A stretch of DNA of 64,000 nucleotides, taken from assembly GCA_016795485.1 (NCBI GenBank), contig JAEUHM010000041.1, positions 186,001-250,000 on the forward strand, in the 5' to 3' direction. Position 1 is the first letter of the stretch; each line of letters begins with the position of its first letter. This DNA is from Verrucomicrobiaceae bacterium (GTDB lineage Bacteria > Verrucomicrobiota > Verrucomicrobiia > Verrucomicrobiales > Verrucomicrobiaceae). Shown in pieces: positions 1 to 64,000 of this stretch. A program made the position numbers and the translations under genes. The notes below the pieces were generated by a model, which saw only the letters and a program-made list of their open reading frames with translations, had not been told where the DNA came from and made no database searches.

Positions 1-1
1 C

Positions 2-1138
2 ATGCTGAACGCGCGGAAGGTCTTTTTTGTGCCCGCTATGTCATCCACGTTCTTCAACGTGGGCAGCATGCTCGCCGGAGGCATCCTGGGCTGGTGGCTG
101 GACCCGGAGTTTGGCACCACAGCGGTCATCTGCTTTGCCGTGGGCACTTTGGTGGGCGGTTTGTTGCAACTGCTAGTCCAATTGCCAGCGCTCAAGAAAG
201 TAGGCTTCCGGTTTGCCGCAGATTTTGGTTGGAAGGATGCCGGGGTGAAGCACACGCTGCAATTGATGTGGCCCGCCATCATCAGCGGCAGTGTGGTGCA
301 GGTGAATGTGCTGCTGAACACGCTATTCGCCTCTTACGTGAGTGGGAATGGCCCGGTGACTTGGCTCAATAACGCATTCCGCCTGATGCAGTTGCCGCTT
401 GGATTGTTTGGCGTTGGGCTGGCTACCGTTTCACTGCCCACTCTGGCTCGCATGGCGACCAATGGGATCAGCGACGACTTCCGCGGCACGCTGAGCAAGG
501 CTTTGCGCATGGGCATGACACTGAGCATCCCCAGTGCAGTCGGGCTCGCGATGCTGGCTTGGCCCATCATGTCTCTCGTCTATGGAAACGGCCGTGCTGC
601 CACCAATCCTGAGCATGTGCCAGGCTGTGCGCTTGCGCTTCAGACGTATGCCATCGGTCTGGTGTTCTACAGTGGCCTCAAGGTGCTGCAGCCAGCTTTT
701 TACGCGATCGAGAAGCGCTTTGTGCCGATGTATGTGAGTATCGTTTGTGTGCTGGCGAGTGCGGGGCTGAACTATCTGTTCGTGATTCATCTCGGCCTTG
801 GGCATCAGTATCTGGCGTTGTCGACCAGCCTCACTGCGGCGCTCAACTTCCTTTGTCTGTTGATCGCGATGAAATGTTACGCGGGCCGCATTGGAGCCAA
901 GACCTTGCTTCTGAGCGCCATCAAACTGTCTTTTGCTGCTCTTGGGATGGCCGGAGTCTGCTGGATGGCGCTTCAGACGGTTCTGACAGGCTGGAATGGC
1001 ATGTCCATCTGGATGCGCGGCCTCTCACTGGGCGGCACCATGGCCGTAGCTGCCGGGGTCTACTTTGGCGTGAGCCTCCTTTTGAAGAATGAAGAGGTGT
1101 CCGACTTCTTGGGCGCACTCAAACGCAGGATTTCATGA
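2..1138 (+). CDS. murJ: Lipid II flippase MurJ (5'-truncated by window edge)
   Basis: Polytopic membrane protein of the MviN/MurJ family, which moves lipid-linked peptidoglycan precursors across the inner membrane. The visible 378 residues contain many hydrophobic segments and the family stretch FRLMQLPLGLFGVGLATVSLPTL (around residues 122-145), in which the P-L-G-L-F-G-V-A/G motif is typical of MurJ. Full-length MurJ is usually about 500 residues or more, so roughly the first quarter lies left of the window and the ATG at position 2 is probably internal. The gene ends 26 nt before the SGNH hydrolase on the same strand. The family assignment is firm; the true start cannot be seen. Confidence 0.9.
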   Translation: MLNARKVFFVPAMSSTFFNVGSMLAGGILGWWLDPEFGTTAVICFAVGTLVGGLLQLLVQLPALKKVGFRFAADFGWKDAGVKHTLQLMWPAIISGSVVQVNVLLNTLFASYVSGNGPVTWLNNAFRLMQLPLGLFGVGLATVSLPTLARMATNGISDDFRGTLSKALRMGMTLSIPSAVGLAMLAWPIMSLVYGNGRAATNPEHVPGCALALQTYAIGLVFYSGLKVLQPAFYAIEKRFVPMYVSIVCVLASAGLNYLFVIHLGLGHQYLALSTSLTAALNFLCLLIAMKCYAGRIGAKTLLLSAIKLSFAALGMAGVCWMALQTVLTGWNGMSIWMRGLSLGGTMAVAAGVYFGVSLLLKNEEVSDFLGALKRRIS

Positions 1139-1164
1139 TCGGCCTTCGTTGAAGATGGCCTGTC

Positions 1165-2547
1165 ATGAAATCCATCTTCACTGTTCTCCTAGCGCTCGCG
1201 GGATTTGCCGCTGGCCAATCTCCATCACCCCAGGTAGCGCTCAAGCCCCCTGCCCTGAACCTTAAAGACGGTGACCGCTGGGTTTTCATCGGCGATTCCA
1301 TCACGCACCAGTGCCAATACACTCAGTATGTGGAGAACTTTTACTTCACTCGGCACCCTGAAAAGCGCATTCACTTCAGAAATGCAGGGATTAGCGGTGA
1401 TCGCGCTGCGGATGTGCTGAATCGCTTTGATGACGACATTGCAGCATTCAAACCAACAATCGCCACTGTGCTGTTGGGCATGAACGACGGCAGCTACAAA
1501 GACTTTGATGCGGCAGTATTCAAAACCTACTCCGACGACATGCTCAAGTTGATGGATAAGTTGGACGCACTCAAGTGCCGGGTGATTCTGATGAGCCCAA
1601 CGATGTTCGATCACCAAGCCTGGGAAAAGAGAATCAAAGAGAAACCGGAGTATGCCAAAGGCAGAGTGCCGTCGAACTACAACGCAGTGCTCGCCTACTA
1701 TGGCAAGTGGCTTCAAGAAGTGGCCCAACAGCGCGGCTATCGCTATGTGGACCTGTTTGGACCTCTCAACACGCTCACAGTGCTCCAACGGCAGTCCAAT
1801 CCAGACTTCACTCTCGTGCCAGATGCGATTCATCCCGAAGCCGATGGTCAATTTGTCATGGCGTATTCTCTGCTTCAGCAATGCGGAGAGGTAGGGCCAG
1901 TGATGAGCGCTGGAGTGAAGATATTGAATGGCTCGTGGGCGGCTGGAAATAGAGCAATAGTCTCGGAAGTCTCCGGTGAGCCGGGAAGAACGGTGACCTA
2001 CACGGCAAAGCCAAGCGCGCTGCCTTGGGCGGAGTTCGTCGATTGCCCGATTGGCACAAAGCTAACCAAGTCAGGACATCAAGGCGGAAGTGAGTCGCAT
2101 GTGGTTGTTGGACTACAGCCTGGCTACTATGACTTGGTGGTCAATGGCTCGGTGGTGGGCACTTACGACGAGAAAATGCTCGGTGTGCATGCGGAAGTTC
2201 AGGAAGATCTCGACTCACCCACTTGCCAGCAGGCGCTGAAAGTCCTGGAGTTGAACAAAAAGCGTAACGATGAAGCCGTGAGGCCCATGCGCGGAATCTA
2301 CGCTCAGCGAAAGGGCAAACTCAGGGCCGCCAATGCAGAAGGTGGAGACAAAGCAGCATTCACGGCGTGGTGGGACGAGAACAAGAAAGTAGCCGATGAA
2401 CTGAGCGCCAAAGCGGACGCCATGGCAGAGGAGATTCGCAAGATCAATGTGCCTCCAGTGCTGAAAGTAGAGATCCGACCTGGAAAAGCTCCTGTTCGCA
2501 AGGCAGCACCCAAGGCATCTCCGAAACTGAAGGCAAAATCAGCCTAA
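1165..2547 (+). CDS. Exported SGNH/GDSL-type hydrolase
   Basis: 460-residue secreted esterase-like protein. The N-terminus (MKSIFTVLLALAGFAAGQS) is a signal peptide. Block I of the SGNH fold is FIGDSIT (near residue 42), followed by a block with N at 'RNAGISGDR', the GMND block ('LLGMNDG') and a C-terminal D-A-I-H-P ('VPDAIHPEADGQ') carrying the Asp-His pair. The C-terminal third is Lys/Ala-rich and ends in a basic tail of unknown use. Members in Verrucomicrobiota are often rhamnogalacturonan-acetylesterase-like, acting on esterified polysaccharides, but the substrate here is not determined. The gene converges on the ABC transporter genes with only 6 nt between stops. Confidence 0.85.
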   Translation: MKSIFTVLLALAGFAAGQSPSPQVALKPPALNLKDGDRWVFIGDSITHQCQYTQYVENFYFTRHPEKRIHFRNAGISGDRAADVLNRFDDDIAAFKPTIATVLLGMNDGSYKDFDAAVFKTYSDDMLKLMDKLDALKCRVILMSPTMFDHQAWEKRIKEKPEYAKGRVPSNYNAVLAYYGKWLQEVAQQRGYRYVDLFGPLNTLTVLQRQSNPDFTLVPDAIHPEADGQFVMAYSLLQQCGEVGPVMSAGVKILNGSWAAGNRAIVSEVSGEPGRTVTYTAKPSALPWAEFVDCPIGTKLTKSGHQGGSESHVVVGLQPGYYDLVVNGSVVGTYDEKMLGVHAEVQEDLDSPTCQQALKVLELNKKRNDEAVRPMRGIYAQRKGKLRAANAEGGDKAAFTAWWDENKKVADELSAKADAMAEEIRKINVPPVLKVEIRPGKAPVRKAAPKASPKLKAKSA

Positions 2548-2553
2548 CCAATA

Positions 2554-3297
2554 TCAACGATAGCGTCCCAGTCCTGCAAGATAGTCTCGAGCAGGCTGGG
2601 ATTCTGGGTTAGCAAAGAAGTCGGTGGCGGGTCTTGATTCAATGACTTTGCCCTGAGCAAGGAAGATGACCCAGTCTGACACTTTGCGCGCAAAGGACAC
2701 CTCATGCGTGGCCAGCACGATCTGCTGGCCTACGTCCGCGAGTTCCGAAACGACATCGAGAACCTCTCCCGTCATCACAGGATCAAGCGCTGAAGTGGGT
2801 TCGTCCAAAAGCAAGAGACTCGGTTTCGGTGCGAGAGCACGCGCGATAGCAGCACGTTGCTGCTGCCCACCAGAGAGCTGTGCCGGGCGCTTGGTGTGAT
2901 GATCCGCCAAACCAAGGCGCTCAAGCATCTCTAGGGCTCGCATCCTGGCTTTTTCTTGCGTCCAACCATGAACTTCCCTCAACGGAAGGGCCACATTCTC
3001 CAACGCAGACAGGTGCGGGAAGAGATTGTAGCCCTGAAAGACAAAGCCATTTCCTCTGCGGACCTGTAGCGCCTCTTTTTCTTCATGGGGCAAGTGAGCA
3101 CCGTCGACCATGACATCCCCTTCATCGGCCACAAGGAGGCAACCGAGCACACGAAGCAATGTGGATTTGCCGCCTCCAGATGGGCCAAGCAGTGTGACTA
3201 CCTTTTGTTGATCGCCAGTGGAGAAACTTGCTCCATCCAGCGCTCTGGTCTTGCCCAGAACCTTCACCACCTCACGAGCTTCAAGTCTCATAGGCAA
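2554..3297 (-). CDS. ABC transporter ATP-binding protein, polar amino acid type (GlnQ-like)
   Basis: 247-residue cytoplasmic ATPase. It has Walker A (LLGPSGGGKST), the Q-loop, the signature LSGGQQQRAAIARAL, Walker B (LLLLDEPTSALDP) and the switch His (LATHEVSFA). Length and sequence fit the polar amino acid uptake family (GlnQ/HisP). The start overlaps the end of the permease gene by 17 nt, so the two are translationally linked. No substrate-binding protein is encoded nearby, so the substrate is inferred only from family resemblance. Confidence 0.9.
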   Translation of the reverse strand: MPMRLEAREVVKVLGKTRALDGASFSTGDQQKVVTLLGPSGGGKSTLLRVLGCLLVADEGDVMVDGAHLPHEEKEALQVRRGNGFVFQGYNLFPHLSALENVALPLREVHGWTQEKARMRALEMLERLGLADHHTKRPAQLSGGQQQRAAIARALAPKPSLLLLDEPTSALDPVMTGEVLDVVSELADVGQQIVLATHEVSFARKVSDWVIFLAQGKVIESRPATDFFANPESQPARDYLAGLGRYR

Positions 3298-4057
3298 ACC
3301 TCCTCTCCAAACGATTGGCCCACCAGGTTAACGGAAGAGTGACGGCTAAATAAGCAAGCGCCAACGGGATAAAGCCTTCAAGCGCCGTGTAGTTGCGAGA
3401 GTTGAGAAGCCGGGTCACTTGTGTGACTTCCTCAATGCCGAGCACCGAGAGCAATGACGAGCTTTTGACAAGGCTCACGAGTTCTCCAGCAACACCTGGC
3501 AGCGTCCGGCGGACTGCTTGGGGGATGAGCACAAAGCGGTAGGTCTGGATGAGATTGAAGCCCACTGCACGGGCAGCTTCTCTTTGACTAGCGCTGATCG
3601 ATTCCAATGCTCCACGGAAGATTTCTGCGAGATAAGCCGCTTCAAACAACGCCAGTAGTGCCGTACCCGCTACGAGAGCACTGCACAGATTGAGCGGCGA
3701 AACCACTCCATAGTAACCAAGCAAAAGCACGACCAAGAGCGGTGTCCCCCGCATGAGTGTGACGTAGCCAGTGGCCGCTACCCGCAGGGGAATCCACGGG
3801 GCGCGGCCTCCGAGCATCAACGAGAATCCAACCAGCACGCTCAGCACCATGGCGACCAATGAAATGCCAAGCATCGTCAAAAAGCCTCTGAAAAACAGAT
3901 TCTTGTACTGCCAGAAGGCATCCCAATGCCATCGGTAGGTGCTCGGGAAAACAATCCACAGTACTAGAGCAGCGAGCGCCAGCCAGAGTAGCGTCCACAA
4001 CGCTGTCTGCCTTCCGGTGGGTGTATCAGTTGGCTTCAGTCTCGCCACAGGATCCAA
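3281..4057 (-). CDS. ABC transporter permease, polar amino acid type (HisM/GlnP-like)
   Basis: 258-residue integral membrane protein. A hydrophobic segment near residues 22-40 is followed by a transmembrane domain with the family feature 'LMRGTPLLVVLLLGYYG' and the EAA-loop region 'EIFRGALESISASQREAARAVG', which contacts the ATPase. Both are typical of polar amino acid permeases. The 5' end overlaps the IF-1-like gene by 32 nt and the 3' end overlaps the ATPase by 17 nt, so all three are probably one transcript. Confidence 0.9.
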   Translation of the reverse strand: MDPVARLKPTDTPTGRQTALWTLLWLALAALVLWIVFPSTYRWHWDAFWQYKNLFFRGFLTMLGISLVAMVLSVLVGFSLMLGGRAPWIPLRVAATGYVTLMRGTPLLVVLLLGYYGVVSPLNLCSALVAGTALLALFEAAYLAEIFRGALESISASQREAARAVGFNLIQTYRFVLIPQAVRRTLPGVAGELVSLVKSSSLLSVLGIEEVTQVTRLLNSRNYTALEGFIPLALAYLAVTLPLTWWANRLERRFAYET

Positions 4058-4274
4058 CTGAGCACAGGCTTTCGATGCCTACAATCTCCCCCTCGGAAAA
4101 ATCATAAAGCGAGAGCGCTACTTGGACATCAGCACCAATCGCAAGTTGTGGCTCATTCCGATGAGACGGGAAAAACGCGAAGATCACCTTCCCGTTGGGA
4201 AGACGCGCGTGGTAGGTGCGATCACCGAGTACTTCGGTGATGATTGCCTGTCCGATAATCCTTTTGTCTGCCAT
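4026..4274 (-). CDS. IF-1-like S1/OB-fold protein
   Basis: 82-residue protein resembling translation initiation factor IF-1. Compared with canonical IF-1 it keeps the order G-x-A-x-x-E-V-L-G-D-R-x-Y-x-A-R-L-P-N-G (residues 8-28) and 'GADVQVALSLYDFSEGEIV' (residues 48-66), matching the IF-1 stretch GDKVxVELSPYDLTRGRI. It lacks the usual 'HISGKMR' and has 'FFPSHRNEP' instead, and it carries an acidic Cys-containing tail. It is therefore more likely a diverged paralogue than the housekeeping infA. Its ATG overlaps the stop of the vWA gene (TAATG) and its 3' end overlaps the permease by 32 nt, an unusual linkage of an IF-1-like protein with a transporter. Confidence 0.7.
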   Translation of the reverse strand: MADKRIIGQAIITEVLGDRTYHARLPNGKVIFAFFPSHRNEPQLAIGADVQVALSLYDFSEGEIVGIESLCSVGSCGETEAN

Positions 4275-5443
4275 TACTGCTCGACCTTGGTCTCCAGCAC
4301 TTCACCACCAAGTGGATCCACAAGCAAGGTCTTGGCGTTGTCGAAGTTCCGGCCGCGGGTGGAGGCGTGAATGATGAGTTTCTGCTTCCGCCGCTTGAGT
4401 TTCTTAACCACTACTTCAGCCTGAGCTGCATCGATCTTGTCTTGGAAGTCCGCAAACCAGTAAATGGTATCTGCCTCCATCACTTCTTCAGACATAAGCG
4501 CTGTCCACGCGTATGTGATGCCATTGAAGTCGATGAAATAGGTGTTGGGCCGCTTGTCCATCTTTTGATAAATCTCAGGAAGCGGCATCGGCAAGGTGGG
4601 GTCAAACTTCAGTTTTTTGCGTTCGTCCGCTGGCAGGTTAAGCGCGGTCTTTCCCTGCCAGAGCTGCCAGAAGCGCGCAAAATCAGGTCCAGTTGCTTTG
4701 AACACTTTGTCTTCGATCTCTTCGGGCTTGCGCGACTTGCCGATGAGGCGCGGAGATGCGACCCCACAGCCAAAATAGAGCACTAGCGGGCTGCCATAAG
4801 CCACTTTGTCTAGCTCCTTGGCCACGATGGGAAGGTAGCGAGTCATGGACCGCGACACATCCATCACGACGGCGATCTTCCGAGTGTCTTTGAGTTCTCT
4901 GCCAAACATGATGATTGGCTTGAACGTCACGCCGGACATCCCGCCCGTGCCGATACCGTTTCCGAATCCGCCTCCTGAACCTGCCTTGCCAAATCCGCCT
5001 GAGCCCATCATGCCTGCAGACATCTTGGATGACAGATCTGGCACACTCATGAGCTCCAGTGGTGCTTCAGGCAGCACGATGGTGCTGTCTATGGAAGTGC
5101 TCACTAGCCTCTGAAGCGGCATGGTGCGGCTGAGACTATTGCGCCGCTTGCGCTCTACTTGATGCGAAACGGCATCGGATGCTGCTTTTCCTTGGGCAGT
5201 GCCTCCACCAGGAAGGAAGTCCACGTTTCGCTCCTCAATGGTGGTCACAAATACAATGAGCCCAGCAACGAAGAGTAGGCCGAGGTGGAGCACCAAGCTG
5301 AAGGTAAGCGAGCCACCGCCGATCTTTCGCCAGAGCGTTAAGAAACGTCCAGGGGGGCGGCCAAAGTCCGCTGGTGGCGCATACACAACGCCCTCGTCGA
5401 CGACGGTAGCGGCCACGGGGATGTGATCTGGCTCTTCACTCAT
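4274..5443 (-). CDS. Membrane-anchored von Willebrand A-like protein
   Basis: 389 residues. A short cytoplasmic N-terminus is followed by one transmembrane segment (about residues 47-68), a basic/Ser-rich linker, a Gly-rich stretch (about residues 143-168) and a C-terminal vWA-like domain starting 'TRKIAVVMDVSRSM', where D-x-S-x-S is the MIDAS metal site. No transport or enzymatic motif is visible. Such proteins are common in PVC genomes and their function is unknown. It is followed by the IF-1-like gene with a TAATG overlap and preceded by an exported hypothetical on the same strand. Confidence 0.7.
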   Translation of the reverse strand: MSEEPDHIPVAATVVDEGVVYAPPADFGRPPGRFLTLWRKIGGGSLTFSLVLHLGLLFVAGLIVFVTTIEERNVDFLPGGGTAQGKAASDAVSHQVERKRRNSLSRTMPLQRLVSTSIDSTIVLPEAPLELMSVPDLSSKMSAGMMGSGGFGKAGSGGGFGNGIGTGGMSGVTFKPIIMFGRELKDTRKIAVVMDVSRSMTRYLPIVAKELDKVAYGSPLVLYFGCGVASPRLIGKSRKPEEIEDKVFKATGPDFARFWQLWQGKTALNLPADERKKLKFDPTLPMPLPEIYQKMDKRPNTYFIDFNGITYAWTALMSEEVMEADTIYWFADFQDKIDAAQAEVVVKKLKRRKQKLIIHASTRGRNFDNAKTLLVDPLGGEVLETKVEQ

Positions 5444-5495
5444 GAGTCACCACGCATTAACGCAGCCGACGGCCAAAAGTTGGGAAAAAGGCGGC

Positions 5496-6122
5496 CTAAT
5501 CTCCAAAATCAGCTACCACGATGGGCTCCCGGCCTGCTTTGAGCGAGAAAACCTCGCAACTGGCCGCAAAGGGGTCGTTGTGGAAGCGCGCGGCCAAGTC
5601 ATCCGTGAACTCGGCTAGCAGTTCTGGCTTGGGCGGGAAGATATAGAGGCTGTGGCGATCTGGCAAAGCGGCCCAGACTTCCTCGCCAAAGATGGCTGAG
5701 AACTGGGACACCAATTTGGGAGCTATGACGAGGCTGGCGATCAGGGAACTCTCTCCGCGAAACACCGCATAACGAGTGACGCCCTCATCGTCCTTGATGT
5801 ACTCGGGATGCACTTGGGCTAGTCGTCGATCCGCCGCTGCCTTGGCTTTCTCCTGGAACGCGTCCACCGAGATACCAATCTTTTTGAACTCGTCTGCGGA
5901 GTAAGTCTCCACGCCCTGCTTTGTCTTTGCTTCTTTGGCCGGGGTAAAAACCGTCCGGCGTGCACCTTCTGGAACGGTGGATGTAGAAGAGCGCAGCGAT
6001 GATGGCTCCGGCAACATCACGTATGGCTCCAATGCGCTCGCCGCTGTCTGGGCAAGCATTTGAAAGCCGCATCCAAGCCCGGTCAGAAGGGCGAAAAGCA
6101 AAACTGGGAGTCTTTGACGCAT
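5496..6122 (-). CDS. Exported hypothetical protein
   Basis: 208 residues with an N-terminal hydrophobic signal (MRQRLPVLLFALLTGLGCGF). A Cys lies near the end of the signal, but the preceding residues (G-L-G) are not a good lipobox. The mature part is mixed alpha/beta with an acidic C-terminus and no motif I recognise. The gene is divergent from ruvA (about 80 nt between starts) and lies 52 nt upstream of the vWA gene on the same strand, so it may head that operon. Confidence 0.6.
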   Translation of the reverse strand: MRQRLPVLLFALLTGLGCGFQMLAQTAASALEPYVMLPEPSSLRSSTSTVPEGARRTVFTPAKEAKTKQGVETYSADEFKKIGISVDAFQEKAKAAADRRLAQVHPEYIKDDEGVTRYAVFRGESSLIASLVIAPKLVSQFSAIFGEEVWAALPDRHSLYIFPPKPELLAEFTDDLAARFHNDPFAASCEVFSLKAGREPIVVADFGD

Positions 6123-6202
6123 TTGGTGCGAGTGTGCCCCACTCGCTGGCGATCTTCAATGATTGCTTGCACCAGTCACGGCTTTCCGTCCCTATTGGCT
6201 TT

Positions 6203-6814
6203 ATGATCGCTTTTGTCCGCGGCCTGCTGGCCGAGTCTTTCCCTCATCACGCCATCGTCGATGTCAGCGGTGTGGGATATCATCTTTGCATCCCGCTCTC
6301 CACCTATGACAGGCTGCCTGCACTGGGTGCCCAGGTTCAACTGCTGACTCACTACCACGTGACCGACCATAGCCACACGCTTTACGGCTTCCTCACAACG
6401 GATGAGCGGGATCTTTTTCGCCTGCTGATTGACCGGGTATCGGGCGTGGGCCCAAAACTTGGCCTAGCAGTGCTCAGCGGGATGCCCGTGGACGCTTTTA
6501 AGGACGCCGTCGTCCGTGGTGACACGGCTGCACTTGGCAGAATCAGCGGTGTGGGCAAAAAGACAGCCGAACGGATCGTGCTGGAACTCAAAGACAAGGT
6601 CGGGGTCACCCAAGCATGGCAGGCTGCCAGTGCTGCTGCTCACTCTGATCCAGCTAGCGCGGCTCAAGCGGATGCCGTTCTGGCGCTCATCGCACTCGGC
6701 TACAAGCAATCGGAAGCGCAGAAGACCATCCAATCGCTGGTGAAAAGCGCCGATCCAGGGCGGCCAGTGACCGTGGACTTCCTGGTCAAGGAAGCACTGC
6801 GTGGACTGAACTGA
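6203..6814 (+). CDS. ruvA: Holliday junction branch migration protein RuvA
   Basis: 203 residues, the normal RuvA length. RuvA binds the four-way junction and loads the RuvB helicase. Domain I begins MIAFVRGLL and contains 'VDVSGVGYHLCIP'. The two helix-hairpin-helix motifs are at 'LIDRVSGVGPKLGLAVLSG' and 'LGRISGVGKKTAERIVLEL', and the RuvB-binding domain III is the last 50 or so residues. The frame is open upstream to about 6000, but the ATG at 6203 matches the conserved RuvA N-terminus, so the longer reading is rejected. No ruvB or ruvC lies in the window. Confidence 0.95.
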   Translation: MIAFVRGLLAESFPHHAIVDVSGVGYHLCIPLSTYDRLPALGAQVQLLTHYHVTDHSHTLYGFLTTDERDLFRLLIDRVSGVGPKLGLAVLSGMPVDAFKDAVVRGDTAALGRISGVGKKTAERIVLELKDKVGVTQAWQAASAAAHSDPASAAQADAVLALIALGYKQSEAQKTIQSLVKSADPGRPVTVDFLVKEALRGLN

Positions 6815-6823
6815 TCAAGAAGT

Positions 6824-7225
6824 GGGTCGGCCGGTGTAAGCCGGATTCTGTGCCTGGGCAGCTTGCGCTACACTGGTGACTGTCATTTATCTACGCGACT
6901 ATTACCCGGAGGTATCCCCCGCCGTAGCGGGTTACGGACGGGCCGCCCTTTCTCCTGTTCTGTCTTGCACCGCATGGGGTTTGTCGTGCCTCCATTCTTA
7001 CGTTTGGAGCGGTGGGCTCTTACCCCACCTTTTCACCCTTACCCTTCTTCGCTCTTGCGAGCTACGAAGGGCGGTTTGTTTTCTGTGACACTTTCCGTGA
7101 CCGGAGCTCACGCCCACAGCCCCCGAAACGCTTGCGCGCGGCATGCTGCCCTTTGGTGTCCGGACTTTCCTCCCATCCGCGACTTCCGTGAGGAAACCCG
7201 ACGAGCGACAGCCCCCGGCCGACCC
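6824..7225 (-). ncRNA. rnpB: RNase P RNA (bacterial type A)
   Basis: About 400 nt on the minus strand. Read on that strand, it carries the class A hallmark GAGGAAAGTCCGGAC near the 5' end, the internal AGGGTGAAAAGGTGGGGTAAGAG region, and near the 3' end GATAAATGACAGTC and ACAGAATCCGGCTTA. The termini GGGTCGGCC (7217-7225) and GGCCGACCC (6824-6832) pair to form helix P1, which sets both boundaries. It is the catalytic RNA that matures tRNA 5' ends. Short open frames over this stretch are not genes. Confidence 0.95.
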
Positions 7226-7285
7226 GTTGGAAGCTAACCTAGCCCTGTCCTGCCGCAATGGGAGAAAACATCTTGCTGATATTCT

Positions 7286-7321
7286 GGATAATCCGCATTT
7301 GTATTTGGGATTATCCGCATT
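7286..7321. repeat. Phased direct/inverted repeat upstream of the AAA_14 gene
   Basis: GGATAATCC (7286-7294) and GGATTATCC (7308-7316) are perfect inverted repeats. The extended half-sites TAATCCGCATT and TTATCCGCATT are also direct repeats with a 22-bp period, two helical turns. The element ends 10 nt before the ATG of the downstream ATPase and lies outside rnpB, so it resembles an operator for that ATPase. No regulator is identified. Confidence 0.5.
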
Positions 7322-7331
7322 AGTGTAAGCC

Positions 7332-8621
7332 ATGATCGAAAGAAAAATGCTTTCACGCCTCCAGACTGTTGCACGGCACTACCCAGCCGTGCTCATCACC
7401 GGAGCCCGCCAAACAGGAAAAACAACCCTGTTGCGTGAAGCATTTCCAGAAGCTGCCTTCACCACGCTGGACCTTCCATCCGCCGCATATGAGGCGGAAC
7501 ACAACGGACTCTCGTTTCTCAGATCACTGGGAAGCAACTCGACACCCATCATTCTGGATGAAGTCCAATATGCACCGCAGATCTTCAGAACATTGAAGAT
7601 GCTCGTGGATGAAGATCGTCACAACATGGGCCGCTTCTTGATGACTGGGTCGCAAAAGTTCGCGCTCATGCAGTCCGTTTCAGAAAGCATGGCTGGACGA
7701 GTCGCCATCATCGAACTCGAGAGCCTCAGTGCGTCCGAGATCATGGATTCCCGGCCAATGAGCGTTCCTCCTGTGGAGGAAGTGATGTGGAGAGGAGGTT
7801 ATCCCGAACTATGGCGCTCTCCAGATATGTCTCCGCGCATGTTCTATGGCAGCTACTTGGCGACCTACCTTGAGCGAGATGTCAGACAACTCATCAATGT
7901 GACGAGCTTGCGTGACTTTGAGCGGTTCATTCGCATGTGTGCTCTGCGGACAGGAAATCTGGTCAACTTGGATGGCCTCGCAAGTGACGTGGGCATCACT
8001 GGAAACACTGCCAAACAATGGCTGAGTGTGTTGGAGGCTTCCAACATCATTCAGTTGGTTCAGCCCTACTTGGGCAACCACGGAAAGCGGCTCATCAAGA
8101 CGCCCAAGCTGTTCTTCAAAGACACAGGGCTCGCTGCATTCCTGCTAGGCATACCAAGCCCTGAAGCATTGGTTTCCTCTCCCTTTGTAGGCGCGCTTTG
8201 GGAAACCTTCGTCTTGGGGCAGCTCATCCGATCACGAGAGGCAGAAGACATGCCCGCCGAGATCTACTTCTGGCGAGACGCTCACGGAACCGAGGTGGAC
8301 TTTGCCATCTGGTTGAACGGGCGTCTGCACCTCATCGAATGCAAATGGAGTGAAAATGGGGGCGAGTCCTCTCATCTCAAACCCATGCACAAAGTACGCA
8401 GTGATCTCGGTCAAACAGCTGCAGCAACGCATCTTCTGGTGTGTCGGACGCCCATCAACCACTGGCATCCGCATGACCCAACCGTTCGCGTTGTGAATGG
8501 TTACCGATTCCGCGATTGGTACTCACTACCCATCCCAGAACAGTCCGTTCTGCGAGAAGAACCACCACCCGCGGCCAAGCGTACCAAGAAAACCGTCAGC
8601 GTGAAGCGCAAATCGCGCTGA
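7332..8621 (+). CDS. AAA_14/DUF4143 family ATPase
   Basis: 429 residues. The N-terminal AAA_14 domain has Walker A GARQTGKTT (residues 24-32), Walker B 'PIILDEVQ' and the sensor 'FLMTGSQ'. A winged-helix-like middle region ('ASDVGITGNTAKQWLSVLEASNII') is followed by a DUF4143 domain with a PD-(D/E)xK-like core 'GTEVDFAIW...LIECK'. The family is widespread and often appears as accessory genes; its cellular role is not established. A basic tail (KRTKKTVSVKRKSR) ends the protein. It is divergent from rnpB and preceded by a 22-bp-phased repeat. Confidence 0.9.
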   Translation: MIERKMLSRLQTVARHYPAVLITGARQTGKTTLLREAFPEAAFTTLDLPSAAYEAEHNGLSFLRSLGSNSTPIILDEVQYAPQIFRTLKMLVDEDRHNMGRFLMTGSQKFALMQSVSESMAGRVAIIELESLSASEIMDSRPMSVPPVEEVMWRGGYPELWRSPDMSPRMFYGSYLATYLERDVRQLINVTSLRDFERFIRMCALRTGNLVNLDGLASDVGITGNTAKQWLSVLEASNIIQLVQPYLGNHGKRLIKTPKLFFKDTGLAAFLLGIPSPEALVSSPFVGALWETFVLGQLIRSREAEDMPAEIYFWRDAHGTEVDFAIWLNGRLHLIECKWSENGGESSHLKPMHKVRSDLGQTAAATHLLVCRTPINHWHPHDPTVRVVNGYRFRDWYSLPIPEQSVLREEPPPAAKRTKKTVSVKRKSR

Positions 8622-8639
8622 CGGTCATCTGCGGACAAA

Positions 8640-10712
8640 TCACCGCGACTCCACCAAGCCCCGCGCCTTGTCGATCAGGCGAACAAACTCACCGCGATAC
8701 CCTTGCGGGTCATCTCCTTTGCCACTGAGCGCAAGTTGACGAACAGCATCCCAAGTGAGCTCCGTTCCAGCTGTGCCATCACGGAGCAACAGCCCAAAAC
8801 CAGCCGCAGCGGCGGCAAAACGAAACTCGCCCGAAGACTCGGACAAGCTTTTGCCCGAGTCTTTGACCGCCACTTCAACTAACTGGCTGTCAGTCGCGTC
8901 TGGCAACTTGTAGCGCAATTTCACCGTGAGCAGTTCATCGCTAGCTGCGTCTAGTTTAGCGGCAGGCTCAACTTGCTGATACTTCAAGTCATCAACCATG
9001 GGCCGTCCCATTAATGAAACGGGAACAATCTCATAAAGTGCCGTCACCGAGTGCCCTGCTCCAATCTCACCTGCGTCTTTGCGATCATTGTTGAAGTCCT
9101 CTTTGGCCATGACGCGATTCTCATAACCAATCAGCGTGTAAGACGCGACTTGGGCGGGATTGAACTCCACCTGAATCTTCACGTCCTTGGCGATAGTCAC
9201 GAGCGTACTCTGCATCTGCTCTACCAGCACCTTCCTGGCCTCACTCAGACTGTCGATATATGCGTAGTTGCCATTTCCTTTGTCCGCGAGCGTCTCCATC
9301 GCATGATCTTTGAGGTTTCCAGAGCCAAATCCCAGCACGCTGAGAAACACACCCGTCTCAGCCTTGCGGGCAATGAGTGACTCCAGCTCTGAAGCACTGC
9401 TCACACCCACGTTAAAGTCACCATCGGTGCAAAGAATGACGCGATTGATCCCTTCTTTGATAAAGCCTCGCTGAGCCTGTTGATACGCGAGGTTAATGCC
9501 GCCGGCTCCGTTCGTGCTGCCGCCAGCATCGAGGGAGTCCACTGCCGCGCGGATCTTGCTTTTGTCCGATGTGCTCTCAAGCGCAACGCCACTCTCGCCG
9601 GCGTACGTTACAATCGCTACATGGTCGTTGTCTTGCAGCTTCTCCAAGAGCATCTGAAGACTCTGCTTCACGAGCGGTAGCTTGTTGGAGTCCTTCATGC
9701 TGCCAGAGACATCCACAAGGAACACCAAGTTGGACGTGACCTGCTCCCGGTTCATCTGCGCGCCTTGAATGGCAATCCTGGCCAAACGGTGCTGTGGCCG
9801 CCAAGGGGCTTCCGCCACGTCCACTTGAACACCAAATGGCTTACCATCCTTAGGTTGCTCGTAGTTGTAAGGAAAGTAGTTGATCATCTCTCCAATCCGC
9901 ACGGCATCTCTCGGCGGACGACGTCCTTCATTGAGAAATCGCCTCACGTTGGCATACGAAGCTGTGTCGACATCGATCGAGAACGTCGACAGCGGATTCG
10001 TGCGTGTGTCATAGAACGAGTTTGCTGGGACACTTTGGTAAACCTCGGAGGATCGAGACTGATCGGACAAGGCCACACTTTCACGCTCGATTAGCATCGC
10101 CCGCACTCCTATCTCTCGCTGAGCAATGTCCGCTAGTTTTGCTCGGCCGCTTACCTCCGTGTGCATAGCATTGGTTACCATCGGCTTGCTCACCTGGCCT
10201 CCCCGACTATCCATCTCCGGACTAATAACATAGCCATCATTCACTTGGCCGAGCGTCTGCTCCTTAAAGCTCGGCACTTGTCGTGCCGGAACGGCATCCG
10301 CCTTCTTGATGGCAGCGGCTACTGTCACAAGTTCGCTTGGTTGGTCGATTCTTTTTGCCAGGTTCTGCACCAAGAACAAACCTAGCGCTAGACAAGCCGC
10401 CATGCCCACCACGCGCAAGATCCCCACTCGGGCCAAGGCCGGAGCGCGTAGCGAGAAGTCAGCCGACTTCTTGCTCGCTGTTTGCCGAAGAAGGAGACTC
10501 CGCTGCATCGCAGTCAGACCAGCATCGCCTTCGTTTAGCTCCTTGCTTAGCGCTTGGCAGAAGTCGCGGGTATCTTGCACTTCTGAGGTTAAGTCAGGGC
10601 GCGCTTCCAGTGCTGCAGCGATCTCGGCGCGCTCTTCTGGCGAGCCTTCGTCTAGCACCCACGCAGTCAGTTGTTCAGGTTTCATAGTCGGGGACGGTTG
10701 GGATGGATTCAT
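8640..10712 (-). CDS. von Willebrand A protein with DUF3520 C-terminus (YfbK-like), membrane anchored
   Basis: About 690 residues. The N-terminal 70 residues resemble an anti-sigma-like cytoplasmic segment ('LTAWVLDEGSPEERAEIAAAL'). A transmembrane segment follows near residues 100-118, then a vWF-N region ('NPLSTFSIDVDTASYANVRRFLNEG'), a vWA domain with the MIDAS motif 'FLVDVSGSMKDS', and a C-terminal DUF3520-like part. This order is that of YfbK-type proteins. The ATG at 10712 was chosen because it lies 5 nt beyond the stop of the upstream sigma factor gene; an ATG at 10685 is an alternative. It probably works with the sigma factor encoded just upstream, but no specific stimulus can be inferred. 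Confidence 0.85.
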   Translation of the reverse strand: MNPSQPSPTMKPEQLTAWVLDEGSPEERAEIAAALEARPDLTSEVQDTRDFCQALSKELNEGDAGLTAMQRSLLLRQTASKKSADFSLRAPALARVGILRVVGMAACLALGLFLVQNLAKRIDQPSELVTVAAAIKKADAVPARQVPSFKEQTLGQVNDGYVISPEMDSRGGQVSKPMVTNAMHTEVSGRAKLADIAQREIGVRAMLIERESVALSDQSRSSEVYQSVPANSFYDTRTNPLSTFSIDVDTASYANVRRFLNEGRRPPRDAVRIGEMINYFPYNYEQPKDGKPFGVQVDVAEAPWRPQHRLARIAIQGAQMNREQVTSNLVFLVDVSGSMKDSNKLPLVKQSLQMLLEKLQDNDHVAIVTYAGESGVALESTSDKSKIRAAVDSLDAGGSTNGAGGINLAYQQAQRGFIKEGINRVILCTDGDFNVGVSSASELESLIARKAETGVFLSVLGFGSGNLKDHAMETLADKGNGNYAYIDSLSEARKVLVEQMQSTLVTIAKDVKIQVEFNPAQVASYTLIGYENRVMAKEDFNNDRKDAGEIGAGHSVTALYEIVPVSLMGRPMVDDLKYQQVEPAAKLDAASDELLTVKLRYKLPDATDSQLVEVAVKDSGKSLSESSGEFRFAAAAAGFGLLLRDGTAGTELTWDAVRQLALSGKGDDPQGYRGEFVRLIDKARGLVESR

Positions 10713-10717
10713 GGCAA

Positions 10718-11260
10718 TCAGGCAGCTTCGAGAGCGTGCCATTGCTCCTTCATGGTTTGGATGCCGTGGTGGATGAGGTAGCCGACGTTCCCCACGGAGG
10801 TTTTCATGGCTTCACTGATCTCTTTGTAGCTCAGTCCGGCGATAAACTTCAGTTGGATGGCCTCGCGTTGCTTCTCTGGCAGCCGATCCAGCAACTGCCG
10901 CAAGGTGCTGGCGTCTTCTTCACGCTCCAGCCCCGCTCCAGGTGCCTCGGTGGCTGACTCTTCCTGATCCAGGGTGTCGTTTTCAGTGGTCACGAGGCGA
11001 TGGTGCTTACGCAGGTGATCCGTAGCTCGGTTCTTGCACACCGTGAACAGCCACGGGGCTATCCGATCTGCTTCCACGCCGCCGAGTTGCTGACTCAGGC
11101 GCAGAAACACGTCCTGCACGATGTCCCTGGCGTCATCTAGCTGACCAACAAAGTTCAGCGCATAGCGAATGAGCGGCTTTTCATAGCGCTCAAGCGTCTG
11201 GTGGAAGAACTGGGCAGATTCAGGCATGGATTGCGTCTGTCGGCGGGCAATACGCACCAT
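10718..11260 (-). CDS. ECF-type RNA polymerase sigma factor
   Basis: 180 residues with sigma region 2 ('RYALNFVGQLDDARDIVQDVFLRLSQ' and 'IAPWLFTVCKNRATDHLRKH') and region 4 ('LLDRLPEKQREAIQLKFIAGLSYKEISEAMKTSVGNVGYLIHHGI'), the latter a helix-turn-helix. The ATG at 11260 has an AAGG about 10 nt upstream; an ATG at 11227 is possible. It sits between a small membrane protein (upstream) and the YfbK-like vWA protein (downstream), all on the minus strand with short gaps. Confidence 0.92.
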   Translation of the reverse strand: MVRIARRQTQSMPESAQFFHQTLERYEKPLIRYALNFVGQLDDARDIVQDVFLRLSQQLGGVEADRIAPWLFTVCKNRATDHLRKHHRLVTTENDTLDQEESATEAPGAGLEREEDASTLRQLLDRLPEKQREAIQLKFIAGLSYKEISEAMKTSVGNVGYLIHHGIQTMKEQWHALEAA

Positions 11261-11310
11261 GAGCGCAGACCTTGGAAAAAAGATGCCCTCTCCCAGCCGA
11301 TTTGGCCAGC

Positions 11311-11730
11311 TTAGTAGAGCAAAAAGGCAAGCTCCCGGTCCGTCATGGCCGAGGTATCATCCATGGCCAGCAGCGCGTTCATCTCATTCACCGCTTCCAG
11401 CGGCATCATGGGCATAGACTCTGCCAACTGAATCAACTCCGCATCTTCGGCACTTACAGGCGCTACTGCAGCGACCTGCGGCTCGCTCACTGCTTGTGGA
11501 GCAGTGGCAGATGGCCACAGGGCCACCGCCGCTACAGCCACAGCGGCCGTAGCCAGCGCCACAGGCTTAAACCATGGCAAAGTAGTCAGCCACTCCAGCC
11601 ATGTCGGCTGCTTCTGCGGCTCTTGGCGGGCCGCACGCACCACATTCTGCACGAAGTTGCCACGCACTTTCACTTCACGGGCTTTGCCGAGAAGGTTCCA
11701 GAGGGGGTCGTTGGGTTCGAGCGGGTTCAT
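11311..11730 (-). CDS. Small single-pass membrane protein, possible anti-sigma factor
   Basis: 139 residues. A cytoplasmic stretch of about 50 residues ('LWNLLGKAREVKVRGNFVQNVVRAARQ') precedes one transmembrane segment (about residues 57-75), then an acidic, Met-rich tail. No zinc-binding anti-sigma motif is visible. Its place immediately before the ECF sigma gene makes an anti-sigma role a reasonable inference only. The ATG at 11730 is preferred over an upstream TTG because AAGG stands 8 nt before it. Confidence 0.6.
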   Translation of the reverse strand: MNPLEPNDPLWNLLGKAREVKVRGNFVQNVVRAARQEPQKQPTWLEWLTTLPWFKPVALATAAVAVAAVALWPSATAPQAVSEPQVAAVAPVSAEDAELIQLAESMPMMPLEAVNEMNALLAMDDTSAMTDRELAFLLY

Positions 11731-11766
11731 TGCTGAGCCTTGTAACAATCTACCCGCAAAAAAGTT

Positions 11767-12813
11767 TCACCTCAATCTCAGTTCCGCAAAAACCGCGCCA
11801 TGCTGAGCCTTGCTAGCGGGCTCCGTCACACAGCGCATCGGCTCCCACTCACCACTGGAGAGGATGTAGTCCAGCCTGAGCCACGATTTCCCCAAACTCC
11901 ACCACCCACGCATATCTCCTGGCGCGGTAAAACCATGCCCGATGCCCGCTTCAGCGTGTGCGTCTGTGAGTTTGCGCGTCATCCGGCGGTAAAGCGGGCC
12001 GCGGGCGGGCACATTCCAGTCGCCCAGGGCTATCACCGGCAGCGGATCACTTTCCATCCTCTCCAGCGCCTGCTGGATCAGTGAACGCTGCTCTGCCCAG
12101 TGATCCGCAGCCACCGTCCCGCCCTCAGACTTACCCGTCAGTGCGAACCTCGGTGTAGGCATGTGCAGGTTGTACACCGCTAGGTCCCTGCCCTCCATCT
12201 TCACCACGTGGCGCATGGACTTCAGCTTGGTTTTAATCCGTAGCTTCCGGTCGTAGCGCTCCACATCCACCATGAAGACCTCCGTGCTGTAGATGGGATA
12301 CTTGCTCAGAAGCCAGAAGTCCCCCGAGCGAGCCGAGTAGGGCAGTGGATAGGCCGCAGGATCATGCGAGCGCGGGGCATACGCGTCTTGTATCGCGATC
12401 AAATCCGGCTGCGTCTCGCGGATGAAGTCCAGGATCGAGTGCTCCTGGTGCTGGCCCCGATTGCACGTCAGCACCTTTATCCGCAGCCCCGGCACCTGAC
12501 TTGGCTGCGGGTAGTGCGTTCGGAGAGGGATACCCGGACAAATCAGCAGCACTGCCGTCACCATCATCCCCACCGAAGGGCGGCGTAAGGCACGCACGCC
12601 CACGCAAGGCAACGCCAGCCCCACCAGCAGCATCGGCCCCAACACTGGCGGCGAGAAGGCCAAAAGCCCCGTGAGGCGATTGAATGGCGCGAACAGTTCC
12701 ACCACCAGCCAAGCCACGACCACAGTGACCCACGTCACCAGCAGCAGCACGCGCAACGCAGCCACCACCGTGCGACCAAGTTTGCTCGTGCCAGACGCTC
12801 CTTCAGTTCCCAC
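11767..12813 (-). CDS. Membrane protein with endonuclease/exonuclease/phosphatase (EEP) domain
   Basis: 348 residues: three hydrophobic segments (about residues 16-95), then an EEP-fold domain. Landmarks are 'VLTCNRGQH' (N), 'PDLIAIQD', 'VYNLHMPTP', 'IALGDWNVP' (the GD(W/F)N motif) and a final His in 'AQHGAVFAEL'. Two usual active-site residues are changed: the Glu of the QE motif is Asp, and the S-D-H triad reads A-Q-H. Activity could therefore differ from that of typical EEP nucleases or phosphodiesterases. The architecture resembles exported EEP proteins of unknown substrate. Confidence 0.75.
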   Translation of the reverse strand: MGTEGASGTSKLGRTVVAALRVLLLVTWVTVVVAWLVVELFAPFNRLTGLLAFSPPVLGPMLLVGLALPCVGVRALRRPSVGMMVTAVLLICPGIPLRTHYPQPSQVPGLRIKVLTCNRGQHQEHSILDFIRETQPDLIAIQDAYAPRSHDPAAYPLPYSARSGDFWLLSKYPIYSTEVFMVDVERYDRKLRIKTKLKSMRHVVKMEGRDLAVYNLHMPTPRFALTGKSEGGTVAADHWAEQRSLIQQALERMESDPLPVIALGDWNVPARGPLYRRMTRKLTDAHAEAGIGHGFTAPGDMRGWWSLGKSWLRLDYILSSGEWEPMRCVTEPASKAQHGAVFAELRLR

Positions 12814-12855
12814 AGCCCTACTTCACCGTGGTGTGAGGGGAAAATCAACCCTCCC

Positions 12856-13527
12856 TCACTCCTCCTTCACCTTCTCGCCCTTGGCTTCCAGTTTGTGCTT
12901 AAACTTCTCCGTCTTCGGCTGCACCACACCCATCACATACCCCTGGAACGGGTTCCGCTTGGCAAAGTCCTGATGATACTCCTCCGCTGGGTAGAAGTCC
13001 GTCTGCTTCACGATCTCCGTAGCTATCGGATCTTTCCAATCCTTCTGCGCGGCAGCCTTAGCCGCCTCCGCATCCTTCTTCTCCGCCTCATTGGCATACA
13101 GGATGATGCTCCGGTACTGCGTGCCATAGTCATTGCCTTGGTAGGGAGTCCCCTTTGGCAAGAACTTACCATGCTTGATCATGTCCTCCTTCGTCACCGT
13201 CGTGGGATCATGCATCTCAAAGAACAGATCGATCACCTTGCGGTAATTGAGCACCGCCGGGTCAAACTCCACCTTCACCACCTCTGCATGGCCCGTGTCC
13301 CCCGTGCAAATGTCCTCATACGTAGGATTCTTTGTCTTACCGCCCGCATAGCCACTGGTCAGCTTCTTGATCCCAGGGATCAGCTTATAAGTGCTCTCCA
13401 CACACCAGAAGCACCCCCCGCCCACCACGGCGACAGAGGAAGTGGAAGCTTCAGACTTAGGAAGGTCAGCGGCGATCAACGGAGAGGACATGGCAAAGGC
13501 AAGGGAGAGAAAGGAAAGGATTCTCAT
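12856..13527 (-). CDS. msrA: Exported peptide methionine sulfoxide reductase A
   Basis: 223 residues from the ATG at 13527, which begins a signal peptide (MRILSFLSLAFAMSSPLIAA). The catalytic motif GCFWC is at residues 38-42 and the family features 'GYAGGKTKNPTYEDICTGDTGHAEVVKVEFDP', 'YGTQYRSIILY' and 'EEYHQDF' follow. MsrA reduces methionine-S-sulfoxide in proteins; the signal peptide implies action in the periplasm. The frame is open upstream to 13635, but that extension has no MsrA homology. No msrB lies nearby. Confidence 0.93.
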   Translation of the reverse strand: MRILSFLSLAFAMSSPLIAADLPKSEASTSSVAVVGGGCFWCVESTYKLIPGIKKLTSGYAGGKTKNPTYEDICTGDTGHAEVVKVEFDPAVLNYRKVIDLFFEMHDPTTVTKEDMIKHGKFLPKGTPYQGNDYGTQYRSIILYANEAEKKDAEAAKAAAQKDWKDPIATEIVKQTDFYPAEEYHQDFAKRNPFQGYVMGVVQPKTEKFKHKLEAKGEKVKEE

Positions 13528-13642
13528 GACGCCAAGAGATACGCGCCAGAGAGGCAAAAAGTAGCATGGAAGCGTCTGCTCCAGCCTAAACCGCCAAATA
13601 CACCTCAACAGACCGGTTTCTACATAACCCGCCAACTTCCCA

Positions 13643-14704
13643 TCACTCCATCTGTCGCTCGAAGGGGCGGGAGATGCTGTTTCCGGCTAGGTCTTCGATG
13701 TCGGGGCTGACTTTGAGCACGGGGGCGGTCTTTGCGGTGGTGGGGTCGAGCTGGGCGGTGGCTCCGGTGGTGGTGGCTTGTAGCGGGGTGGGGAGTCGTT
13801 GCCCTGTGGGTGTCTCTAACCAGAGTCGCTCCGTGGTGTTAGGTGTGGCAGGGGAGAAGTCGAGCGGCTCGTCGAACTGGATGGTGAGCTGGTTCTCGGC
13901 GCTGATGTTGAGTTTCCATTTCTCGGGCGCGGGTTGTTGGTGATCGGCTGGGCCAACGGTGAAGGGGAGGTGCCAAGGTTGGCCGAGGGCGGTGCCGGAG
14001 GTGGCGGTCCAGGTGCCGAGGACGCGGAGGGTGTAGCGCTTGCCGGCGTGGAGCACGGGGCCTTCGTCTTGGTTGAGATTGACACCGGTCTTCTGGCGTC
14101 CGGGGTGCAACCAGAGGGTGAGGATGGTGCCGGTGGGGTCCCAGAGCTCGACTTCACGGAAGGCACCGAGCACTTGCTGGCCATCGGTTTCACAGTGGAG
14201 CTGGAGGTGGCTCCAGACATCGCCCTGGGTCATGGGTTGGTCGAACTGGAGGTAGAACTTGAGGTGGTTGGCAGGGACGATGCTGACGCGCGGCATCCAG
14301 CCGATGACTCTGGGGGGTGCAGTGGCTTGTTGGGCAGGAATGTGGTGCTGGTGGCTGCTGCTGCCTGCCTGAAGGCGATAACTCATGCCGGGCACGGGTG
14401 GCGCGGCGGGCTGGAAGATGATGCTGTCTGCACGGGTGGCGTAGGTGCCAAACAGGGGCGTGGTGGCTCCCTGGATGAAGACTTGAAAGGTGTCTGCCGG
14501 GTTGCTGTTAGGTGCTGCCAAGAGTCTGCGCGCGGCGGGATTGGCCGCACGGGCTTCAAAGTGATCCGCCGTGGCTCGCAGATCAAACTGCGGCTCCTGG
14601 GGGCTGGGAGAGCAACCTTGAACGAAGAGGAGTCCGCTAAGGCAGAGCAGCCACCTCAAGAGCAAGACCGGCTGCGGTTTCGCGGAGAACGATGGCTTCT
14701 TCAT
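13643..14704 (-). CDS. Predicted lipoprotein with Ig-like domains
   Basis: 353 residues. The signal ends in a lipobox (F-V-Q-G-C, Cys about residue 31), so it is probably an outer-membrane or periplasmic lipoprotein. Two beta-rich segments ('LKFYLQFDQPMTQGDVWSHLQL' and 'NQLTIQFDEPLDFSPA') resemble bacterial Ig-like (Big_5 type) repeats. No catalytic motif is visible. Its start lies 68 nt inside the end of the upstream beta-propeller-like gene, an unusually long overlap, so the two are probably co-expressed. Confidence 0.65.
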   Translation of the reverse strand: MKKPSFSAKPQPVLLLRWLLCLSGLLFVQGCSPSPQEPQFDLRATADHFEARAANPAARRLLAAPNSNPADTFQVFIQGATTPLFGTYATRADSIIFQPAAPPVPGMSYRLQAGSSSHQHHIPAQQATAPPRVIGWMPRVSIVPANHLKFYLQFDQPMTQGDVWSHLQLHCETDGQQVLGAFREVELWDPTGTILTLWLHPGRQKTGVNLNQDEGPVLHAGKRYTLRVLGTWTATSGTALGQPWHLPFTVGPADHQQPAPEKWKLNISAENQLTIQFDEPLDFSPATPNTTERLWLETPTGQRLPTPLQATTTGATAQLDPTTAKTAPVLKVSPDIEDLAGNSISRPFERQME

Positions 14705-15806
14705 CGGACAATTTATCTACCTGCACTGCTCCGAAGAGGGAGTCGACGATCTCCACGCCATCGGGACCGGCCTTTTGTTTGGTATCGCGGCGAGTGGCGT
14801 TCTCGTTGGTGGCGGTGGGCTCACTCTTGGAGAGGTAAGCCATGTCCACGCGTGCAGCCCAGAGATTGCTAGGACCAAAGAGGGGCTTGTGGAAGCGCTG
14901 GGTGTGAGTGACGAGCCAACGCTTGCCGCCTTTGTTGTAGCTGAAGAGATCGAGTGGGCGATTGCCACTGCCGAGCTCCATGACGGAGACGCCTTTGACT
15001 TGAGAGCCGGGCTTGAGGTCGTTGAGCGGAAACTTGGCGATGGGTGTGCAGGCAAAGGCTCCGACGACGTAGCTTTGGCCGTTCTCTTCATAAGGGATGA
15101 AGGAGGAGATGGGTGCCTTTGTCTCCCACTTCCGATGCGCTACGTGATAGGTCTCTGCACTGTAAATGGACGCGGTGCCTCCGTGCTCCAGTGGCACGGG
15201 CAGGGAGAAGATCTTGCTAGCAAACTCCTCATTGCACGAGCCTGCGGCAAGGACGCGATCTCCCGCGAATGCGACATCTGTGATGCGGGTGACTTTGGAG
15301 TTGGTGCCGCCGGGCAGGGTGATGCGCGCCCAGGGGAGGTTGGTGAGATCTAGCTGCCGTGCCTTGCCCTCTGCATCCACGGTGATGACGGAGGTGGCAT
15401 TGTCTGGCTTGCGACTGGCGGAGATGTAGATGCGGCCTGAGTCTGGGTTCACAGCCATGTCGTTGATGGTGAGGTTCTCCGCAGTGGTGCCGAGTCCATT
15501 GGCGATGAGGCCAGACACGTTGTCCACACGCTGCTTGAGCTTCACAAGCGGACCGATGTCTCCTGTCTCGATGGCGACGACACTGGCGCTGCCTGACTCA
15601 GCGACCAATAGAAGTCCGCCGGGACCGAAGGAGAGCGAACTGGCACTCTGGAGCTTCAAGCCGCCGGTCTGGGGATTCTTGAGCGCACTGCTGGCTGCCA
15701 CGGGTGCGCCGTTGGCCTTGAGCGTGTAGAGAAAAAAGGCGGCTCCGGCTGCGGCGGTGGCAGCGATACCGAAGAGCTTGAGAGATACGCGTGTGTTCGC
15801 GGTCAT
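14637..15806 (-). CDS. Exported beta-propeller-like protein of unknown function
   Basis: 389 residues from the ATG at 15806 (MTANTRVSLKLFG). The N-terminus is a signal anchor (about residues 8-32). The body has repeated beta-strand blocks such as 'LSFGPGGLLLVAES', 'DMAVNPDSGRIYISAS' and 'ITDVAFAGDRVLAAGS', typical of a propeller like NHL/SMP-30-type folds. No active-site residues can be assigned. A longer reading to 15860 adds only a low-quality N-terminus. The 3' end overlaps the lipoprotein gene by 68 nt. Confidence 0.65.
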   Translation of the reverse strand: MTANTRVSLKLFGIAATAAAGAAFFLYTLKANGAPVAASSALKNPQTGGLKLQSASSLSFGPGGLLLVAESGSASVVAIETGDIGPLVKLKQRVDNVSGLIANGLGTTAENLTINDMAVNPDSGRIYISASRKPDNATSVITVDAEGKARQLDLTNLPWARITLPGGTNSKVTRITDVAFAGDRVLAAGSCNEEFASKIFSLPVPLEHGGTASIYSAETYHVAHRKWETKAPISSFIPYEENGQSYVVGAFACTPIAKFPLNDLKPGSQVKGVSVMELGSGNRPLDLFSYNKGGKRWLVTHTQRFHKPLFGPSNLWAARVDMAYLSKSEPTATNENATRRDTKQKAGPDGVEIVDSLFGAVQVDKLSDEEAIVLRETAAGLALEVAALP

Positions 15807-15907
15807 GGTGGATGGGTGGTTGGTGTGTGCTGGTTTTATCAGTTCCTGAGGGTGGGCCAAGACGAAAAATGGATTGTGAATAACTTCCTATGCGGGAGAA
15901 TCCGCCC

Positions 15908-16408
15908 ATGAGTTCTCTTCTCGCTCGGTTGTTGTCCCTTGTCTTCATGGCTGTGGGCGGCGGTCTGCTTTACACGGGTATCAACTCAGTCATGGAAGCC
16001 CGCGCCAGCAGCTCCTGGCCGTCCGTGCAGGGCAGAATCGTCTCCGCAAGTGTGGGCGAGCACAAAGGAACCAAGTCAAAGCGCAAGACGACCTACCACG
16101 CGGATGTCCGGTATGATTACCAAGTGAATGGACAGACCTACGACTCCAAGCGCATCTCGTTTGGCGAATACAGCTCACGAGATCGCTCTCATGCGGAGGA
16201 GGAACTGAAGAAGTATCCGGTGGGTAAACAACTGCCTGTGTACTACTCGCCAACGAATCCCGCATCGAGCGTTCTTGAGCCGGGACTGTCCACGCAGACG
16301 TGGTTTCTGCCGGGCTTCGGACTGATCTTTGGCCTAGCAGGGCTGGGGATGTTCTTCTTCCTGCCCGGGGCGATGGCAAGACAACGGGCCGCGCGACTGA
16401 ATCGATGA
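15908..16408 (+). CDS. DUF3592 membrane protein
   Basis: 166 residues with transmembrane segments near both ends (about residues 7-25 and 132-152) flanking an extracytoplasmic beta-domain with 'WPSVQGRIVSASV...YHADVRYDYQVNGQTYDSKRISFG' and 'YYSPTNPASSVLEPG'. This is the DUF3592 pattern; function unknown. The ATG at 15908 is preferred because GGGAGA precedes it at proper spacing; an ATG at 15890 lacks such a site. Its stop overlaps the start of the next gene (ATGA). Confidence 0.8.
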   Translation: MSSLLARLLSLVFMAVGGGLLYTGINSVMEARASSSWPSVQGRIVSASVGEHKGTKSKRKTTYHADVRYDYQVNGQTYDSKRISFGEYSSRDRSHAEEELKKYPVGKQLPVYYSPTNPASSVLEPGLSTQTWFLPGFGLIFGLAGLGMFFFLPGAMARQRAARLNR

Positions 16409-17181
16409 AGCGGCGGACAGCGATCAAGCTCGTCTCTGCGGGCCTCCTGGGAACGCGCCAGGCTTCTGCTCAATGGCAAGTCAGCAGCCGCGAGCCAGTC
16501 ACGGAACTGGCTGCGGGCGCTAGGCTGCATCGGTTGTCCGTGAGCGGGGAAGACTCTGCTGACTTGAGCGTGGTGGTGTTTGACTCCCGCCGATGCACGC
16601 TGCGTGTGCTGGACCAAGATGGAACGGGCGGAACGCGGCGATTGGGTGCCATGATGAGTGAGACGGGTGCAATCGCCGGAGTGAATGCGGGTTTCTTCAC
16701 GCCGGAGTTTCAGCCACTGGGGCTGGTGATCTCCGATGGCAAAAGAGTGGGCACTTGGATGCGCTCATCGCTGTTAGGGGGCGTGGTGCTGGTGAAGCGA
16801 GGCAAACTGATGCTGCTCTGGAGAGATGAGATGGGCACAGCGGATGGAGTGAGCCAACTGGTGCAGGCTGGGCCTCGCCTGGTGAATCACGGCGAGCCTG
16901 TGACAGGGCTGGATGCGACCAAGGAGAGGTCGAGGACGTTCATCGCGACTGATAATGCTGGTCTCTGGGCGATCGGTCCGTGCGAGTATTCGTCATTGGC
17001 AGGGCTAGCGGGGATACTGAGCGCTCCTGGGTTGATACCGGGGTTTGAGATCAATCGCGCGCTTAACTTTGATGGAGGCAAGTCGAGCGGACTCTGGTGC
17101 AAAACTGCGAGTGGCGAGGCGATCTACGAAAGTGAGATCGCTACGGTGCGTAACTTCGTGGGTGTCTTTCCCAGACCCTAA
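16405..17181 (+). CDS. Exported phosphodiester glycosidase (NAGPA/DUF2233) family protein
   Basis: 258 residues. The start MKRRTAIKLVSAGLLGTRQASA is a twin-arginine-like signal. Family features are 'AIAGVNAGFFTPEFQPLGLVISDG' in the middle and 'RALNFDGGKSSGLW' near the C-terminus, matching the NAGPA consensus N-A-G-F-F ... (L/N)-D-G-G-x-S-S. Relatives cleave GlcNAc-1-phosphodiester or related glycosides; the substrate here is unknown. The ATG overlaps the stop of the DUF3592 gene (ATGA), so translation is coupled. The ceramidase-like gene follows after 6 nt. Confidence 0.85.
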   Translation: MKRRTAIKLVSAGLLGTRQASAQWQVSSREPVTELAAGARLHRLSVSGEDSADLSVVVFDSRRCTLRVLDQDGTGGTRRLGAMMSETGAIAGVNAGFFTPEFQPLGLVISDGKRVGTWMRSSLLGGVVLVKRGKLMLLWRDEMGTADGVSQLVQAGPRLVNHGEPVTGLDATKERSRTFIATDNAGLWAIGPCEYSSLAGLAGILSAPGLIPGFEINRALNFDGGKSSGLWCKTASGEAIYESEIATVRNFVGVFPRP

Positions 17182-17187
17182 CGAAGC

Positions 17188-18528
17188 ATGATGACCCTCC
17201 GAGTTCTGTTGTTGATAGTGCTGAGCGCGAGCGTGAGCTACGGCTGGCACGCTGGTGTGGCCCGGGCGGACATCACGCCCAAGGAACCTGTCCCACTAGC
17301 AGGCTACGGTGGCAAAACACGGATGTCAGAGCGTGTGGAGCATCCCATCTGGCTGAAGGCTTTGGCTTTGCGCGATGCTGCTGGCAGCATCTCTGTGTTA
17401 GTGACTGCCGACTTGGTGGGCCTGAGTGATAAGATGGTGGAGCGCATTGCCGGGATGGCGCTGAAGACGCACGGGGTGCCTCGCGAGCGGCTGATCTTGA
17501 ACACATCTCACAACCATTCCTGCCCTGTGACCGAAGATGTGCTCTGGCTTTACTATGAGTTCACTGCTGAAGAGAGTCAGACCCGAGACCGCTACACAGC
17601 GATGGTGTATGAGCGCTACGATGAGGTCATCGGTGCAGCGATAGCAGCGCTTCAACCCGCAGAGCTCGCCTTTGAACAAGGTCTGGCAGGTGTGGCGGTG
17701 AATCGCAGGCGATCGCGTGGCCCTGAGTCACGTGCACTGGGTGGCCAAGTGGATCAGGACGTGCCAGTGATCACGGTGAAGGCCAACGGCGCACTCAAGG
17801 CGGTGGTATTTGGCTATTCCTGCCACACCACAGCGCTAGGAGGGCTGAGCATCAATGGTGACTATGCGGGCTTTGCTCAACTAGAGTTGGAGAAGTCTCT
17901 GCCTGGAACGGTGGCTCTCTTTGTGCAGAACTGCGGTGGGGATGCGAATCCGCTCCCGCGCATTCGGGGAAAAGACGCAGAGGCAACGCATCTCGCCTCC
18001 ATGTATGGTCAGGTGCTCGCAGAAGCGGTGCGCCAAGTGATCGCCGCACCGATGAAGCCGCTGATGGGACCTCTGCGAGCGTCCATGGGTGAGACCAGGC
18101 TCTTCTTGCAGCCCGGCATCCCGTTGGAAGAACTGAAAGCGAGGCTGCCCAACTTGAGCGGGATGCCGAAGCGTGAGTTTGAGTTGTTCATCCGTCAGTA
18201 TGAGTCGCTCGGCGAGCCGCCAGATCATGTTCGGTATCCTGTTCAGGTCTGGCAGTTTGGGGAAGGTCTAAAAATGGTCGCCCTCACTGGTGAAACGGTG
18301 GTGGATTACTCACTGAAGTTCAAAGCGAGTTATGGATGGAACGACACTTGGGTGTTCGGCTACAACAACGATCTACTGAGCTATGTCCCAAGTCTCCGCG
18401 TGCTGAAAGAAGGAGGCTATGAGGGCACCACGGGTATGTTCGAGTACGGGCATCGCGCTCCTTACACGGAGACCGTGGAGGAACAGATCACCAAGCTTGT
18501 TCAGCAGTTGGTGAGCGGAGCGAAGTAG
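17188..18528 (+). CDS. Exported neutral/alkaline ceramidase N-terminal-domain protein
   Basis: 446 residues with a signal peptide (MMTLRVLLLIVLSASVSYG). The body matches the N-terminal domain of neutral/alkaline non-lysosomal ceramidases: 'AGVARADITPKEPVPLAGYG', the metal region 'NTSHNHSCP', 'VVFGYSCHTTALG...GDYAG' and 'FVQNCGGDANP'. In PVC bacteria such domains are common and may act on amides other than ceramide. The C-terminal ceramidase domain is absent, as usual for the short forms. It directly follows the NAGPA-like gene, so both may be in the same exported-hydrolase operon. Confidence 0.85.
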   Translation: MMTLRVLLLIVLSASVSYGWHAGVARADITPKEPVPLAGYGGKTRMSERVEHPIWLKALALRDAAGSISVLVTADLVGLSDKMVERIAGMALKTHGVPRERLILNTSHNHSCPVTEDVLWLYYEFTAEESQTRDRYTAMVYERYDEVIGAAIAALQPAELAFEQGLAGVAVNRRRSRGPESRALGGQVDQDVPVITVKANGALKAVVFGYSCHTTALGGLSINGDYAGFAQLELEKSLPGTVALFVQNCGGDANPLPRIRGKDAEATHLASMYGQVLAEAVRQVIAAPMKPLMGPLRASMGETRLFLQPGIPLEELKARLPNLSGMPKREFELFIRQYESLGEPPDHVRYPVQVWQFGEGLKMVALTGETVVDYSLKFKASYGWNDTWVFGYNNDLLSYVPSLRVLKEGGYEGTTGMFEYGHRAPYTETVEEQITKLVQQLVSGAK

Positions 18529-18534
18529 ATCCCC

Positions 18535-19449
18535 TCACGCCCAGAGCGGGCTGGGATAGTCGCCGTTGTCAGTGAGTGCCTTGATGCTGTCCACCACCAC
18601 CTGCTTGTCTTCGGGATAGGTGACGCCGAACCACTTCGACGAGGTGGGAAGCACGCGAACCTCCGCTTTGCCCTCCTGAATGAGTGAATCGACCACGAAG
18701 GGCACATAGCACTCGGACTTGAGCTCTTGGCCACGGGCTTGCAGGAACTCCAGAAATGCAGCACGCAAGTGACCAAAGAAGTCAGGCGTGAAGCCCCAGA
18801 AGTTCATCGACACGGACTCATTGCCAGTGAGAGCCACTGGAGCGTTTTCGTCCTCGCGATTCTCCGCGCCTGAGGATGTCTTGAAGATCTTGGTCATCTC
18901 CGTGACGGAACTCAGCAGGCCATCTGGGCTCACCTTGCACACACCGCGAGCCACGGAACCGTGATCCGACAGAGTGTTGCTCAATTTGAAACCAACCATG
19001 CAGTATTGGGCTTTGTCTGAAGAAGAGGATTGCACCGTATTCAGATAAGCGGCGATCACTGCATAAGCGTCCTGACCGTAGAAGTCGTCGGCATTGATCA
19101 TGACGCAGGGTTCTTTGATCAATGACTCTGCGGCGAGCATCGCATGAGCAGTCCCCCAAGGTTTGGTGCGACCTTCGGGAACAGTGAACCCCGAGGGAAG
19201 ATCATCCAGTGCCTGAAACGCATACTCCACCGGAATGCGACCTTCAAACTTGCTGCCGACTTGCTCTTTGAACTGTTGCTCAAAGTCACGACGGATCACG
19301 AACACCACCTTGCCAAATCCAGCCCGGATGGCGTCAAAGACTGAGAAGTCCATCACGGTTTCACCAGCAGGCCCCATGGGGTCGATTTGCTTGAGGCCAC
19401 CGTAGCGGCTGCCCATGCCTGCGGCGAGAATGAGAAGTGTGGGTTTCAT
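18535..19449 (-). CDS. Sugar-phosphate nucleotidyltransferase family protein
   Basis: 304 residues from the ATG at 19449, where the NTP-transferase signature begins at once (MKPTLLILAAGMGSRYGGLKQ). Other features are 'VMDFSVFDAIRAGFGKVVFVIR' and 'MINADDFYGQDAY', where the Asp pair binds metal. It is the family that activates sugar-1-phosphates with NTPs. The longer open frame to 19740 overlaps the SMP-30 gene on the same strand and lacks homology. The sugar is not predictable. Confidence 0.88.
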   Translation of the reverse strand: MKPTLLILAAGMGSRYGGLKQIDPMGPAGETVMDFSVFDAIRAGFGKVVFVIRRDFEQQFKEQVGSKFEGRIPVEYAFQALDDLPSGFTVPEGRTKPWGTAHAMLAAESLIKEPCVMINADDFYGQDAYAVIAAYLNTVQSSSSDKAQYCMVGFKLSNTLSDHGSVARGVCKVSPDGLLSSVTEMTKIFKTSSGAENREDENAPVALTGNESVSMNFWGFTPDFFGHLRAAFLEFLQARGQELKSECYVPFVVDSLIQEGKAEVRVLPTSSKWFGVTYPEDKQVVVDSIKALTDNGDYPSPLWA

Positions 19450-19519
19450 GAGAGAGTGAGGAAAAACGGGTTCGGCGGGCCGCACAGTGTTTTCAGGCAG
19501 CCCGCCGTCAATCGGTTTA

Positions 19520-20371
19520 TCAGCCAGCGAAAGCGTTGGCCTTGACGCCAGTGGCTCCTGGTCTGCAAACAAAGAGGCGACCTGCGTCTTGCTCTTGCAC
19601 GCCAGGCTTGAGACCGGTGGTGATGTAGAGGTCCTGCAAATCAGGGCCGCCAAAGGCGCAAGCCGTGGTCTCCACACAAGGGAAGTCGATCTGCTCAAGC
19701 ACTTTGCCAGCCACAGGATCAAAGCAAACGACCTTGGCACCGTGGCAGAAGGCGATCCAGAGGCGATCTTCGCTGTCGATGGTCATTCCGTCCGGTGACG
19801 ATGGATCAGCCGATGTATCCCAGATGACGCGCTCGCCGCTGATGGTGCCCGTGGCCCTGTCATAGTCAAAGGCGCGCACTTTTTTGCTAGGTGTGTCGAT
19901 GTAGAACATCGTGCTCGCATCGCCAGACCAGATGATGCCGTTGGAGTTGGTCACTGGGCCAAACTTCTTTTCGAGTTTGAGGCTGGTATCCAGGCAGTAG
20001 AGACTGCCTTCTGGACGGCGCTTCAAACAGATGCTCCCGGCCCAGAAACGACCTGCAGGATCGCATTTGCCATCATTGAAGCGGTTGTCAGGCATATCCG
20101 GCTCCGGGTCGACGATGAACGTGCTCTGTCCGGAAGCTTCGTCCAAGAAGTAGAAACCATTGTCGCCGCACCAAACGAGGCCACCGCTGGCCCGAGGCAC
20201 TACGGTGCCGACTCTTTGCCCCACATCCCAGATTTGCTCCGCACCTGTTTTTGGATCAAACGCTAGGATCTTGTGGGATTCGATGTCCACATACAGCAGA
20301 CGGTTTTCCCACCAAACGGGACCTTCTCCCCACACAGACACATGCTGGCCAACAACTTCAGGTTTGATCAT
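19520..20371 (-). CDS. SMP-30/gluconolactonase-like protein
   Basis: 283 residues forming a six-bladed propeller of the SMP-30/gluconolactonase/LRE family. Signatures are 'WGEGPVWWENRLLYVDIESHKI' (metal Glu near residue 15), 'MPDNRFNDGKCDPAGRFWAGS' (Asn and Asp metal ligands), 'NSNGIIWSGDASTMFYIDT' and 'SPDGMTIDSEDRLWIA'. Such enzymes hydrolyse sugar lactones. No signal peptide is seen with the ATG at 20371. It lies 70 nt upstream of the nucleotidyltransferase on the same strand, so co-transcription is likely. Confidence 0.9.
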   Translation of the reverse strand: MIKPEVVGQHVSVWGEGPVWWENRLLYVDIESHKILAFDPKTGAEQIWDVGQRVGTVVPRASGGLVWCGDNGFYFLDEASGQSTFIVDPEPDMPDNRFNDGKCDPAGRFWAGSICLKRRPEGSLYCLDTSLKLEKKFGPVTNSNGIIWSGDASTMFYIDTPSKKVRAFDYDRATGTISGERVIWDTSADPSSPDGMTIDSEDRLWIAFCHGAKVVCFDPVAGKVLEQIDFPCVETTACAFGGPDLQDLYITTGLKPGVQEQDAGRLFVCRPGATGVKANAFAG

Positions 20372-20449
20372 AGACGAGAGATTATAGGCGGGGGCGGGAC
20401 GGTGTCCAAAGGAGGTTCTTCCAGGTTGCACCCTGGGCTTGGTTGAGGC

Positions 20450-21289
20450 ATGATGTGGGCCGTTTTCACGGCTGCCATGTTTGAGTTTCTTGTAATCGCG
20501 GCACTAATCGTTCTGGCCATGGCCTGCCGCACCAGCCAAAGCCGCCTCATCGCAAAGGTGGGTCTCCTTGCGTTGTTTTCTGCGACTTATCTCTCCGCGT
20601 ACTGGCTGACAGACAGTCACGTAGCGGGTGCTGCCTCGCTGTTGCTGTGGATTCTGCTTCCTTGGGTGGAGATCGTCGGTCGCGTGCGGAAGCTGCGTTT
20701 TCCCATCCAAAGCGTTGTGAAGCACCGCTTCCCTCCGACTCGCGATGACTTCCCTGAACTCCCCGAGCTCACGGCCGAAGTCGAAAGCGCCGGATTTGAA
20801 GAGAAGGACAACACGGGTTGGAAATGGGATGCTACCGACAACTTCATGCGGCTGTTTTTCCATGCGGAGAAGAAAATGCAGGCCGCAATCAATCTGGCTC
20901 AGCAGGAGGAGTTTGCCCTCTCTTATGTGAGCCTTACCTCACGGACCCGGGATGGATCCACTTACACCACGTCGAACTACCCGTTCTCGTTCACCATGAA
21001 GTTCGCGCCGCAACACAAGGTCAATCGTTACGTCGGAGCGGTGTCGTTTGAAGATCTTCTTGCGAGCCATCAAGACTTCCTGGAAAAGAATAAGGTCACC
21101 GAGTCTTCATTGCGCGACCTCGACCTTGAGAACCTGCCCACTTATGTAGAGGGCGATATGAGCCATCAAATCGCTCACAATCTGTCGGTAGGCGTTCTCG
21201 AAGCCACGACGGACGGCATGACTCGCTATACTTGGAGAGGCTGTTTCTTCCTCTGGTGCCAAGTGGTCAAGGACATGATCCTTGTCTGA
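20450..21289 (+). CDS. Hypothetical membrane protein
   Basis: 279 residues with hydrophobic segments near residues 8-24, 34-50 and 57-72, then a soluble alpha/beta region of about 200 residues ('DNFMRLFFHAEKKMQAAINLAQQEEFALSYVSLTSRT...'). I recognise no family. A GAGG lies just before the ATG at 20450. It is divergent from the SMP-30 gene (78 nt between starts). A short palindrome AGGTGTCACACCT overlaps its stop codon. Confidence 0.65.
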   Translation: MMWAVFTAAMFEFLVIAALIVLAMACRTSQSRLIAKVGLLALFSATYLSAYWLTDSHVAGAASLLLWILLPWVEIVGRVRKLRFPIQSVVKHRFPPTRDDFPELPELTAEVESAGFEEKDNTGWKWDATDNFMRLFFHAEKKMQAAINLAQQEEFALSYVSLTSRTRDGSTYTTSNYPFSFTMKFAPQHKVNRYVGAVSFEDLLASHQDFLEKNKVTESSLRDLDLENLPTYVEGDMSHQIAHNLSVGVLEATTDGMTRYTWRGCFFLWCQVVKDMILV

Positions 21290-21399
21290 GGTGTCACACC
21301 TCGGAAGTCGCACAAAAAAGACCATCTCTCCGTCCGGTATTCTTGGGTGAATAATAGTTAATTTATGTTAAGTTTATCAAACTGGTAACTTCATTCTAA

Positions 21400-23016
21400 A
21401 TGTCACTCGTGCCTCCACAGCCCATCCTGCATGAGATCTCAGACGAGATTCATGTGGATCTCGCTGTGCAATCGGCAGCGATCAACAGGACAGCGCTCGC
21501 ATCAACAACGACTAGCGGGTCCCCTGCTTCATTAGATGTAGTCCTACCCAAGTCGACGTTTCTCAAAGACACAGCCGATGAACTGGAGGGAGCCACCGAG
21601 TTTGATCTCTTCGAGAAAGGTGAGCGGCGACTTGTTGGCCGAGTGAAGCAACTGACTAACAACCTCCTCGTCGGCGAGGTGGTTGCAGAAGTTCAGTTCC
21701 CGCCTGCAAAGTGGCATGCATGCGATCTGGCTATCCGTTCAGGTCGAAAAGTCATCTACCGAGGTTCGGCTAACCTCATGAATCTGGATACTGCGGGTAC
21801 CCTAGCCATAGGTGAGTGGATTCTGAGTGAAAGTGTGACGCAAATCGCCAATCCAACGAACGACCAGCAAGGGAAGGGCCAGACCTATCATCGGAATGTG
21901 GATCGACTCCGGATATTGGATCGTATCAGCGCGGTGTTCAGAGCGGCGGTGGCAGATTTGGCTTCTATTCTGGAAGAATGCAGGCAAATCACCGAGCGTA
22001 CAGAACTCGCTCTTTCCCAACAGCTAGATGAGAACTTCAGCGATGCCCAGAAGAGAGCGTTGATGGCACTCTCCGAGTCGCTTTTTCCAGTTTTGGACGC
22101 CGTTATCAGCAAGTTTGAAAAAGTGTGTGCTGAACTCCCTGAGGAGCTTGATTCGGTTCACCATCTGCTCGTCCGACAGCAGCTTCATCCTTATCTGCTG
22201 ACCTCGCCGTTTATTCAGCACATTTATGCTAAGCCTATGGGCTATGCTGGAGACTTCGGTGCTCTCGACAAGTTGCTGGGTGATCCATACGAGGGCAAAA
22301 CGCTCTTTGGACGGCTTATCAATGCTTGGTTGGTGCTGACCTCAGCGGGGGAGGCCTATCGGCACAGGATTCAAACTCTCACTCACACATTGCATCAGCA
22401 AGCAGCGTTGTGCAGAGCCGCTGGACGTCCACTTCGTGTCCTAAGCATCGGATGCGGAGCAGCCCCCGAAGCGGGTAAGTTCATCGCGGAGGATGATTTG
22501 AGCGAGGGCTCTGAGTTTACTCTCGTCGACTTTAACGAAACCACACTCGCTGAAGCACGAAACTGCACGCAAAGGGCTCTTGAGCACAGCTGGAGACAGG
22601 CCCGTATCCAGACCGTCAACCGCAGCGTACAAAACTTAGTGGCTGAAGATTGTCGGATGACACGAGCAAGAAGTCGTGTCGACCCAGACGCGGTAGTCAG
22701 ACCTGGAGCCTACGATGTGGTTTACTGCACAGGACTGTATGACTACTTCTCAGACCGGGCCTGTGAGCGTCTCACGGAGCTTCTCTATCACTCACTCGCG
22801 CCACAGGGCAGCATGTTGGTCTGCAACTTTACGCCCGCTAATCCCATTCAGCATTTCATGCGCCTTGTGCTGGATTGGAAACTAGTACACCGCACGCCTG
22901 AGGAACTGTTAGCGCTCGCACCAAATGAAGTGAGTGTTGATCAATGCCAAGTGACGCAGTCTCCCAAAGGAGTCGAAGCGTACTTACACATCGCGAAACC
23001 GAAGAAGCCTCTTTAG
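21400..23016 (+). CDS. SAM-dependent methyltransferase, PhcB/extracellular-factor-synthesis-like
   Basis: 538 residues. The C-terminal half is a class I methyltransferase with motif I 'RVLSIGCGAAPEAG' (about residues 346-360), 'FTLVDFNETTLAEA' (acidic residue after beta-2) and 'YDVVYCTGLYDYFSD' (motif IV). Just upstream, 'YAKPMGYAGDFGALDKLLGDPYEGKTLFGRLINAW' matches the segment I associate with proteins annotated as extracellular factor (3-hydroxypalmitate methyl ester) biosynthesis, i.e. PhcB-like. The N-terminal 150 residues are beta-rich and may be a degenerate PilZ-like barrel, but this is uncertain. No PhcS/PhcR partners are adjacent. Confidence 0.75.
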   Translation: MSLVPPQPILHEISDEIHVDLAVQSAAINRTALASTTTSGSPASLDVVLPKSTFLKDTADELEGATEFDLFEKGERRLVGRVKQLTNNLLVGEVVAEVQFPPAKWHACDLAIRSGRKVIYRGSANLMNLDTAGTLAIGEWILSESVTQIANPTNDQQGKGQTYHRNVDRLRILDRISAVFRAAVADLASILEECRQITERTELALSQQLDENFSDAQKRALMALSESLFPVLDAVISKFEKVCAELPEELDSVHHLLVRQQLHPYLLTSPFIQHIYAKPMGYAGDFGALDKLLGDPYEGKTLFGRLINAWLVLTSAGEAYRHRIQTLTHTLHQQAALCRAAGRPLRVLSIGCGAAPEAGKFIAEDDLSEGSEFTLVDFNETTLAEARNCTQRALEHSWRQARIQTVNRSVQNLVAEDCRMTRARSRVDPDAVVRPGAYDVVYCTGLYDYFSDRACERLTELLYHSLAPQGSMLVCNFTPANPIQHFMRLVLDWKLVHRTPEELLALAPNEVSVDQCQVTQSPKGVEAYLHIAKPKKPL

Positions 23017-23021
23017 AACTC

Positions 23022-24233
23022 CTAAATCAGGGCATTTGGCTGATCCCACACCACTCTGACGAGAGCGAGTTCGCCTTTATTGCCATCCTTTGGGCACCAA
23101 GATCCGTCCGTAATCCAAGATTCATTCTTGGACACATTAGCCACGCCGAAGTTGCCAAAAAACGCCACTTTATCGCCACCATTTACTCCGTCACCGATCA
23201 AAGGAAGTGCGATTTGCTCAGTGCTTTTGATCAGGCAGAGCTTCTTTGTGTCCACCTGCGCCATCCACAGAGGCGCGCGCCACCGCATGACACCTGTGTT
23301 GCTTACGTCCTTGCGAGTGTAGACCAGAAAAAGCGCTTCGGAGTGCGTAAGCCAGTGCTGCTGTGTTGTCGACATTTCAAGGGGTGTGCCATCATCCCAC
23401 GCCCAAGCCTTCTGAGGTTCGTAATTGAGCCCATCGTCGCTCACAGCCACGTAGCCGCGCTTGTCCTCCGCGCGAATCGTCAGGTAGAACCGATCTTGAA
23501 AACGAGTCAGAGATGGCTCAAGCAGACCTCTTCCTGCGGGGTTGTTCAGAGCAGGCCCGGTTTGCTTGATCTTCAGTTCCTCACCATCAAAAGAACACAA
23601 AACACCGCAAACAGAGCGCGGCTTGTCCTTCACCCCAAAGGTGAAACTCATCATCACATCGCCGTTTGGCAGGTTGACTCGTTGGCCGCAGTTATTTGTA
23701 TAGATGTAACTAGCGCGTGGGTCGTCCCACGCTAGCTTTCGCCGTGGCCCCCACTTCCCATCCTTCCAGATGGCGTAGATCGGCCAGCGTGAAGGCTGAT
23801 TGCGATCAAAGTGGGTCGTCTTGTAAAAGACATTGTGTCCAAGCGCGATGACGCCGTCGGTTTTGGCGTGATACTCCGGCGTGACATCGCAAACTGCTTC
23901 GTTGGTGCCGTCTTCAAGCTTCACCCAGCCAAGGGGGTCTGCAGGGGTAAAGTCTGACCAAGTGGTGCCCTCATCGGAGGTGGTGGTCCAGTGAACCGGA
24001 CCAAAAAAATCACTGCCGCTGATGCCCTGAAGGGTCATCAAGACTAACGGCTTCTCCTTCCGTGGCACGAGGCAGCATCTAGGATGAAACCAAGTGCCCC
24101 CAGGTGCACCATAGCCACGAAGAACCTGCTTCTTAATCGACTTAACGAGTCCCTGACTTTGTGCCCAGGCCGCAAAAGGCGCGGCCACAGACGTCCCAGC
24201 CGTGAGGCAGAAGAAATCACGCCGATTCATCAT
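23022..24233 (-). CDS. Tat-exported sialidase-like (BNR) protein
   Basis: 403 residues with a twin-arginine signal (MMNRRDFFCLTAGTSVAAPFAAWA). The body is a predicted beta-propeller with exo-sialidase-like blocks: 'TTSDEGTTWSDFTPADP' (an Asp-box), 'RVNLPNGDVMMSFTFG', 'LLEPSLTRFQDRFYLTIRAED' and 'GYVAVSDDGLNYEP' (Asp-box-like). Real substrate is unknown; PVC genomes hold many such proteins that act on polysaccharides. It converges with the PhcB-like gene (5 nt between stops) and lies 20 nt downstream of recN on the same strand. Confidence 0.8.
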   Translation of the reverse strand: MMNRRDFFCLTAGTSVAAPFAAWAQSQGLVKSIKKQVLRGYGAPGGTWFHPRCCLVPRKEKPLVLMTLQGISGSDFFGPVHWTTTSDEGTTWSDFTPADPLGWVKLEDGTNEAVCDVTPEYHAKTDGVIALGHNVFYKTTHFDRNQPSRWPIYAIWKDGKWGPRRKLAWDDPRASYIYTNNCGQRVNLPNGDVMMSFTFGVKDKPRSVCGVLCSFDGEELKIKQTGPALNNPAGRGLLEPSLTRFQDRFYLTIRAEDKRGYVAVSDDGLNYEPQKAWAWDDGTPLEMSTTQQHWLTHSEALFLVYTRKDVSNTGVMRWRAPLWMAQVDTKKLCLIKSTEQIALPLIGDGVNGGDKVAFFGNFGVANVSKNESWITDGSWCPKDGNKGELALVRVVWDQPNALI

Positions 24234-24253
24234 TTGAAGTGTGTTAGTAGTGG

Positions 24254-25915
24254 TTAGTGAGATCCTGCAAGCAGGCTTCGAGCGTGCTCGCGAGCAGAGT
24301 CGATCTTTCCACCCAACATGCGAGCAAGTTCATCTACGCGCACGTTATCCCTGATCTCTCGGATGGTTGACTTGGTGCGGTTGTCTTGGACTTCCTTGGT
24401 CACCACGAAATGGCTGCCTGCTAGGCTGGCCACTTGCGGAAAATGGGTGATGGCGATGACTTGTCGGGCGTTGCCGATGGCCGCCATCTTCTTGCCCACA
24501 GCCTCGGCGATGTTACCTCCAACATTAGCGTCAATCTCATCAAACACGAGCAACTCGACACTGTCTTGCTTAGCAAGGGCGCTCTTAACGGCCAGAAGCA
24601 CCCGGCTCATCTCACCGCTGGACGCCGTCATGCGCAACGGTTTCAGCGGCTCGCCTGGATTGGGCGAGAACAAGTAGTCAACGTCTTCGAGCCCATGACG
24701 TTGAGGCTCCGTCAAGGGGGTGAACTGAACTTCAAACAGGCTTTGTTTGAAGCCCAGATCAGCCAGGTGTTTGGAAATCTCTTTGGACAATTTGGGAGCG
24801 GCTTCGGTACGTTTTTTTGTCAGCGCCTTAGCTGCTTTCTCCACTTCGGCTCGCTGAGCCTGCAACAGGGTCTCTAGCCGCGCGATCTCATCCGTACGTC
24901 CTTCCATTCGCGCAAGCTGGCGTTCGCATTCAGCTAGATGGGCTAGAATGCCGTCCACCGTGGGTGCATACTTTCGGCGCAACCGCTGTATGGCCGCCAT
25001 GCGCTCCTCTAGCGCGGCAAACTCTTTTGGATCTAGCTCAAGATCCGAAGCATAGTCCCTGAGATTGTTTTCCAACTCGCGGAGAATGATTGTGGCTGGC
25101 TCCAGTTCTTCGAAAAACTTAGCGCTGGCGGGATCAATGCGCTCCAACTCATGGGACATGCGTGCGACTTCACGGAGATGGTGCAACAAGCTGTCCTTGC
25201 CTTCTCCCAAACGCTCAATGATCTCGCCGCACAACTCACTCAGTCGAGCACTGTTAGCCACCAAACGATGTCGCGACTCGATCTGCTCATCTTCTCCCGG
25301 TTTGAGTTTTGCACCGCTGATCTCGGTGATCTGGTGCTTCAGCATGTCAATTTGCTGCTGACTCGCTCGCTCAGACTTCACAAGTTCATCCAGTTCGTTC
25401 GCCGTCGACTTCCACGCTTTCCAAGCTGACTGGTAGGCAGCCAACGCGCTCTCACACGCTGCATATTTGTCCAGCATATCTAACTGGCGCTCCTGTGAAC
25501 GTAGGGACTGGTGATCATGTGGGCCGTGGAGGTCCACGAGATACTCACCCGCAGCTTTAAGCACTTGAGTAGTGGTAGCTGAGCCATTGATGAACTGCTT
25601 ATTAGTGCCGTTGCTACTAACCACTCGCTTCACCACCAATAAACCTTCCTCACACGGATCGACTCCAGCTTCATCCAAGATATGGTCGATTGCGCCTGTA
25701 TCAGCGATCTCAAACGATGCCTCCACACTGCATTGCTCCTGTCCAGTCCGAATGAGCGATCTGTCTGCGCGTTCTCCGAGGATCAGCTTCAGTGCGCCAA
25801 CAATGATGGATTTGCCCGCCCCTGTCTCACCCGTGACCCCAACAAGGCCACGAGACAGTTCCCACGTCACATCTTCGACGAGTGCGAGGTTTTTGATTTT
25901 GAGGGAGCTGAGCAT
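24254..25915 (-). CDS. recN: DNA repair ATPase RecN
   Basis: 553 residues from the ATG at 25915, which begins the family N-terminus (MLSSLKIKNLALVEDVTWEL). Walker A is 'GVTGETGAGKSIIV', the middle is an extended coiled coil (about residues 150-370), and the C-terminal half carries the ABC signature region 'ASSGEMSRVLLAVKSAL' and Walker B 'LLVFDEIDANVGG'. RecN is an SMC-like protein of double-strand break repair. The open frame extends to 26002 without homology. The terC-like gene lies 87 nt upstream on the same strand. Confidence 0.95.
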   Translation of the reverse strand: MLSSLKIKNLALVEDVTWELSRGLVGVTGETGAGKSIIVGALKLILGERADRSLIRTGQEQCSVEASFEIADTGAIDHILDEAGVDPCEEGLLVVKRVVSSNGTNKQFINGSATTTQVLKAAGEYLVDLHGPHDHQSLRSQERQLDMLDKYAACESALAAYQSAWKAWKSTANELDELVKSERASQQQIDMLKHQITEISGAKLKPGEDEQIESRHRLVANSARLSELCGEIIERLGEGKDSLLHHLREVARMSHELERIDPASAKFFEELEPATIILRELENNLRDYASDLELDPKEFAALEERMAAIQRLRRKYAPTVDGILAHLAECERQLARMEGRTDEIARLETLLQAQRAEVEKAAKALTKKRTEAAPKLSKEISKHLADLGFKQSLFEVQFTPLTEPQRHGLEDVDYLFSPNPGEPLKPLRMTASSGEMSRVLLAVKSALAKQDSVELLVFDEIDANVGGNIAEAVGKKMAAIGNARQVIAITHFPQVASLAGSHFVVTKEVQDNRTKSTIREIRDNVRVDELARMLGGKIDSAREHARSLLAGSH

Positions 25916-26002
25916 GAACGAACTAGGCCGAGTAAAAGCAACACCGCCAGGAATGCCAACGGAAGTTCTCTTTGGTCTGCTCGAACGTGGTATTGTCGGC
26001 AA

Positions 26003-26836
26003 TTAAGCCTTCCGACTGGAAAGCGAGGCCCATGCTGCTCTGAATGGCCACGTGATCGCATAAAAGACCCCGCCGAGAACACCCGCGATTAGTTCCATCG
26101 GAAGCAGTGCCACTCGAAGCAGGGGCTTGGAAGCCTTGGCGAAAGACTCGTTTTTGGAGTAAATGACACACAATGCTAGGATAACGACGATCCCGACAAA
26201 CTTGACCCACTTCTCCAGGTGGTGATGGGTGATCACCTCATAGACGAGAATCATACCGACATAGCCAATGAGGATGAATGCGGCGTGCTCAAGGATGGGG
26301 TATTTTTCGATGAGTTTGACCGCGATACCAGCCACTAGACGCAGGGTGATGATACCAATCGTCACGCCGATGTAGACGTAGGTCATGTTGTCGTGGCTGA
26401 GGCCTACGGCTGTCACCACGTTGTCCACGCTAAGGCTCAGGTCCATCAGCGAGATCATCATGATCGTGCTGGCAAACGTGCGGTGGTGAATGTCTGCCAC
26501 CTCACCGTCCTCACCTTTGGCTTCCTTCTGGCTAGCAAAGTGGGCGCACATCAGCCAGATGAGGTAGCCAGCGCCTACCCACATGACCCAATCAACTCCT
26601 ACAAGATAGGAAGCAAAAATAAGCGCGAGGATTCGGAACCCGTATGCTCCGATGTAGCCGATGTTCATGGCTATCGAGCGGCGTCTCTCATCTAGGTGAG
26701 AAGCCATGGCCGCGATAGCCAGCGCGTTATCAACGGAGAGCAGACCTTCGATCACGATAAGACCGGCAATGACTGAAACAGCATCGCGCAGATTGGTTCC
26801 GGCGGCTTCAGCGAGAAAAAAGATGTCAGCAAGCAT
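26003..26836 (-). CDS. TerC/YkoY-family integral membrane protein
   Basis: About 277 residues with seven or more hydrophobic segments. The TerC signatures are 'LIVIEGLLSVDNALAIAAMASHL' and 'SLMDLSLSVDNVVTAVGLS', each with the conserved E/D-x-x-L-S-x-D-N pattern thought to line a metal path. Recent family members have been linked to metal export (Mn or Ca) and to metallation of exported enzymes; the specific ion here is not predictable. The ATG at 26836 (MLADIFFL) fits better than 26863. It lies 52 nt downstream of purE. Confidence 0.9.
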   Translation of the reverse strand: MLADIFFLAEAAGTNLRDAVSVIAGLIVIEGLLSVDNALAIAAMASHLDERRRSIAMNIGYIGAYGFRILALIFASYLVGVDWVMWVGAGYLIWLMCAHFASQKEAKGEDGEVADIHHRTFASTIMMISLMDLSLSVDNVVTAVGLSHDNMTYVYIGVTIGIITLRLVAGIAVKLIEKYPILEHAAFILIGYVGMILVYEVITHHHLEKWVKFVGIVVILALCVIYSKNESFAKASKPLLRVALLPMELIAGVLGGVFYAITWPFRAAWASLSSRKA

Positions 26837-26888
26837 GGGGGAGCGTGGCCACCATGGTTCCAAGGATCAGGCCCCTGGCAAGCAGGAA

Positions 26889-27395
26889 TCAGTCGCCAAG
26901 TTCAGACTGGCTGGCCATAACCTTGGCCTTCTGAGTCTCCCGAAAAGCGGAAAGCTTGTCGGCCAAAGCGGGTGACTCGATGGCAAGCATGGCGACTGCA
27001 AACAGTCCTGCGTTGGTGGCACCAGCGTTGCCTATCGCAAAAGTAGCCACCGGAATGCCTCCAGGCATCTGAACGATGGAGTAAAGGCTGTCTACACCGC
27101 TCAAGGCCTTGGATTGCACCGGTACGCCGAGCACCGGTAGCGTCGTCATGCTCGCAGCCATTCCCGGTAGATGTGCGGCACCTCCAGCTCCAGCAATGAT
27201 GCACTTGAGGCCCCTCGAACTAGCAGAGGTGGCATATTCATACAACAGTGCAGGGGTACGGTGCGCGCTCACGACCTTCTTTTCGTAACTCACGCCGAAC
27301 TGTTCCAAAATATCCGCAGCGTGCTTCATCGTGGGCCAATCAGAACTGGAGCCCATGATGATACCAACGGATGGTGATGCGGAAGGAGAACTCAT
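26889..27395 (-). CDS. purE: N5-carboxyaminoimidazole ribonucleotide mutase PurE
   Basis: 168 residues, the normal PurE length. It carries the signature '[16 protein letters not shown]' at the N-terminus, '[10 protein letters not shown]' with the catalytic His, '[14 protein letters not shown]' and '[13 protein letters not shown]'. It converts N5-CAIR to CAIR in purine synthesis. No purK is adjacent. It is divergent from pyrF, with 118 nt between starts that must hold both promoters. Confidence 0.96.
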
Positions 27396-27513
27396 GAAGA
27401 CAAATGTTTAGCCGTGGTTCAGTTCGATTACAAACAACGTGACGTAAGATAGTGAAAAATCTGATGCATCCTACAAGCGGGCAGTCAATAGTCCGCGCAT
27501 CCATCAAAAATAG

Positions 27514-28272
27514 ATGACATTTAGAGATAAGTTGGAAAAGCGCATACAAACAGTCGGCTCTCACTTGTGCGTGGGGCTGGATATTCGTGCGGAAAGAGCA
27601 GACGAGGCCACCAAACAAATGGCAATCAAGGTGATTGAAGAGACAGCTCCCTTCGCTGCCGCCTTCAAACCAAATGCAGCCTACTTTGAGGCACTCGGGT
27701 GGCAGGGAGTCAGGATGCTCGCTCAAATCTTGAAAGCCGTACCGAGGGACATTCCCGTCATCTATGACGCCAAGCGCGGCGACATTGGAGAAACTCAGTC
27801 CTACTACGCCAGAGCCGCCTTTGAGGAGTTTGGAGTGGATGCTATCACGCTCAATCCATACATGGGTGCCGAGACGCTGGAACCATTTCTCAAATACAAA
27901 GACAAGGGGATCTACCTGCTCGGAGTGACCTCCAATCCTGGGGCAGCTGACATAGAACTGCAATCCCTTAAGGACGGACGCAAAGTCTATCAGATTGTAG
28001 CCGAGATGACAAAAGCGAGCGATCAGGTTGGCCTTGTTGTCGGCCTAACCAACGCCTCCGAAGACAATCTCGCTGGCATTCCCGATGTGCCACTGCTCAT
28101 GCCGGGACTCGGAGCCCAAGGTGGCGATCTCAGCGTGCTAAAGGGCGCAGGACGCACGGCACCTATCGTGGTGAACGTTTCCCGTGGCATCCTCTACGAC
28201 GAACCGAGTATCCCGTACGCATCCAAAGCCAAGTCCTGGATGGAGAAGCTCACTGCTGCTTTTGGCGGCTGA
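27514..28272 (+). CDS. pyrF: Orotidine 5'-phosphate decarboxylase (group 2)
   Basis: 252 residues. Features are 'LCVGLDIRAERAD' (substrate Asp), 'AFKPNAAYFEALG', the catalytic 'IYDAKRGDIGET' (Asp-Lys-Asp) and 'LMPGLGAQGGDL' plus 'NVSRGILYDE' for phosphate and ribose binding. It makes UMP from OMP. The longer form with 'NAAYFE' is the group 2 type. The gene stands alone and converges on the Gfo/Idh gene. Confidence 0.96.
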   Translation: MTFRDKLEKRIQTVGSHLCVGLDIRAERADEATKQMAIKVIEETAPFAAAFKPNAAYFEALGWQGVRMLAQILKAVPRDIPVIYDAKRGDIGETQSYYARAAFEEFGVDAITLNPYMGAETLEPFLKYKDKGIYLLGVTSNPGAADIELQSLKDGRKVYQIVAEMTKASDQVGLVVGLTNASEDNLAGIPDVPLLMPGLGAQGGDLSVLKGAGRTAPIVVNVSRGILYDEPSIPYASKAKSWMEKLTAAFGG

Positions 28273-28277
28273 GCATC

Positions 28278-28309
28278 TTCCCCACTCTTCTTGCACGAAG
28301 AGCAGGGAA
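28278..28309. terminator. Stem-loop between convergent genes
   Basis: TTCCC-CA-CTCTTC, loop TTGCAC, GAAGAG-CA-GGGAA: an 11-bp stem with one symmetric CA/CA internal loop, starting 6 nt after the pyrF stop and ending 19 nt before the end of the convergent Gfo/Idh gene. No U-tract follows on either strand, so it would be a weak or factor-assisted bidirectional terminator. Confidence 0.4.
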
Positions 28310-28328
28310 CGATGACCAAAGCCTGAAA

Positions 28329-29810
28329 TCAAGAGATCTCAGGCACGACGTAAGGCTCGCGATACTTGTTCTTGAGCATTCCGTCGGCTTTGTCGTTGCC
28401 GATAAACCGCTCTGCTTGTGGGTCCATCTTCAGAACCGGACCAAGCGTGAGTTTGTCTGATGAAATGTCTACCTCATTGAGTTTGAGGTGCTCTTTCATG
28501 CGGCCAAAGGCCTCTTCGGCGAACGGTTGGGCTTTGATCTCCTCAGCTATGGCTTCGGGTGATTTCTGCTCACCCAAACGGTAGGAGATGTTGCCAGTGT
28601 GACAGAGCGCACTGGAGAGGTGGCCTTCTAGGATATCAGCGTGCAAGTCCTCGATGTTTCGGCTGCGGCAAGCAGTGATGAAATTGGCGAAGTGGTCATC
28701 CGCGCCCTGCCATTTCTGGATTTCCTTGCCGCTGATATCGTACGCAATGGCGCTGTTGTAGTTGGGAACGACGACATAGCCGTTTTCGCACTCCACGATG
28801 ACACCGACCCCAGCTCCTCTAAGCTTATCCATGTCTTTGGCGCCCTTCTTCTGAGGAAGTCCGCGGACTTCAAAGATGAGCGGCGCTTTCTCATACCCTT
28901 GGTAGACGATTTGGGTGTTAGCGGTTTCGCCATCGTCCTTGTAGCCGAGGCGACCACCCACGCTCCACACAGCGGGAGCCAAGGCCATCTCTCCAAGGAA
29001 CCAGCGGGCAATGTCCATTTGGTGGATGCCTTGATTGCCCAGGTCCCCGTTTCCATAAGCCCAAGTCCAGTGCCAATCGTAGTGGAGCTTCTTCCGTGTG
29101 AGGTCTCCCTTTGGCCCAGGACCGCACCAGAGATCGTAGTCCACCGTGGCGGGCACTTCCTGAACACTGCCTGCTAAACCGATGCTGTCACGGCGCTTAT
29201 AGCAAAGTCCGCGTGCGAGCTTGATCTTCCCGAGGGCACCGGATTGCACGAACTTGACGCCTCCGAAGATACCCTCACGGCTGCTGCGTGCCTGTGTACC
29301 AGTTTGGACGATCTTGCCATGCTTTCTTGCCGCCTTCACGATCTGGCGACCTTCCCAAACGCAGTGCGAGACGGGTTTCTCCACATACACATCCTTCCCT
29401 GCCTGGATGGCCCAAATGCTGGCCAGTGCATGCCAATGGTTGGGCGTGGCGATGCTCACAGCGTCAATGTCTTTGTTCTCCAGCAGCTTCCTGATGTCGG
29501 TGTAGGCCTCCACTTTCTCCTTGCCTTTGGATTCCTCTGCCGCCCGCTTGTTGAGGACCGAGCTGTCCACATCGCAAAGAGCAGCCACGCGCACCGCCTC
29601 ACCCTTTTTGCCGAGACCTGCGTAACCGGAAATGTGGCTTGATCCACGGCCTTTGAAGCCAACGACGGCCACATTGATCGTCTCACCTGGGCTCTTTTGT
29701 GCCCATGAGGTGCGTGCGATGTAGAAGACGCTGCCAGCGGTCAGTGCCGTAGCTTGCTTGAGAAACTGACGCCGTGGCGTCCCAACATTTGAATCTGTGG
29801 CCGGTTGCAT
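28329..29810 (-). CDS. Tat-exported Gfo/Idh/MocA family oxidoreductase
   Basis: 493 residues. A twin-arginine signal (about residues 13-38: 'PRRQFLKQATALTAGSVFY') precedes a nucleotide-binding fold ('INVAVVGFKGRGSSHISGYA'), the family motif 'GKDVYVEKPVSHCVWEGRQIV' with the catalytic Lys of EKP, and the C-terminal substrate domain. These exported Gfo/Idh proteins with tightly held NAD(P) are common in PVC bacteria and act on sugars. The substrate is unknown. Upstream on the same strand is the TPR-AAA ATPase (59 nt). Confidence 0.9.
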   Translation of the reverse strand: MQPATDSNVGTPRRQFLKQATALTAGSVFYIARTSWAQKSPGETINVAVVGFKGRGSSHISGYAGLGKKGEAVRVAALCDVDSSVLNKRAAEESKGKEKVEAYTDIRKLLENKDIDAVSIATPNHWHALASIWAIQAGKDVYVEKPVSHCVWEGRQIVKAARKHGKIVQTGTQARSSREGIFGGVKFVQSGALGKIKLARGLCYKRRDSIGLAGSVQEVPATVDYDLWCGPGPKGDLTRKKLHYDWHWTWAYGNGDLGNQGIHQMDIARWFLGEMALAPAVWSVGGRLGYKDDGETANTQIVYQGYEKAPLIFEVRGLPQKKGAKDMDKLRGAGVGVIVECENGYVVVPNYNSAIAYDISGKEIQKWQGADDHFANFITACRSRNIEDLHADILEGHLSSALCHTGNISYRLGEQKSPEAIAEEIKAQPFAEEAFGRMKEHLKLNEVDISSDKLTLGPVLKMDPQAERFIGNDKADGMLKNKYREPYVVPEIS

Positions 29811-29869
29811 GGCCCATCAATACGACGGGAAAAATGCGGATTGAGCAAAAGAACCAACGCTAATTGGTT

Positions 29870-31324
29870 TCAACCCTTGGTCCTGCGATCCGGAGCAGGC
29901 ATGGGCCCAAGGAACTTCTTCATTTCAGCATACAAACTGTCCTGCGGCTGCTGCTGGACATGAGACCTGGCCCCATCGAGCCACTCCTGTGTGCTGGGGC
30001 AGTGGTGACGAGCCACTTCCACCAGAACGTTCATCGTAATGGGAACCGGATTACCTGTATGCACAGCCTCTGAGAGAGCAATGTCTGCCGCGCGCTCAAA
30101 CACCCACCGCAAATCAGCTCCTGTGAAGCCACGCGTCTGTCGGGCTAACTCGTCCGCATTGAGATTCAACATGGGCTTGTCCCTGGCCAGCAACTCAATG
30201 ATTTGCGCACGCCCAGCATTGTCGGGTGGCGGGACGAAGATTGTTTGGTCAAACCTGCCAGGCCTGCGGAAAGCGGGGTCGATCTGCCAAGGAGCGTTGG
30301 TTGCACCCAGCACAAGCACGCGCGAGGTGTCCGAGCGGAGTCCATCCATCTCAAAGAGGAACTGGTTCACCAAGTTCCTCATCTGTGATTCTCTCAAGTT
30401 GCGCCGATCTGCAGCAAGCGCATCGAATTCATCAAACACCAGCACGCACGGAGCATGCTGCCGTGCTGTCTCGAAGACTTGATGGAGGTTGCGCTCGCTG
30501 CTGCCGAAATAGGGATCAAAAATCTCGTGGAGGCCCACAGCAAAGTAGCTACAACCCACCTCACCCGCCACAGCGCGTAGCATGAGACTTTTGCCGCAAC
30601 CAGGAGGCCCAAAAATCAACAACCCGCCTCCAGCTTTGCGACCATAGGCCTTAAACAAGTCAGGATGCTGCAGCGGATAGACAATTTTGAGCCGGATCTC
30701 CTCCTTTAACTCCTCCATGCCGCCTACCGAGGAGAAATTGATACGCCTGCGTTCAGGATCACCAGGTGCAAAGTGGATCTCCGGCTGCCAATCATTCGTC
30801 GTGTCGTCAAACGGCAAATCCAGCATTGGAAGATCGGACGTCAGGTCTTGAGCAGTGTAGTTGTCGTTGAAGGTACCGTCATTCGCAGTGGGCAGTCCTT
30901 GAGAGGCTGAGTTGCGACGTGAATCAGCCGCAGCATTACCCAGTGATTGCTCCAGAGCGGCATCACTTGCCGTCGGGTCGATCTGCACCGCCCGTTCAAA
31001 GCAATCCAGGGCCTTGGCGCGATTTCCCTCGGCTAGCAAGATGCGGCTGTAGAGAAGATGAGCTCCTACGTGGTTGGCATCACCTTGGATGACACGCTCG
31101 ACTCTTACCGCTGCCCCGGAAAGGTCACCCTCCATCAACAGCACCCGGGCCAAGCCAAGTTGCGCCTCTGACTGGTCGGCCAGCAATTGCAGGACTTTGG
31201 CAAAGGAATCACGCGCATCCTCCAAGCACAGCTCGTCAAGGCAGGCATTCCCATAAAGCAAAAGCAGGGAAACGTTGTCTGGAGATTGGTCCAGCGCCTC
31301 TTTGATTGCAGAAAGTCGAGCCAT
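29870..31324 (-). CDS. AAA+ ATPase with N-terminal TPR region
   Basis: 484 residues. Residues 1-120 form TPR-like helices ('GAHLLYSRILLAEGNRAKALDCFERAVQIDP'). An acidic linker follows, then one classical AAA domain: 'INFSSVGGMEELKEEIR' (pre-Walker), Walker A 'IFGPPGCGKS', Walker B 'VLVFDEFDAL', the sensor 1 'VLVLGATN' and the arginine finger region 'FRRPGRFDQTIF'. The domain is closest to FtsH/p97-type AAA modules but there is no protease domain or transmembrane segment. It probably remodels proteins bound through its TPR; clients are unknown. It follows trpG by 31 nt. Confidence 0.85.
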   Translation of the reverse strand: MARLSAIKEALDQSPDNVSLLLLYGNACLDELCLEDARDSFAKVLQLLADQSEAQLGLARVLLMEGDLSGAAVRVERVIQGDANHVGAHLLYSRILLAEGNRAKALDCFERAVQIDPTASDAALEQSLGNAAADSRRNSASQGLPTANDGTFNDNYTAQDLTSDLPMLDLPFDDTTNDWQPEIHFAPGDPERRRINFSSVGGMEELKEEIRLKIVYPLQHPDLFKAYGRKAGGGLLIFGPPGCGKSLMLRAVAGEVGCSYFAVGLHEIFDPYFGSSERNLHQVFETARQHAPCVLVFDEFDALAADRRNLRESQMRNLVNQFLFEMDGLRSDTSRVLVLGATNAPWQIDPAFRRPGRFDQTIFVPPPDNAGRAQIIELLARDKPMLNLNADELARQTRGFTGADLRWVFERAADIALSEAVHTGNPVPITMNVLVEVARHHCPSTQEWLDGARSHVQQQPQDSLYAEMKKFLGPMPAPDRRTKG

Positions 31325-31355
31325 TATGATTATGCTAGCGAGCAGCTAAGCCAAA

Positions 31356-31931
31356 CTAGAGCGGCAGTTCCAGGAAATTTTTCATCAGATTCTTGCCCTC
31401 ACCAGTGAGAATCGACTCCGGATGGAACTGAACCCCATGAATTGGAAACTCCTTGTGCCGCAAGCCCATGATTTCGCTCTCATCGTCGGCAGCCACAGCC
31501 GTGATCTCCAAGCAGTCTGGGAGCGTGTCACGCTTTACCAGCAGGGAGTGGTAGCGGGTGGCCTCGAATGGATTGGGTAAGCCTGCAAACACCGATTTCC
31601 CAGTGTGTTTGATCATAGAGGTCTTCCCGTGCATGAGGCGATCAGCCCGGATGACATCGCCACCAAAGACATAGCCAATGCTCTGATGTCCCAGGCACAC
31701 TCCGAGCAGTGGCGTGGTTGGCCCAAACTTTTCGATCACCGCACAACTGATGCCTGCTTCCTTCGGCGTACAGGGGCCTGGAGAGATGCAGATGCGCTCT
31801 GGCTTGAGTTTGGCGATCTCCTCCAAGGTGATTTGGTCATTGCGCTTAATGAGCATGTCCGCGCCCATTTCCCCGAAGTACTGCACGAGGTTGTAAGTGA
31901 AGGAGTCGTAGTTGTCGATGATAAGCAGCAT
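31356..31931 (-). CDS. trpG: Anthranilate/aminodeoxychorismate synthase glutamine amidotransferase subunit
   Basis: 191 residues, complete class I glutamine amidotransferase. It starts '[21 protein letters not shown]', has '[12 protein letters not shown]', the nucleophile Cys in '[17 protein letters not shown]' and the His-Glu pair in '[12 protein letters not shown]'. It supplies ammonia for tryptophan or folate synthesis (TrpG or PabA, or both); sequence alone cannot separate them. No trpE is adjacent. clpS lies 6 nt upstream on the same strand. Confidence 0.93.
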
Positions 31932-31937
31932 GGGGAA

Positions 31938-32282
31938 TCAAACGGCGGGCTCAATCTCGGCCCGCATGGAGCCTTTGCATTCTTTGATGCTCGGGTCAGG
32001 TCCGTATTCGTGGATTTGTTCTTGGCGCAGTTCAGCCAGTTCTTTGTGAACGGTAGCTACGATGACCCGGCCTTTCTCATGGACCTCAGAGGCCATCTCA
32101 AAACCGACTTCAGGTGGGTGCCCGAAAATATCGGACAGCATGTCGATCACGTACTGAAATGAATGCTCATTGTCGTCGATCAAAATGACATGCCACAATG
32201 GCTCTGGCGAAGTGGGCGCGGGTTTTTGCTTCGGTGGCGGCAAAATCTTGGGCACAACAGGCTTCACCGGGGCTGTAGGCAT
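31938..32282 (-). CDS. clpS: ATP-dependent Clp protease adaptor ClpS
   Basis: 114 residues from the ATG at 32282. A Pro/Lys-rich N-terminal tail (about 28 residues) leads to the ClpS core 'WHVILIDDNEHSFQYVIDMLSDIFG', with the D-D-N-x-H/S motif that binds N-degron residues, and 'GRVIVATVHKELAEL' follows. ClpS hands N-end-rule substrates to ClpA. An ATG at 32360 would give 140 residues; the shorter form has a more usual tail length and its start lies just after a strong hairpin. The sulfatase gene ends upstream on the same strand. Confidence 0.88.
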   Translation of the reverse strand: MPTAPVKPVVPKILPPPKQKPAPTSPEPLWHVILIDDNEHSFQYVIDMLSDIFGHPPEVGFEMASEVHEKGRVIVATVHKELAELRQEQIHEYGPDPSIKECKGSMRAEIEPAV

Positions 32283-32285
32283 CTC

Positions 32286-32309
32286 CACCGGCCCCGAAAC
32301 GGGCCGGTG
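32286..32309 (-). promoter_or_regulatory. GC-rich hairpin directly before the likely clpS start
   Basis: CACCGGCCC, loop GTTTCG, GGGCCGGTG on the minus strand: a perfect 9-bp stem whose 3' arm ends 3 nt before the ATG at 32282. No U-tract follows. If that ATG is used, the hairpin would hide the initiation region; if the ATG at 32360 is used, it is inside coding sequence. Confidence 0.4.
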
Positions 32310-32383
32310 AGCCAAGCGCGATGGAAGCAGCGGTGTCACAAGCTCGGGAATGTGCCGCATTCCCGCCCGGACTCAACCGCTGC

Positions 32384-33880
32384 TTAACGAAACGCCTCAC
32401 GGATACTGCCGTCGTGATGAATCAATGGCTCGGGATTCTTCACCCTGCCCAACTCTCGGCACCCTGGGCCGACTTCTTTAGTTCCAAGATCAGTATCCAT
32501 GGACTGAGCGAGCTTCTGAAGGCGCTCCACAACCTCAGCGTGCTGGGAGGACACGTCATTTGCTTCACCAATATCCACTTTCAGGTCAAAAAGCTGAGGG
32601 AACTTGGCTACAGGAGCCTTTTTGCCTTTTGCGCCTGGCTTTCCAGATCCGGTCAGCTGGAGTTTCCAGGCTCCCTGGCGGATAGCCTCTAGGGTGAAGC
32701 CGCGGAAGTAGTAAAACACATCGTGAGGGCTTTTCGCACCGGCTTTGCCCAGTAAAATGGGCGAGAGGTCACCACCATCGATCTTGTGATTTGGCAGAGC
32801 GGCTCCATTCAGCGCAGCAAATGTGGGAAGAATATCCATCATGCTCGTGATCTCTTCCGTGTTGGTGCCAGCAGGGACGTGACCTGGCCACCAAGCGATC
32901 GTAGGCACGCGCATTCCACCCTCGAGAGTCGAGCCCTTGTGGCCGCGCAAAGGAGCGTTGACTGAACGCTGAGTGCCTCCGTTGTCTGAGGTGAAGATCA
33001 CCAATGTTTTGTGTTCTAGCTTGAGTCGGCGAACAGCGTCCAGCACCTGTCCTACGCTCCAGTCGACTTCCTCGACCCAGTCTCCAAGCAACCCATTCTT
33101 TGATTTGCCGTGGAATGCCTTTCCTGGGTAGAGGGGGAAGTGCACCGCATTGTGTGGCAAGTAGAGGAAGAAGGGTTTGTCCTTTTTCTCTTCGATGAAC
33201 TTCAGCGCGCGCTTCGTGTAAATCTCCACGAGCTGCTGATGCGTGTCCTGGGGCACGCCAGAGATCACTTTTCCATCTTCCACGAGTGGTAGAGGTGGTT
33301 GCGCATTGCCTTTGAGGCCAGTTTCGTCATCACCTTGACTGGCTTTGAGCGCGGCGGCGGAAGCGGTGGCCGGTCTGTTTGGCAAGCGTTCTCCCAGATC
33401 ACTCTTAGAGCCTTCTGCGGCTGTTCCCATGTCGTTGGAATACGGGATGCCGAGATAGTGATCAAAACCTTGTGAGGTGGGCAAAAACTCCGGCTGATCT
33501 CCGAGGTGCCATTTGCCAACGCAGGCTGTGGAGTAGCCCTTCTCCTTCAGCACTTCAGCCACCGTAGTCTCCTTTGGGTTCAATCCCACCGCTCCTGCTG
33601 GGAACAGCACTCCAGGAATAGGAAGCACACGCTTAGGATAACAGCCCGTCATGAGCGCCGACCTGGACGGCGAACAAACAGGCGCGGCATAATGGCAAGT
33701 GAGCTTCATGCCTTCCGCTGCCATCCGGTCCAGATTGGGCGTGCGATTGAGCGTGGAGCCAAAAGGACCAATGTCCGCATAGCCAAGGTCATCGATGTTG
33801 ATGACGATGAAGTTGGGAGGTTGCTCAACCGCGATGACAGCGGTGGAGAGGAACAATAGGGCGAGCAGTGGTTTGATCAT
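32384..33880 (-). CDS. Exported sulfatase (type I, formylglycine)
   Basis: 498 residues with a signal peptide (MIKPLLALLFLSTAVIAVEQ). Metal-binding 'IVINIDDLGYAD' and the sulfatase signature C-S-P-S-R (Cys69-Arg73) are present, followed by 'GKWHLGD' and 'FTSDNGGTQRS'. Cys69 would be converted to formylglycine by a sulfatase-modifying enzyme; none is in the window. It probably releases sulfate from a polysaccharide. Its ATG overlaps the stop of the adenylate cyclase gene (ATGA). Confidence 0.92.
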   Translation of the reverse strand: MIKPLLALLFLSTAVIAVEQPPNFIVINIDDLGYADIGPFGSTLNRTPNLDRMAAEGMKLTCHYAAPVCSPSRSALMTGCYPKRVLPIPGVLFPAGAVGLNPKETTVAEVLKEKGYSTACVGKWHLGDQPEFLPTSQGFDHYLGIPYSNDMGTAAEGSKSDLGERLPNRPATASAAALKASQGDDETGLKGNAQPPLPLVEDGKVISGVPQDTHQQLVEIYTKRALKFIEEKKDKPFFLYLPHNAVHFPLYPGKAFHGKSKNGLLGDWVEEVDWSVGQVLDAVRRLKLEHKTLVIFTSDNGGTQRSVNAPLRGHKGSTLEGGMRVPTIAWWPGHVPAGTNTEEITSMMDILPTFAALNGAALPNHKIDGGDLSPILLGKAGAKSPHDVFYYFRGFTLEAIRQGAWKLQLTGSGKPGAKGKKAPVAKFPQLFDLKVDIGEANDVSSQHAEVVERLQKLAQSMDTDLGTKEVGPGCRELGRVKNPEPLIHHDGSIREAFR

Positions 33881-35838
33881 GGGCTGGTGCGCTCTGCAAC
33901 GATGTCAGCCTCGACAGCCTTGCCGGGATTGAACTCAAGTTGCAAAACTTCTGTGCGCACCGCCTCAAGGCTGAAGGCATTCACGGACTCAGGGAAGCCC
34001 TTCAAATGTAGTTCGGTCAGAGGTGTGGTAGCCGCACGCTCCCCGAGTTTCTCCAAGGTGGTTTGGTCGATCAGGACCTCTGCCTCACCCGCAATGCTAC
34101 AAAGTCGGCTGGCGAGATTAACACGATCTCCCAGCACTGTGTAGTCCAGTCGCTCCTCGCTGCCCATGCAGCCAGCCACCACTGTGCCGGTAGCAATACC
34201 AATGCCGACATGGAAGTTCCATTTGCCGTTGGCATTCAGGCGCTCGCGGCATTCTACCATCCTCATCGCGCATTCCGCAGCACGCTGAGCATCATCTCCA
34301 TAGGCAGATGGCGCGCCGAACAGAGCCATGATCATATCTCCCACGAACTTGTCCACCACGCCACAATGCTCATGGATGAGCTCCGTTAGTGCGGACATGT
34401 GCTCATTCAGCAAAGAGATCACCTCCCCTGGAGGCATTCCGGCTGTGAGACTGGTAAACCCACGGATGTCGCAAAAAAGCACGCTCACTTCACGCAACTC
34501 ACCGCCGAGAGCAGCTTCGTTGTTCATCAACTGCTCTGCTACCATGCGATCCGCCACTTGAGACAACAGACGTTGATACTTTTGATTCAACCTCAACCCC
34601 TCGGCCATCTCATTGAAGGACTCAGCGAGCGTTCCGATCTCATCTCTGGACGACACCGCTACTTTGACATCGAATCTTCCTTGCCTGATCTCCTCTGTGC
34701 CTGCCACCAACTCATGAATAGGCCTCACCATGCCACGGGTGAGAAACCAAATGAGAACGACAGCTCCTAACAAAGACAGGAAGCCAATCCATAGAATGCT
34801 ATTCCTGAGTTGAGCTTCTTGGGCTTCTAGCGGCGCTAGCGAGAACACACAAACCTGTGCCGCAGGCTCAAACGGCGAATCTGGATTCAATACGCGATGA
34901 AGCACATGGTAGTGTCCGCCTCCTGATTTGTCATCGACCCGAATGTCTACTCCAGCAAACCGGGAAGCATCGTGGCCGTTGGCGATTCTTTGTGAGACCG
35001 CTGCCATCACATCATCACGAATATTCTCGGGGATTGTGCGAGTCAGCAAAGTTGGCTTGCCGTCTTCATTACCGAGCCAAAGCCCTGAACTCGCAGCCTC
35101 TGCCTCCCGCTCACGCTTGGAACCGTCTGCGGTGAATGCTGTGAACTCGTGGAGAAGCTGTTCGCCCAAATCAGGCATGGGCAAGCCCACAAAAATAGCG
35201 CCAGCGGGCTCGCGATCTTTTTCAGTTAGCACTGGCGTGATGATATATTCCCAGACACGAGGTTTTCCGGCGGGATCGTTTGGATCAGGAGGAAGTCGGT
35301 AGTTCACTTCCTGCTCGCTGCCACTACGCTCTGCCATCCGCTTCAACTCATCTTTGATACCCTGGGTTTTCTTGCCCTGGACTCGATTTCGCAGGCCTGG
35401 GAAGAAGCGACTGAGGCTTCCAGGCTCTAGCACCTTGCCATCCGAATCGATGATCTCGACCACGGCAGGCGGCATCACGTATTTCTCCTTCAAGTTTATG
35501 GTCCGTGGTCCAGTGAGAAGGTCTGTCGATCGCATTTCGCCCTCGTAGGCCTTGCGGAGTTGATCCTGCACTAGGCGCACAGCCCTGGAGTCACCTTTAA
35601 TCACTGCATCGCGGATTTCCTCATGTGCAGCCAGCTTTTGGCAGAACACACGGAGTTTCTCATGACGCTGAAGCTGCTTCTCTGAAAAGAATCGGATCTC
35701 CGATTTGAACTCCTCCTCGTAACGCTGCTCATAAAAGGTTCTCACATAGCCTTGCGACACCCAGGCGGTGGCCAGTGTGGCCGCCGCAACGACAACGGAC
35801 ATGATGATGATGAGCTTGGCGCGGAGGTTGAAACGCAT
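33877..35838 (-). CDS. Membrane class III adenylate/guanylate cyclase with HAMP domain
   Basis: 653 residues. A transmembrane segment (about residues 8-28) is followed by a large extracytoplasmic sensor region, a second transmembrane segment (about residue 345), HAMP ('FLTRGMVRPIHELVAGTEEIRQGRFDVKVAVSSRDEIGTLAESFNEMAEGL') and the cyclase domain. That domain has 'VSVLFCDIRGFTSLT' (metal Asp), 'VVDKFVGDMIMALFGAP' (second metal Asp), 'LDYTVLGDRVNLASRL' (Asp, Asn and Arg of catalysis). Lys in 'DKFVGD' and Asp in 'LGDRVN' fit ATP specificity. It probably senses an external signal. The sulfatase gene starts inside its last codons. Confidence 0.9.
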   Translation of the reverse strand: MRFNLRAKLIIIMSVVVAAATLATAWVSQGYVRTFYEQRYEEEFKSEIRFFSEKQLQRHEKLRVFCQKLAAHEEIRDAVIKGDSRAVRLVQDQLRKAYEGEMRSTDLLTGPRTINLKEKYVMPPAVVEIIDSDGKVLEPGSLSRFFPGLRNRVQGKKTQGIKDELKRMAERSGSEQEVNYRLPPDPNDPAGKPRVWEYIITPVLTEKDREPAGAIFVGLPMPDLGEQLLHEFTAFTADGSKREREAEAASSGLWLGNEDGKPTLLTRTIPENIRDDVMAAVSQRIANGHDASRFAGVDIRVDDKSGGGHYHVLHRVLNPDSPFEPAAQVCVFSLAPLEAQEAQLRNSILWIGFLSLLGAVVLIWFLTRGMVRPIHELVAGTEEIRQGRFDVKVAVSSRDEIGTLAESFNEMAEGLRLNQKYQRLLSQVADRMVAEQLMNNEAALGGELREVSVLFCDIRGFTSLTAGMPPGEVISLLNEHMSALTELIHEHCGVVDKFVGDMIMALFGAPSAYGDDAQRAAECAMRMVECRERLNANGKWNFHVGIGIATGTVVAGCMGSEERLDYTVLGDRVNLASRLCSIAGEAEVLIDQTTLEKLGERAATTPLTELHLKGFPESVNAFSLEAVRTEVLQLEFNPGKAVEADIVAERTSP

Positions 35839-35882
35839 GGGGGCTGATTAAACGACGAACAGCGCCCAAAGTAGCGCAACTC

Positions 35883-37844
35883 TCAGTCGACGAACAGCAT
35901 CTCGTTCCCTGCAAGCAATGCTTGGGCATACTGGGACCACACCGCCCGGTCAGATTCGCGCCCCTGCAGGAACTGGCGCGCCAGTTGAACCTCTTTGTTT
36001 CCCGGTTGCCGCTGAAAGAGCCTAGCGTATGCCGATGGAATGTCATTCTTGGCAATCCACTCACCCAACGCATCAGCTTGCTGCTGAATAAAAGGTGCGT
36101 TAAGCGCAAACAAGCCCTGTAGAGGTGTGATCGTCTCGGTACGCCATGGATTGTGTGCTCCAGGGTCCGGAACATCGTGGATCCTCAACATCGGGTCCAT
36201 GTCTTGGCGGTCAGAAGCTGCGTAAAGTGAGCGGCGGAGGTTATTTGGCTCACTCACAAGAGCGGCGGGTCCACCGAGCGTGAGATCCAGCTTGCCGGAG
36301 GCACAGAGAATGGCATCCCGCCATGCTTCCCAATCCAAACGACGCCGGGTCATCCGCGCATACAGCTTGTTGTCAGGATCGCGTTGCTCAGACTCGGGTG
36401 AAACGCTGCTCTGCTGCCAAGTCGCTGAGTTGACGATCTCCTGATGCAGCCATTTCAAAGACCACCCATTCTCCATGAACCTGCCCGCAAGGTCATCCAA
36501 CAACTCTGGATGAGTGGGCAGTTCACCAAGATTGCCAAACTCGCTCGGGGTATCCACCAGACCGCGCCCAAAATGGTGCTTCCACACGCGGTTCATCATG
36601 ACGCGTGCAGTGAGATGCGCGGCTTCATCTACCAGAGCATGCGCCAATTCCAAACGACCACTTCCGGTGCTCAACTGACGTGGGCGACCTGATTTGGCGG
36701 GGAATGCAGACAAGAATCGTCGTGAAACGGTCTCGCCAAGGTCATTCGGGTTACCACGCTTCTGCACTTCGAGATCACGGGCCATGCCTGACTTGTAATC
36801 CAACTTCGTCCCGTGCGTCTTGTCCGCTTTCACGACAAACAAGGCCGCTTCCTCCACAGCATTGGCCATGGGCATGTCGTAGTGAGGCGTCGACTTCTTG
36901 ATCTTAGCAATCCGCGTCTCCATCGCGCTCATCTGAGCTGCCATATCTTTTGGTTTCTTCTTTTTGAGCTCGGCGATTTGCTTGGTGAGTGAAGTAACTT
37001 CGTTGCGCGCCTTCTCCACGGGTTTCCAAAACTCTTCGCCCATGGTGGGGCGCTCGCTGAGTTTCACGGAGGCAAATACTCCAGCCAAAGCGTAGTAGTC
37101 TTGGATGGTGATCGGGTCTGACTTGTGATCATGGCACCGTGCACACGCCACGGTCAGTCCCAAGAACGTGCGGCCAATCGCATCCACATGCTCTTCCCAC
37201 TCGTCTGCCACTGTGGTCTTGATGATCTCAGGCGGCAATTGAAGCTCTTTGAAGTAGGTGGGGCTGAGTCCCAGAAACCCAAGCGCCACCAGATCCTTGG
37301 GACTACACTCCGTCATGTAATCCGTGGCGAGTTGGCGCATGATGAACCGATCATACGGCATGTCGTCATTGAGCGCCTGAACCACCCAATCACGATAGAG
37401 GTAGGCGTATTTGGTGGAGTCGAGCCAATCAGGCGTGTGGTCGGTGTAGCGAGCCAAATCCAGCCAGTGACGAGCCCACCGCTCACCGTAGTGCGGAGAA
37501 GCGAGTAGCTGTGTCACCTTAGAAGGGAACTCTGCCCTGCCTTGAGGAGCCTCTGAGGGAGGTAAGCCCGTGAGATCAAACGACAGCCTACGATGTAACG
37601 TGCGCTCATCGGCTTTGGCTGATGGCTTGAGTCCCGCCGCCTCCATTTTGGCCAAGATGAAGTGATCAATGCGCGTCTGTGGCCAATCCTTGTGTTTTAC
37701 CAAGGGCAAATCCACCCGCTTCAATGGCGCGAACGACCACGGCAGAGGTTTTGGGCCCTCGTCCTTAGCACGCACAGGCATAGCGATGCCAGTTACCAGC
37801 AATGGTAACAGCGACAAGCGCAACAGATTCCCCACGAATGACAT
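35883..37844 (-). CDS. Exported DUF1549/DUF1553 domain protein
   Basis: 653 residues with a signal peptide (MSFVGNLLRLSLLPLLVTGIAMPVRA). The DUF1549 part has 'IDHFILAKMEAAGLKPSAKADERTLHRRLSFDLTGLPPS' and 'YGERWARHWLDLARYTDH'; the DUF1553 part has 'LAHALVDEAAHLTARVMMNRVWKHHFGRGLVDTPSEFGNLGELPTHPELLDDLA'. A C-A-R-C-H motif ('VACARCHDHKSDPI') looks like a haem c site. These proteins abound in PVC bacteria and usually pair with a DUF1501 protein; none is adjacent. Function is thought to be in polysaccharide catabolism but is unproven. Confidence 0.9.
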   Translation of the reverse strand: MSFVGNLLRLSLLPLLVTGIAMPVRAKDEGPKPLPWSFAPLKRVDLPLVKHKDWPQTRIDHFILAKMEAAGLKPSAKADERTLHRRLSFDLTGLPPSEAPQGRAEFPSKVTQLLASPHYGERWARHWLDLARYTDHTPDWLDSTKYAYLYRDWVVQALNDDMPYDRFIMRQLATDYMTECSPKDLVALGFLGLSPTYFKELQLPPEIIKTTVADEWEEHVDAIGRTFLGLTVACARCHDHKSDPITIQDYYALAGVFASVKLSERPTMGEEFWKPVEKARNEVTSLTKQIAELKKKKPKDMAAQMSAMETRIAKIKKSTPHYDMPMANAVEEAALFVVKADKTHGTKLDYKSGMARDLEVQKRGNPNDLGETVSRRFLSAFPAKSGRPRQLSTGSGRLELAHALVDEAAHLTARVMMNRVWKHHFGRGLVDTPSEFGNLGELPTHPELLDDLAGRFMENGWSLKWLHQEIVNSATWQQSSVSPESEQRDPDNKLYARMTRRRLDWEAWRDAILCASGKLDLTLGGPAALVSEPNNLRRSLYAASDRQDMDPMLRIHDVPDPGAHNPWRTETITPLQGLFALNAPFIQQQADALGEWIAKNDIPSAYARLFQRQPGNKEVQLARQFLQGRESDRAVWSQYAQALLAGNEMLFVD

Positions 37845-37980
37845 GACGCAGATACCTACAACCGTTGGTGTGCTCGGCTTTCAATGGATGCGCGGTTCAG
37901 TAGAGGCTAGAAGGCTCGATTTCTTGCTCAGACGAAGGTTGTTTGAAAAGGTGTGATCGAGTCCACGTTTCGGCTGACTC

Positions 37981-39948
37981 ATGAATCAGAAACCCTCCTC
38001 ACTCTCCAGGCGCGATGCATTGAAGCTCACGGCCGCAGGTATTGGCTCGATGGCGTTGGATTTGAAGGCCCAGGATGCCGCGCAACCCTTTGGCGCGGAG
38101 TTTCCTACACTCGATTCGCTTACCACAGGTGAGTGGTGGAAAAAAGGCACCGCAGCAGCCGCAAACACAAAGAAAGGAAAGGGTAAAGGCAAGGGCCAAC
38201 CCTCTGCACCGCCCATGGATGTGCCGCGAGATCAGGTCGTTGCCTTTGCCATCTACGCTCACCAGAACGGAGTGCTGAAAGTGAATGCACAACTCTACCC
38301 ACTGAAGCCGGACGAGGCGCGTGAGGTTCGTCTGGAGTTCAAGAAAGACGGCGAATGGAAAGAGGCCGCTCGTGCAAAGGTGCTTTATCCGGGCTGGGAT
38401 GCGCACTTCCGCATCGAGAGCTGGGACAACACCAAGGACGTGCCCTTCCGGGTCCGCCATGGTGAAAAGGCAGAGTTTGAGGGCCTCGTGCGACATGACC
38501 CCATCGAAAAAGACGAGATCCTCATCGCCAACATGTCTTGCAACTCCAGCCGCACCACAGGACTAAGGCCGGAGATCATCGACAACCTCAAGCTACAGAA
38601 TCCCGATGTGCTCTTCTTTGCGGGTGATCAAACTTATCGTCACACCGAGCACACAGCAGGTTGGATCGAGTTCGGCCTTCAGTTTCGCGAGATCATGCGC
38701 GACCGGCCAACGATTTGCATCCCGGACGACCACGACGTTGGTCACGGCAATCTCTGGGGTGAGAACGGCAAGCAAAGCAAAATCTCAGGCGATGCTGATG
38801 GCGGCTACCGCTATCCAGTGGAGTATGTGAATCAGGTGCAGCGTCAGCAGTCCTCGCATCTGCCTGATCCGGTCGATCCAGCTCCGGTGGAGCGTGGTAT
38901 CACCGTCTATTTCACCCGTATGACGGTGGGAGGCATTGATTTTGCCATCTTGGAAGATCGCAAGTTCAAGTCAGGTCCGGCAGGTAAGATTCCGCAGATG
39001 GGACCACGCCCTGACCACATCAATGATCCGTCTTATGATCCCAAGACGATTGATTTGCCGGGTCTGCAATTACTTGGTGAACGCCAGGAGAAGTTCCTCA
39101 ACACTTGGTCTCAAGACTGGACCGGTGCCGATATGAAGGCGGTGCTCTCAGCCACGGCGTTTTGTGGAGCTGTTCACATGCATGGTGGCAGAGATCAGCG
39201 CTTGCTAGCCGACTTGGACTGCAACGGATGGCCACAGGCGGGCCGCAATCGCGCGTTGCGTGAAATCCGCCGTGCCTGGGCTGTGCATCTGTGTGGTGAT
39301 CAGCACCTCGCTGTCACCATGAAGCATGGCATCGATGAGTTTGGGGATGGCCCGTATGGCTTCACCAGCCCAGCCTTGGTCAATACCATCTACGGACGCT
39401 GGTGGCATCCGCTGGATGAGAAACCCGGCCCCAATCCGGTGCCAGACAGCCCACTGCTATGGACCGGCGATTTCAAAGACGGCCTCGGCAACAAAATGAG
39501 CATCATGGCCTATGCCAATCCGCCCGATATTCAGGACGAAAAACAGCGCGCTGATGGTTATGGCATGGTTCGGTTTAACAAGAAGACGCGGAAGATCACC
39601 ATCGAGTGCTGGCCGCGCTTCTCCGATGCCAGGAATGGTGATAAAGCACAGTTTCCCGGCTGGCCGATAACCGTGGATATGGACAAAAACGACGGTCGTA
39701 AGCCAGTCGCATGGCTGCCCAAGATCAAGATCGAAGGACATCCCACCGCCGTGGTCCAAGTCATTCAGGAAGCCACCAGCGAGATTCTCTACACCGTCCG
39801 CACCCAAGGCAAAACCTTCCGCCCTCCCGTCTATGCCCCCGGCAGCTACACCATCAAAGTCGGCAAAGACAAGCCAGACAAAGACATCCTCCTAGCCGTG
39901 CCCGCCAGAGAAGTTGCTGGGAGCGAGGAAGAGGTCATTGAGTTATAG
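37981..39948 (+). CDS. Tat-exported PhoD-like alkaline phosphatase family protein
   Basis: 655 residues with a twin-arginine signal ('SRRDALKLTAAGIGSMALDLKAQD'). The metallophosphatase-like core shows 'ADQTYRHTEHTAGW' near 'VLFFAGDQTY', 'IPDDHDVGHGNLWGE' and 'AVHLCGDQHLAVTMKHG', fitting PhoD. The C-terminal beta region is extra. A Lys/Gly-rich low-complexity stretch sits near residues 58-70. PhoD enzymes cleave phosphomono- and diesters. It is divergent from the DUF1549 gene with 136 nt between starts. Confidence 0.85.
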   Translation: MNQKPSSLSRRDALKLTAAGIGSMALDLKAQDAAQPFGAEFPTLDSLTTGEWWKKGTAAAANTKKGKGKGKGQPSAPPMDVPRDQVVAFAIYAHQNGVLKVNAQLYPLKPDEAREVRLEFKKDGEWKEAARAKVLYPGWDAHFRIESWDNTKDVPFRVRHGEKAEFEGLVRHDPIEKDEILIANMSCNSSRTTGLRPEIIDNLKLQNPDVLFFAGDQTYRHTEHTAGWIEFGLQFREIMRDRPTICIPDDHDVGHGNLWGENGKQSKISGDADGGYRYPVEYVNQVQRQQSSHLPDPVDPAPVERGITVYFTRMTVGGIDFAILEDRKFKSGPAGKIPQMGPRPDHINDPSYDPKTIDLPGLQLLGERQEKFLNTWSQDWTGADMKAVLSATAFCGAVHMHGGRDQRLLADLDCNGWPQAGRNRALREIRRAWAVHLCGDQHLAVTMKHGIDEFGDGPYGFTSPALVNTIYGRWWHPLDEKPGPNPVPDSPLLWTGDFKDGLGNKMSIMAYANPPDIQDEKQRADGYGMVRFNKKTRKITIECWPRFSDARNGDKAQFPGWPITVDMDKNDGRKPVAWLPKIKIEGHPTAVVQVIQEATSEILYTVRTQGKTFRPPVYAPGSYTIKVGKDKPDKDILLAVPAREVAGSEEEVIEL

Positions 39949-39953
39949 GATGG

Positions 39954-39981
39954 TTGAACGAGCCGTTTTCCCCTATATCTT
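39954..39981 (+). promoter_or_regulatory. Candidate promoter for the DUF433/DUF5615 pair
   Basis: TTGAAC (39954-39959) and TATCTT (39976-39981) are separated by 16 nt, a sigma-70-like layout. Only 6 nt then remain to the ATG at 39988, so any transcript would be leaderless or nearly so. No Shine-Dalgarno site precedes that ATG, in keeping with this. Confidence 0.35.
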
Positions 39982-39987
39982 CGCCCC

Positions 39988-40206
39988 ATGAACGAGCGCA
40001 TTACCTTCAATCCCAATCAGTGTGGGGGCCGTCCTTGCATCCGGGGAATGCGTATCCGCGTTAAAGATGTGCTAGACCTCAAAGCCGCTGGAGTTTCTGA
40101 TGACGAGATTCTTGAAGACTATCCCTACCTTGAGAGGGAAGACATCCTTGCCTGCCTGGAATATGCAGCATCCGAGGCTGATCACCCCGTGTTGCTTGCC
40201 CGTTAA
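39988..40206 (+). CDS. DUF433 antitoxin
   Basis: 72-residue DUF433 protein with the family pattern 'ITFNPNQCGGRPCIRGMRIRVKDVLDLKAAGVSDDEILEDYPYLEREDILACLEYA', which includes a helix-turn-helix-like segment. DUF433 proteins are antitoxins of type II modules paired with PIN-like toxins. The toxin gene begins 3 nt after its stop. A promoter with almost no leader stands before it. Confidence 0.88.
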   Translation: MNERITFNPNQCGGRPCIRGMRIRVKDVLDLKAAGVSDDEILEDYPYLEREDILACLEYAASEADHPVLLAR

Positions 40207-40209
40207 CAT

Positions 40210-40539
40210 ATGCTGTTTTTGGTTGATGCACAGCTACCCCCCGCGCTGGCACGCCTACTGACTCAGCATGGCTATACTGCCGAGCATGTGGCAGACATTG
40301 AGCTTAATGAGGCCGACGACTCGATCATCTGGGAATATGCGCTGGAGCATAAAGCCATCGTGATCACCAAAGACGAAGACTTCCCTTATCGCCACAGACA
40401 GAGCCGGAAGGGACCCGTCATCGTATGGCTACGAATAGGCAATGCGAGCCGCAAAGCATTACTCCAGTGGTTTGAGCCTTTGTTACCTGACATCATAAAG
40501 CATATCGAGCAGGGCAATCAGATCATTGAGGTGCGCTGA
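40210..40539 (+). CDS. DUF5615 PIN-like toxin
   Basis: 109-residue PIN-like protein (Mut7-C/DUF5615 type). Acidic residues expected at the metal site are Asp6 ('LVDAQLPPAL') and Asp55/Asp57 ('VITKDEDFPYRH'), with Glu34/Asp36 ('LNEADD') between. Such toxins are predicted RNases held off by the DUF433 partner immediately upstream. The two form a compact module between phoD-like and haem-dehydrogenase genes. Confidence 0.87.
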   Translation: MLFLVDAQLPPALARLLTQHGYTAEHVADIELNEADDSIIWEYALEHKAIVITKDEDFPYRHRQSRKGPVIVWLRIGNASRKALLQWFEPLLPDIIKHIEQGNQIIEVR

Positions 40540-40545
40540 CTGCCA

Positions 40546-43230
40546 CTACTTCATCAAAAACGCGATCAAATGCTTCACGTTCTCTTCTCCAAGGGCGGTT
40601 AGCAGGCCTTCTGGCATGAGGGACTGAGCTAGTTGCTTTTGTTCGCTGATTTGAGTGCGCTCGACGGTTAGCTTTTCTACTGGGGTCTGGATGGTGATGA
40701 CCTTTTCTGTCTGTTCTGGGATCACGCCTGTGACAGTGCGGCCATCTTTGAGCTTGAAGACGCTTACGCGGAAGTCAGCGGGCACGAGGGCATTGGGATC
40801 GACGATGTTCCCAAGCAAGTAATCGAGATTCTTGCGATCGCTTCCCGTCAGATCGGGGCCGATTTTGCCGCCCTCGCCGAACATCTTATGACAGGCACCA
40901 CAGGCGGCGGTGAAAATCAACTTACCCTTCGTTGCATCACCTCCAGCGGTTGTGAGAAGCTTCTTCCAGGTCACGAGTTCGGCCTTTTTCGCTTCGGGTG
41001 TGTCGCGTAGTTCTCCCCACACGGTTGTTAACTGTTTATTGAGGGCTTCATCACCCAAAGCGCGGATTTGCCGTGCCTGGAAGGGCGACAGATCTGCGCG
41101 CGAAACCATCCCGGCTGCCATGGCATCTAGTAGAGGCTTCGTCCAGGCTGCACGAGAGGTCAGCGTGGTGATATTGGCCGCGCGCCACTCAATGCTACGC
41201 TCTGGCCAGTTGTTTAGCAGCGCTTTGGGCACGTCTTCGTTGGGGAATCGAGCCATGGCGAGTCGAGCCGCGCCCCCGAGCACCTTGTCGTTGATCTGTT
41301 TGCGCACGAGTTGGAAATGCTCTGGCTTCGGGTTCTTCATGAGCGAGGCAAAGGCGCTGCTGCGGGCATTGGCGTCGTTCTCGATCTTCTCGATGATGGC
41401 TATCAGATCGTCGATGGCGCGTCCGCTGCCGAACACGAGGGATAGCTCGGTGATCTCAGGGTTAGTAGTTCGAGCTTCAGCTCGTTCGGATGTTCCTGAG
41501 CGAGCTGAAGCTCGAACTACAAGCTCATCCCAGCCTTTCGGTTTTGGAGCGCTGGCTACGCCTTTGAGAGCGGCAGCCATGCCTTGCAGGATGTCAGTGC
41601 GGGCTTCATCTGACTTGGTGGCGAGTACTACGAGCGCCTCAATGTGTGCGCCGTTCTTCTCGTAGTCCTCAACGATCCGGCGTGTCACCAACCGACGAAC
41701 CGTAGGAATCTTCGCCTTGGAAACCAACTCAATCCCCTTGGCCGGATCAGCCGCCACGGCAGGCTCGATGCCATACCAAATCATGAGTGGTTGATCACGG
41801 TCCCTGGCGTCTTCTTCACGCTGAGCGAGTGCGGTGGCGATGGGCCAGCGATCAGCGAGAGGGAGCTTTTGCAGAGCAGATGCTTCATGCAGACGCGCCA
41901 GTCCTTCAGACGCGACTTTGACCGCATAGGTCTTATCCGACCTATTGGACCATTCCATTCTCTCCGTCCAATCGACCAACGGGCCAGCCCACTGTCCCTC
42001 CCCATACACAATCTTATAAATCCGCCCACTCGTCCTATGCACGCCGTCGTTGTCGTGGCACTCGCCGCTGTCGCTCCAGTCTAGGACGAAGACGTTGCCA
42101 TCGGGTCCGGTGCTGAGTTCGATGCCGCGGAACCACTTGTCTTTGGCTTGCATGAAGTCTGGCTCGTGTTTGCCCACGAAGCCGCAGCCTTGGCGGTCCA
42201 AGCGCTCCACGTTAATGCGATTTCCGTGCAGGTTGCAGGTGAAGACGCGGCCTTTGTATTTCTCCGGCCACAGACCGCCGTTGTAGATCATCATGCCGAC
42301 ATGAGCGTGACCGCCGCCGAGTTCTAGGGTCTTGCTGCTGACTCCGTTGCGGATGTCGCTCCACTTTTCGTTGCCGATGTCGAAGTGATAATGATCGGCT
42401 ATCATCGGCAGTGTCTCATACACATGTGAGTTCAGATGCGTGCCGAACATGCGGTCGGTGTAACTGCCAGGGATGCCGTGGAAGAGGTGCCCGATGACGG
42501 TGTTGATCCAAAATAGCTCGCCATTGGCATCCCAATCATGACCCCAGGAGTTGGTGCCGCCGTGCAGCACGACTTCAAACACCCGGCGCGTGGGATGATA
42601 GCGCCAGAGACCACAGTTCATCTTGGTGCGCTTATCCAATGGAGTGCCCGGAGCACCAATCGCGCTCGTGTCGGTGATGCCGTGGCGTCCGTAGAGCCAT
42701 CCGTCTGGTCCCCAGCGCAATCCATTGACGATGTTGTGGCCTATGGTCTTCGTATTGAAACCATCCAGCAGCAGTTCCGGCGGTCCATCCGGCACATCGT
42801 CTTTGTTTTTGTCTGGGATGAAGCTTAGCCCGCCCTCAGCCAGCATCCACACACCGCCGTGGCCCACTTCCACGCTGGTGAGATACGTGGCTTGATCATA
42901 GAACACCTTCCGTCCGTCGTGTTTGCCATCGTTGTCCTTGTCCTCCAAGATGATGATGCGATCTCGCAGCTTGGTGTCCCAACGCTGAGGGTTCTCGGCA
43001 TAAGTGTAGCACTCCGCCACCCAGAGCCGCCCTTTCGGGTCCCAAGCCAGCGCTATCGGCTGCTGCACGTCCGGTTCAGCGGCAAACACCACGCACTTGA
43101 AGCCTTCTGGCAACTGCATGGATGCCGCCGCTTCTTCCGCAGGCATGGGACTGCCTTTCTCGGTGTTGTACGGAGCAGGAAACTCGGCGTGGAGCGCGGT
43201 AGCGAGTAGGAATGGCAAAAAACGGGTCAT
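40546..43230 (-). CDS. PVC-type membrane-bound dehydrogenase with C-terminal haem-binding domain
   Basis: 894 residues from the ATG at 43230 (MTRFLPFLLATALHAE, a signal peptide). The N-terminal half is the dehydrogenase-like propeller ('MQLPEGFKCVVFAAEPDVQQPIALAWDPKGRLWVAECYTY', 'WGPDGWLYGRHG', 'VFVLDWSDSGECHD'), a helical repeat middle follows, and the C-terminus is a haem c domain with C777-G-A-C780-H781. This is the Pirellula/Verrucomicrobium-type dehydrogenase common in PVC bacteria. Residues 571-589 are encoded by a 56-nt palindrome inserted in frame (see the repeat at 41465). An upstream extension of the frame to 43413 lacks family homology. Confidence 0.9.
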   Translation of the reverse strand: MTRFLPFLLATALHAEFPAPYNTEKGSPMPAEEAAASMQLPEGFKCVVFAAEPDVQQPIALAWDPKGRLWVAECYTYAENPQRWDTKLRDRIIILEDKDNDGKHDGRKVFYDQATYLTSVEVGHGGVWMLAEGGLSFIPDKNKDDVPDGPPELLLDGFNTKTIGHNIVNGLRWGPDGWLYGRHGITDTSAIGAPGTPLDKRTKMNCGLWRYHPTRRVFEVVLHGGTNSWGHDWDANGELFWINTVIGHLFHGIPGSYTDRMFGTHLNSHVYETLPMIADHYHFDIGNEKWSDIRNGVSSKTLELGGGHAHVGMMIYNGGLWPEKYKGRVFTCNLHGNRINVERLDRQGCGFVGKHEPDFMQAKDKWFRGIELSTGPDGNVFVLDWSDSGECHDNDGVHRTSGRIYKIVYGEGQWAGPLVDWTERMEWSNRSDKTYAVKVASEGLARLHEASALQKLPLADRWPIATALAQREEDARDRDQPLMIWYGIEPAVAADPAKGIELVSKAKIPTVRRLVTRRIVEDYEKNGAHIEALVVLATKSDEARTDILQGMAAALKGVASAPKPKGWDELVVRASARSGTSERAEARTTNPEITELSLVFGSGRAIDDLIAIIEKIENDANARSSAFASLMKNPKPEHFQLVRKQINDKVLGGAARLAMARFPNEDVPKALLNNWPERSIEWRAANITTLTSRAAWTKPLLDAMAAGMVSRADLSPFQARQIRALGDEALNKQLTTVWGELRDTPEAKKAELVTWKKLLTTAGGDATKGKLIFTAACGACHKMFGEGGKIGPDLTGSDRKNLDYLLGNIVDPNALVPADFRVSVFKLKDGRTVTGVIPEQTEKVITIQTPVEKLTVERTQISEQKQLAQSLMPEGLLTALGEENVKHLIAFLMK
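41465..41520. repeat. 56-nt near-perfect palindrome inside a coding region
   Basis: Arms 41465-41484 and 41501-41520 are perfect 20-bp inverted repeats. With two G-U pairs the stem extends to 25 bp and the loop shrinks to 6 nt. It lies wholly inside the haem-dehydrogenase gene, and its reverse complement spells a similar peptide (VVRASARS...ERAEARTT) on both strands. The 56 nt plus one flanking base make 19 codons, so the reading frame is kept. Confidence 0.85.
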
Positions 43231-43241
43231 GGACGGGTAGA

Positions 43242-43326
43242 AAACGCGAGGAACGCCATGTTTTGAACACGAATCCCACCATGCAAGTCCCGTGTTCCAG
43301 AAAGCGAGTGCCAAGTTCCCGCGTTT
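43242..43326. repeat. Nested inverted repeats between divergent genes
   Basis: AAACGCGAGGAAC (43242-43254) faces GTTCCCGCGTTT (43315-43326), an imperfect pair. Inside, GAACACG (43265-43271) and CGTGTTC (43291-43297) are a perfect 7-bp pair. The whole 106-nt spacer between the dehydrogenase and the sulfatase starts is thus occupied. Confidence 0.4.
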
Positions 43327-43336
43327 CACACCCGCT

Positions 43337-44920
43337 ATGATCCGATCCGTCTTTTTGTTTCTTCTGCTGCCGCTGTGTTTGTCCGCTGCTGACAAGCCGA
43401 ACATGGTCTTCATTTTGTGTGATGACCTGGGCTATGGGGATGTGAAATGCCTCAATCCAGAGGGCAAGATCGCCACCCCGCACATGGATGGCATGGCTTC
43501 ACGAGGGATGATCTTCTCGGATGCGCACAGTTCTTCGTCCGTGTGCTCGCCTACTCGTTATGGAGTCATGACCGGGCGCTACAACTGGCGGACGAAGCTC
43601 CAGCAGAGCGTGCTCGGCGGTCTGAGTCCGCGTTTGATTGAGCCGGGACGCATGACGGTGGCCAGCATGTTGAAGGAAAACGGTTACTCCACGGCTTGCG
43701 TGGGCAAATGGCACCTCGGTATGGACTGGGTGAAGCTGCCTGGAAAGGAAGTCAGCGAGCTGTCCATCGAGACCGAGGATCAGGTCAACAACGTGGACTA
43801 CACGCAGCCGACTACGAATGGTCCGACGAGTGTGGGCTTTGACAGCTACTTTGGCATCAGCGCCTCTTTGGACATGGTGCCGTATGTTTTCATCCGCAAT
43901 GATCGCGTGACGGCCAACCCCACCGAGAAAATGAAGCTGGAGATGAACGCCACCAGTCGGAACGGCAAATCTTACACGCGCGAGGGACCGGCAGCGCCTG
44001 GGTTCAGAGGAGAGGATGTGCTGCCGGAGTTCACGAAGGAAGCCGTGAAGGTCATTGGCGAACATGCCAAGTCAGACAAGCCCTTCTTCCTCTACATGCC
44101 GCTGAACTCGCCGCACACACCGATCTTGCCCTCAGAGAAGTGGCGCGGGAAGTCTGGCATCTCACTGTATGCCGACTTTGTGATGGAGACGGATGATGCG
44201 ATTGGCCAGGTCATTGATGCGCTGAAGCAAAACGGCGTCCTGGACAATACATTGGTGATCGTAACCTCCGACAACGGCTGCTCGCCGAGCGCGGACTACA
44301 AAACGCTGGCCGAGCACGGTCACAATCCGAGCTACCACTTCCGTGGGACCAAGGCGGATGTGTTTGATGGCGGTCATCGCGTGCCGTACCTCGTGCAGTG
44401 GCCTGCTGTAGTGAAGGGCGGTGGCAAGTATGAGCATCCGATTGGTCTTTGGGACTTCATGGCGACTGCGGCGGACATCGCCGGGATCAAAGTCCCGGAA
44501 AACGCTGCTGAGGACAGCATCAGCTTCCTGCCCGCGCTTAAAGGTGAAGTCAGCAAGCCCGTGCGAGATCACTTGGTGAGCCACAGCATCAACGGCAGCT
44601 TCGTCATCCGTGAGGGGAACTGGAAACTCTGCCTCTGCCCGGACTCCGGCGGCTGGAGTGACCCACGTCCTGGCAATCCCAAGGGCAAAGGGAAGCAAAA
44701 GGTGATTCCACAGGCAGGCTTGGAGCCGATACAGCTTTACGACCTCAACACGGACATCAGCGAGAAGGCCAACGTGCAGTCCAAGCACCCCGAGATCGTA
44801 GCCAAGCTGGTGGCGAAACTGGAGAAACTCATCGCCGATGGCCGCACCACACCCGGAGCGCCGCAAAAGAACACGGTGGACCCCAATCCCTGGCGCTATG
44901 CCAAGCGCCCATCCCTGTAG
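43337..44920 (+). CDS. Exported sulfatase (type I, formylglycine)
   Basis: 527 residues from the ATG at 43337 (MIRSVFLFLLLPLCLSAADK, a signal peptide). It has 'MVFILCDDLGYGD' (metal site), the signature C-S-P-T-R (Cys70-Arg74), 'ACVGKWHLGMDW' and 'IVTSDNGCSPSADY'. An earlier ATG at 43292 adds a poor N-terminus. It is similar in plan to the sulfatase at 32384 but not its duplicate. Downstream is the 22-bp minisatellite. Confidence 0.92.
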   Translation: MIRSVFLFLLLPLCLSAADKPNMVFILCDDLGYGDVKCLNPEGKIATPHMDGMASRGMIFSDAHSSSSVCSPTRYGVMTGRYNWRTKLQQSVLGGLSPRLIEPGRMTVASMLKENGYSTACVGKWHLGMDWVKLPGKEVSELSIETEDQVNNVDYTQPTTNGPTSVGFDSYFGISASLDMVPYVFIRNDRVTANPTEKMKLEMNATSRNGKSYTREGPAAPGFRGEDVLPEFTKEAVKVIGEHAKSDKPFFLYMPLNSPHTPILPSEKWRGKSGISLYADFVMETDDAIGQVIDALKQNGVLDNTLVIVTSDNGCSPSADYKTLAEHGHNPSYHFRGTKADVFDGGHRVPYLVQWPAVVKGGGKYEHPIGLWDFMATAADIAGIKVPENAAEDSISFLPALKGEVSKPVRDHLVSHSINGSFVIREGNWKLCLCPDSGGWSDPRPGNPKGKGKQKVIPQAGLEPIQLYDLNTDISEKANVQSKHPEIVAKLVAKLEKLIADGRTTPGAPQKNTVDPNPWRYAKRPSL

Positions 44921-44940
44921 GCTACCTCAATGAGGTCGCC

Positions 44941-45157
44941 GGGGTGACCCCTCGTCACTCGTGGGGTGACCCCTCGTTGCTTGTGGGGTGACCCATCGGC
45001 GCTCGTGGGGTGCCTCCTCGCCGCTCAAGGGGTGGCCCCTCGTCGCTTGAGGGGTGGCCCATCGTCGCTTGTGGGGTGGCCCATCGTCGCTTGTGGGGTG
45101 GCCCATCGTCGCTTGTGGGGTGACTCATCGCCGCTCGTGGGGTGGCCCCTCGGCGTT
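44941..45157. repeat. 22-bp minisatellite, about ten units
   Basis: Ten units beginning GGGGTG start at 44941, 44963, 44985, 45007, 45029, 45051, 45073, 45095, 45117 and 45139, exactly 22 bp apart; the last is partial. Consensus is GGGGTGRCCCMTCGYCGCTYGT. The array fills the gap between convergent genes (stops at 44920 and 45164). Units 6-8 are almost identical. Several units hold an interrupted GGGGTnACCCC palindrome. Confidence 0.95.
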
Positions 45158-45163
45158 CCCAGG

Positions 45164-46150
45164 CTATTGTGCGGGCTTCACCACAGGACGCAGCACCATG
45201 TTCCGGTAGTCCACGTTGGTGTGATCGCCTTGTAAAAAGAGAGGTCCGGGCTTGAACTCGTCACTGGTCATCGCACCGCCCGTGCAACCGAGCACGGGTT
45301 GATTGTCGATAATGGTCTTGCCGTTCAAGACCACGGTCAGATGGCGATCTACCAGTGTGATGTCCAGCGTCTGCCATTCGCCAATCGGCTTCTCGGCATT
45401 CACGCTGGGTGTGATGCGGCTGTAGAGTGCGCCCATGTGATGAGAATCAAGCGGCTTGCCAAAACTCTCCATGATCTGCACTTCATAAATGCCACGGAGA
45501 TAAATGCCGCTGTTGCTGGCTTCTTGAGTGCGTACTTCCGCCTTCAGATTGAAGTCCTCGAACTCTGCATCAGTGCGCAGATTGCCGAAGTGCTTGTCCT
45601 TGGCCTTCACCACACGGTTTTGGAGGATGCCATCCACCATGCTCCAGCCATTGTCGGAGTCCGGCTTGATCAAGCGCCAGCCAGTGAGGTCCTTGCCGTT
45701 GAGCAGTTGGATAGGTTCACCAAACTTCACTTTGGAGAGGTTTGGAGCCGCTGGTAGATCGGGGATGCGCTTACCAGTGAACTCGGCTTGGCCGAAGGCT
45801 TTGCCATCAGCTTTCGATTTCACGGTGCTGAGCTTCAATGCTCCGCCTTCGATCTTGGCGGTAATCGTCTCCGTGACCTGTTCTTCGGTGCCTTTCTTCT
45901 GATTCTTGGCCTTTGAGACACGCGTGACGATCAACTGATCGCCCTCGACCTTCGTTCCTGCAGTCGGCACTACACTGCCGCCACCCCAGAGCACGCTAGA
46001 ACTGAGCGCACCATCTTTTTCTTCTACACCCAGCCAGCCTGCTCCACCTCCTGGAATAGTCAGCGCCCAGCGGCCAACAAAGGGGTTCTCCGCCTGGGCG
46101 AAGGCGGTGGTGAGGGAGATTGCGAGTAGCGTGCGAGTAAGTGATGTCAT
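45164..46150 (-). CDS. Exported DUF1080 (3-keto-disaccharide hydrolase-like) protein
   Basis: 328 residues from the ATG at 46150 (MTSLTRTLLAISLTTAFAQAE, a signal peptide). An N-terminal beta region is followed by the DUF1080 domain: 'PIQLLNGKDLTGWRLIKPD', 'WSMVDGILQNR', 'FEDFNLKAEVRTQEASNSGIYLRGIYEVQIMESFG' and 'LQGDHTNVDYRNMVLRPV'. Such domains have a laminin-G/concanavalin-like fold and hydrolyse or bind glycans. The gene converges with the sulfatase across the tandem repeat. Confidence 0.88.
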   Translation of the reverse strand: MTSLTRTLLAISLTTAFAQAENPFVGRWALTIPGGGAGWLGVEEKDGALSSSVLWGGGSVVPTAGTKVEGDQLIVTRVSKAKNQKKGTEEQVTETITAKIEGGALKLSTVKSKADGKAFGQAEFTGKRIPDLPAAPNLSKVKFGEPIQLLNGKDLTGWRLIKPDSDNGWSMVDGILQNRVVKAKDKHFGNLRTDAEFEDFNLKAEVRTQEASNSGIYLRGIYEVQIMESFGKPLDSHHMGALYSRITPSVNAEKPIGEWQTLDITLVDRHLTVVLNGKTIIDNQPVLGCTGGAMTSDEFKPGPLFLQGDHTNVDYRNMVLRPVVKPAQ

Positions 46151-46199
46151 GCGGCTGGAAAGAACGACACCGAAACTCACTTTTCGCAAGACATTACCA

Positions 46200-48866
46200 T
46201 CAGGTCACGCCGGCCAGCTTCATCGCATAAGCGAGCGTATCGATCTCATAAGCCGATTTATCGCGCCGGATGGCTTTGATCCGAGGAAAACGCATGGCAA
46301 GACCGCTGTCGTGTCGATCACTCGGCTGGATGGAGTCAAAAGCGATCTCCAGCACGATCTCAGGCTTCACCGTGCGGACTCGGCCTTTCTCACCGAGCGT
46401 AGTTTGAGTAAAATGCTCCGTGAGTTCTTCAATCTCCGCATCCGTGAGACCGCTGTAGGCTTTACCGATGACACGCAGTGCGTTTCCAGAAGCCTCATCT
46501 CGCACCGCAAAGGTGTAGTCGCTTAAAACATGACTGCGTTTGCCATGTCCCTGCTCTGCTTTCACCACCACCACATCCAGAGTGGCAAATGCCTTCTTCA
46601 ACTTCAGCCAAGACTTCCCACGGCGACCCGGTGAGTAAAAACTTGCGGCGTCTTTCGCTATCAGCCCCTCATTCCCTCGTCGTCTTGCAGCAAGAAAAGC
46701 CGCCTCAATCTCCTCCGCACTGCTCGCAGTGATGACTTCGATCATGCTGACCGCTTTTGGCAGCTTCAGCGACTCGAGTTCTGATCGCCGCTGCTCCAAA
46801 GATTGCGGAAGCAGTGATCTGCCATTTCTAAACAACAGATCAAAGACAACATACCTCACGCTCACATCACTAGGCAGAAACAAGTCCGCCTGATCCCGCC
46901 TGCCCAGCCGCTTTTGTAGATCAAAAAAAGTGAGCTTTTTACCCTCGGCGTGAGCGATGATTTCACCATCGAAGATAACCTCGTCAGTCAATGACTGCAT
47001 CGCTTCACCAATTTCAGGAAACTGACCGCTGATGGGCTTCAAGTCGCGAGTGTAAATCTCCACGCGGCCCGCTGAGTGATGCACTTGAGCGCGGATGCCG
47101 TCGTATTTGTCCTCCAGCCACACCTGCGGCACTTGCAGTCGTTCCCATATCGCTTCTGCTGTTTCTTCCGGGCTGGCGAGCATCACTTTGATCGGCACAA
47201 AGACCTGTGGAGTGGCCTCATGGAGCTTTCCTTGTCTGGCCAGCACTGCCGAAGCGCCAATGTCACCATTCAGCATGGCCGCCTCTCGCACAGCGTCTGC
47301 ATTTTGCTGAAAAGCAGCTGCTATTGCCTCCTCAATGAGTCCCTCCTTGGACCCCATTCGCAACTCACCTGTCAGAAGGCGAATCAACCACGAGCCAGTG
47401 GAGGCACTGAGCCGTTGCAGTTGATCGCGGAGCAAAGTCACGCGCTCCATCTGACCCGATGTGTTTCTCAACTTCTGAAAAAGGGCCGCCACATCCTGAA
47501 GCTCGCATTTCTCAGGCGTCACCGTAGCCCGCTGAAGCACCAGATAAGCCGTGCGGCCAGCATCGGCTTGTGATCGTGAGATGGCGCGGTAGTCCGGCTC
47601 GCTGATGCCACTGAGTTCTATCAGCGCTCGCTTAATCAGCGCCCAACCCGTGTTCAGCGCGCCGTCTCCAGTGCTGCCTGACGAGAAAATGGCCGCGAGC
47701 CTCAACTCGTTGTCATCCAGACGCCGCAGGAAGGCTGCGAGAAGCTCCACTTTCTTCAATCGCGAAGAAACCGCTGCCGTTTCTGAACAAACCCGCGCCC
47801 ACTCAGCAAAACCGCCGTCTCCCCAATCCGTTTCCGATGTCGTGTGACTCAGTGCCTCCGTTTTCGTGCCAGTGATGGCGAGTTCTAGTTGGTCATCTCT
47901 CTCCAGGGTCCACGCTTCAAGACCACGAGAGCGGAGCTCTGCCGCAAACTCTCGTGTGTAACCATGCACGAGCCAAACTCGGCGTGGTTGCACGATGTCC
48001 ACCGTCTCCAGAAGCTCAGGATGATCGGCGTGATCACTGAGCGGAAAGATTTCATCCACTTGATAGCGAAACCGCGCTCCCGGAGTCATCGCCCAACCCG
48101 TGAGCATGGCCGTGCGGCAGACCTTGAGTTTTTTGAGCGCCAGCGATTTGCCATTGGAAGGCGGGAACAACAAAACATGGCCTTTTGCACGCGCTGCATC
48201 AAACAAATCATACTGCGGCAGCTTGCCCAGCAGAGGTGCCACTGCCCGAGTCATCTCCCAGATCGTCTTGTGAACCATGACAGGATGACCCGCATCTGCC
48301 AGAGCACAGAGTATCTCTTGAGCCTTCCCCAACGAGTAACCCAACAGCACCGGGATGCCGCCGTCCTCTATGGTTTCCTGCACGAACTTCAGAATCGCCG
48401 CCACCGTTTGTGCTGCGGGTGGAAACACATAATGCGGCAGGCCAAACGTGCATTCCATGATGAGCGTGTCCGCGTGCAGCAGCTCACAACGCTCGGAACT
48501 CAGCCCCTGCCGCAGTTTGTAGTCGCCTGTATAGAGCAAGGTAGCGCCATCAGCCTTCCGCGTGAGATGCAGCATGGCCGAGCCGATGATGTGACCGGCC
48601 GGAAGCAGTCGCAGTTGCCACCCTTCCCACTCAATGACTTCCCTCATGGAAAGCGCACGCATCTCGCCCTCATCTTTGAACCCATAGCGTGCCTTCATGA
48701 GGCGATGCGTGACATCCGAGCAAAATGTCATCGCGTGCCGCGCCACATGATCGCTATGCGCATGAGAAATAAACGCCCGCTTCACCCCAAAGTGCGGATC
48801 CAGCCACAAATCCGTCTCCGGGAGATAAATCCCTTTGCGATAAACGACTTCAATCAGCGGCGGCAT
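46200..48866 (-). CDS. Metallo-beta-lactamase exonuclease fused to ATP-dependent DNA ligase
   Basis: 888 residues in one open frame. Residues 1-330 are a metallo-beta-lactamase/beta-CASP-like nuclease of the ligase-associated exonuclease type, with H-A-H-S-D-H at residues 35-40 and 'LYTGDYKLR'. Residues about 360-888 are an ATP-dependent DNA ligase: N-terminal helical domain, adenylation motif 'LEDKYDGIRAQVH' with nucleophile Lys587, 'FDGEIIAHAEGKKLTFFDLQKRLGRR' (motifs III and IIIa), 'EGLIAKD' (motif IV) and 'GKSWLKLK' (motif V). In many bacteria these are two adjacent genes; here they are one chain. No Lhr-like helicase is adjacent. Confidence 0.9.
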   Translation of the reverse strand: MPPLIEVVYRKGIYLPETDLWLDPHFGVKRAFISHAHSDHVARHAMTFCSDVTHRLMKARYGFKDEGEMRALSMREVIEWEGWQLRLLPAGHIIGSAMLHLTRKADGATLLYTGDYKLRQGLSSERCELLHADTLIMECTFGLPHYVFPPAAQTVAAILKFVQETIEDGGIPVLLGYSLGKAQEILCALADAGHPVMVHKTIWEMTRAVAPLLGKLPQYDLFDAARAKGHVLLFPPSNGKSLALKKLKVCRTAMLTGWAMTPGARFRYQVDEIFPLSDHADHPELLETVDIVQPRRVWLVHGYTREFAAELRSRGLEAWTLERDDQLELAITGTKTEALSHTTSETDWGDGGFAEWARVCSETAAVSSRLKKVELLAAFLRRLDDNELRLAAIFSSGSTGDGALNTGWALIKRALIELSGISEPDYRAISRSQADAGRTAYLVLQRATVTPEKCELQDVAALFQKLRNTSGQMERVTLLRDQLQRLSASTGSWLIRLLTGELRMGSKEGLIEEAIAAAFQQNADAVREAAMLNGDIGASAVLARQGKLHEATPQVFVPIKVMLASPEETAEAIWERLQVPQVWLEDKYDGIRAQVHHSAGRVEIYTRDLKPISGQFPEIGEAMQSLTDEVIFDGEIIAHAEGKKLTFFDLQKRLGRRDQADLFLPSDVSVRYVVFDLLFRNGRSLLPQSLEQRRSELESLKLPKAVSMIEVITASSAEEIEAAFLAARRRGNEGLIAKDAASFYSPGRRGKSWLKLKKAFATLDVVVVKAEQGHGKRSHVLSDYTFAVRDEASGNALRVIGKAYSGLTDAEIEELTEHFTQTTLGEKGRVRTVKPEIVLEIAFDSIQPSDRHDSGLAMRFPRIKAIRRDKSAYEIDTLAYAMKLAGVT

Positions 48867-48927
48867 GAGCAGGTGATACGGCTGCTAGCACTGCATCGAA
48901 ATCGCTAAATACGCGTTCCGGTCAAGG

Positions 48928-49440
48928 CTACTTATTGATCTTCCACTCAGGACCACTCAACTCGGTCGGTCGGCTGTTTTCCAACTGACCCACATCGAAA
49001 ATCCCCGCTGCTTTGATGGGGATGCGGGTGCCGTCTAACTCCAAGGTCAGCGCGGTTTTGAAATCAGCTGGATCAAGCCAAAACCGGAGGCGGATATCGG
49101 CCGTTGTTTTGGCGGGGAGCGAAGGAGGTGGCTCTATGGGAAGAAAGAATGCGGGCACTTCACGTCCTTCGGATGTCTTAAGGACTGCCCAGGGCGGCAC
49201 CAGTTGGATGGTTTTGGGGTGGTTGTTGGTGTAGCGTAACTCAAGATCCAATCGCCCGTTCCCGTGGTCACGCTCAAGAATCATGCGCCTCAGGGAGGTG
49301 GCTTCTCCGGTGGCTGCGGTTTGATTTTGCACCAACCAGGGTTTGTCCCGGTCTCCGGACGGCTTTAAAACATACCAAGCCGCCCCTGCTGACAAGAGCA
49401 GTAGCACCCAGACTTCTATCCTTTGAAAAACCTTCATCAT
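48928..49440 (-). CDS. Hypothetical single-pass or exported protein
   Basis: 170 residues with an N-terminal hydrophobic segment (about residues 8-24, 'VWVLLLLSAGAAWYVL'). The remainder is beta-rich ('RLDLELRYTNNHPKTIQLVPPWAVLKTSEGREVPAFFL'), reminiscent of an Ig-like or DUF4352-like accessory domain, but I cannot name a family. It is divergent from trigger factor. Confidence 0.55.
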   Translation of the reverse strand: MMKVFQRIEVWVLLLLSAGAAWYVLKPSGDRDKPWLVQNQTAATGEATSLRRMILERDHGNGRLDLELRYTNNHPKTIQLVPPWAVLKTSEGREVPAFFLPIEPPPSLPAKTTADIRLRFWLDPADFKTALTLELDGTRIPIKAAGIFDVGQLENSRPTELSGPEWKINK

Positions 49441-49461
49441 CTCGAAAGAAGCGATACGTCG

Positions 49462-49490
49462 TTGTCAAAACGCGCAAGTTGCCCTAACCT
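49462..49490 (+). promoter_or_regulatory. Candidate sigma-70-type promoter for tig
   Basis: TTGTCA (49462-49467) and TAACCT (49485-49490) with a 17-nt spacer, 57 nt upstream of the tig ATG. It is oriented toward tig in the spacer between divergent genes. Match to the -35 is good and to the -10 is moderate. Confidence 0.5.
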
Positions 49491-49547
49491 GCCCACCCCT
49501 TTTGCGCTGCGAGCGGGGGAAGCAAAACCTTTTCTAGAACGAGATTC

Positions 49548-50903
49548 ATGAACATCAACGTCGATCATCAGCCAAATTGCCGGGTGAAAGTCCATGTGGA
49601 AGTGCCCGCTACCACGGTCAGCAAGCGCCGTGGCGAGATCATCAACTACTTCTCCAACGTGGCCCGTTTGCCGGGTTATCGTCCTGGCAAGATACCCGCC
49701 AATATCGTTACCCAACGCTTCCGGAGCGAGATCGACGGCGAGCTTGAGCATCAATTGATCAATGAAGGCTGCCGTGAAGCCGTGGTGCGCGAAAAACTAG
49801 ACGTGATTCAGGTTGTATCCGTTTCTGACCGGAAGTTTCAGCAGGACAAGTCCTTCACCTTTACCGCAGAGATCGAAACTGCGCCCAAGTTTGAGCTTCC
49901 TGACCTCAAAAACATTCCAGTCAAGCTGGAGCGAGTTGTCGTCACTGACGAGGACGTGGATCACGAGATCTTCCACCTGAGAGAGCACCACCAGCGCTTC
50001 GAGGACAAGGAAGCGCCCGCTGATATGGGAGACGTCGTCGTCCTCAAATACGTGGTCAGCATGGACGGCCAGCCACTTTCCGAAACACATCCCGATCTTC
50101 CAAAATACTTCCACAGTGTCGAAGATAACTGGTTTATGTTGGACAAGGAAGATGATTTCATTCCCGGCTTCTACGGCGAACTCAGCGGAATGAAAAAAGG
50201 CGACCAGAAAGAGTTTACGATCGCGCTGCCTGGCGACTTCCACCTGGAGGCTCTGCAAAATAAGAACATCGAGTTCAACGCTGAGTGCCTCGGCGTTAAA
50301 GAAAAGCGGCTACCCGATCTGAATGACGAGTTTTTCGCCAAGTTCGGCGAGGGAATGACTTTGGAAACCATGAAGGCCGAAGTTCGCGAAACACTTCAGC
50401 GTCGTCGCGAGGAAGCACGAGACGCATCTCTGAGCAATCAAGTGCTCGCCCATTTGAGTGACAAGGTTCAGTTCGACTTGCCGCAGGAGGCAGTAGATCG
50501 CGAAACTCAGCGCCGGACCAATGATCTCGCCATCCGCGCCGCCCGCAGCGGCATGAGCAACGAAGACATCGAGAAGAATCAGGAAGAAATCATCAGCAGC
50601 GCCACTCAGCAGGCGCGTCAGAACGTCAAGGTCAGCTTCATTCTCGAAGAAGTGGCCCAGAAAGAGTCGGTTGAAGTCACTCAAGCACAGCTTCAGAGCG
50701 CTCTGGCTATGATGGCCTCCCGCAGCAACTTGCCCACGAAGAAGTTCCTTGCTGAAGCGAAGAAAAATCGCCTCATGGAGCGTCTGAGCGATGACTTGCG
50801 CCTTCAGAATGCGCTGAACTTCTTGAAGAACCACGCAGCGATCGAGGAAGTCGATCCTGAGCCTAGCAAGCACGGATGTGCCTTTGAAGAAGGCAAGGCC
50901 TAA
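49548..50903 (+). CDS. tig: Trigger factor
   Basis: 451 residues, typical for trigger factor, the ribosome-bound chaperone and peptidyl-prolyl isomerase. The ribosome-binding N-domain has 'FSNVARLPGYRPGKIPANIVTQRF', close to the GFRxGKxP signature. The FKBP-like domain contains 'DMGDVVVLKYVVSMDGQPL' and 'FIPGFYGELSGMKKGDQKEFTIALP', and the helical C-domain follows. The MMPL transporter gene starts 9 nt after its stop. ClpP/ClpX, often adjacent to tig, are not here. Confidence 0.95.
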   Translation: MNINVDHQPNCRVKVHVEVPATTVSKRRGEIINYFSNVARLPGYRPGKIPANIVTQRFRSEIDGELEHQLINEGCREAVVREKLDVIQVVSVSDRKFQQDKSFTFTAEIETAPKFELPDLKNIPVKLERVVVTDEDVDHEIFHLREHHQRFEDKEAPADMGDVVVLKYVVSMDGQPLSETHPDLPKYFHSVEDNWFMLDKEDDFIPGFYGELSGMKKGDQKEFTIALPGDFHLEALQNKNIEFNAECLGVKEKRLPDLNDEFFAKFGEGMTLETMKAEVRETLQRRREEARDASLSNQVLAHLSDKVQFDLPQEAVDRETQRRTNDLAIRAARSGMSNEDIEKNQEEIISSATQQARQNVKVSFILEEVAQKESVEVTQAQLQSALAMMASRSNLPTKKFLAEAKKNRLMERLSDDLRLQNALNFLKNHAAIEEVDPEPSKHGCAFEEGKA

Positions 50904-50912
50904 GCCTCGCCG

Positions 50913-53264
50913 ATGAGACGCTCTTGGCTACCAGCTCTGGTGTTGCTACCTCTGGTGGCCTGGGGCTGGAGTCGCTTGCGACTGGAAACAGACATTCTGG
51001 CTACTTTGCCACCTGACTTGGCTGAGGTGCAAGCCTTGCGGCAACTCAGGGATGGATTCTCGGGAGGCACTGATCTTGTCATAGCAATTGAAGGGGACGA
51101 TGCAGATGCTGCTGAAGCTTTTGCGTCTGATGCCGCAAGCGCGTTAGAAGCGAGGCATGACTTGGTCAAAGAGGTGCAGCGGGCGGAATCCATCACCTCC
51201 GGTGAAGGCAGAGCGGCAGGCCTTGTGGCTTGGGCAGTCCAAAATGCGCCCACCGTTAAGGTGCAGGCGCTGAGGGAGAGCTTGGAAGGTGACGCAGCCC
51301 GCAACAAGCTGGCAACGTCTCTCGGGCGGGTGTCCGAGTCATTGGACTTGGTGGCATCCCAACGTGCGGCCTATGATCCATTTGGCTTGCTGGAACCTCT
51401 GGGTGAATCGCTGGACGCGCTGGAGGGTGGCATGTTCGGCCTTGTCTCTGAGGATGGTGCTTTTCGAGTTTTGATGGTGACGCCAGCTGCCGACGTGACC
51501 AACTATCGTGCTGCTGCCGCTTGGCTTGCTGAGGTGCAAAATCTGCTTCCAACCATGCAGTCGGTCCGCGTGCGCTTCACCGGAGAGCCTGCATTCCAAG
51601 CGGAAATTGGTGCTGGCATTGAAAGAGATATGTCCGGCACCGTCGGCTTCACGGAAGTGCTCATCGCTCTGCTGTTCTGGCTCATGTTCAAGCGATTGAA
51701 GCCGATGATCTGGATTCAAGGGCTGCTCATTCTCACCATGCTACTGACGCTCGGCTTCGGCGGACTGATCGTGGGGAAGTTGTCAATCATGTCGCTCGCT
51801 TTTGCTGCGATCGTGCTTGGCATCGTCGTGGACTACGCGGTGTTGATCATTCAAGAGGCACGCCAACATCCTGGGGCGGATGCAGCGTCCCTAAGAAGCC
51901 AAGCTGGGCCTGGGATAACCGCCGGAGCACTCACTACCGCCACGGTTTTTCTCTCACTGCTTTTTAGTGGGCTTCCAGGCATGGCGGAACTGGGCCTGCT
52001 GGTAGCTCTGGGCGTCATCTGTGGCCATGGGATCATGCTTTGGCTCGCGCCAAAACTCGCTGCGGGTCGCCAGCAGGTGATTGCTCTTCATTCCGTGAAG
52101 CCAGTGTCCGCACAAGCACATCAGGTCATCGCGGGTTCGACGCTTTTGCTTGTTGGAGGTGCCGCTATTGTGTTCTGGCAAAAAGGTCTTCCCCAGTTTG
52201 ATTCGCGCGCCGAGGCTTTACGACCCTCTAAAAGCGAGGCGATGGATGCACTCAACTGGATGCAGCAGCGCTTGGGTCGTGACGATGAAGTGAGCTTACC
52301 AGTTTTAGTTCGGGCTGGTCGTCAACATCTTCGCCAAGCTGCAGTCCAAACCGAAGTTGCCATGAAGAAGGCAGCGGCAGACGGGATTATCACCCGCTTT
52401 GTCATGCCGAGCCAACTGGTGACAGACCCAGCAGCACAAGCGGCAAACAAAGTGCATCTGGAATGGATGGTGGCCGAAACGCCACGCCTTGAATCCGCAG
52501 CAACAGAAGCAGGATTCACTCCCGCTGCCATGGGCTTGTGGAAGGCCGTCATCGCTGCTTGGCGGCAATCACCAGTCGAAGACTGGCCCGCCGAGCCAAC
52601 CGACTCCCCTGTAGCGAGCACTCTGAGTCGCTTTTTGGGGCCAGAGGCAGTGCTGGGCTCAGTCAGTTGCGGTACCGGATCTGTTGAACAGGCAAAGCAG
52701 GCTATTTCGTCCGTGTCTGCTGCCAAACTCGCCGGCTGGGAGGTTCTTGGCAGTGCCTTGTCCGACTTGGTACGAACGGATTTACAGAGACAGATGCTGC
52801 CAATCCTCGCCGTGCTCGCGGTAACGTTGCTGATTACGTTTAGAAGTGGTTGGGACCTGCTTCTGAGCTTGATCATGCTCATCGCTGGGCTCGGCGCGTT
52901 GGCCGCAACCATGTCTTTCCTTGGTTGGACATGGAATCTAGCAAGCCTAGCTGCGATACCGCTTCTTCTGGGCACTGGGCTGGACTACGGAATCCACATA
53001 TTGCTCGCCATGAAGCGAACTGGCAACGATGTGGCCCTCGTGCAGGCGACCACGGGACGAGCTGTGCTTTTCTCCGGCCTAACCACCGTAATCGGCTTTG
53101 GGAGCCTTTGTTTTACAAGCAATAGAGGCATTGCCAGCCTGGGGCTGGCATGTTGTGTCGGCACGCTGTGGATCCTGTTTTTTGTGATCGTGTTTTTGCC
53201 CTACTGGCGGGCCTGGCTGGTAGGCAGTGGGAAGCAAATCTCAGGAAATCCACGAAATGGTTGA
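50913..53264 (+). CDS. RND/MMPL-family membrane transporter
   Basis: 783 residues. One N-terminal segment is followed by a periplasmic loop, five or so transmembrane helices (about residues 240-400), a second loop and a second helical bundle (about residues 625-775). Landmarks are 'IVLGIVVDYAVLIIQEARQHPG' and 'IPLLLGTGLDYGIHILLAMKRTG', each with the G-x-x-x-D-Y pattern used in RND proton relay. MMPL proteins export lipids or related molecules; the cargo here is not predictable. It is 9 nt downstream of tig and may share its promoter. Confidence 0.85.
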   Translation: MRRSWLPALVLLPLVAWGWSRLRLETDILATLPPDLAEVQALRQLRDGFSGGTDLVIAIEGDDADAAEAFASDAASALEARHDLVKEVQRAESITSGEGRAAGLVAWAVQNAPTVKVQALRESLEGDAARNKLATSLGRVSESLDLVASQRAAYDPFGLLEPLGESLDALEGGMFGLVSEDGAFRVLMVTPAADVTNYRAAAAWLAEVQNLLPTMQSVRVRFTGEPAFQAEIGAGIERDMSGTVGFTEVLIALLFWLMFKRLKPMIWIQGLLILTMLLTLGFGGLIVGKLSIMSLAFAAIVLGIVVDYAVLIIQEARQHPGADAASLRSQAGPGITAGALTTATVFLSLLFSGLPGMAELGLLVALGVICGHGIMLWLAPKLAAGRQQVIALHSVKPVSAQAHQVIAGSTLLLVGGAAIVFWQKGLPQFDSRAEALRPSKSEAMDALNWMQQRLGRDDEVSLPVLVRAGRQHLRQAAVQTEVAMKKAAADGIITRFVMPSQLVTDPAAQAANKVHLEWMVAETPRLESAATEAGFTPAAMGLWKAVIAAWRQSPVEDWPAEPTDSPVASTLSRFLGPEAVLGSVSCGTGSVEQAKQAISSVSAAKLAGWEVLGSALSDLVRTDLQRQMLPILAVLAVTLLITFRSGWDLLLSLIMLIAGLGALAATMSFLGWTWNLASLAAIPLLLGTGLDYGIHILLAMKRTGNDVALVQATTGRAVLFSGLTTVIGFGSLCFTSNRGIASLGLACCVGTLWILFFVIVFLPYWRAWLVGSGKQISGNPRNG

Positions 53265-53288
53265 CTCCCGTGGCAGGTCAGCTACTCT
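53261..53288 (+). promoter_or_regulatory. Candidate promoter for rpmB
   Basis: TTGACT (53261-53266), a near-consensus -35, and TACTCT (53283-53288) are separated by 16 nt. The -35 overlaps the stop codon of the MMPL gene. The -10 ends 42 nt before the rpmB ATG. Confidence 0.45.
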
Positions 53289-53330
53289 CTCGGCCCCTTT
53301 TTCATTCACCCGTTTTAAACCCCACAAGTT

Positions 53331-53597
53331 ATGGCTAGAGTTTGCGATATCACCGGAGTTGGCATCACCCGCGGCCACAAGATTCACCGTAGCGGTTTGG
53401 CCAAGAAAAAAGGCGGTATCGGTCGCCACATCACCAAACGTGTAAAGCGTGTGATCATGCCTAACCTCCGCGACAAGCGCATTTGGGTGCCAGAACTTGG
53501 TAAGTTCGTAACCATTCGTCTCTCTGCCCGTGCTCTGAAGACGCTGGACAAAAATGGCGCTTACAAGACCCTGAAAGCTGCTGGCCTGCTCAAGTAG
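53331..53597 (+). CDS. rpmB: 50S ribosomal protein L28
   Basis: 88 residues. It begins 'MARVCDITGVGITRGHKIHRSGLAKKK', as in L28 with its C-x-x-T-G, and continues 'RVIMPNLRDKRIWVPELGKFVTIRLSARALKTLDKNG', matching the conserved core NLxxxRxWxxxxxRxVxLRxSxxxLxxIDKxG. A single Cys remains where other L28 proteins have a four-Cys zinc site. A strong terminator follows. Confidence 0.95.
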   Translation: MARVCDITGVGITRGHKIHRSGLAKKKGGIGRHITKRVKRVIMPNLRDKRIWVPELGKFVTIRLSARALKTLDKNGAYKTLKAAGLLK

Positions 53598-53645
53598 AGG
53601 TCACCAGCGCCAGTAGAGCGCCCCATTCTCAAACCTCAAGACCTG

Positions 53646-53681
53646 AAACCGATTGCCTTTACCCGAGGGCAATCGGTTTTT
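53646..53681 (+). terminator. Rho-independent terminator after rpmB
   Basis: AAACCGATTGCC (53646-53657), a 10-nt loop, GGCAATCGGTTT (53668-53679), then more T's (TTTTTA overall). The perfect 12-bp stem with a T-tract on the plus strand fits a terminator 48 nt after the rpmB stop. It ends within 2 nt of the convergent TPM-like gene and may serve both strands. Confidence 0.85.
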
Positions 53682-54840
53682 ATATCGACTGGCCACGACC
53701 AAAGTTAATCCAAGCACCCGCTCCGCCAGACGAAAGGCCCCCAAGCCGTGGATTGGCCGTGGGAATGTCTGGCAAATACCACTCGTAGTGCCGCATCTTG
53801 TAACGTCTCCACCGAAACAGCGCAAACCCACCAAGGGCCGTCAATAGCCCAAAGAGGGCAAGCCACTCCACAGGTTGGACCGCCGTGTCGCGGATCGCAG
53901 CATCACTTACGAGCAGAGGCGCCGATACCTCCGTGACTGTAGTTGGCATCACGGATGGTGTTAGAGTCACTTGGGGCTTGGTTTCTTGCGTCTTTGGCAA
54001 ATCGGCAGCGACTACCGACCGGATGGGAACCTCTGTGAGTTTTGTTGCGGGCCGCAACACGTTCTCAAGCCAAAACAGACGGATCGACAACCTCACAAGC
54101 AGCCGATGAAGTTGCTCTTGGGGGTCAGAAGCAGAGGCACCATGAGCTACACAATCAGCCAAAATCCCCGAAAGCTGCACGGGAGCCGTGTCCCGATGAA
54201 GATTACTGGTGAAAAATAGACGGGCGCGCTGAGGGTCGCCGTGTGGCACAACTAGCAGACACCTATTCTCTTTTAGCAATCCCCCTTGTACGAGCTTAGC
54301 AGCTTCAAAATCCGCAGGGAGCTTCTCGTGCTGACCAATCAGCAGCACGTACGCGGTAATCATCGCATCACGGTCGTGGAACGATAGGAATCGTTCCATG
54401 TCATCCCTTTCATGCGCGGTGAGTTGGTAGGTCGGATCAATGAACAATGTGTCCGGAGAACTATCATAAGCCGCAGTCACCGCATCTGCGCTAAGGTCTT
54501 GGAGGTCTGCAGGCGTGCTCATCCGAGCAACACGCGGCTCACTTGCTCGAATGAGCGAAGGTGGCAAAAAACCCGTCAAATCGGCAGGGGGTTGCGCAAG
54601 GTCAGGGGAGTCGGCAGAAGATCCCTCCCTCAACTGGGGAAGCACATAAAAAGCCTCTGCTCCGTCTGGCCACAGCAGCCCGCCGAGTCTGCGGCTGGGA
54701 TCCGCAGCATTCATGTGAGCCTGCCAACCATCTTCCGTCCACGTCGGAAGATGCTGTGGGCCTTCATCTGTCGCAAAGCCAATAGCCCCAAAGCCTGCGT
54801 AAATGCCCAAAGTTACCAGAGCACAGATTCGCATTACCAA
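53680..54840 (-). CDS. Exported TPM-like domain protein with C-terminal anchor
   Basis: 386 residues. An N-terminal signal (about residues 4-23) precedes a region of low similarity, then a TPM-like fold ('LFIDPTYQLTAHERDDMERFLSFHDRDAMITAYVLLIG...'), and a C-terminal transmembrane segment (about residues 328-345) followed by basic residues and a Gly-rich tail 'GGLSSGGAGAWINFGRG'. TPM proteins often end this way. The usual TPM acidic residues are not all kept, so function is uncertain. It overlaps the upstream gene by 7 nt, so the two TPM-like proteins are co-translated. Confidence 0.65.
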   Translation of the reverse strand: MVMRICALVTLGIYAGFGAIGFATDEGPQHLPTWTEDGWQAHMNAADPSRRLGGLLWPDGAEAFYVLPQLREGSSADSPDLAQPPADLTGFLPPSLIRASEPRVARMSTPADLQDLSADAVTAAYDSSPDTLFIDPTYQLTAHERDDMERFLSFHDRDAMITAYVLLIGQHEKLPADFEAAKLVQGGLLKENRCLLVVPHGDPQRARLFFTSNLHRDTAPVQLSGILADCVAHGASASDPQEQLHRLLVRLSIRLFWLENVLRPATKLTEVPIRSVVAADLPKTQETKPQVTLTPSVMPTTVTEVSAPLLVSDAAIRDTAVQPVEWLALFGLLTALGGFALFRWRRYKMRHYEWYLPDIPTANPRLGGLSSGGAGAWINFGRGQSI

Positions 54841-55487
54841 ACTTCCTCCTTCACTTGTTTAGGGGGCAGTTGAGCTGGCCTCGTGATGTGTTGTGGAAGT
54901 CCCAGAGGCACATGATGAGGCTTGGGCGTGACTGGAACAAAAGGAGCACCTCTTGCACGGCTTGTAGCAGCTTTTCTGATCAGTCGGTCAATGGCCCGAA
55001 CAATCGATCGGAAAGCTGCACCGAAGTTTGCATGCTGGAGATGATGAGTGGCAGCCTGCAATGCTGCAGTTAGAGAGCTAGTTGGCAGCAAAGTTTCCAA
55101 ACCATAGCCAAGACTTATCCCCGCTTGTCCTGAAGTTGGCTCAATTAGGATGAGAATGCCCATGGCGTTATCCCTCCGCTTGCCGTGCTTGATTCTAACT
55201 CCGTGGTTAAGCAGCCAGAACCCGGCAGTAGCTGGAGTAAGGGGCGGAGGGAGGACCCCAACAAAAAGTGCGATGTGAACTTGAGGAAATCGGCGCTCAA
55301 AGTCGTCGAGCAAAGCCTCCAGCTTATTTCTGTCCGCCAACCGCAAACAAGCAGCCACATCCATGATCGGTTCAATGGTTGCCGCCTGATTCCCGAGAAC
55401 ATTGTCGACCTCTGCCGCGCAAAAACCGCACTTCGGACACGCCGCCGTCAGTTCTGGCAATTGAGTCGCACATTTTGGGCAGAGCAT
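54834..55487 (-). CDS. TPM-like domain protein with N-terminal zinc ribbon
   Basis: 217 residues. The N-terminus is a zinc ribbon: 'MLCPKCATQLPELTAACPKCGFCAAEVDN', two C-x-x-C pairs. It is followed by a TPM-type domain ('LRLADRNKLEALLDDFERRFPQVHIALFVGVLPPP' and 'NAMGILILIEPTSGQAGISLGYGLETLLP'). No transmembrane segment is visible, so it is probably cytosolic. It overlaps the next TPM-like gene by 7 nt; the two may form one complex. Function unknown. Confidence 0.7.
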   Translation of the reverse strand: MLCPKCATQLPELTAACPKCGFCAAEVDNVLGNQAATIEPIMDVAACLRLADRNKLEALLDDFERRFPQVHIALFVGVLPPPLTPATAGFWLLNHGVRIKHGKRRDNAMGILILIEPTSGQAGISLGYGLETLLPTSSLTAALQAATHHLQHANFGAAFRSIVRAIDRLIRKAATSRARGAPFVPVTPKPHHVPLGLPQHITRPAQLPPKQVKEEVW

Positions 55488-55655
55488 TCCTAAATATAAT
55501 TGTTTTTGTTAAATTTCAACATGTATTGGGCAGCTCACCACAAAAACTGTTTACAGAAAAGAGCGTTTGTGATTCAAATAGGATTCCACAACCCAGAAAT
55601 CGCTTATTTTTTGAGACGCCCCGGCTCGGAACAATAAACGGACCAACCTATTAAA

Positions 55656-56891
55656 ATGAAAGCAAAGTACTACTTACCGATTGCAGCGCTTGCTCTAATG
55701 TCGCTCCCAGCCACAGCGGCTTGGCAACGACTCGGCGGAATCGACAAGCGTCCCACAGACATTGCCTCCTCATCCATCAAGGATGTGGCGGTTGTCTCAT
55801 CAACCGGGACCATCGGTCAGCCAGAAAATCTACTCGCTGATGATGTGTCCAAGTCCTCCAAGTTAGGAGCTGGAAACAGTGAAGTTGTCATTCGCATTCA
55901 TCGTCAGGCCGACGTCGAAGTCGTGAGCCTGATCAGCGATGGAGCCGAGGGTCGCGTGGAAATCGCCACAAGCGCCGACAACAAGAGTTGGGCTCCAGTA
56001 GCTGAGCAGGTTTTCTCCAGTGCAGACCGTCTGGTCACGATGAAGTTTGCCAGCACGCAAGCCCGCTACATCAAACTCCAATTTGACCTCGGTAAGGGCG
56101 GCGACATCCGGTCTCTGAGCGTCTATGGTTCAGATTCCGATGCAGATTTCCCTGTTGAAGATAGCACTGACCCAGCTGGCCCTCAGGTCAACCTCGCTGG
56201 TGGTGTGGGTGGCACACGGGTGATCTACATGCATCCGAACTCCAGCACTTCGGACGATAGCGCAACCCGCTACAATCGAATCGACTTCGGTGAGTCCCAA
56301 GAGCGCTTCCGCACGATCGTTTACGACTTGGGCCGTGAGCGCACGCTGACGGAAGTTGGCTCTGTTCACTCAGCCCGCCCAGTTCGCTTCTACGCCTACA
56401 CATACAGAGACCGTGAGTTGCCTGAGAAAGAAGACTGGCGTGGTCGCATGTCGTTCGACCCAGGTTCCTTCGATACCGTCAAGCCACTTGCTGTTGTCGA
56501 AGATAATGCAGGGCTTGGCTACACTAAAGCCCGTTTTGAGCGCTCCGTCGTAGCACGCTATGTCGCGCTTCGTTGGGAGCCTGATTTCAATCCTCCCTCA
56601 TTCTTCGTGGGTGGCGTCAGCTTGATGGGCAGCGTCAAAGCGCTTCCCACCTTCCAAGCTGGCGGAGCGGCTGCTGACAACAAAGACAACAACAAAGCTG
56701 CGGCTGGAAACGGACAAGGCGGTAACGGTGACGGCAACGTTCAAGGTGATGCCGCCCGCCGTGCGAACGTGAACCCATTCCAATTCACATCCGCAGCATT
56801 TGGCGCAACTCGCCCAGCAAATCCTGCTGCCCCACCTCCAACCTCCGGTGCAGCCCGCCCACGTCCGCGTCCACGTCCCCGCAGTCCGTGA
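55656..56891 (+). CDS. Exported protein with discoidin-like (F5/8 C) domain
   Basis: 411 residues with a signal peptide (MKAKYYLPIAALALMSLPATAA). The body has a beta-rich domain with 'NLLADDVSKSSKLGAGNSEVVIRIHRQADVEVVSLISDGAEGRVEIATSADNKSWAPV...ARYIKLQFDLGKGGDIRSLSVYG', which reads as an F5/8 type C carbohydrate-binding fold. A second similar region follows. The C-terminus is Gly/Asn-rich, then Ala/Pro-rich, and ends in repeating Arg-Pro (RPRPRPRPRSP). It may be a cell-surface or matrix protein. A terminator stands 25 nt after the stop. Confidence 0.65.
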   Translation: MKAKYYLPIAALALMSLPATAAWQRLGGIDKRPTDIASSSIKDVAVVSSTGTIGQPENLLADDVSKSSKLGAGNSEVVIRIHRQADVEVVSLISDGAEGRVEIATSADNKSWAPVAEQVFSSADRLVTMKFASTQARYIKLQFDLGKGGDIRSLSVYGSDSDADFPVEDSTDPAGPQVNLAGGVGGTRVIYMHPNSSTSDDSATRYNRIDFGESQERFRTIVYDLGRERTLTEVGSVHSARPVRFYAYTYRDRELPEKEDWRGRMSFDPGSFDTVKPLAVVEDNAGLGYTKARFERSVVARYVALRWEPDFNPPSFFVGGVSLMGSVKALPTFQAGGAAADNKDNNKAAAGNGQGGNGDGNVQGDAARRANVNPFQFTSAAFGATRPANPAAPPPTSGAARPRPRPRPRSP

Positions 56892-56915
56892 TGCGAACCA
56901 AATAGCTTTTCAGAG

Positions 56916-56945
56916 AAGCCGCCTCAATACCGAGGCGGCTTTTTT
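56916..56945 (+). terminator. Rho-independent terminator after the discoidin-like gene
   Basis: AAGCCGCCTC (56916-56925), a 6-nt loop AATACC, GAGGCGGCTT (56932-56941), then TTTT. The perfect 10-bp GC-rich stem followed by a run of six T's is a textbook intrinsic terminator. Confidence 0.9.
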
Positions 56946-57047
56946 GTGCATTCATGCTACTGCAAAATCGCAACCGAAACCGATGTGGAGCAAAGATTTG
57001 AACAAGAAAAGCTTGCTCGTGTCTGTTAGCGGCCTCAAACCTTTGCC

Positions 57048-57872
57048 ATGAACCAGTCCTGGAAATCATTCTTTTGTCTGAGCGCGCTTTTTTTAGCCCA
57101 GTTCAGCATCACGAAGGCGGTCGAGCTGAAAACCGGGCCCACTGCCACGCTCTCCAAAGAAGGGGTGGTGGTAACCTGGACTACTGACGGAATCAGCGGA
57201 ACCCGCCTGCACTACGGGCGTCAGCCCGCCTTGTTGAACTTCAAGGAAGATGGCGGCCTTGGCATCACCCACGAAGTGACCCTTGAAGACCTGGAACCAG
57301 GTCCAACCTATCACTTCTCACTCGGCACGGCAAAGAGATGGCTAACTAGCGGAACACTCACGCTCTCACCTTCGGGAGAAGTAGTCATCACGACAGAGAA
57401 AGGTGATTCCAAGACAAATACTTCAACGGCGAACCCTACCCCCGCAAAACCGAAGGAACTTGAGAAAGCCGAGTCCCAGCCACTGCCAAAACTAACGCCC
57501 GCGAGGCCCGCACCCATAAAGCCTCCTGCAAACGCACCGCCGCCCCAAAAGGTGCCTCCAACCTCGAAAACCTGGGGCTACATTCCCTCATTGCAAGACC
57601 ACTTCGACAGGCATGGCCGCGATTTCCAAAGCACCTCGCCAGAGGACTATGCCGCAAAGGCGTGGCTGTTTTTGCAGTATGCCAAACGAAACAACCTTCC
57701 CATGAAGTGGGACTCAGCCGACCGCACATTGCGTGTGTGGGAACCCAGATCACGAGCATTTGCTGCCTATAATGCGAATGGGACCACCAAGACGTTCTTC
57801 CGTCCAAACAGCGACACCTATTGGTCACGTCAGCCTGGGCGACCCATCAAGCCAGACGAACTTCCATTTTAA
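57048..57872 (+). CDS. Exported FN3-like protein with C-terminal toxin-like nuclease domain
   Basis: 274 residues. Signal peptide about residues 1-24 (MNQSWKSFFCLSALFLAQFS). Residues about 25-112 form an Ig/FN3-like domain akin to the N-domain of purple acid phosphatases ('GVVVTWTTDGISGTRLHYG', 'HEVTLEDLEPGPTYHFSLG'). A Pro/Lys-rich linker (about 125-175) leads to 'LQDHFDRHGRDFQSTSPEDYAAKAWLFL...' and 'AYNANGTTKTFFRPNSDTYWSRQPG'. This last block resembles the H-F-x-R-H-G-x-D-F ... Y-N-x-D-G-T-x-x-T-F-F-x-P pattern seen at the ends of Rhs and CdiA proteins (BECR-type nucleases). The zinc-ribbon gene follows after 12 nt. Confidence 0.65.
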   Translation: MNQSWKSFFCLSALFLAQFSITKAVELKTGPTATLSKEGVVVTWTTDGISGTRLHYGRQPALLNFKEDGGLGITHEVTLEDLEPGPTYHFSLGTAKRWLTSGTLTLSPSGEVVITTEKGDSKTNTSTANPTPAKPKELEKAESQPLPKLTPARPAPIKPPANAPPPQKVPPTSKTWGYIPSLQDHFDRHGRDFQSTSPEDYAAKAWLFLQYAKRNNLPMKWDSADRTLRVWEPRSRAFAAYNANGTTKTFFRPNSDTYWSRQPGRPIKPDELPF

Positions 57873-57884
57873 CCGAACTCAAGT

Positions 57885-58193
57885 ATGGCATCCAAAAAAC
57901 AAATCTGTGCGGCATGTGGCTTCACTGGCCTCGGCTCCCCACAACGCAGCAGCAGCGGCGGTGCATCTCATGAAATCTGTCCATCGTGCGGGTTTGAGCC
58001 GGGCTACACTGACGATGACCAAGACATTTCCCCTGAGCAGTGGGGAACTGAATGGCGCGCATCTGGCTCAAAGTGGTTCAGCAAAAGCATCCCGGCACCC
58101 AGAAAGAAGTCTGCTCCCAAAGCAGCAGTAGAGAAATCTGTGCGGCCAACCAAGAAGGTCAGAGCCAGATCAGTCAAAAAGCGAAATCGTTGA
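57885..58193 (+). CDS. Small zinc-ribbon protein, possible immunity partner
   Basis: 102 residues. Two C-x-x-C pairs ('QICAACGFTGLG' and 'EICPSCGFEPGYTDDDQDISPEQWGTEWRASGSKWFSK') suggest one bound zinc. I associate the C-P-x-C-G-F-x-x-G ... W-x-x-x-W pattern with small proteins found beside secreted toxins, but I cannot assign a family firmly. The C-terminal third is strongly basic (KKSAPKAAVEKSVRPTKKVRARSVKKRNR), suggesting nucleic acid contact. It starts 12 nt after the toxin-like gene on the same strand. Confidence 0.6.
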   Translation: MASKKQICAACGFTGLGSPQRSSSGGASHEICPSCGFEPGYTDDDQDISPEQWGTEWRASGSKWFSKSIPAPRKKSAPKAAVEKSVRPTKKVRARSVKKRNR

Positions 58194-58573
58194 ACGGAAG
58201 ACGAAGGGGCCTTTGGATGCATCAACCCAGATGGCTCGTAAGCCAATCAAATCGCAGTCGGGCGACATGCTCGGACATCATGAAATTGTTGTTCGCAAGC
58301 GATGGGCATACACGGGTTGTGGGTTTTGAACTTTTCACGTTCAGGAGACGACTCGGAGCCCATGTGGAGGAACAAAAGCTCTTCCGGTTTGCTACAAACG
58401 CTGAGGCAAAAACATGTTACTCGTTCGACCGACTCCAACAACGTCGTCACCCTTGACCACGGACCTCGTTTTCGGCTTTGTCGTCAGGCTTAACCGAACA
58501 TCCGACAGGATTTGATCGAGAGTGCGGAACCGAATCGGTTGAGAAACAGCGGTATCTCGCGTTTGTCATAGGC
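58194..58573. other. 380-nt intergenic stretch without convincing genes
   Basis: Short frames exist on both strands, but each overlaps real genes or lacks recognisable motifs. A small odd palindrome AACCGAATCGGTT lies near 58529, upstream of the alpha/beta hydrolase. No terminator with a T-tract was found after the zinc-ribbon gene. It may hold the hydrolase promoter. Confidence 0.5.
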
Positions 58574-59404
58574 ATGATCAAGTGCATCACTGCCATACTC
58601 TCCTTATTAGTTCTCTCACAGCTTGTTGCTGAGCCGATTACTTTGCCGTTGTGGCCGGAGGGAGTGCCGGAGAAGCCTGATTTCAAGTCCCAGCCAGAGG
58701 AAGATGTGAAGAAGGACGATGGCATCCGCCGTGTAAGCCATGTAAGTCAGCCCTCACTCACGGTCTATAAAGCACCGAATGCGAATGGCACCGCGGTGCT
58801 CATTTGCCCTGGAGGTGGATACAACATCCTCGCCATTGAGCACGAAGGCACACAAGTTGCCGATTACCTCAATACCATCGGCATCACAGGTATCGTGCTG
58901 AAGTATCGAGTGCCTCGCCGTGATCCTGATAAGCCGTGGGAAGCTCCTCTCGCAGATGCTCAACGTGCGATGAGCATCATTCGGAAAAATGCCGACGAGT
59001 GGGGAATCAAACAGGACCGAGTTGGCATCTTGGGATTCAGTGCAGGCGGAAATCTCTGCGTCATGACCGCCCTTCACTCTCAAGCAGATGAAAGACCAAA
59101 CTTCATGGTGCCCATCTACCCCGCTTACCTCACCGTCGACAAAAATGACTTTCAACTAAGACCAGAGATACTCGTCACCAAAGATGCGCCCCCCGCTTGC
59201 CTCATTCACGCAGGCGATGACCGTATTACGGCGTCCGGCAGCGCTCTCATCTACCTCGAATACAAAAAGCTCGGCATTCCCGCCGAACTTCACATCTATT
59301 CGTCAGGAGGTCACGGGTTCGGAATGAAGACGGGCCAGACGCCCGTCAATCAATGGCATTTGAGAGTTGGTGAATGGCTCAAAGACAACGGTTGGGCCAA
59401 GTAA
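58574..59404 (+). CDS. Exported alpha/beta hydrolase (esterase/acetyl-xylan-esterase-like)
   Basis: 276 residues from the ATG at 58574, which begins a signal peptide (MIKCITAILSLLVLSQLVAEP). The fold shows the oxyanion region 'VLICPGGGYNILAIEHEG' and the nucleophile elbow G-F-S-A-G-G ('VGILGFSAGGNLCVM'), with catalytic Asp in 'IHAGDDRITASG' and His in 'SSGGHGFGMKTG'. These match the BD-FAE/acetyl-xylan-esterase-like group in PVC genomes, which remove acyl groups from plant polysaccharides. A longer frame to 58478 has no homology. The gene is followed by the ApbE operon. Confidence 0.88.
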   Translation: MIKCITAILSLLVLSQLVAEPITLPLWPEGVPEKPDFKSQPEEDVKKDDGIRRVSHVSQPSLTVYKAPNANGTAVLICPGGGYNILAIEHEGTQVADYLNTIGITGIVLKYRVPRRDPDKPWEAPLADAQRAMSIIRKNADEWGIKQDRVGILGFSAGGNLCVMTALHSQADERPNFMVPIYPAYLTVDKNDFQLRPEILVTKDAPPACLIHAGDDRITASGSALIYLEYKKLGIPAELHIYSSGGHGFGMKTGQTPVNQWHLRVGEWLKDNGWAK

Positions 59405-59425
59405 AGCCGATTTCGCACTTTAATC

Positions 59426-59441
59426 ATTACCAAACGGTAAT
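59426..59441. promoter_or_regulatory. ATTACC-N4-GGTAAT inverted repeat before the DUF3570 operon
   Basis: ATTACC (59426-59431), AAAC, GGTAAT (59436-59441), lying 35 nt before the GTG start of the DUF3570 gene and 22 nt after the hydrolase stop. The size and symmetry fit a dimeric repressor operator. It could equally be a small hairpin; no T-tract follows. Confidence 0.45.
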
Positions 59442-59475
59442 TGGCGGCTGAACACAGCGCTAACTATCGTCTGGG

Positions 59476-60687
59476 GTGTCAAAGTTACATCTCAGTCTCA
59501 CGTTAGCTGTTATTCTCTGGGTCTCGCCGCTTCGTGCATCTGAAGAGCGGATAGACCTGACACTTGGTTACTACCTAGAGGACCACAATCGCGTTGAGGT
59601 CTGGAGTCCCGTTTTGAACTGGGAGACGCCTCTAACAACAACGTCCCTGATTCGCTTACAGGCAGTATACGATGTCGTCTCAGGAGCATCTCCAACAGGG
59701 GCACCGCCAACCAAGCCTGTTCGAGAGGTAACAAAGACGATTACATCGACTGAGACTTACAACGCAGTCAGTGGTCCATCTGGGAGGTCCCGGCGTGCAA
59801 CGCGCAAAGTCACCAATAAAGAAACCGTACTAGAAGAATACGGCGAACCAATATTGCCTCTTCAGCAGTTTGAAGATGCGCGACTTGGTGTGAATCTCGA
59901 GTGGGAAAGCCGGGCTATAGATAATTGGGTATTTACTCCTTCAGCAGCCTATAGCACCGAGCAGGATTATGAATCACTGACTGGGGCGATAAAAGTGGGG
60001 CGGGAGTTCAATGATAAAGCCACACTTCTCAGTGCAGCATTATCATTCACCAGCGATTCCGTACTCGTTCGGTGGGATGATGAGTGGAAAGATAAAGACA
60101 CCACTGATGGGATCATTGGCATTACCCAAGTGATCAATCCGACAACGCTGCTGAATGCCAGCTTTACTGCTGGAAGATCCACCGGCTATCTGAGTGACCA
60201 ATACAAGTCTGCCATGGTTGATGGCGAGGTTATTCCCGAGGTGCGACCTGACGCTCGAACACGCTGGGTCGGAATGATAACACTGAACAAGATGTTTACT
60301 CCTGTCGATGGAAGCATTGAGGCCTCCTATCGCTATTACAAGGATACCTTTGGCGTTTCTGCTAACACCTATGCACTAACCTGGTTCCAAAATGTGGGCA
60401 AAAGCTGGGTGATTGCACCAAGTTTTCGATACTACGAACAAAGTGAGGCTGACTTCTACGCTCCGGCATTTGAAGGCAATCCACAGTATTTCTCTGCCGA
60501 CTACAGACTGTCTAAGCTCCGTTCCATGACGTGTGGTCTCAAGGTTGTCTGGAAGCCAAGCTCCAAGGTGCAAGTGAGCGCTGCATATGACCGGTACATC
60601 ATGGAGGGCAGAGACGGTGGGCGCACGTCTGCGGATGCATATCCATCAGCCAACATTTTCACCGTTGGAATCAAGTTATGGTATTGA
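59476..60687 (+). CDS. Exported DUF3570 protein with flavinylation-like motif
   Basis: 403 residues from a GTG start, with a signal peptide (MSKLHLSLTLAVILWVSPLRA). The rest is beta-rich with alternating strands and ends in an aromatic (…GIKLWY), as outer-membrane barrels do; it fits DUF3570. Residues 66-74 read D-V-V-S-G-A-S-P-T, matching the ApbE flavinylation consensus Dxx(S/T)GA(S/T), with Ser69 as the possible FMN acceptor. The ApbE gene starts inside its last codons (10-nt overlap). This makes DUF3570 the likeliest substrate of that enzyme, but this is inference. Confidence 0.82.
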   Translation: MSKLHLSLTLAVILWVSPLRASEERIDLTLGYYLEDHNRVEVWSPVLNWETPLTTTSLIRLQAVYDVVSGASPTGAPPTKPVREVTKTITSTETYNAVSGPSGRSRRATRKVTNKETVLEEYGEPILPLQQFEDARLGVNLEWESRAIDNWVFTPSAAYSTEQDYESLTGAIKVGREFNDKATLLSAALSFTSDSVLVRWDDEWKDKDTTDGIIGITQVINPTTLLNASFTAGRSTGYLSDQYKSAMVDGEVIPEVRPDARTRWVGMITLNKMFTPVDGSIEASYRYYKDTFGVSANTYALTWFQNVGKSWVIAPSFRYYEQSEADFYAPAFEGNPQYFSADYRLSKLRSMTCGLKVVWKPSSKVQVSAAYDRYIMEGRDGGRTSADAYPSANIFTVGIKLWY

Positions 60688-61658
60688 CCTCCAAGACTAC
60701 GGTGAGTCGAACTCCCCGCCACGGCGGGACGGAACTGCAGGGCTGGAGCCGAGTTCAGTTCAATGCTTTGGGCAGCGCTTGCTCTCTCATTTTCCAAGCA
60801 CCTTCAGATAAGCAAGCCAGTGCTTATAAGAGCCAGATGCTTACCTGGGTTGAAGACTTTGAGGAGCGTTACTCGCGTTATCGCAGCTCCAGTCTGATCT
60901 CCGCAATCAATCGCACCGCTGGAGGCGACTGGGTTGAAATTGACGACGAACTCGAGTCGATTTTTGCGTTGTGTGACCACTACCACTGGAGCACCGGTGG
61001 CGTCTTCGATCCTACTTCGCTTCCGTTACTCAGGGCTTGGGACTATCAAGCCGAGCGCCCGCGTATTCCATCAGACTCCGAGATTGAACAAGCATTGAAG
61101 CTGGTTGGCTGGACCAAATTGGAGCGCAGGCGTGGGTGTGTTCGCCTCCCGACAAAGGGAATGGCAGTCGATCTCGGTGGAATCGGCAAGGAGTATGCGG
61201 TGGACCGAGTGATTGAACAAGCTGCTGGATTTGGCATCCAGGATATTCTCGTAGACTTCGGGAGGGACGTCCGTGGGCTAGGACATTCACCCAACGGTGG
61301 TCCATGGCGGATCGGCCTGGAGAATCCGACCGTTCCTGGTCAATGCTGGGGTGGCGTGATGATTTGCGGATCCGGAGTTGCCACCTCCGGCGACTACTTG
61401 AGAGGTTTCCACAGCGGGGGAAGCTACTATAGTCACATACTCGACCCCAGGACTGGAAGACCGATTCAAAATGGCTCTCAGTCGGCAACGGTAATCGCTC
61501 CTTCTTGCACTGAAGCAGGCGTTTTGGCGACAGCCACCCTGATACTTGGAGCGACCGAGGGTCTAGAACTCATTCAGCGTTCACCAATGGCGCAAGGAGC
61601 GCTTTGGCAAAAAGGCGAGCTGCACACAACCAACCGCTTTTCCTCATCAATAATATAG
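60678..61658 (+). CDS. apbE: FAD:protein FMN transferase ApbE
   Basis: 326 residues. The ApbE fold is shown by 'FNALGSACSLIFQAPS', 'WVEDFEERYSRYRSSSLISAINRTAG', 'STGGVFDPTSLPLLRAWDY' (the metal-binding Asp region), 'KGMAVDLGGIGKEYAVDRV', 'DILVDFGRDVRGLG' and 'GSYYSHILDPRTGRPIQN' (the conserved His). It transfers FMN from FAD to Ser/Thr of exported proteins. No lipoprotein signal is visible, so it may be cytosolic or exported by another route. It overlaps DUF3570 by 10 nt; DUF4266 starts 4 nt after its stop. Confidence 0.9.
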   Translation: MVLTSKTTVSRTPRHGGTELQGWSRVQFNALGSACSLIFQAPSDKQASAYKSQMLTWVEDFEERYSRYRSSSLISAINRTAGGDWVEIDDELESIFALCDHYHWSTGGVFDPTSLPLLRAWDYQAERPRIPSDSEIEQALKLVGWTKLERRRGCVRLPTKGMAVDLGGIGKEYAVDRVIEQAAGFGIQDILVDFGRDVRGLGHSPNGGPWRIGLENPTVPGQCWGGVMICGSGVATSGDYLRGFHSGGSYYSHILDPRTGRPIQNGSQSATVIAPSCTEAGVLATATLILGATEGLELIQRSPMAQGALWQKGELHTTNRFSSSII

Positions 61659-61662
61659 CTCC

Positions 61663-61878
61663 ATGAATACACTGTCCAAACTCTCCTGCCTCCTCCTGCC
61701 CATGCTGCTGTGTCAATGCGCTCCAGGATTGATCTGGCAACGTGACAAGCTCGGCGACTACACAATGCGTCCAGACCGCGATCTTGCTGCTTCCTCGTTA
61801 AGCGAGCACGTCTTTTTCTCACGTGAAGCGGCATCTGGCGGACGGGGAGTCGGAGGCGGTGGGTGTGGTTGCAATTGA
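61663..61878 (+). CDS. DUF4266 lipoprotein with Gly/Cys-rich C-terminus
   Basis: 71 residues. The signal 'MNTLSKLSCLLLPMLLCQC' ends in a lipobox-like L-C-Q-C. The mature part contains 'MRPDRDLAASSLSEHVFFSREAASGG' and ends G-G-G-G-C-G-C-N. This is the DUF4266 pattern. The terminal two Cys may bind metal, form a disulfide or be modified. It sits between apbE (4 nt) and the large haem protein (17 nt) in the same operon. Confidence 0.88.
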   Translation: MNTLSKLSCLLLPMLLCQCAPGLIWQRDKLGDYTMRPDRDLAASSLSEHVFFSREAASGGRGVGGGGCGCN

Positions 61879-61895
61879 CCAAGATTAGCAAAGAA

Positions 61896-64000
61896 ATGAA
61901 AAAACTCGTATTCAGTTTACTCTTGATTGTTGGGTCGTCAGCGCAAGCTGCTGGCGTTGCCTACTCCACTATTCAGGGCATCTACAACGCGCATTGCATT
62001 ACCTGCCACGGAAGCAGCGGAGCAGAGGCTGGCTTGAACCTTCAGACTAGCAGCTACACCAACACCGTGAATGTCTCTTCCGGAAAGTATAGCTCCCACC
62101 GTGTGCGGCCAAACTTTGCCAATAGCAGCAAAAGTGCGATCTACCATGTTATCGTAGCCCAGGGAAATGGACCAAACCACAAGGGAGGAAGTTGGGTAGC
62201 CACCGCAGGGCAAAAAACTAGCTTAACGAACTGGATCAATCAAGGAGCGCTCCAGAACGAGAATCCGCCCACGGTAACATCAGTCGCAGCAAGTACGGGC
62301 GGAAGTGCGGGGGGCACGAATGTAACCATTACTGGAACGAGGTTCGGTGGCACAGGCGCTTACGCACCAGTGGTAACTTTTGGAGGGGTGGCTGCGACAA
62401 ACGTTGTCGTAACTGAGGGCAGATTTGATCGCATCACTTGCACCACACCCCCACACGCCGAAGGTACCGTGGACGTGATCGTCACCACGACAACCGGAGG
62501 TGCGTCTGCACCTCTGGTTGGGGGCTTCAGCTACACAGCGGGTCCACCCAGCAAACTAGCTTTCCTGGGGCAACCGTCAAACGGCGTAGCAGGTGCGGTG
62601 TTGCCATCTAGCGTCCAAGTGCAGATCCAGGACGCCGCCAACAATCCCACTTCCAGCACTGCTAACATCACACTCGCCCTGTCAACAAATCCCGGTGCCA
62701 GTACTCTGTCAGGAACCCTCACGGTCACCGCCGTTGCGGGGGTTGCAACCTTCTCGAATCTCAGCCTAGATCGTGCGGGCACTGGGTATCGGCTTTTGGC
62801 GACTTCAGGAGGACTCACTAGCATCACCAGCAACGTCTTTGACATCACTGCCACACAACCGGTAGTAGCACTTGCTCAGACGTCGTCCCTAACGGCCACA
62901 AGTGCATCTTTCAACTCATCTGTTGAGAGCGATGGTGGTGGCACGGTCACCACAAGGGGATTTGTGTATTCACTCAGCACCCTGAATCCAAGTCCGACTA
63001 TTGGGGCAGGCGGAGTCATTCAGATGGCATCTGGTTCTGGACTAGGCGCATATACGGCTTCGGTCAGCGGCCTGAAACCCGGCGCGTCGTATGCGATTTC
63101 TGCATATGCAACAAACCTCGCCGGAACAGCATACTCCACTCCATCTGTATTCTTCACATTGTCGAATGACACAAATCTGTCTTCCTTGTCACTGAGCGCA
63201 GGCACACTTACACCTGCTTTCGGCAGTGCGATCACCAACTACTCAGTGACAGTGCCATACAGTTCTAGCTCCATCGCATTTTCTGTTACCACGTCTTCAA
63301 CGTATGCATCCGTAACGGTGAATGGTTCATCCCCAGCCGTCCCCGTTGGGCTGCTGGTCGGGAACAATGACATTACTATGCGGGTCACTGCACAAGATGG
63401 CAGCACTCAAGACTACGTTGTTGCGATTACCCGAACAGCCCCAAGCCAAAACTCATTCTTGGCAAATCTTGCCGTCGAGCGTGGCACCCTGAGCCCACAG
63501 TTCGACCAGAATACCCCTAACTACACCCTAACCGTTCCGTATGCACAGAGCACTTTGCTGGTGAGTCCGTTTGCCGAGGACGCATTCGCAACTACCACCG
63601 TGAACGGAGGCATCCCATCGGTTCCGGTCACTCTGTCGCAAGGACCAAATATCATCTTGGTAACAGTGACCGCCGAAGATCTCAGTTCCAGAACTTACAC
63701 AGTCAATGTAACACGCTCTCCAGAGAGTAGTAGTTCATCCCTACAGAGTTTAGCCACCAGTTCGGGCACACTTGATCCGGTATTCCACTTTGCAGAAACG
63801 TCTTACCTGCTGCCCGTGACCTTGGAGACAGAATCCATCGCCTTCACACCTGTTTTGAGTGCATCTGGCGCTTCTCTGTTCATCAACGAAATTGCAGCCA
63901 CAAGCGGAGTGCCCAGCACATCAATCGGTCTTGTGCCGGGAGATACGCACATTACCATCAGAGTCACATCTCAGGACACCACCTCAACCACGAGCTATGA
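61896..64000 (+). CDS. Very large exported c-type cytochrome with Ig-like and cadherin-like repeats (3'-truncated)
   Basis: The frame is open from the ATG at 61896 to the window end with no stop (701 full codons). Signal peptide residues 1-19 (MKKLVFSLLLIVGSSAQAA). A haem c site C34-I-T-C37-H38 lies in a short cytochrome-like domain. Then come an IPT/TIG-like domain (about 128-210), an Ig-like domain ('KLAFLGQPSNGVAGAVLPSSVQVQIQDAANN', about 218-320), an FN3-like part, and at least three cadherin-like beta-sandwich repeats starting near residues 427, 520 and 615 ('LSLSAGTLTPAF...NYSVTV', 'LAVERGTLSPQF...NYTLTV'). It is the last gene of the ApbE operon. Confidence 0.88.
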   Translation, partial: MKKLVFSLLLIVGSSAQAAGVAYSTIQGIYNAHCITCHGSSGAEAGLNLQTSSYTNTVNVSSGKYSSHRVRPNFANSSKSAIYHVIVAQGNGPNHKGGSWVATAGQKTSLTNWINQGALQNENPPTVTSVAASTGGSAGGTNVTITGTRFGGTGAYAPVVTFGGVAATNVVVTEGRFDRITCTTPPHAEGTVDVIVTTTTGGASAPLVGGFSYTAGPPSKLAFLGQPSNGVAGAVLPSSVQVQIQDAANNPTSSTANITLALSTNPGASTLSGTLTVTAVAGVATFSNLSLDRAGTGYRLLATSGGLTSITSNVFDITATQPVVALAQTSSLTATSASFNSSVESDGGGTVTTRGFVYSLSTLNPSPTIGAGGVIQMASGSGLGAYTASVSGLKPGASYAISAYATNLAGTAYSTPSVFFTLSNDTNLSSLSLSAGTLTPAFGSAITNYSVTVPYSSSSIAFSVTTSSTYASVTVNGSSPAVPVGLLVGNNDITMRVTAQDGSTQDYVVAITRTAPSQNSFLANLAVERGTLSPQFDQNTPNYTLTVPYAQSTLLVSPFAEDAFATTTVNGGIPSVPVTLSQGPNIILVTVTAEDLSSRTYTVNVTRSPESSSSSLQSLATSSGTLDPVFHFAETSYLLPVTLETESIAFTPVLSASGASLFINEIAATSGVPSTSIGLVPGDTHITIRVTSQDTTSTTSY

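Follow-up and report, generated by a model that had tools for sequence, protein, structure and literature searches.

A palindrome in a haem-protein gene

The window analysed here is a 64-kb stretch of DNA from a 527-kb contig; the genome to which it belongs measures 6.5 Mb and is 99.9% complete. On its reverse strand, positions 40546–43413 (955 codons) encode a PVC-type haem-binding CxxCH protein, which has an N-terminal TIGR02604/DUF7133 region (388.6 and 219 bits, respectively), an alpha-solenoid and a C-terminal cytochrome-c-like TIGR02603 domain (118.6 bits). The nearest named relatives of this protein are found in Verrucomicrobiaceae and Prosthecobacter assemblies. As matches to orthologues begin near residues 55–64 and the confidence of the structural model is <50 before this point, the gene probably starts at codon 62 (about position 43230), and the first 61 codons are probably non-coding. 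The mechanically assigned long starts of this gene and of a divergent sulfatase ORF (43292–44920, forward strand) overlap at 43292–43413. At its 3′ end the gene converges with a small ORF of 109 residues (40210–40539, forward strand), which we take to resemble a DUF5615-type PIN-like protein and which is possibly half of a toxin-antitoxin pair.

The top-ranking inverted repeat of the entire window, at 41465–41520, lies within the haem-protein gene. Its 20-nt arms (41465–41484 and 41501–41520) are perfect reverse complements separated by 16 nt, and can be extended to 23 nt if one mismatch is allowed. The predicted folding energy is -29.3 kcal/mol, compared with -10.5 kcal/mol for shuffled sequences (z = -8.48; none of 200 shuffles was equally stable), and the number of arm occurrences predicted by chance in the window is 0.00. 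The palindrome with perfect 20-nt arms reported in the first-pass annotation is thus real.

Each arm has the layout GTAG-TT-CGAGCT-TC-AGCTCG, in which a GTAG tag precedes a hairpin whose loop is 2 nt long. Judged by this arrangement, the palindrome is a REP doublet (REPIN) of GTAG-tagged units with the tags outward. Unit 1 (41465–41484, forward strand) and unit 2 (41501–41520, reverse strand), an inverted unit of the same sequence, are separated by a 16-nt spacer (41485–41500) that is slightly shorter than the 18–19 nt spacers in the other doublets of this genome that share the arm. From the conservation of flanks, the full element probably extends from 41461 to 41524 and includes 4-nt tips (GTTA ... 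AAGC) that are close to the consensus GTTY-GTAG seen in the flanks of other copies.

The reading frame of the host gene is unbroken through the palindrome. The element encodes 19 codons (41464–41520, reverse strand), corresponding to residues 632–650, VVRASARSGTSERAEARTT. These are the residues that were initially numbered 571–589, as the start was then counted from codon 62. While 19 codons are read from the element, the net addition is about 3–12 residues, so that an addition of exactly 19 codons, as first proposed, is not supported: the distance between conserved anchors is 44 residues here versus 32–41 in the nearest REP-less relatives. The similar peptide on the opposite strand is also present, as the automatic result of an inverted repeat that sits in frame. 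The antisense ORF at 40910–41665 was rejected as a gene, as it merely mirrors the host gene. In an AlphaFold2 model, the insert falls between confident helices of the solenoid (residues 602–615 and 652–661), with block confidence of 51 at the insert and >90 on either side, and only low-confidence helical stretches are predicted inside it. According to this model, the insert occupies an inter-helix loop of the alpha-solenoid, which bears out the earlier placement between structured segments.

REP copies and RAYT genes

REPs and REPINs with GTAG tags that are associated with RAYT genes have been described previously (PMC3116915, PMC3733652). The element in the window resembles them in its GTAG tag, its short hairpin with a TY-type loop and its arrangement as an inverted doublet with a short spacer. 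It is also multicopy, and matching units flank a RAYT gene. The element belongs to this known kind and is not a new element type.

The first-pass annotation had left it to a search of the genome to determine whether the arm is unique. The arm is repeated: 27 exact matches to the general REP pattern were found in about 16 clusters, many of them inverted doublets. Variants of the inner stem are compensated (CGAGCT/AGCTCG, CGGGCT/AGCCCG and CGACCT/AGGTCG), changing on both sides as expected for a hairpin under selection. The pattern was found in 45 of 68 genomes of the family (about 0 in the reversed control), with the highest count in a relative being 97. In a census of eight genomes, 51 inverted doublets, including the one in the window, had cores of 46–82 nt. 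A second PVC-type haem-protein gene in the same genome as the window (L031, C26:106312–106706) contains two in-frame REP doublets, at 813–871 and 1149–1207.

A RAYT gene encoding a product of 199 residues is found in this genome (G000) at C26:115257–115853. An HUH-type motif, NHYHLFVKV, occurs in the product together with the sequence YIHHNPVRHG, and the gene is bordered on both sides by doublets of the window arm type (locus C26:115175–115983). In profile searches, the product fell under the curated NCBIfam and Pfam cutoffs, scoring 68.8 bits (E 4.5e-19) against NF047646, the REP-associated tyrosine transposase model, which has a cutoff of 80. A homologue in G008, likewise between two doublets, scored above it, at 84.1 bits. 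Searching the sequences of solved structures with the product returned no match, and when a genome-wide scan relied on Pfam Y1_Tnp only, the RAYT in question was not detected.

Among 15 related RAYT loci that were retrieved, REP-like units were present on both sides in 10, on one side in three (two of these at contig ends) and on neither side in two. Across these loci, the REP subtype changes along with the RAYT. L211 and L212 are RAYT genes with a divergent type of flanking REP, GTTGTTCACGCTTCAGCGTG, which suggests that RAYT and REP change together. Genomes with a close RAYT have a median of 27 REPs versus 1 in the others (Mann-Whitney p = 4e-4, 33 genomes, uncorrected for relatedness). REPs of the window pattern were absent from three genomes that have a close RAYT, and G039 has 8 REPs with no RAYT detected.

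One loop and a retained reading frame

The segment that contains the insert, from xPKPKGWDE to LSxVFGxGR, ranges from 30 to 63 residues among about 70 homologues, and many of the long versions are REP-derived. REP doublets are found at the loop in the window protein, L051, L088, L113 and L115, and single or paired REP units in L047, L075, L078, L084, L087, L090, L094, L103–L105 and L118–L120. Many homologues, including whole clades, have a REP-like segment at this position, and in one paralogue group the tandem and single units look inherited. Both observations could be accounted for by an ancient loop segment that predates the split of the genera and has had its REP sequence kept by gene conversion among copies. 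However, we consider this unlikely, as the distribution of REPs is patchy. In a tree of 65 homologues from which the loop columns were left out, REP presence at the loop underwent at least 11 changes of state, though this was a quick tree with no bootstrap on which gain and loss cannot be separated. The sister proteins L119 and L086 differ, with a REP only in the former. While L051 carries a REPIN, the palindrome of its sister L050 is unrelated and occurs 29 times in the L050 genome, and the sisters L047 and L052 have a REP and a possible further palindrome, respectively. In L106 the loop holds yet another palindrome, present 13 times in the genome concerned, so that three unrelated palindrome families occupy the loop; the two non-REP families, GACAGGCATCCTGCCTGTC and GGAGTGAGGSCRTC..., are both multicopy in their genomes. 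The nearest neighbours of the window protein in the tree (L045, L055, L076, L077 and L081) have no REP at the loop.

The first-pass annotation held that the same segment in distant genera would speak against a mobile element. Segments are indeed present at this place in other genera, but they belong to other REP subfamilies or are unrelated palindromes, which points to repeated insertion and not to an old protein segment. The sister sets L119/L086/L085 and L088/L095/L089/L115/L113 did not show precisely where the insert begins and ends, as the flanking linker residues differ too. A near-identical empty site was not found, so that the junction was not seen directly, and the flanks of the copies gave no rule for target duplication or target sequence.

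The census assessed 133 REP clusters with full flanks, using a hexamer coding score trained partly on the same ORFs that it then scored. In 32 of these, including the window copy, both flanks are coding on the same strand, and the frame is kept in every one, where one third would be expected by chance were the frame irrelevant. As proposed at the outset, the family is able to enter proteins. About a quarter of the sampled clusters are in genes and about three quarters outside, whereas published REPs are mostly extragenic; as the genomes were picked partly for high copy number, the one-quarter share is not a family-wide estimate. The core lengths of in-gene doublets were in class 2 modulo 3 in 18 of 20 cases, in class 1 in two and in class 0 in none. 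This distribution differs from that of doublets outside genes (8, 17 and 6 in classes 2, 1 and 0; p = 4e-5), and the class missing from genes is the one whose length would bring a stop. The common reading of in-gene doublets is VVxASAG or VVRASAR on the left and PAKAGTT or RAKARTT on the right. Among the hosts of the in-gene clusters are DUF7133 haem proteins, PSD/PSCyt proteins, UvrA, an isoleucyl-type tRNA synthetase, a sulfatase and a lactate-utilisation protein. In uvrA, REPs are found at a matching place, after RKNIPVPxxRRS, in two genomes (L247, 1470–1522, in G047 and L280, 2534–2553, in G039).

Selection on a transcribed hairpin for a role in mRNA stability or pausing, with coding incidental, would be in keeping with the strength of the window hairpin and with the view of extragenic REPs as RNA elements (PMC3733652). 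It is nonetheless very improbable, as single-arm and decayed copies at the loop form no large hairpin and the strict retention of frame points toward constraint at the protein level. The least probable explanation is membership of, or a close relationship to, the Rickettsia palindromic elements, which are protein-coding palindromes with no transposase of their own: despite the shared habit of short palindromes lying in frame in genes of many functions, CGTC is the terminal tag of the R. conorii RPE-4 and RPE-6 repeats, and repeats with this tag are apparently without a dedicated transposase (PMC3733652), whereas the element here has a GTAG tag and a REP inner hairpin, is linked to a RAYT, and resides in a phylum far from Rickettsiales. 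The initial comparison with these elements holds for behaviour, as a mobile palindrome tolerated in frame in a loop, and fails for kinship.

Origin and wider meaning of the probable insertion

We conclude that a REPIN, most likely copied by a RAYT, very probably landed in frame in a tolerant solenoid loop of a PVC-type haem protein. The REPIN would be non-autonomous and most likely copied by the RAYT of its own genome, a single-strand HUH tyrosine transposase for which GTAGTTCGAGCTTCAGCTCG is the putative substrate for binding and cleavage. Its insertion would have been into the inter-helix loop of the solenoid part. The window copy may have survived because both arms are free of stops in the frame taken (VVRASAR ... 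RAEARTT), the length preserved the frame and the loop can accommodate additional residues. The peptide is presumably translated and functionally near neutral.

In-gene GTAG REPs were reported in a 2013 survey, most of them in the verrucomicrobium Opitutus terrae; uvrA was among the host genes, including in O. terrae, and loops and linkers were proposed as tolerant insertion sites (PMC3733652). The copies described here are similar in being verrucomicrobial, in frame, single or dimeric and about 20–30 residues long, and in having uvrA as a host. However, the only same-site REP insertion in that survey was in Xanthomonas recB (PMC3733652), whereas here one loop of a PVC haem protein has been hit repeatedly across genera and paralogues. 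A literature search, with most subscription papers outside its scope, returned no earlier report of several palindrome families repeatedly occupying a single loop in different genera, and this is the part that appears to go beyond published cases.

More tentatively, and with the odds slightly against it, the RAYT-driven REPINs of Verrucomicrobiaceae may be a standing supply of protein linkers that repeatedly enter the same tolerant loops of homologous genes, mostly in one frame (VVxASAG ... PAKAGTT), and then degenerate to unremarkable linker sequence. The haem-protein solenoid loop, the linker after DUF7133, uvrA and PSD1 proteins would be such tolerant sites. One case of protein-coding palindromes is here tied to a family with a known transposase type, so that how palindromes enter proteins becomes testable with an available enzyme. 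Unrelated palindrome families sharing one loop separate the tolerance of a protein site from the preference of a transposase, and suggest that mobile DNA makes up part of what varies in the linkers of bacterial orthologues.
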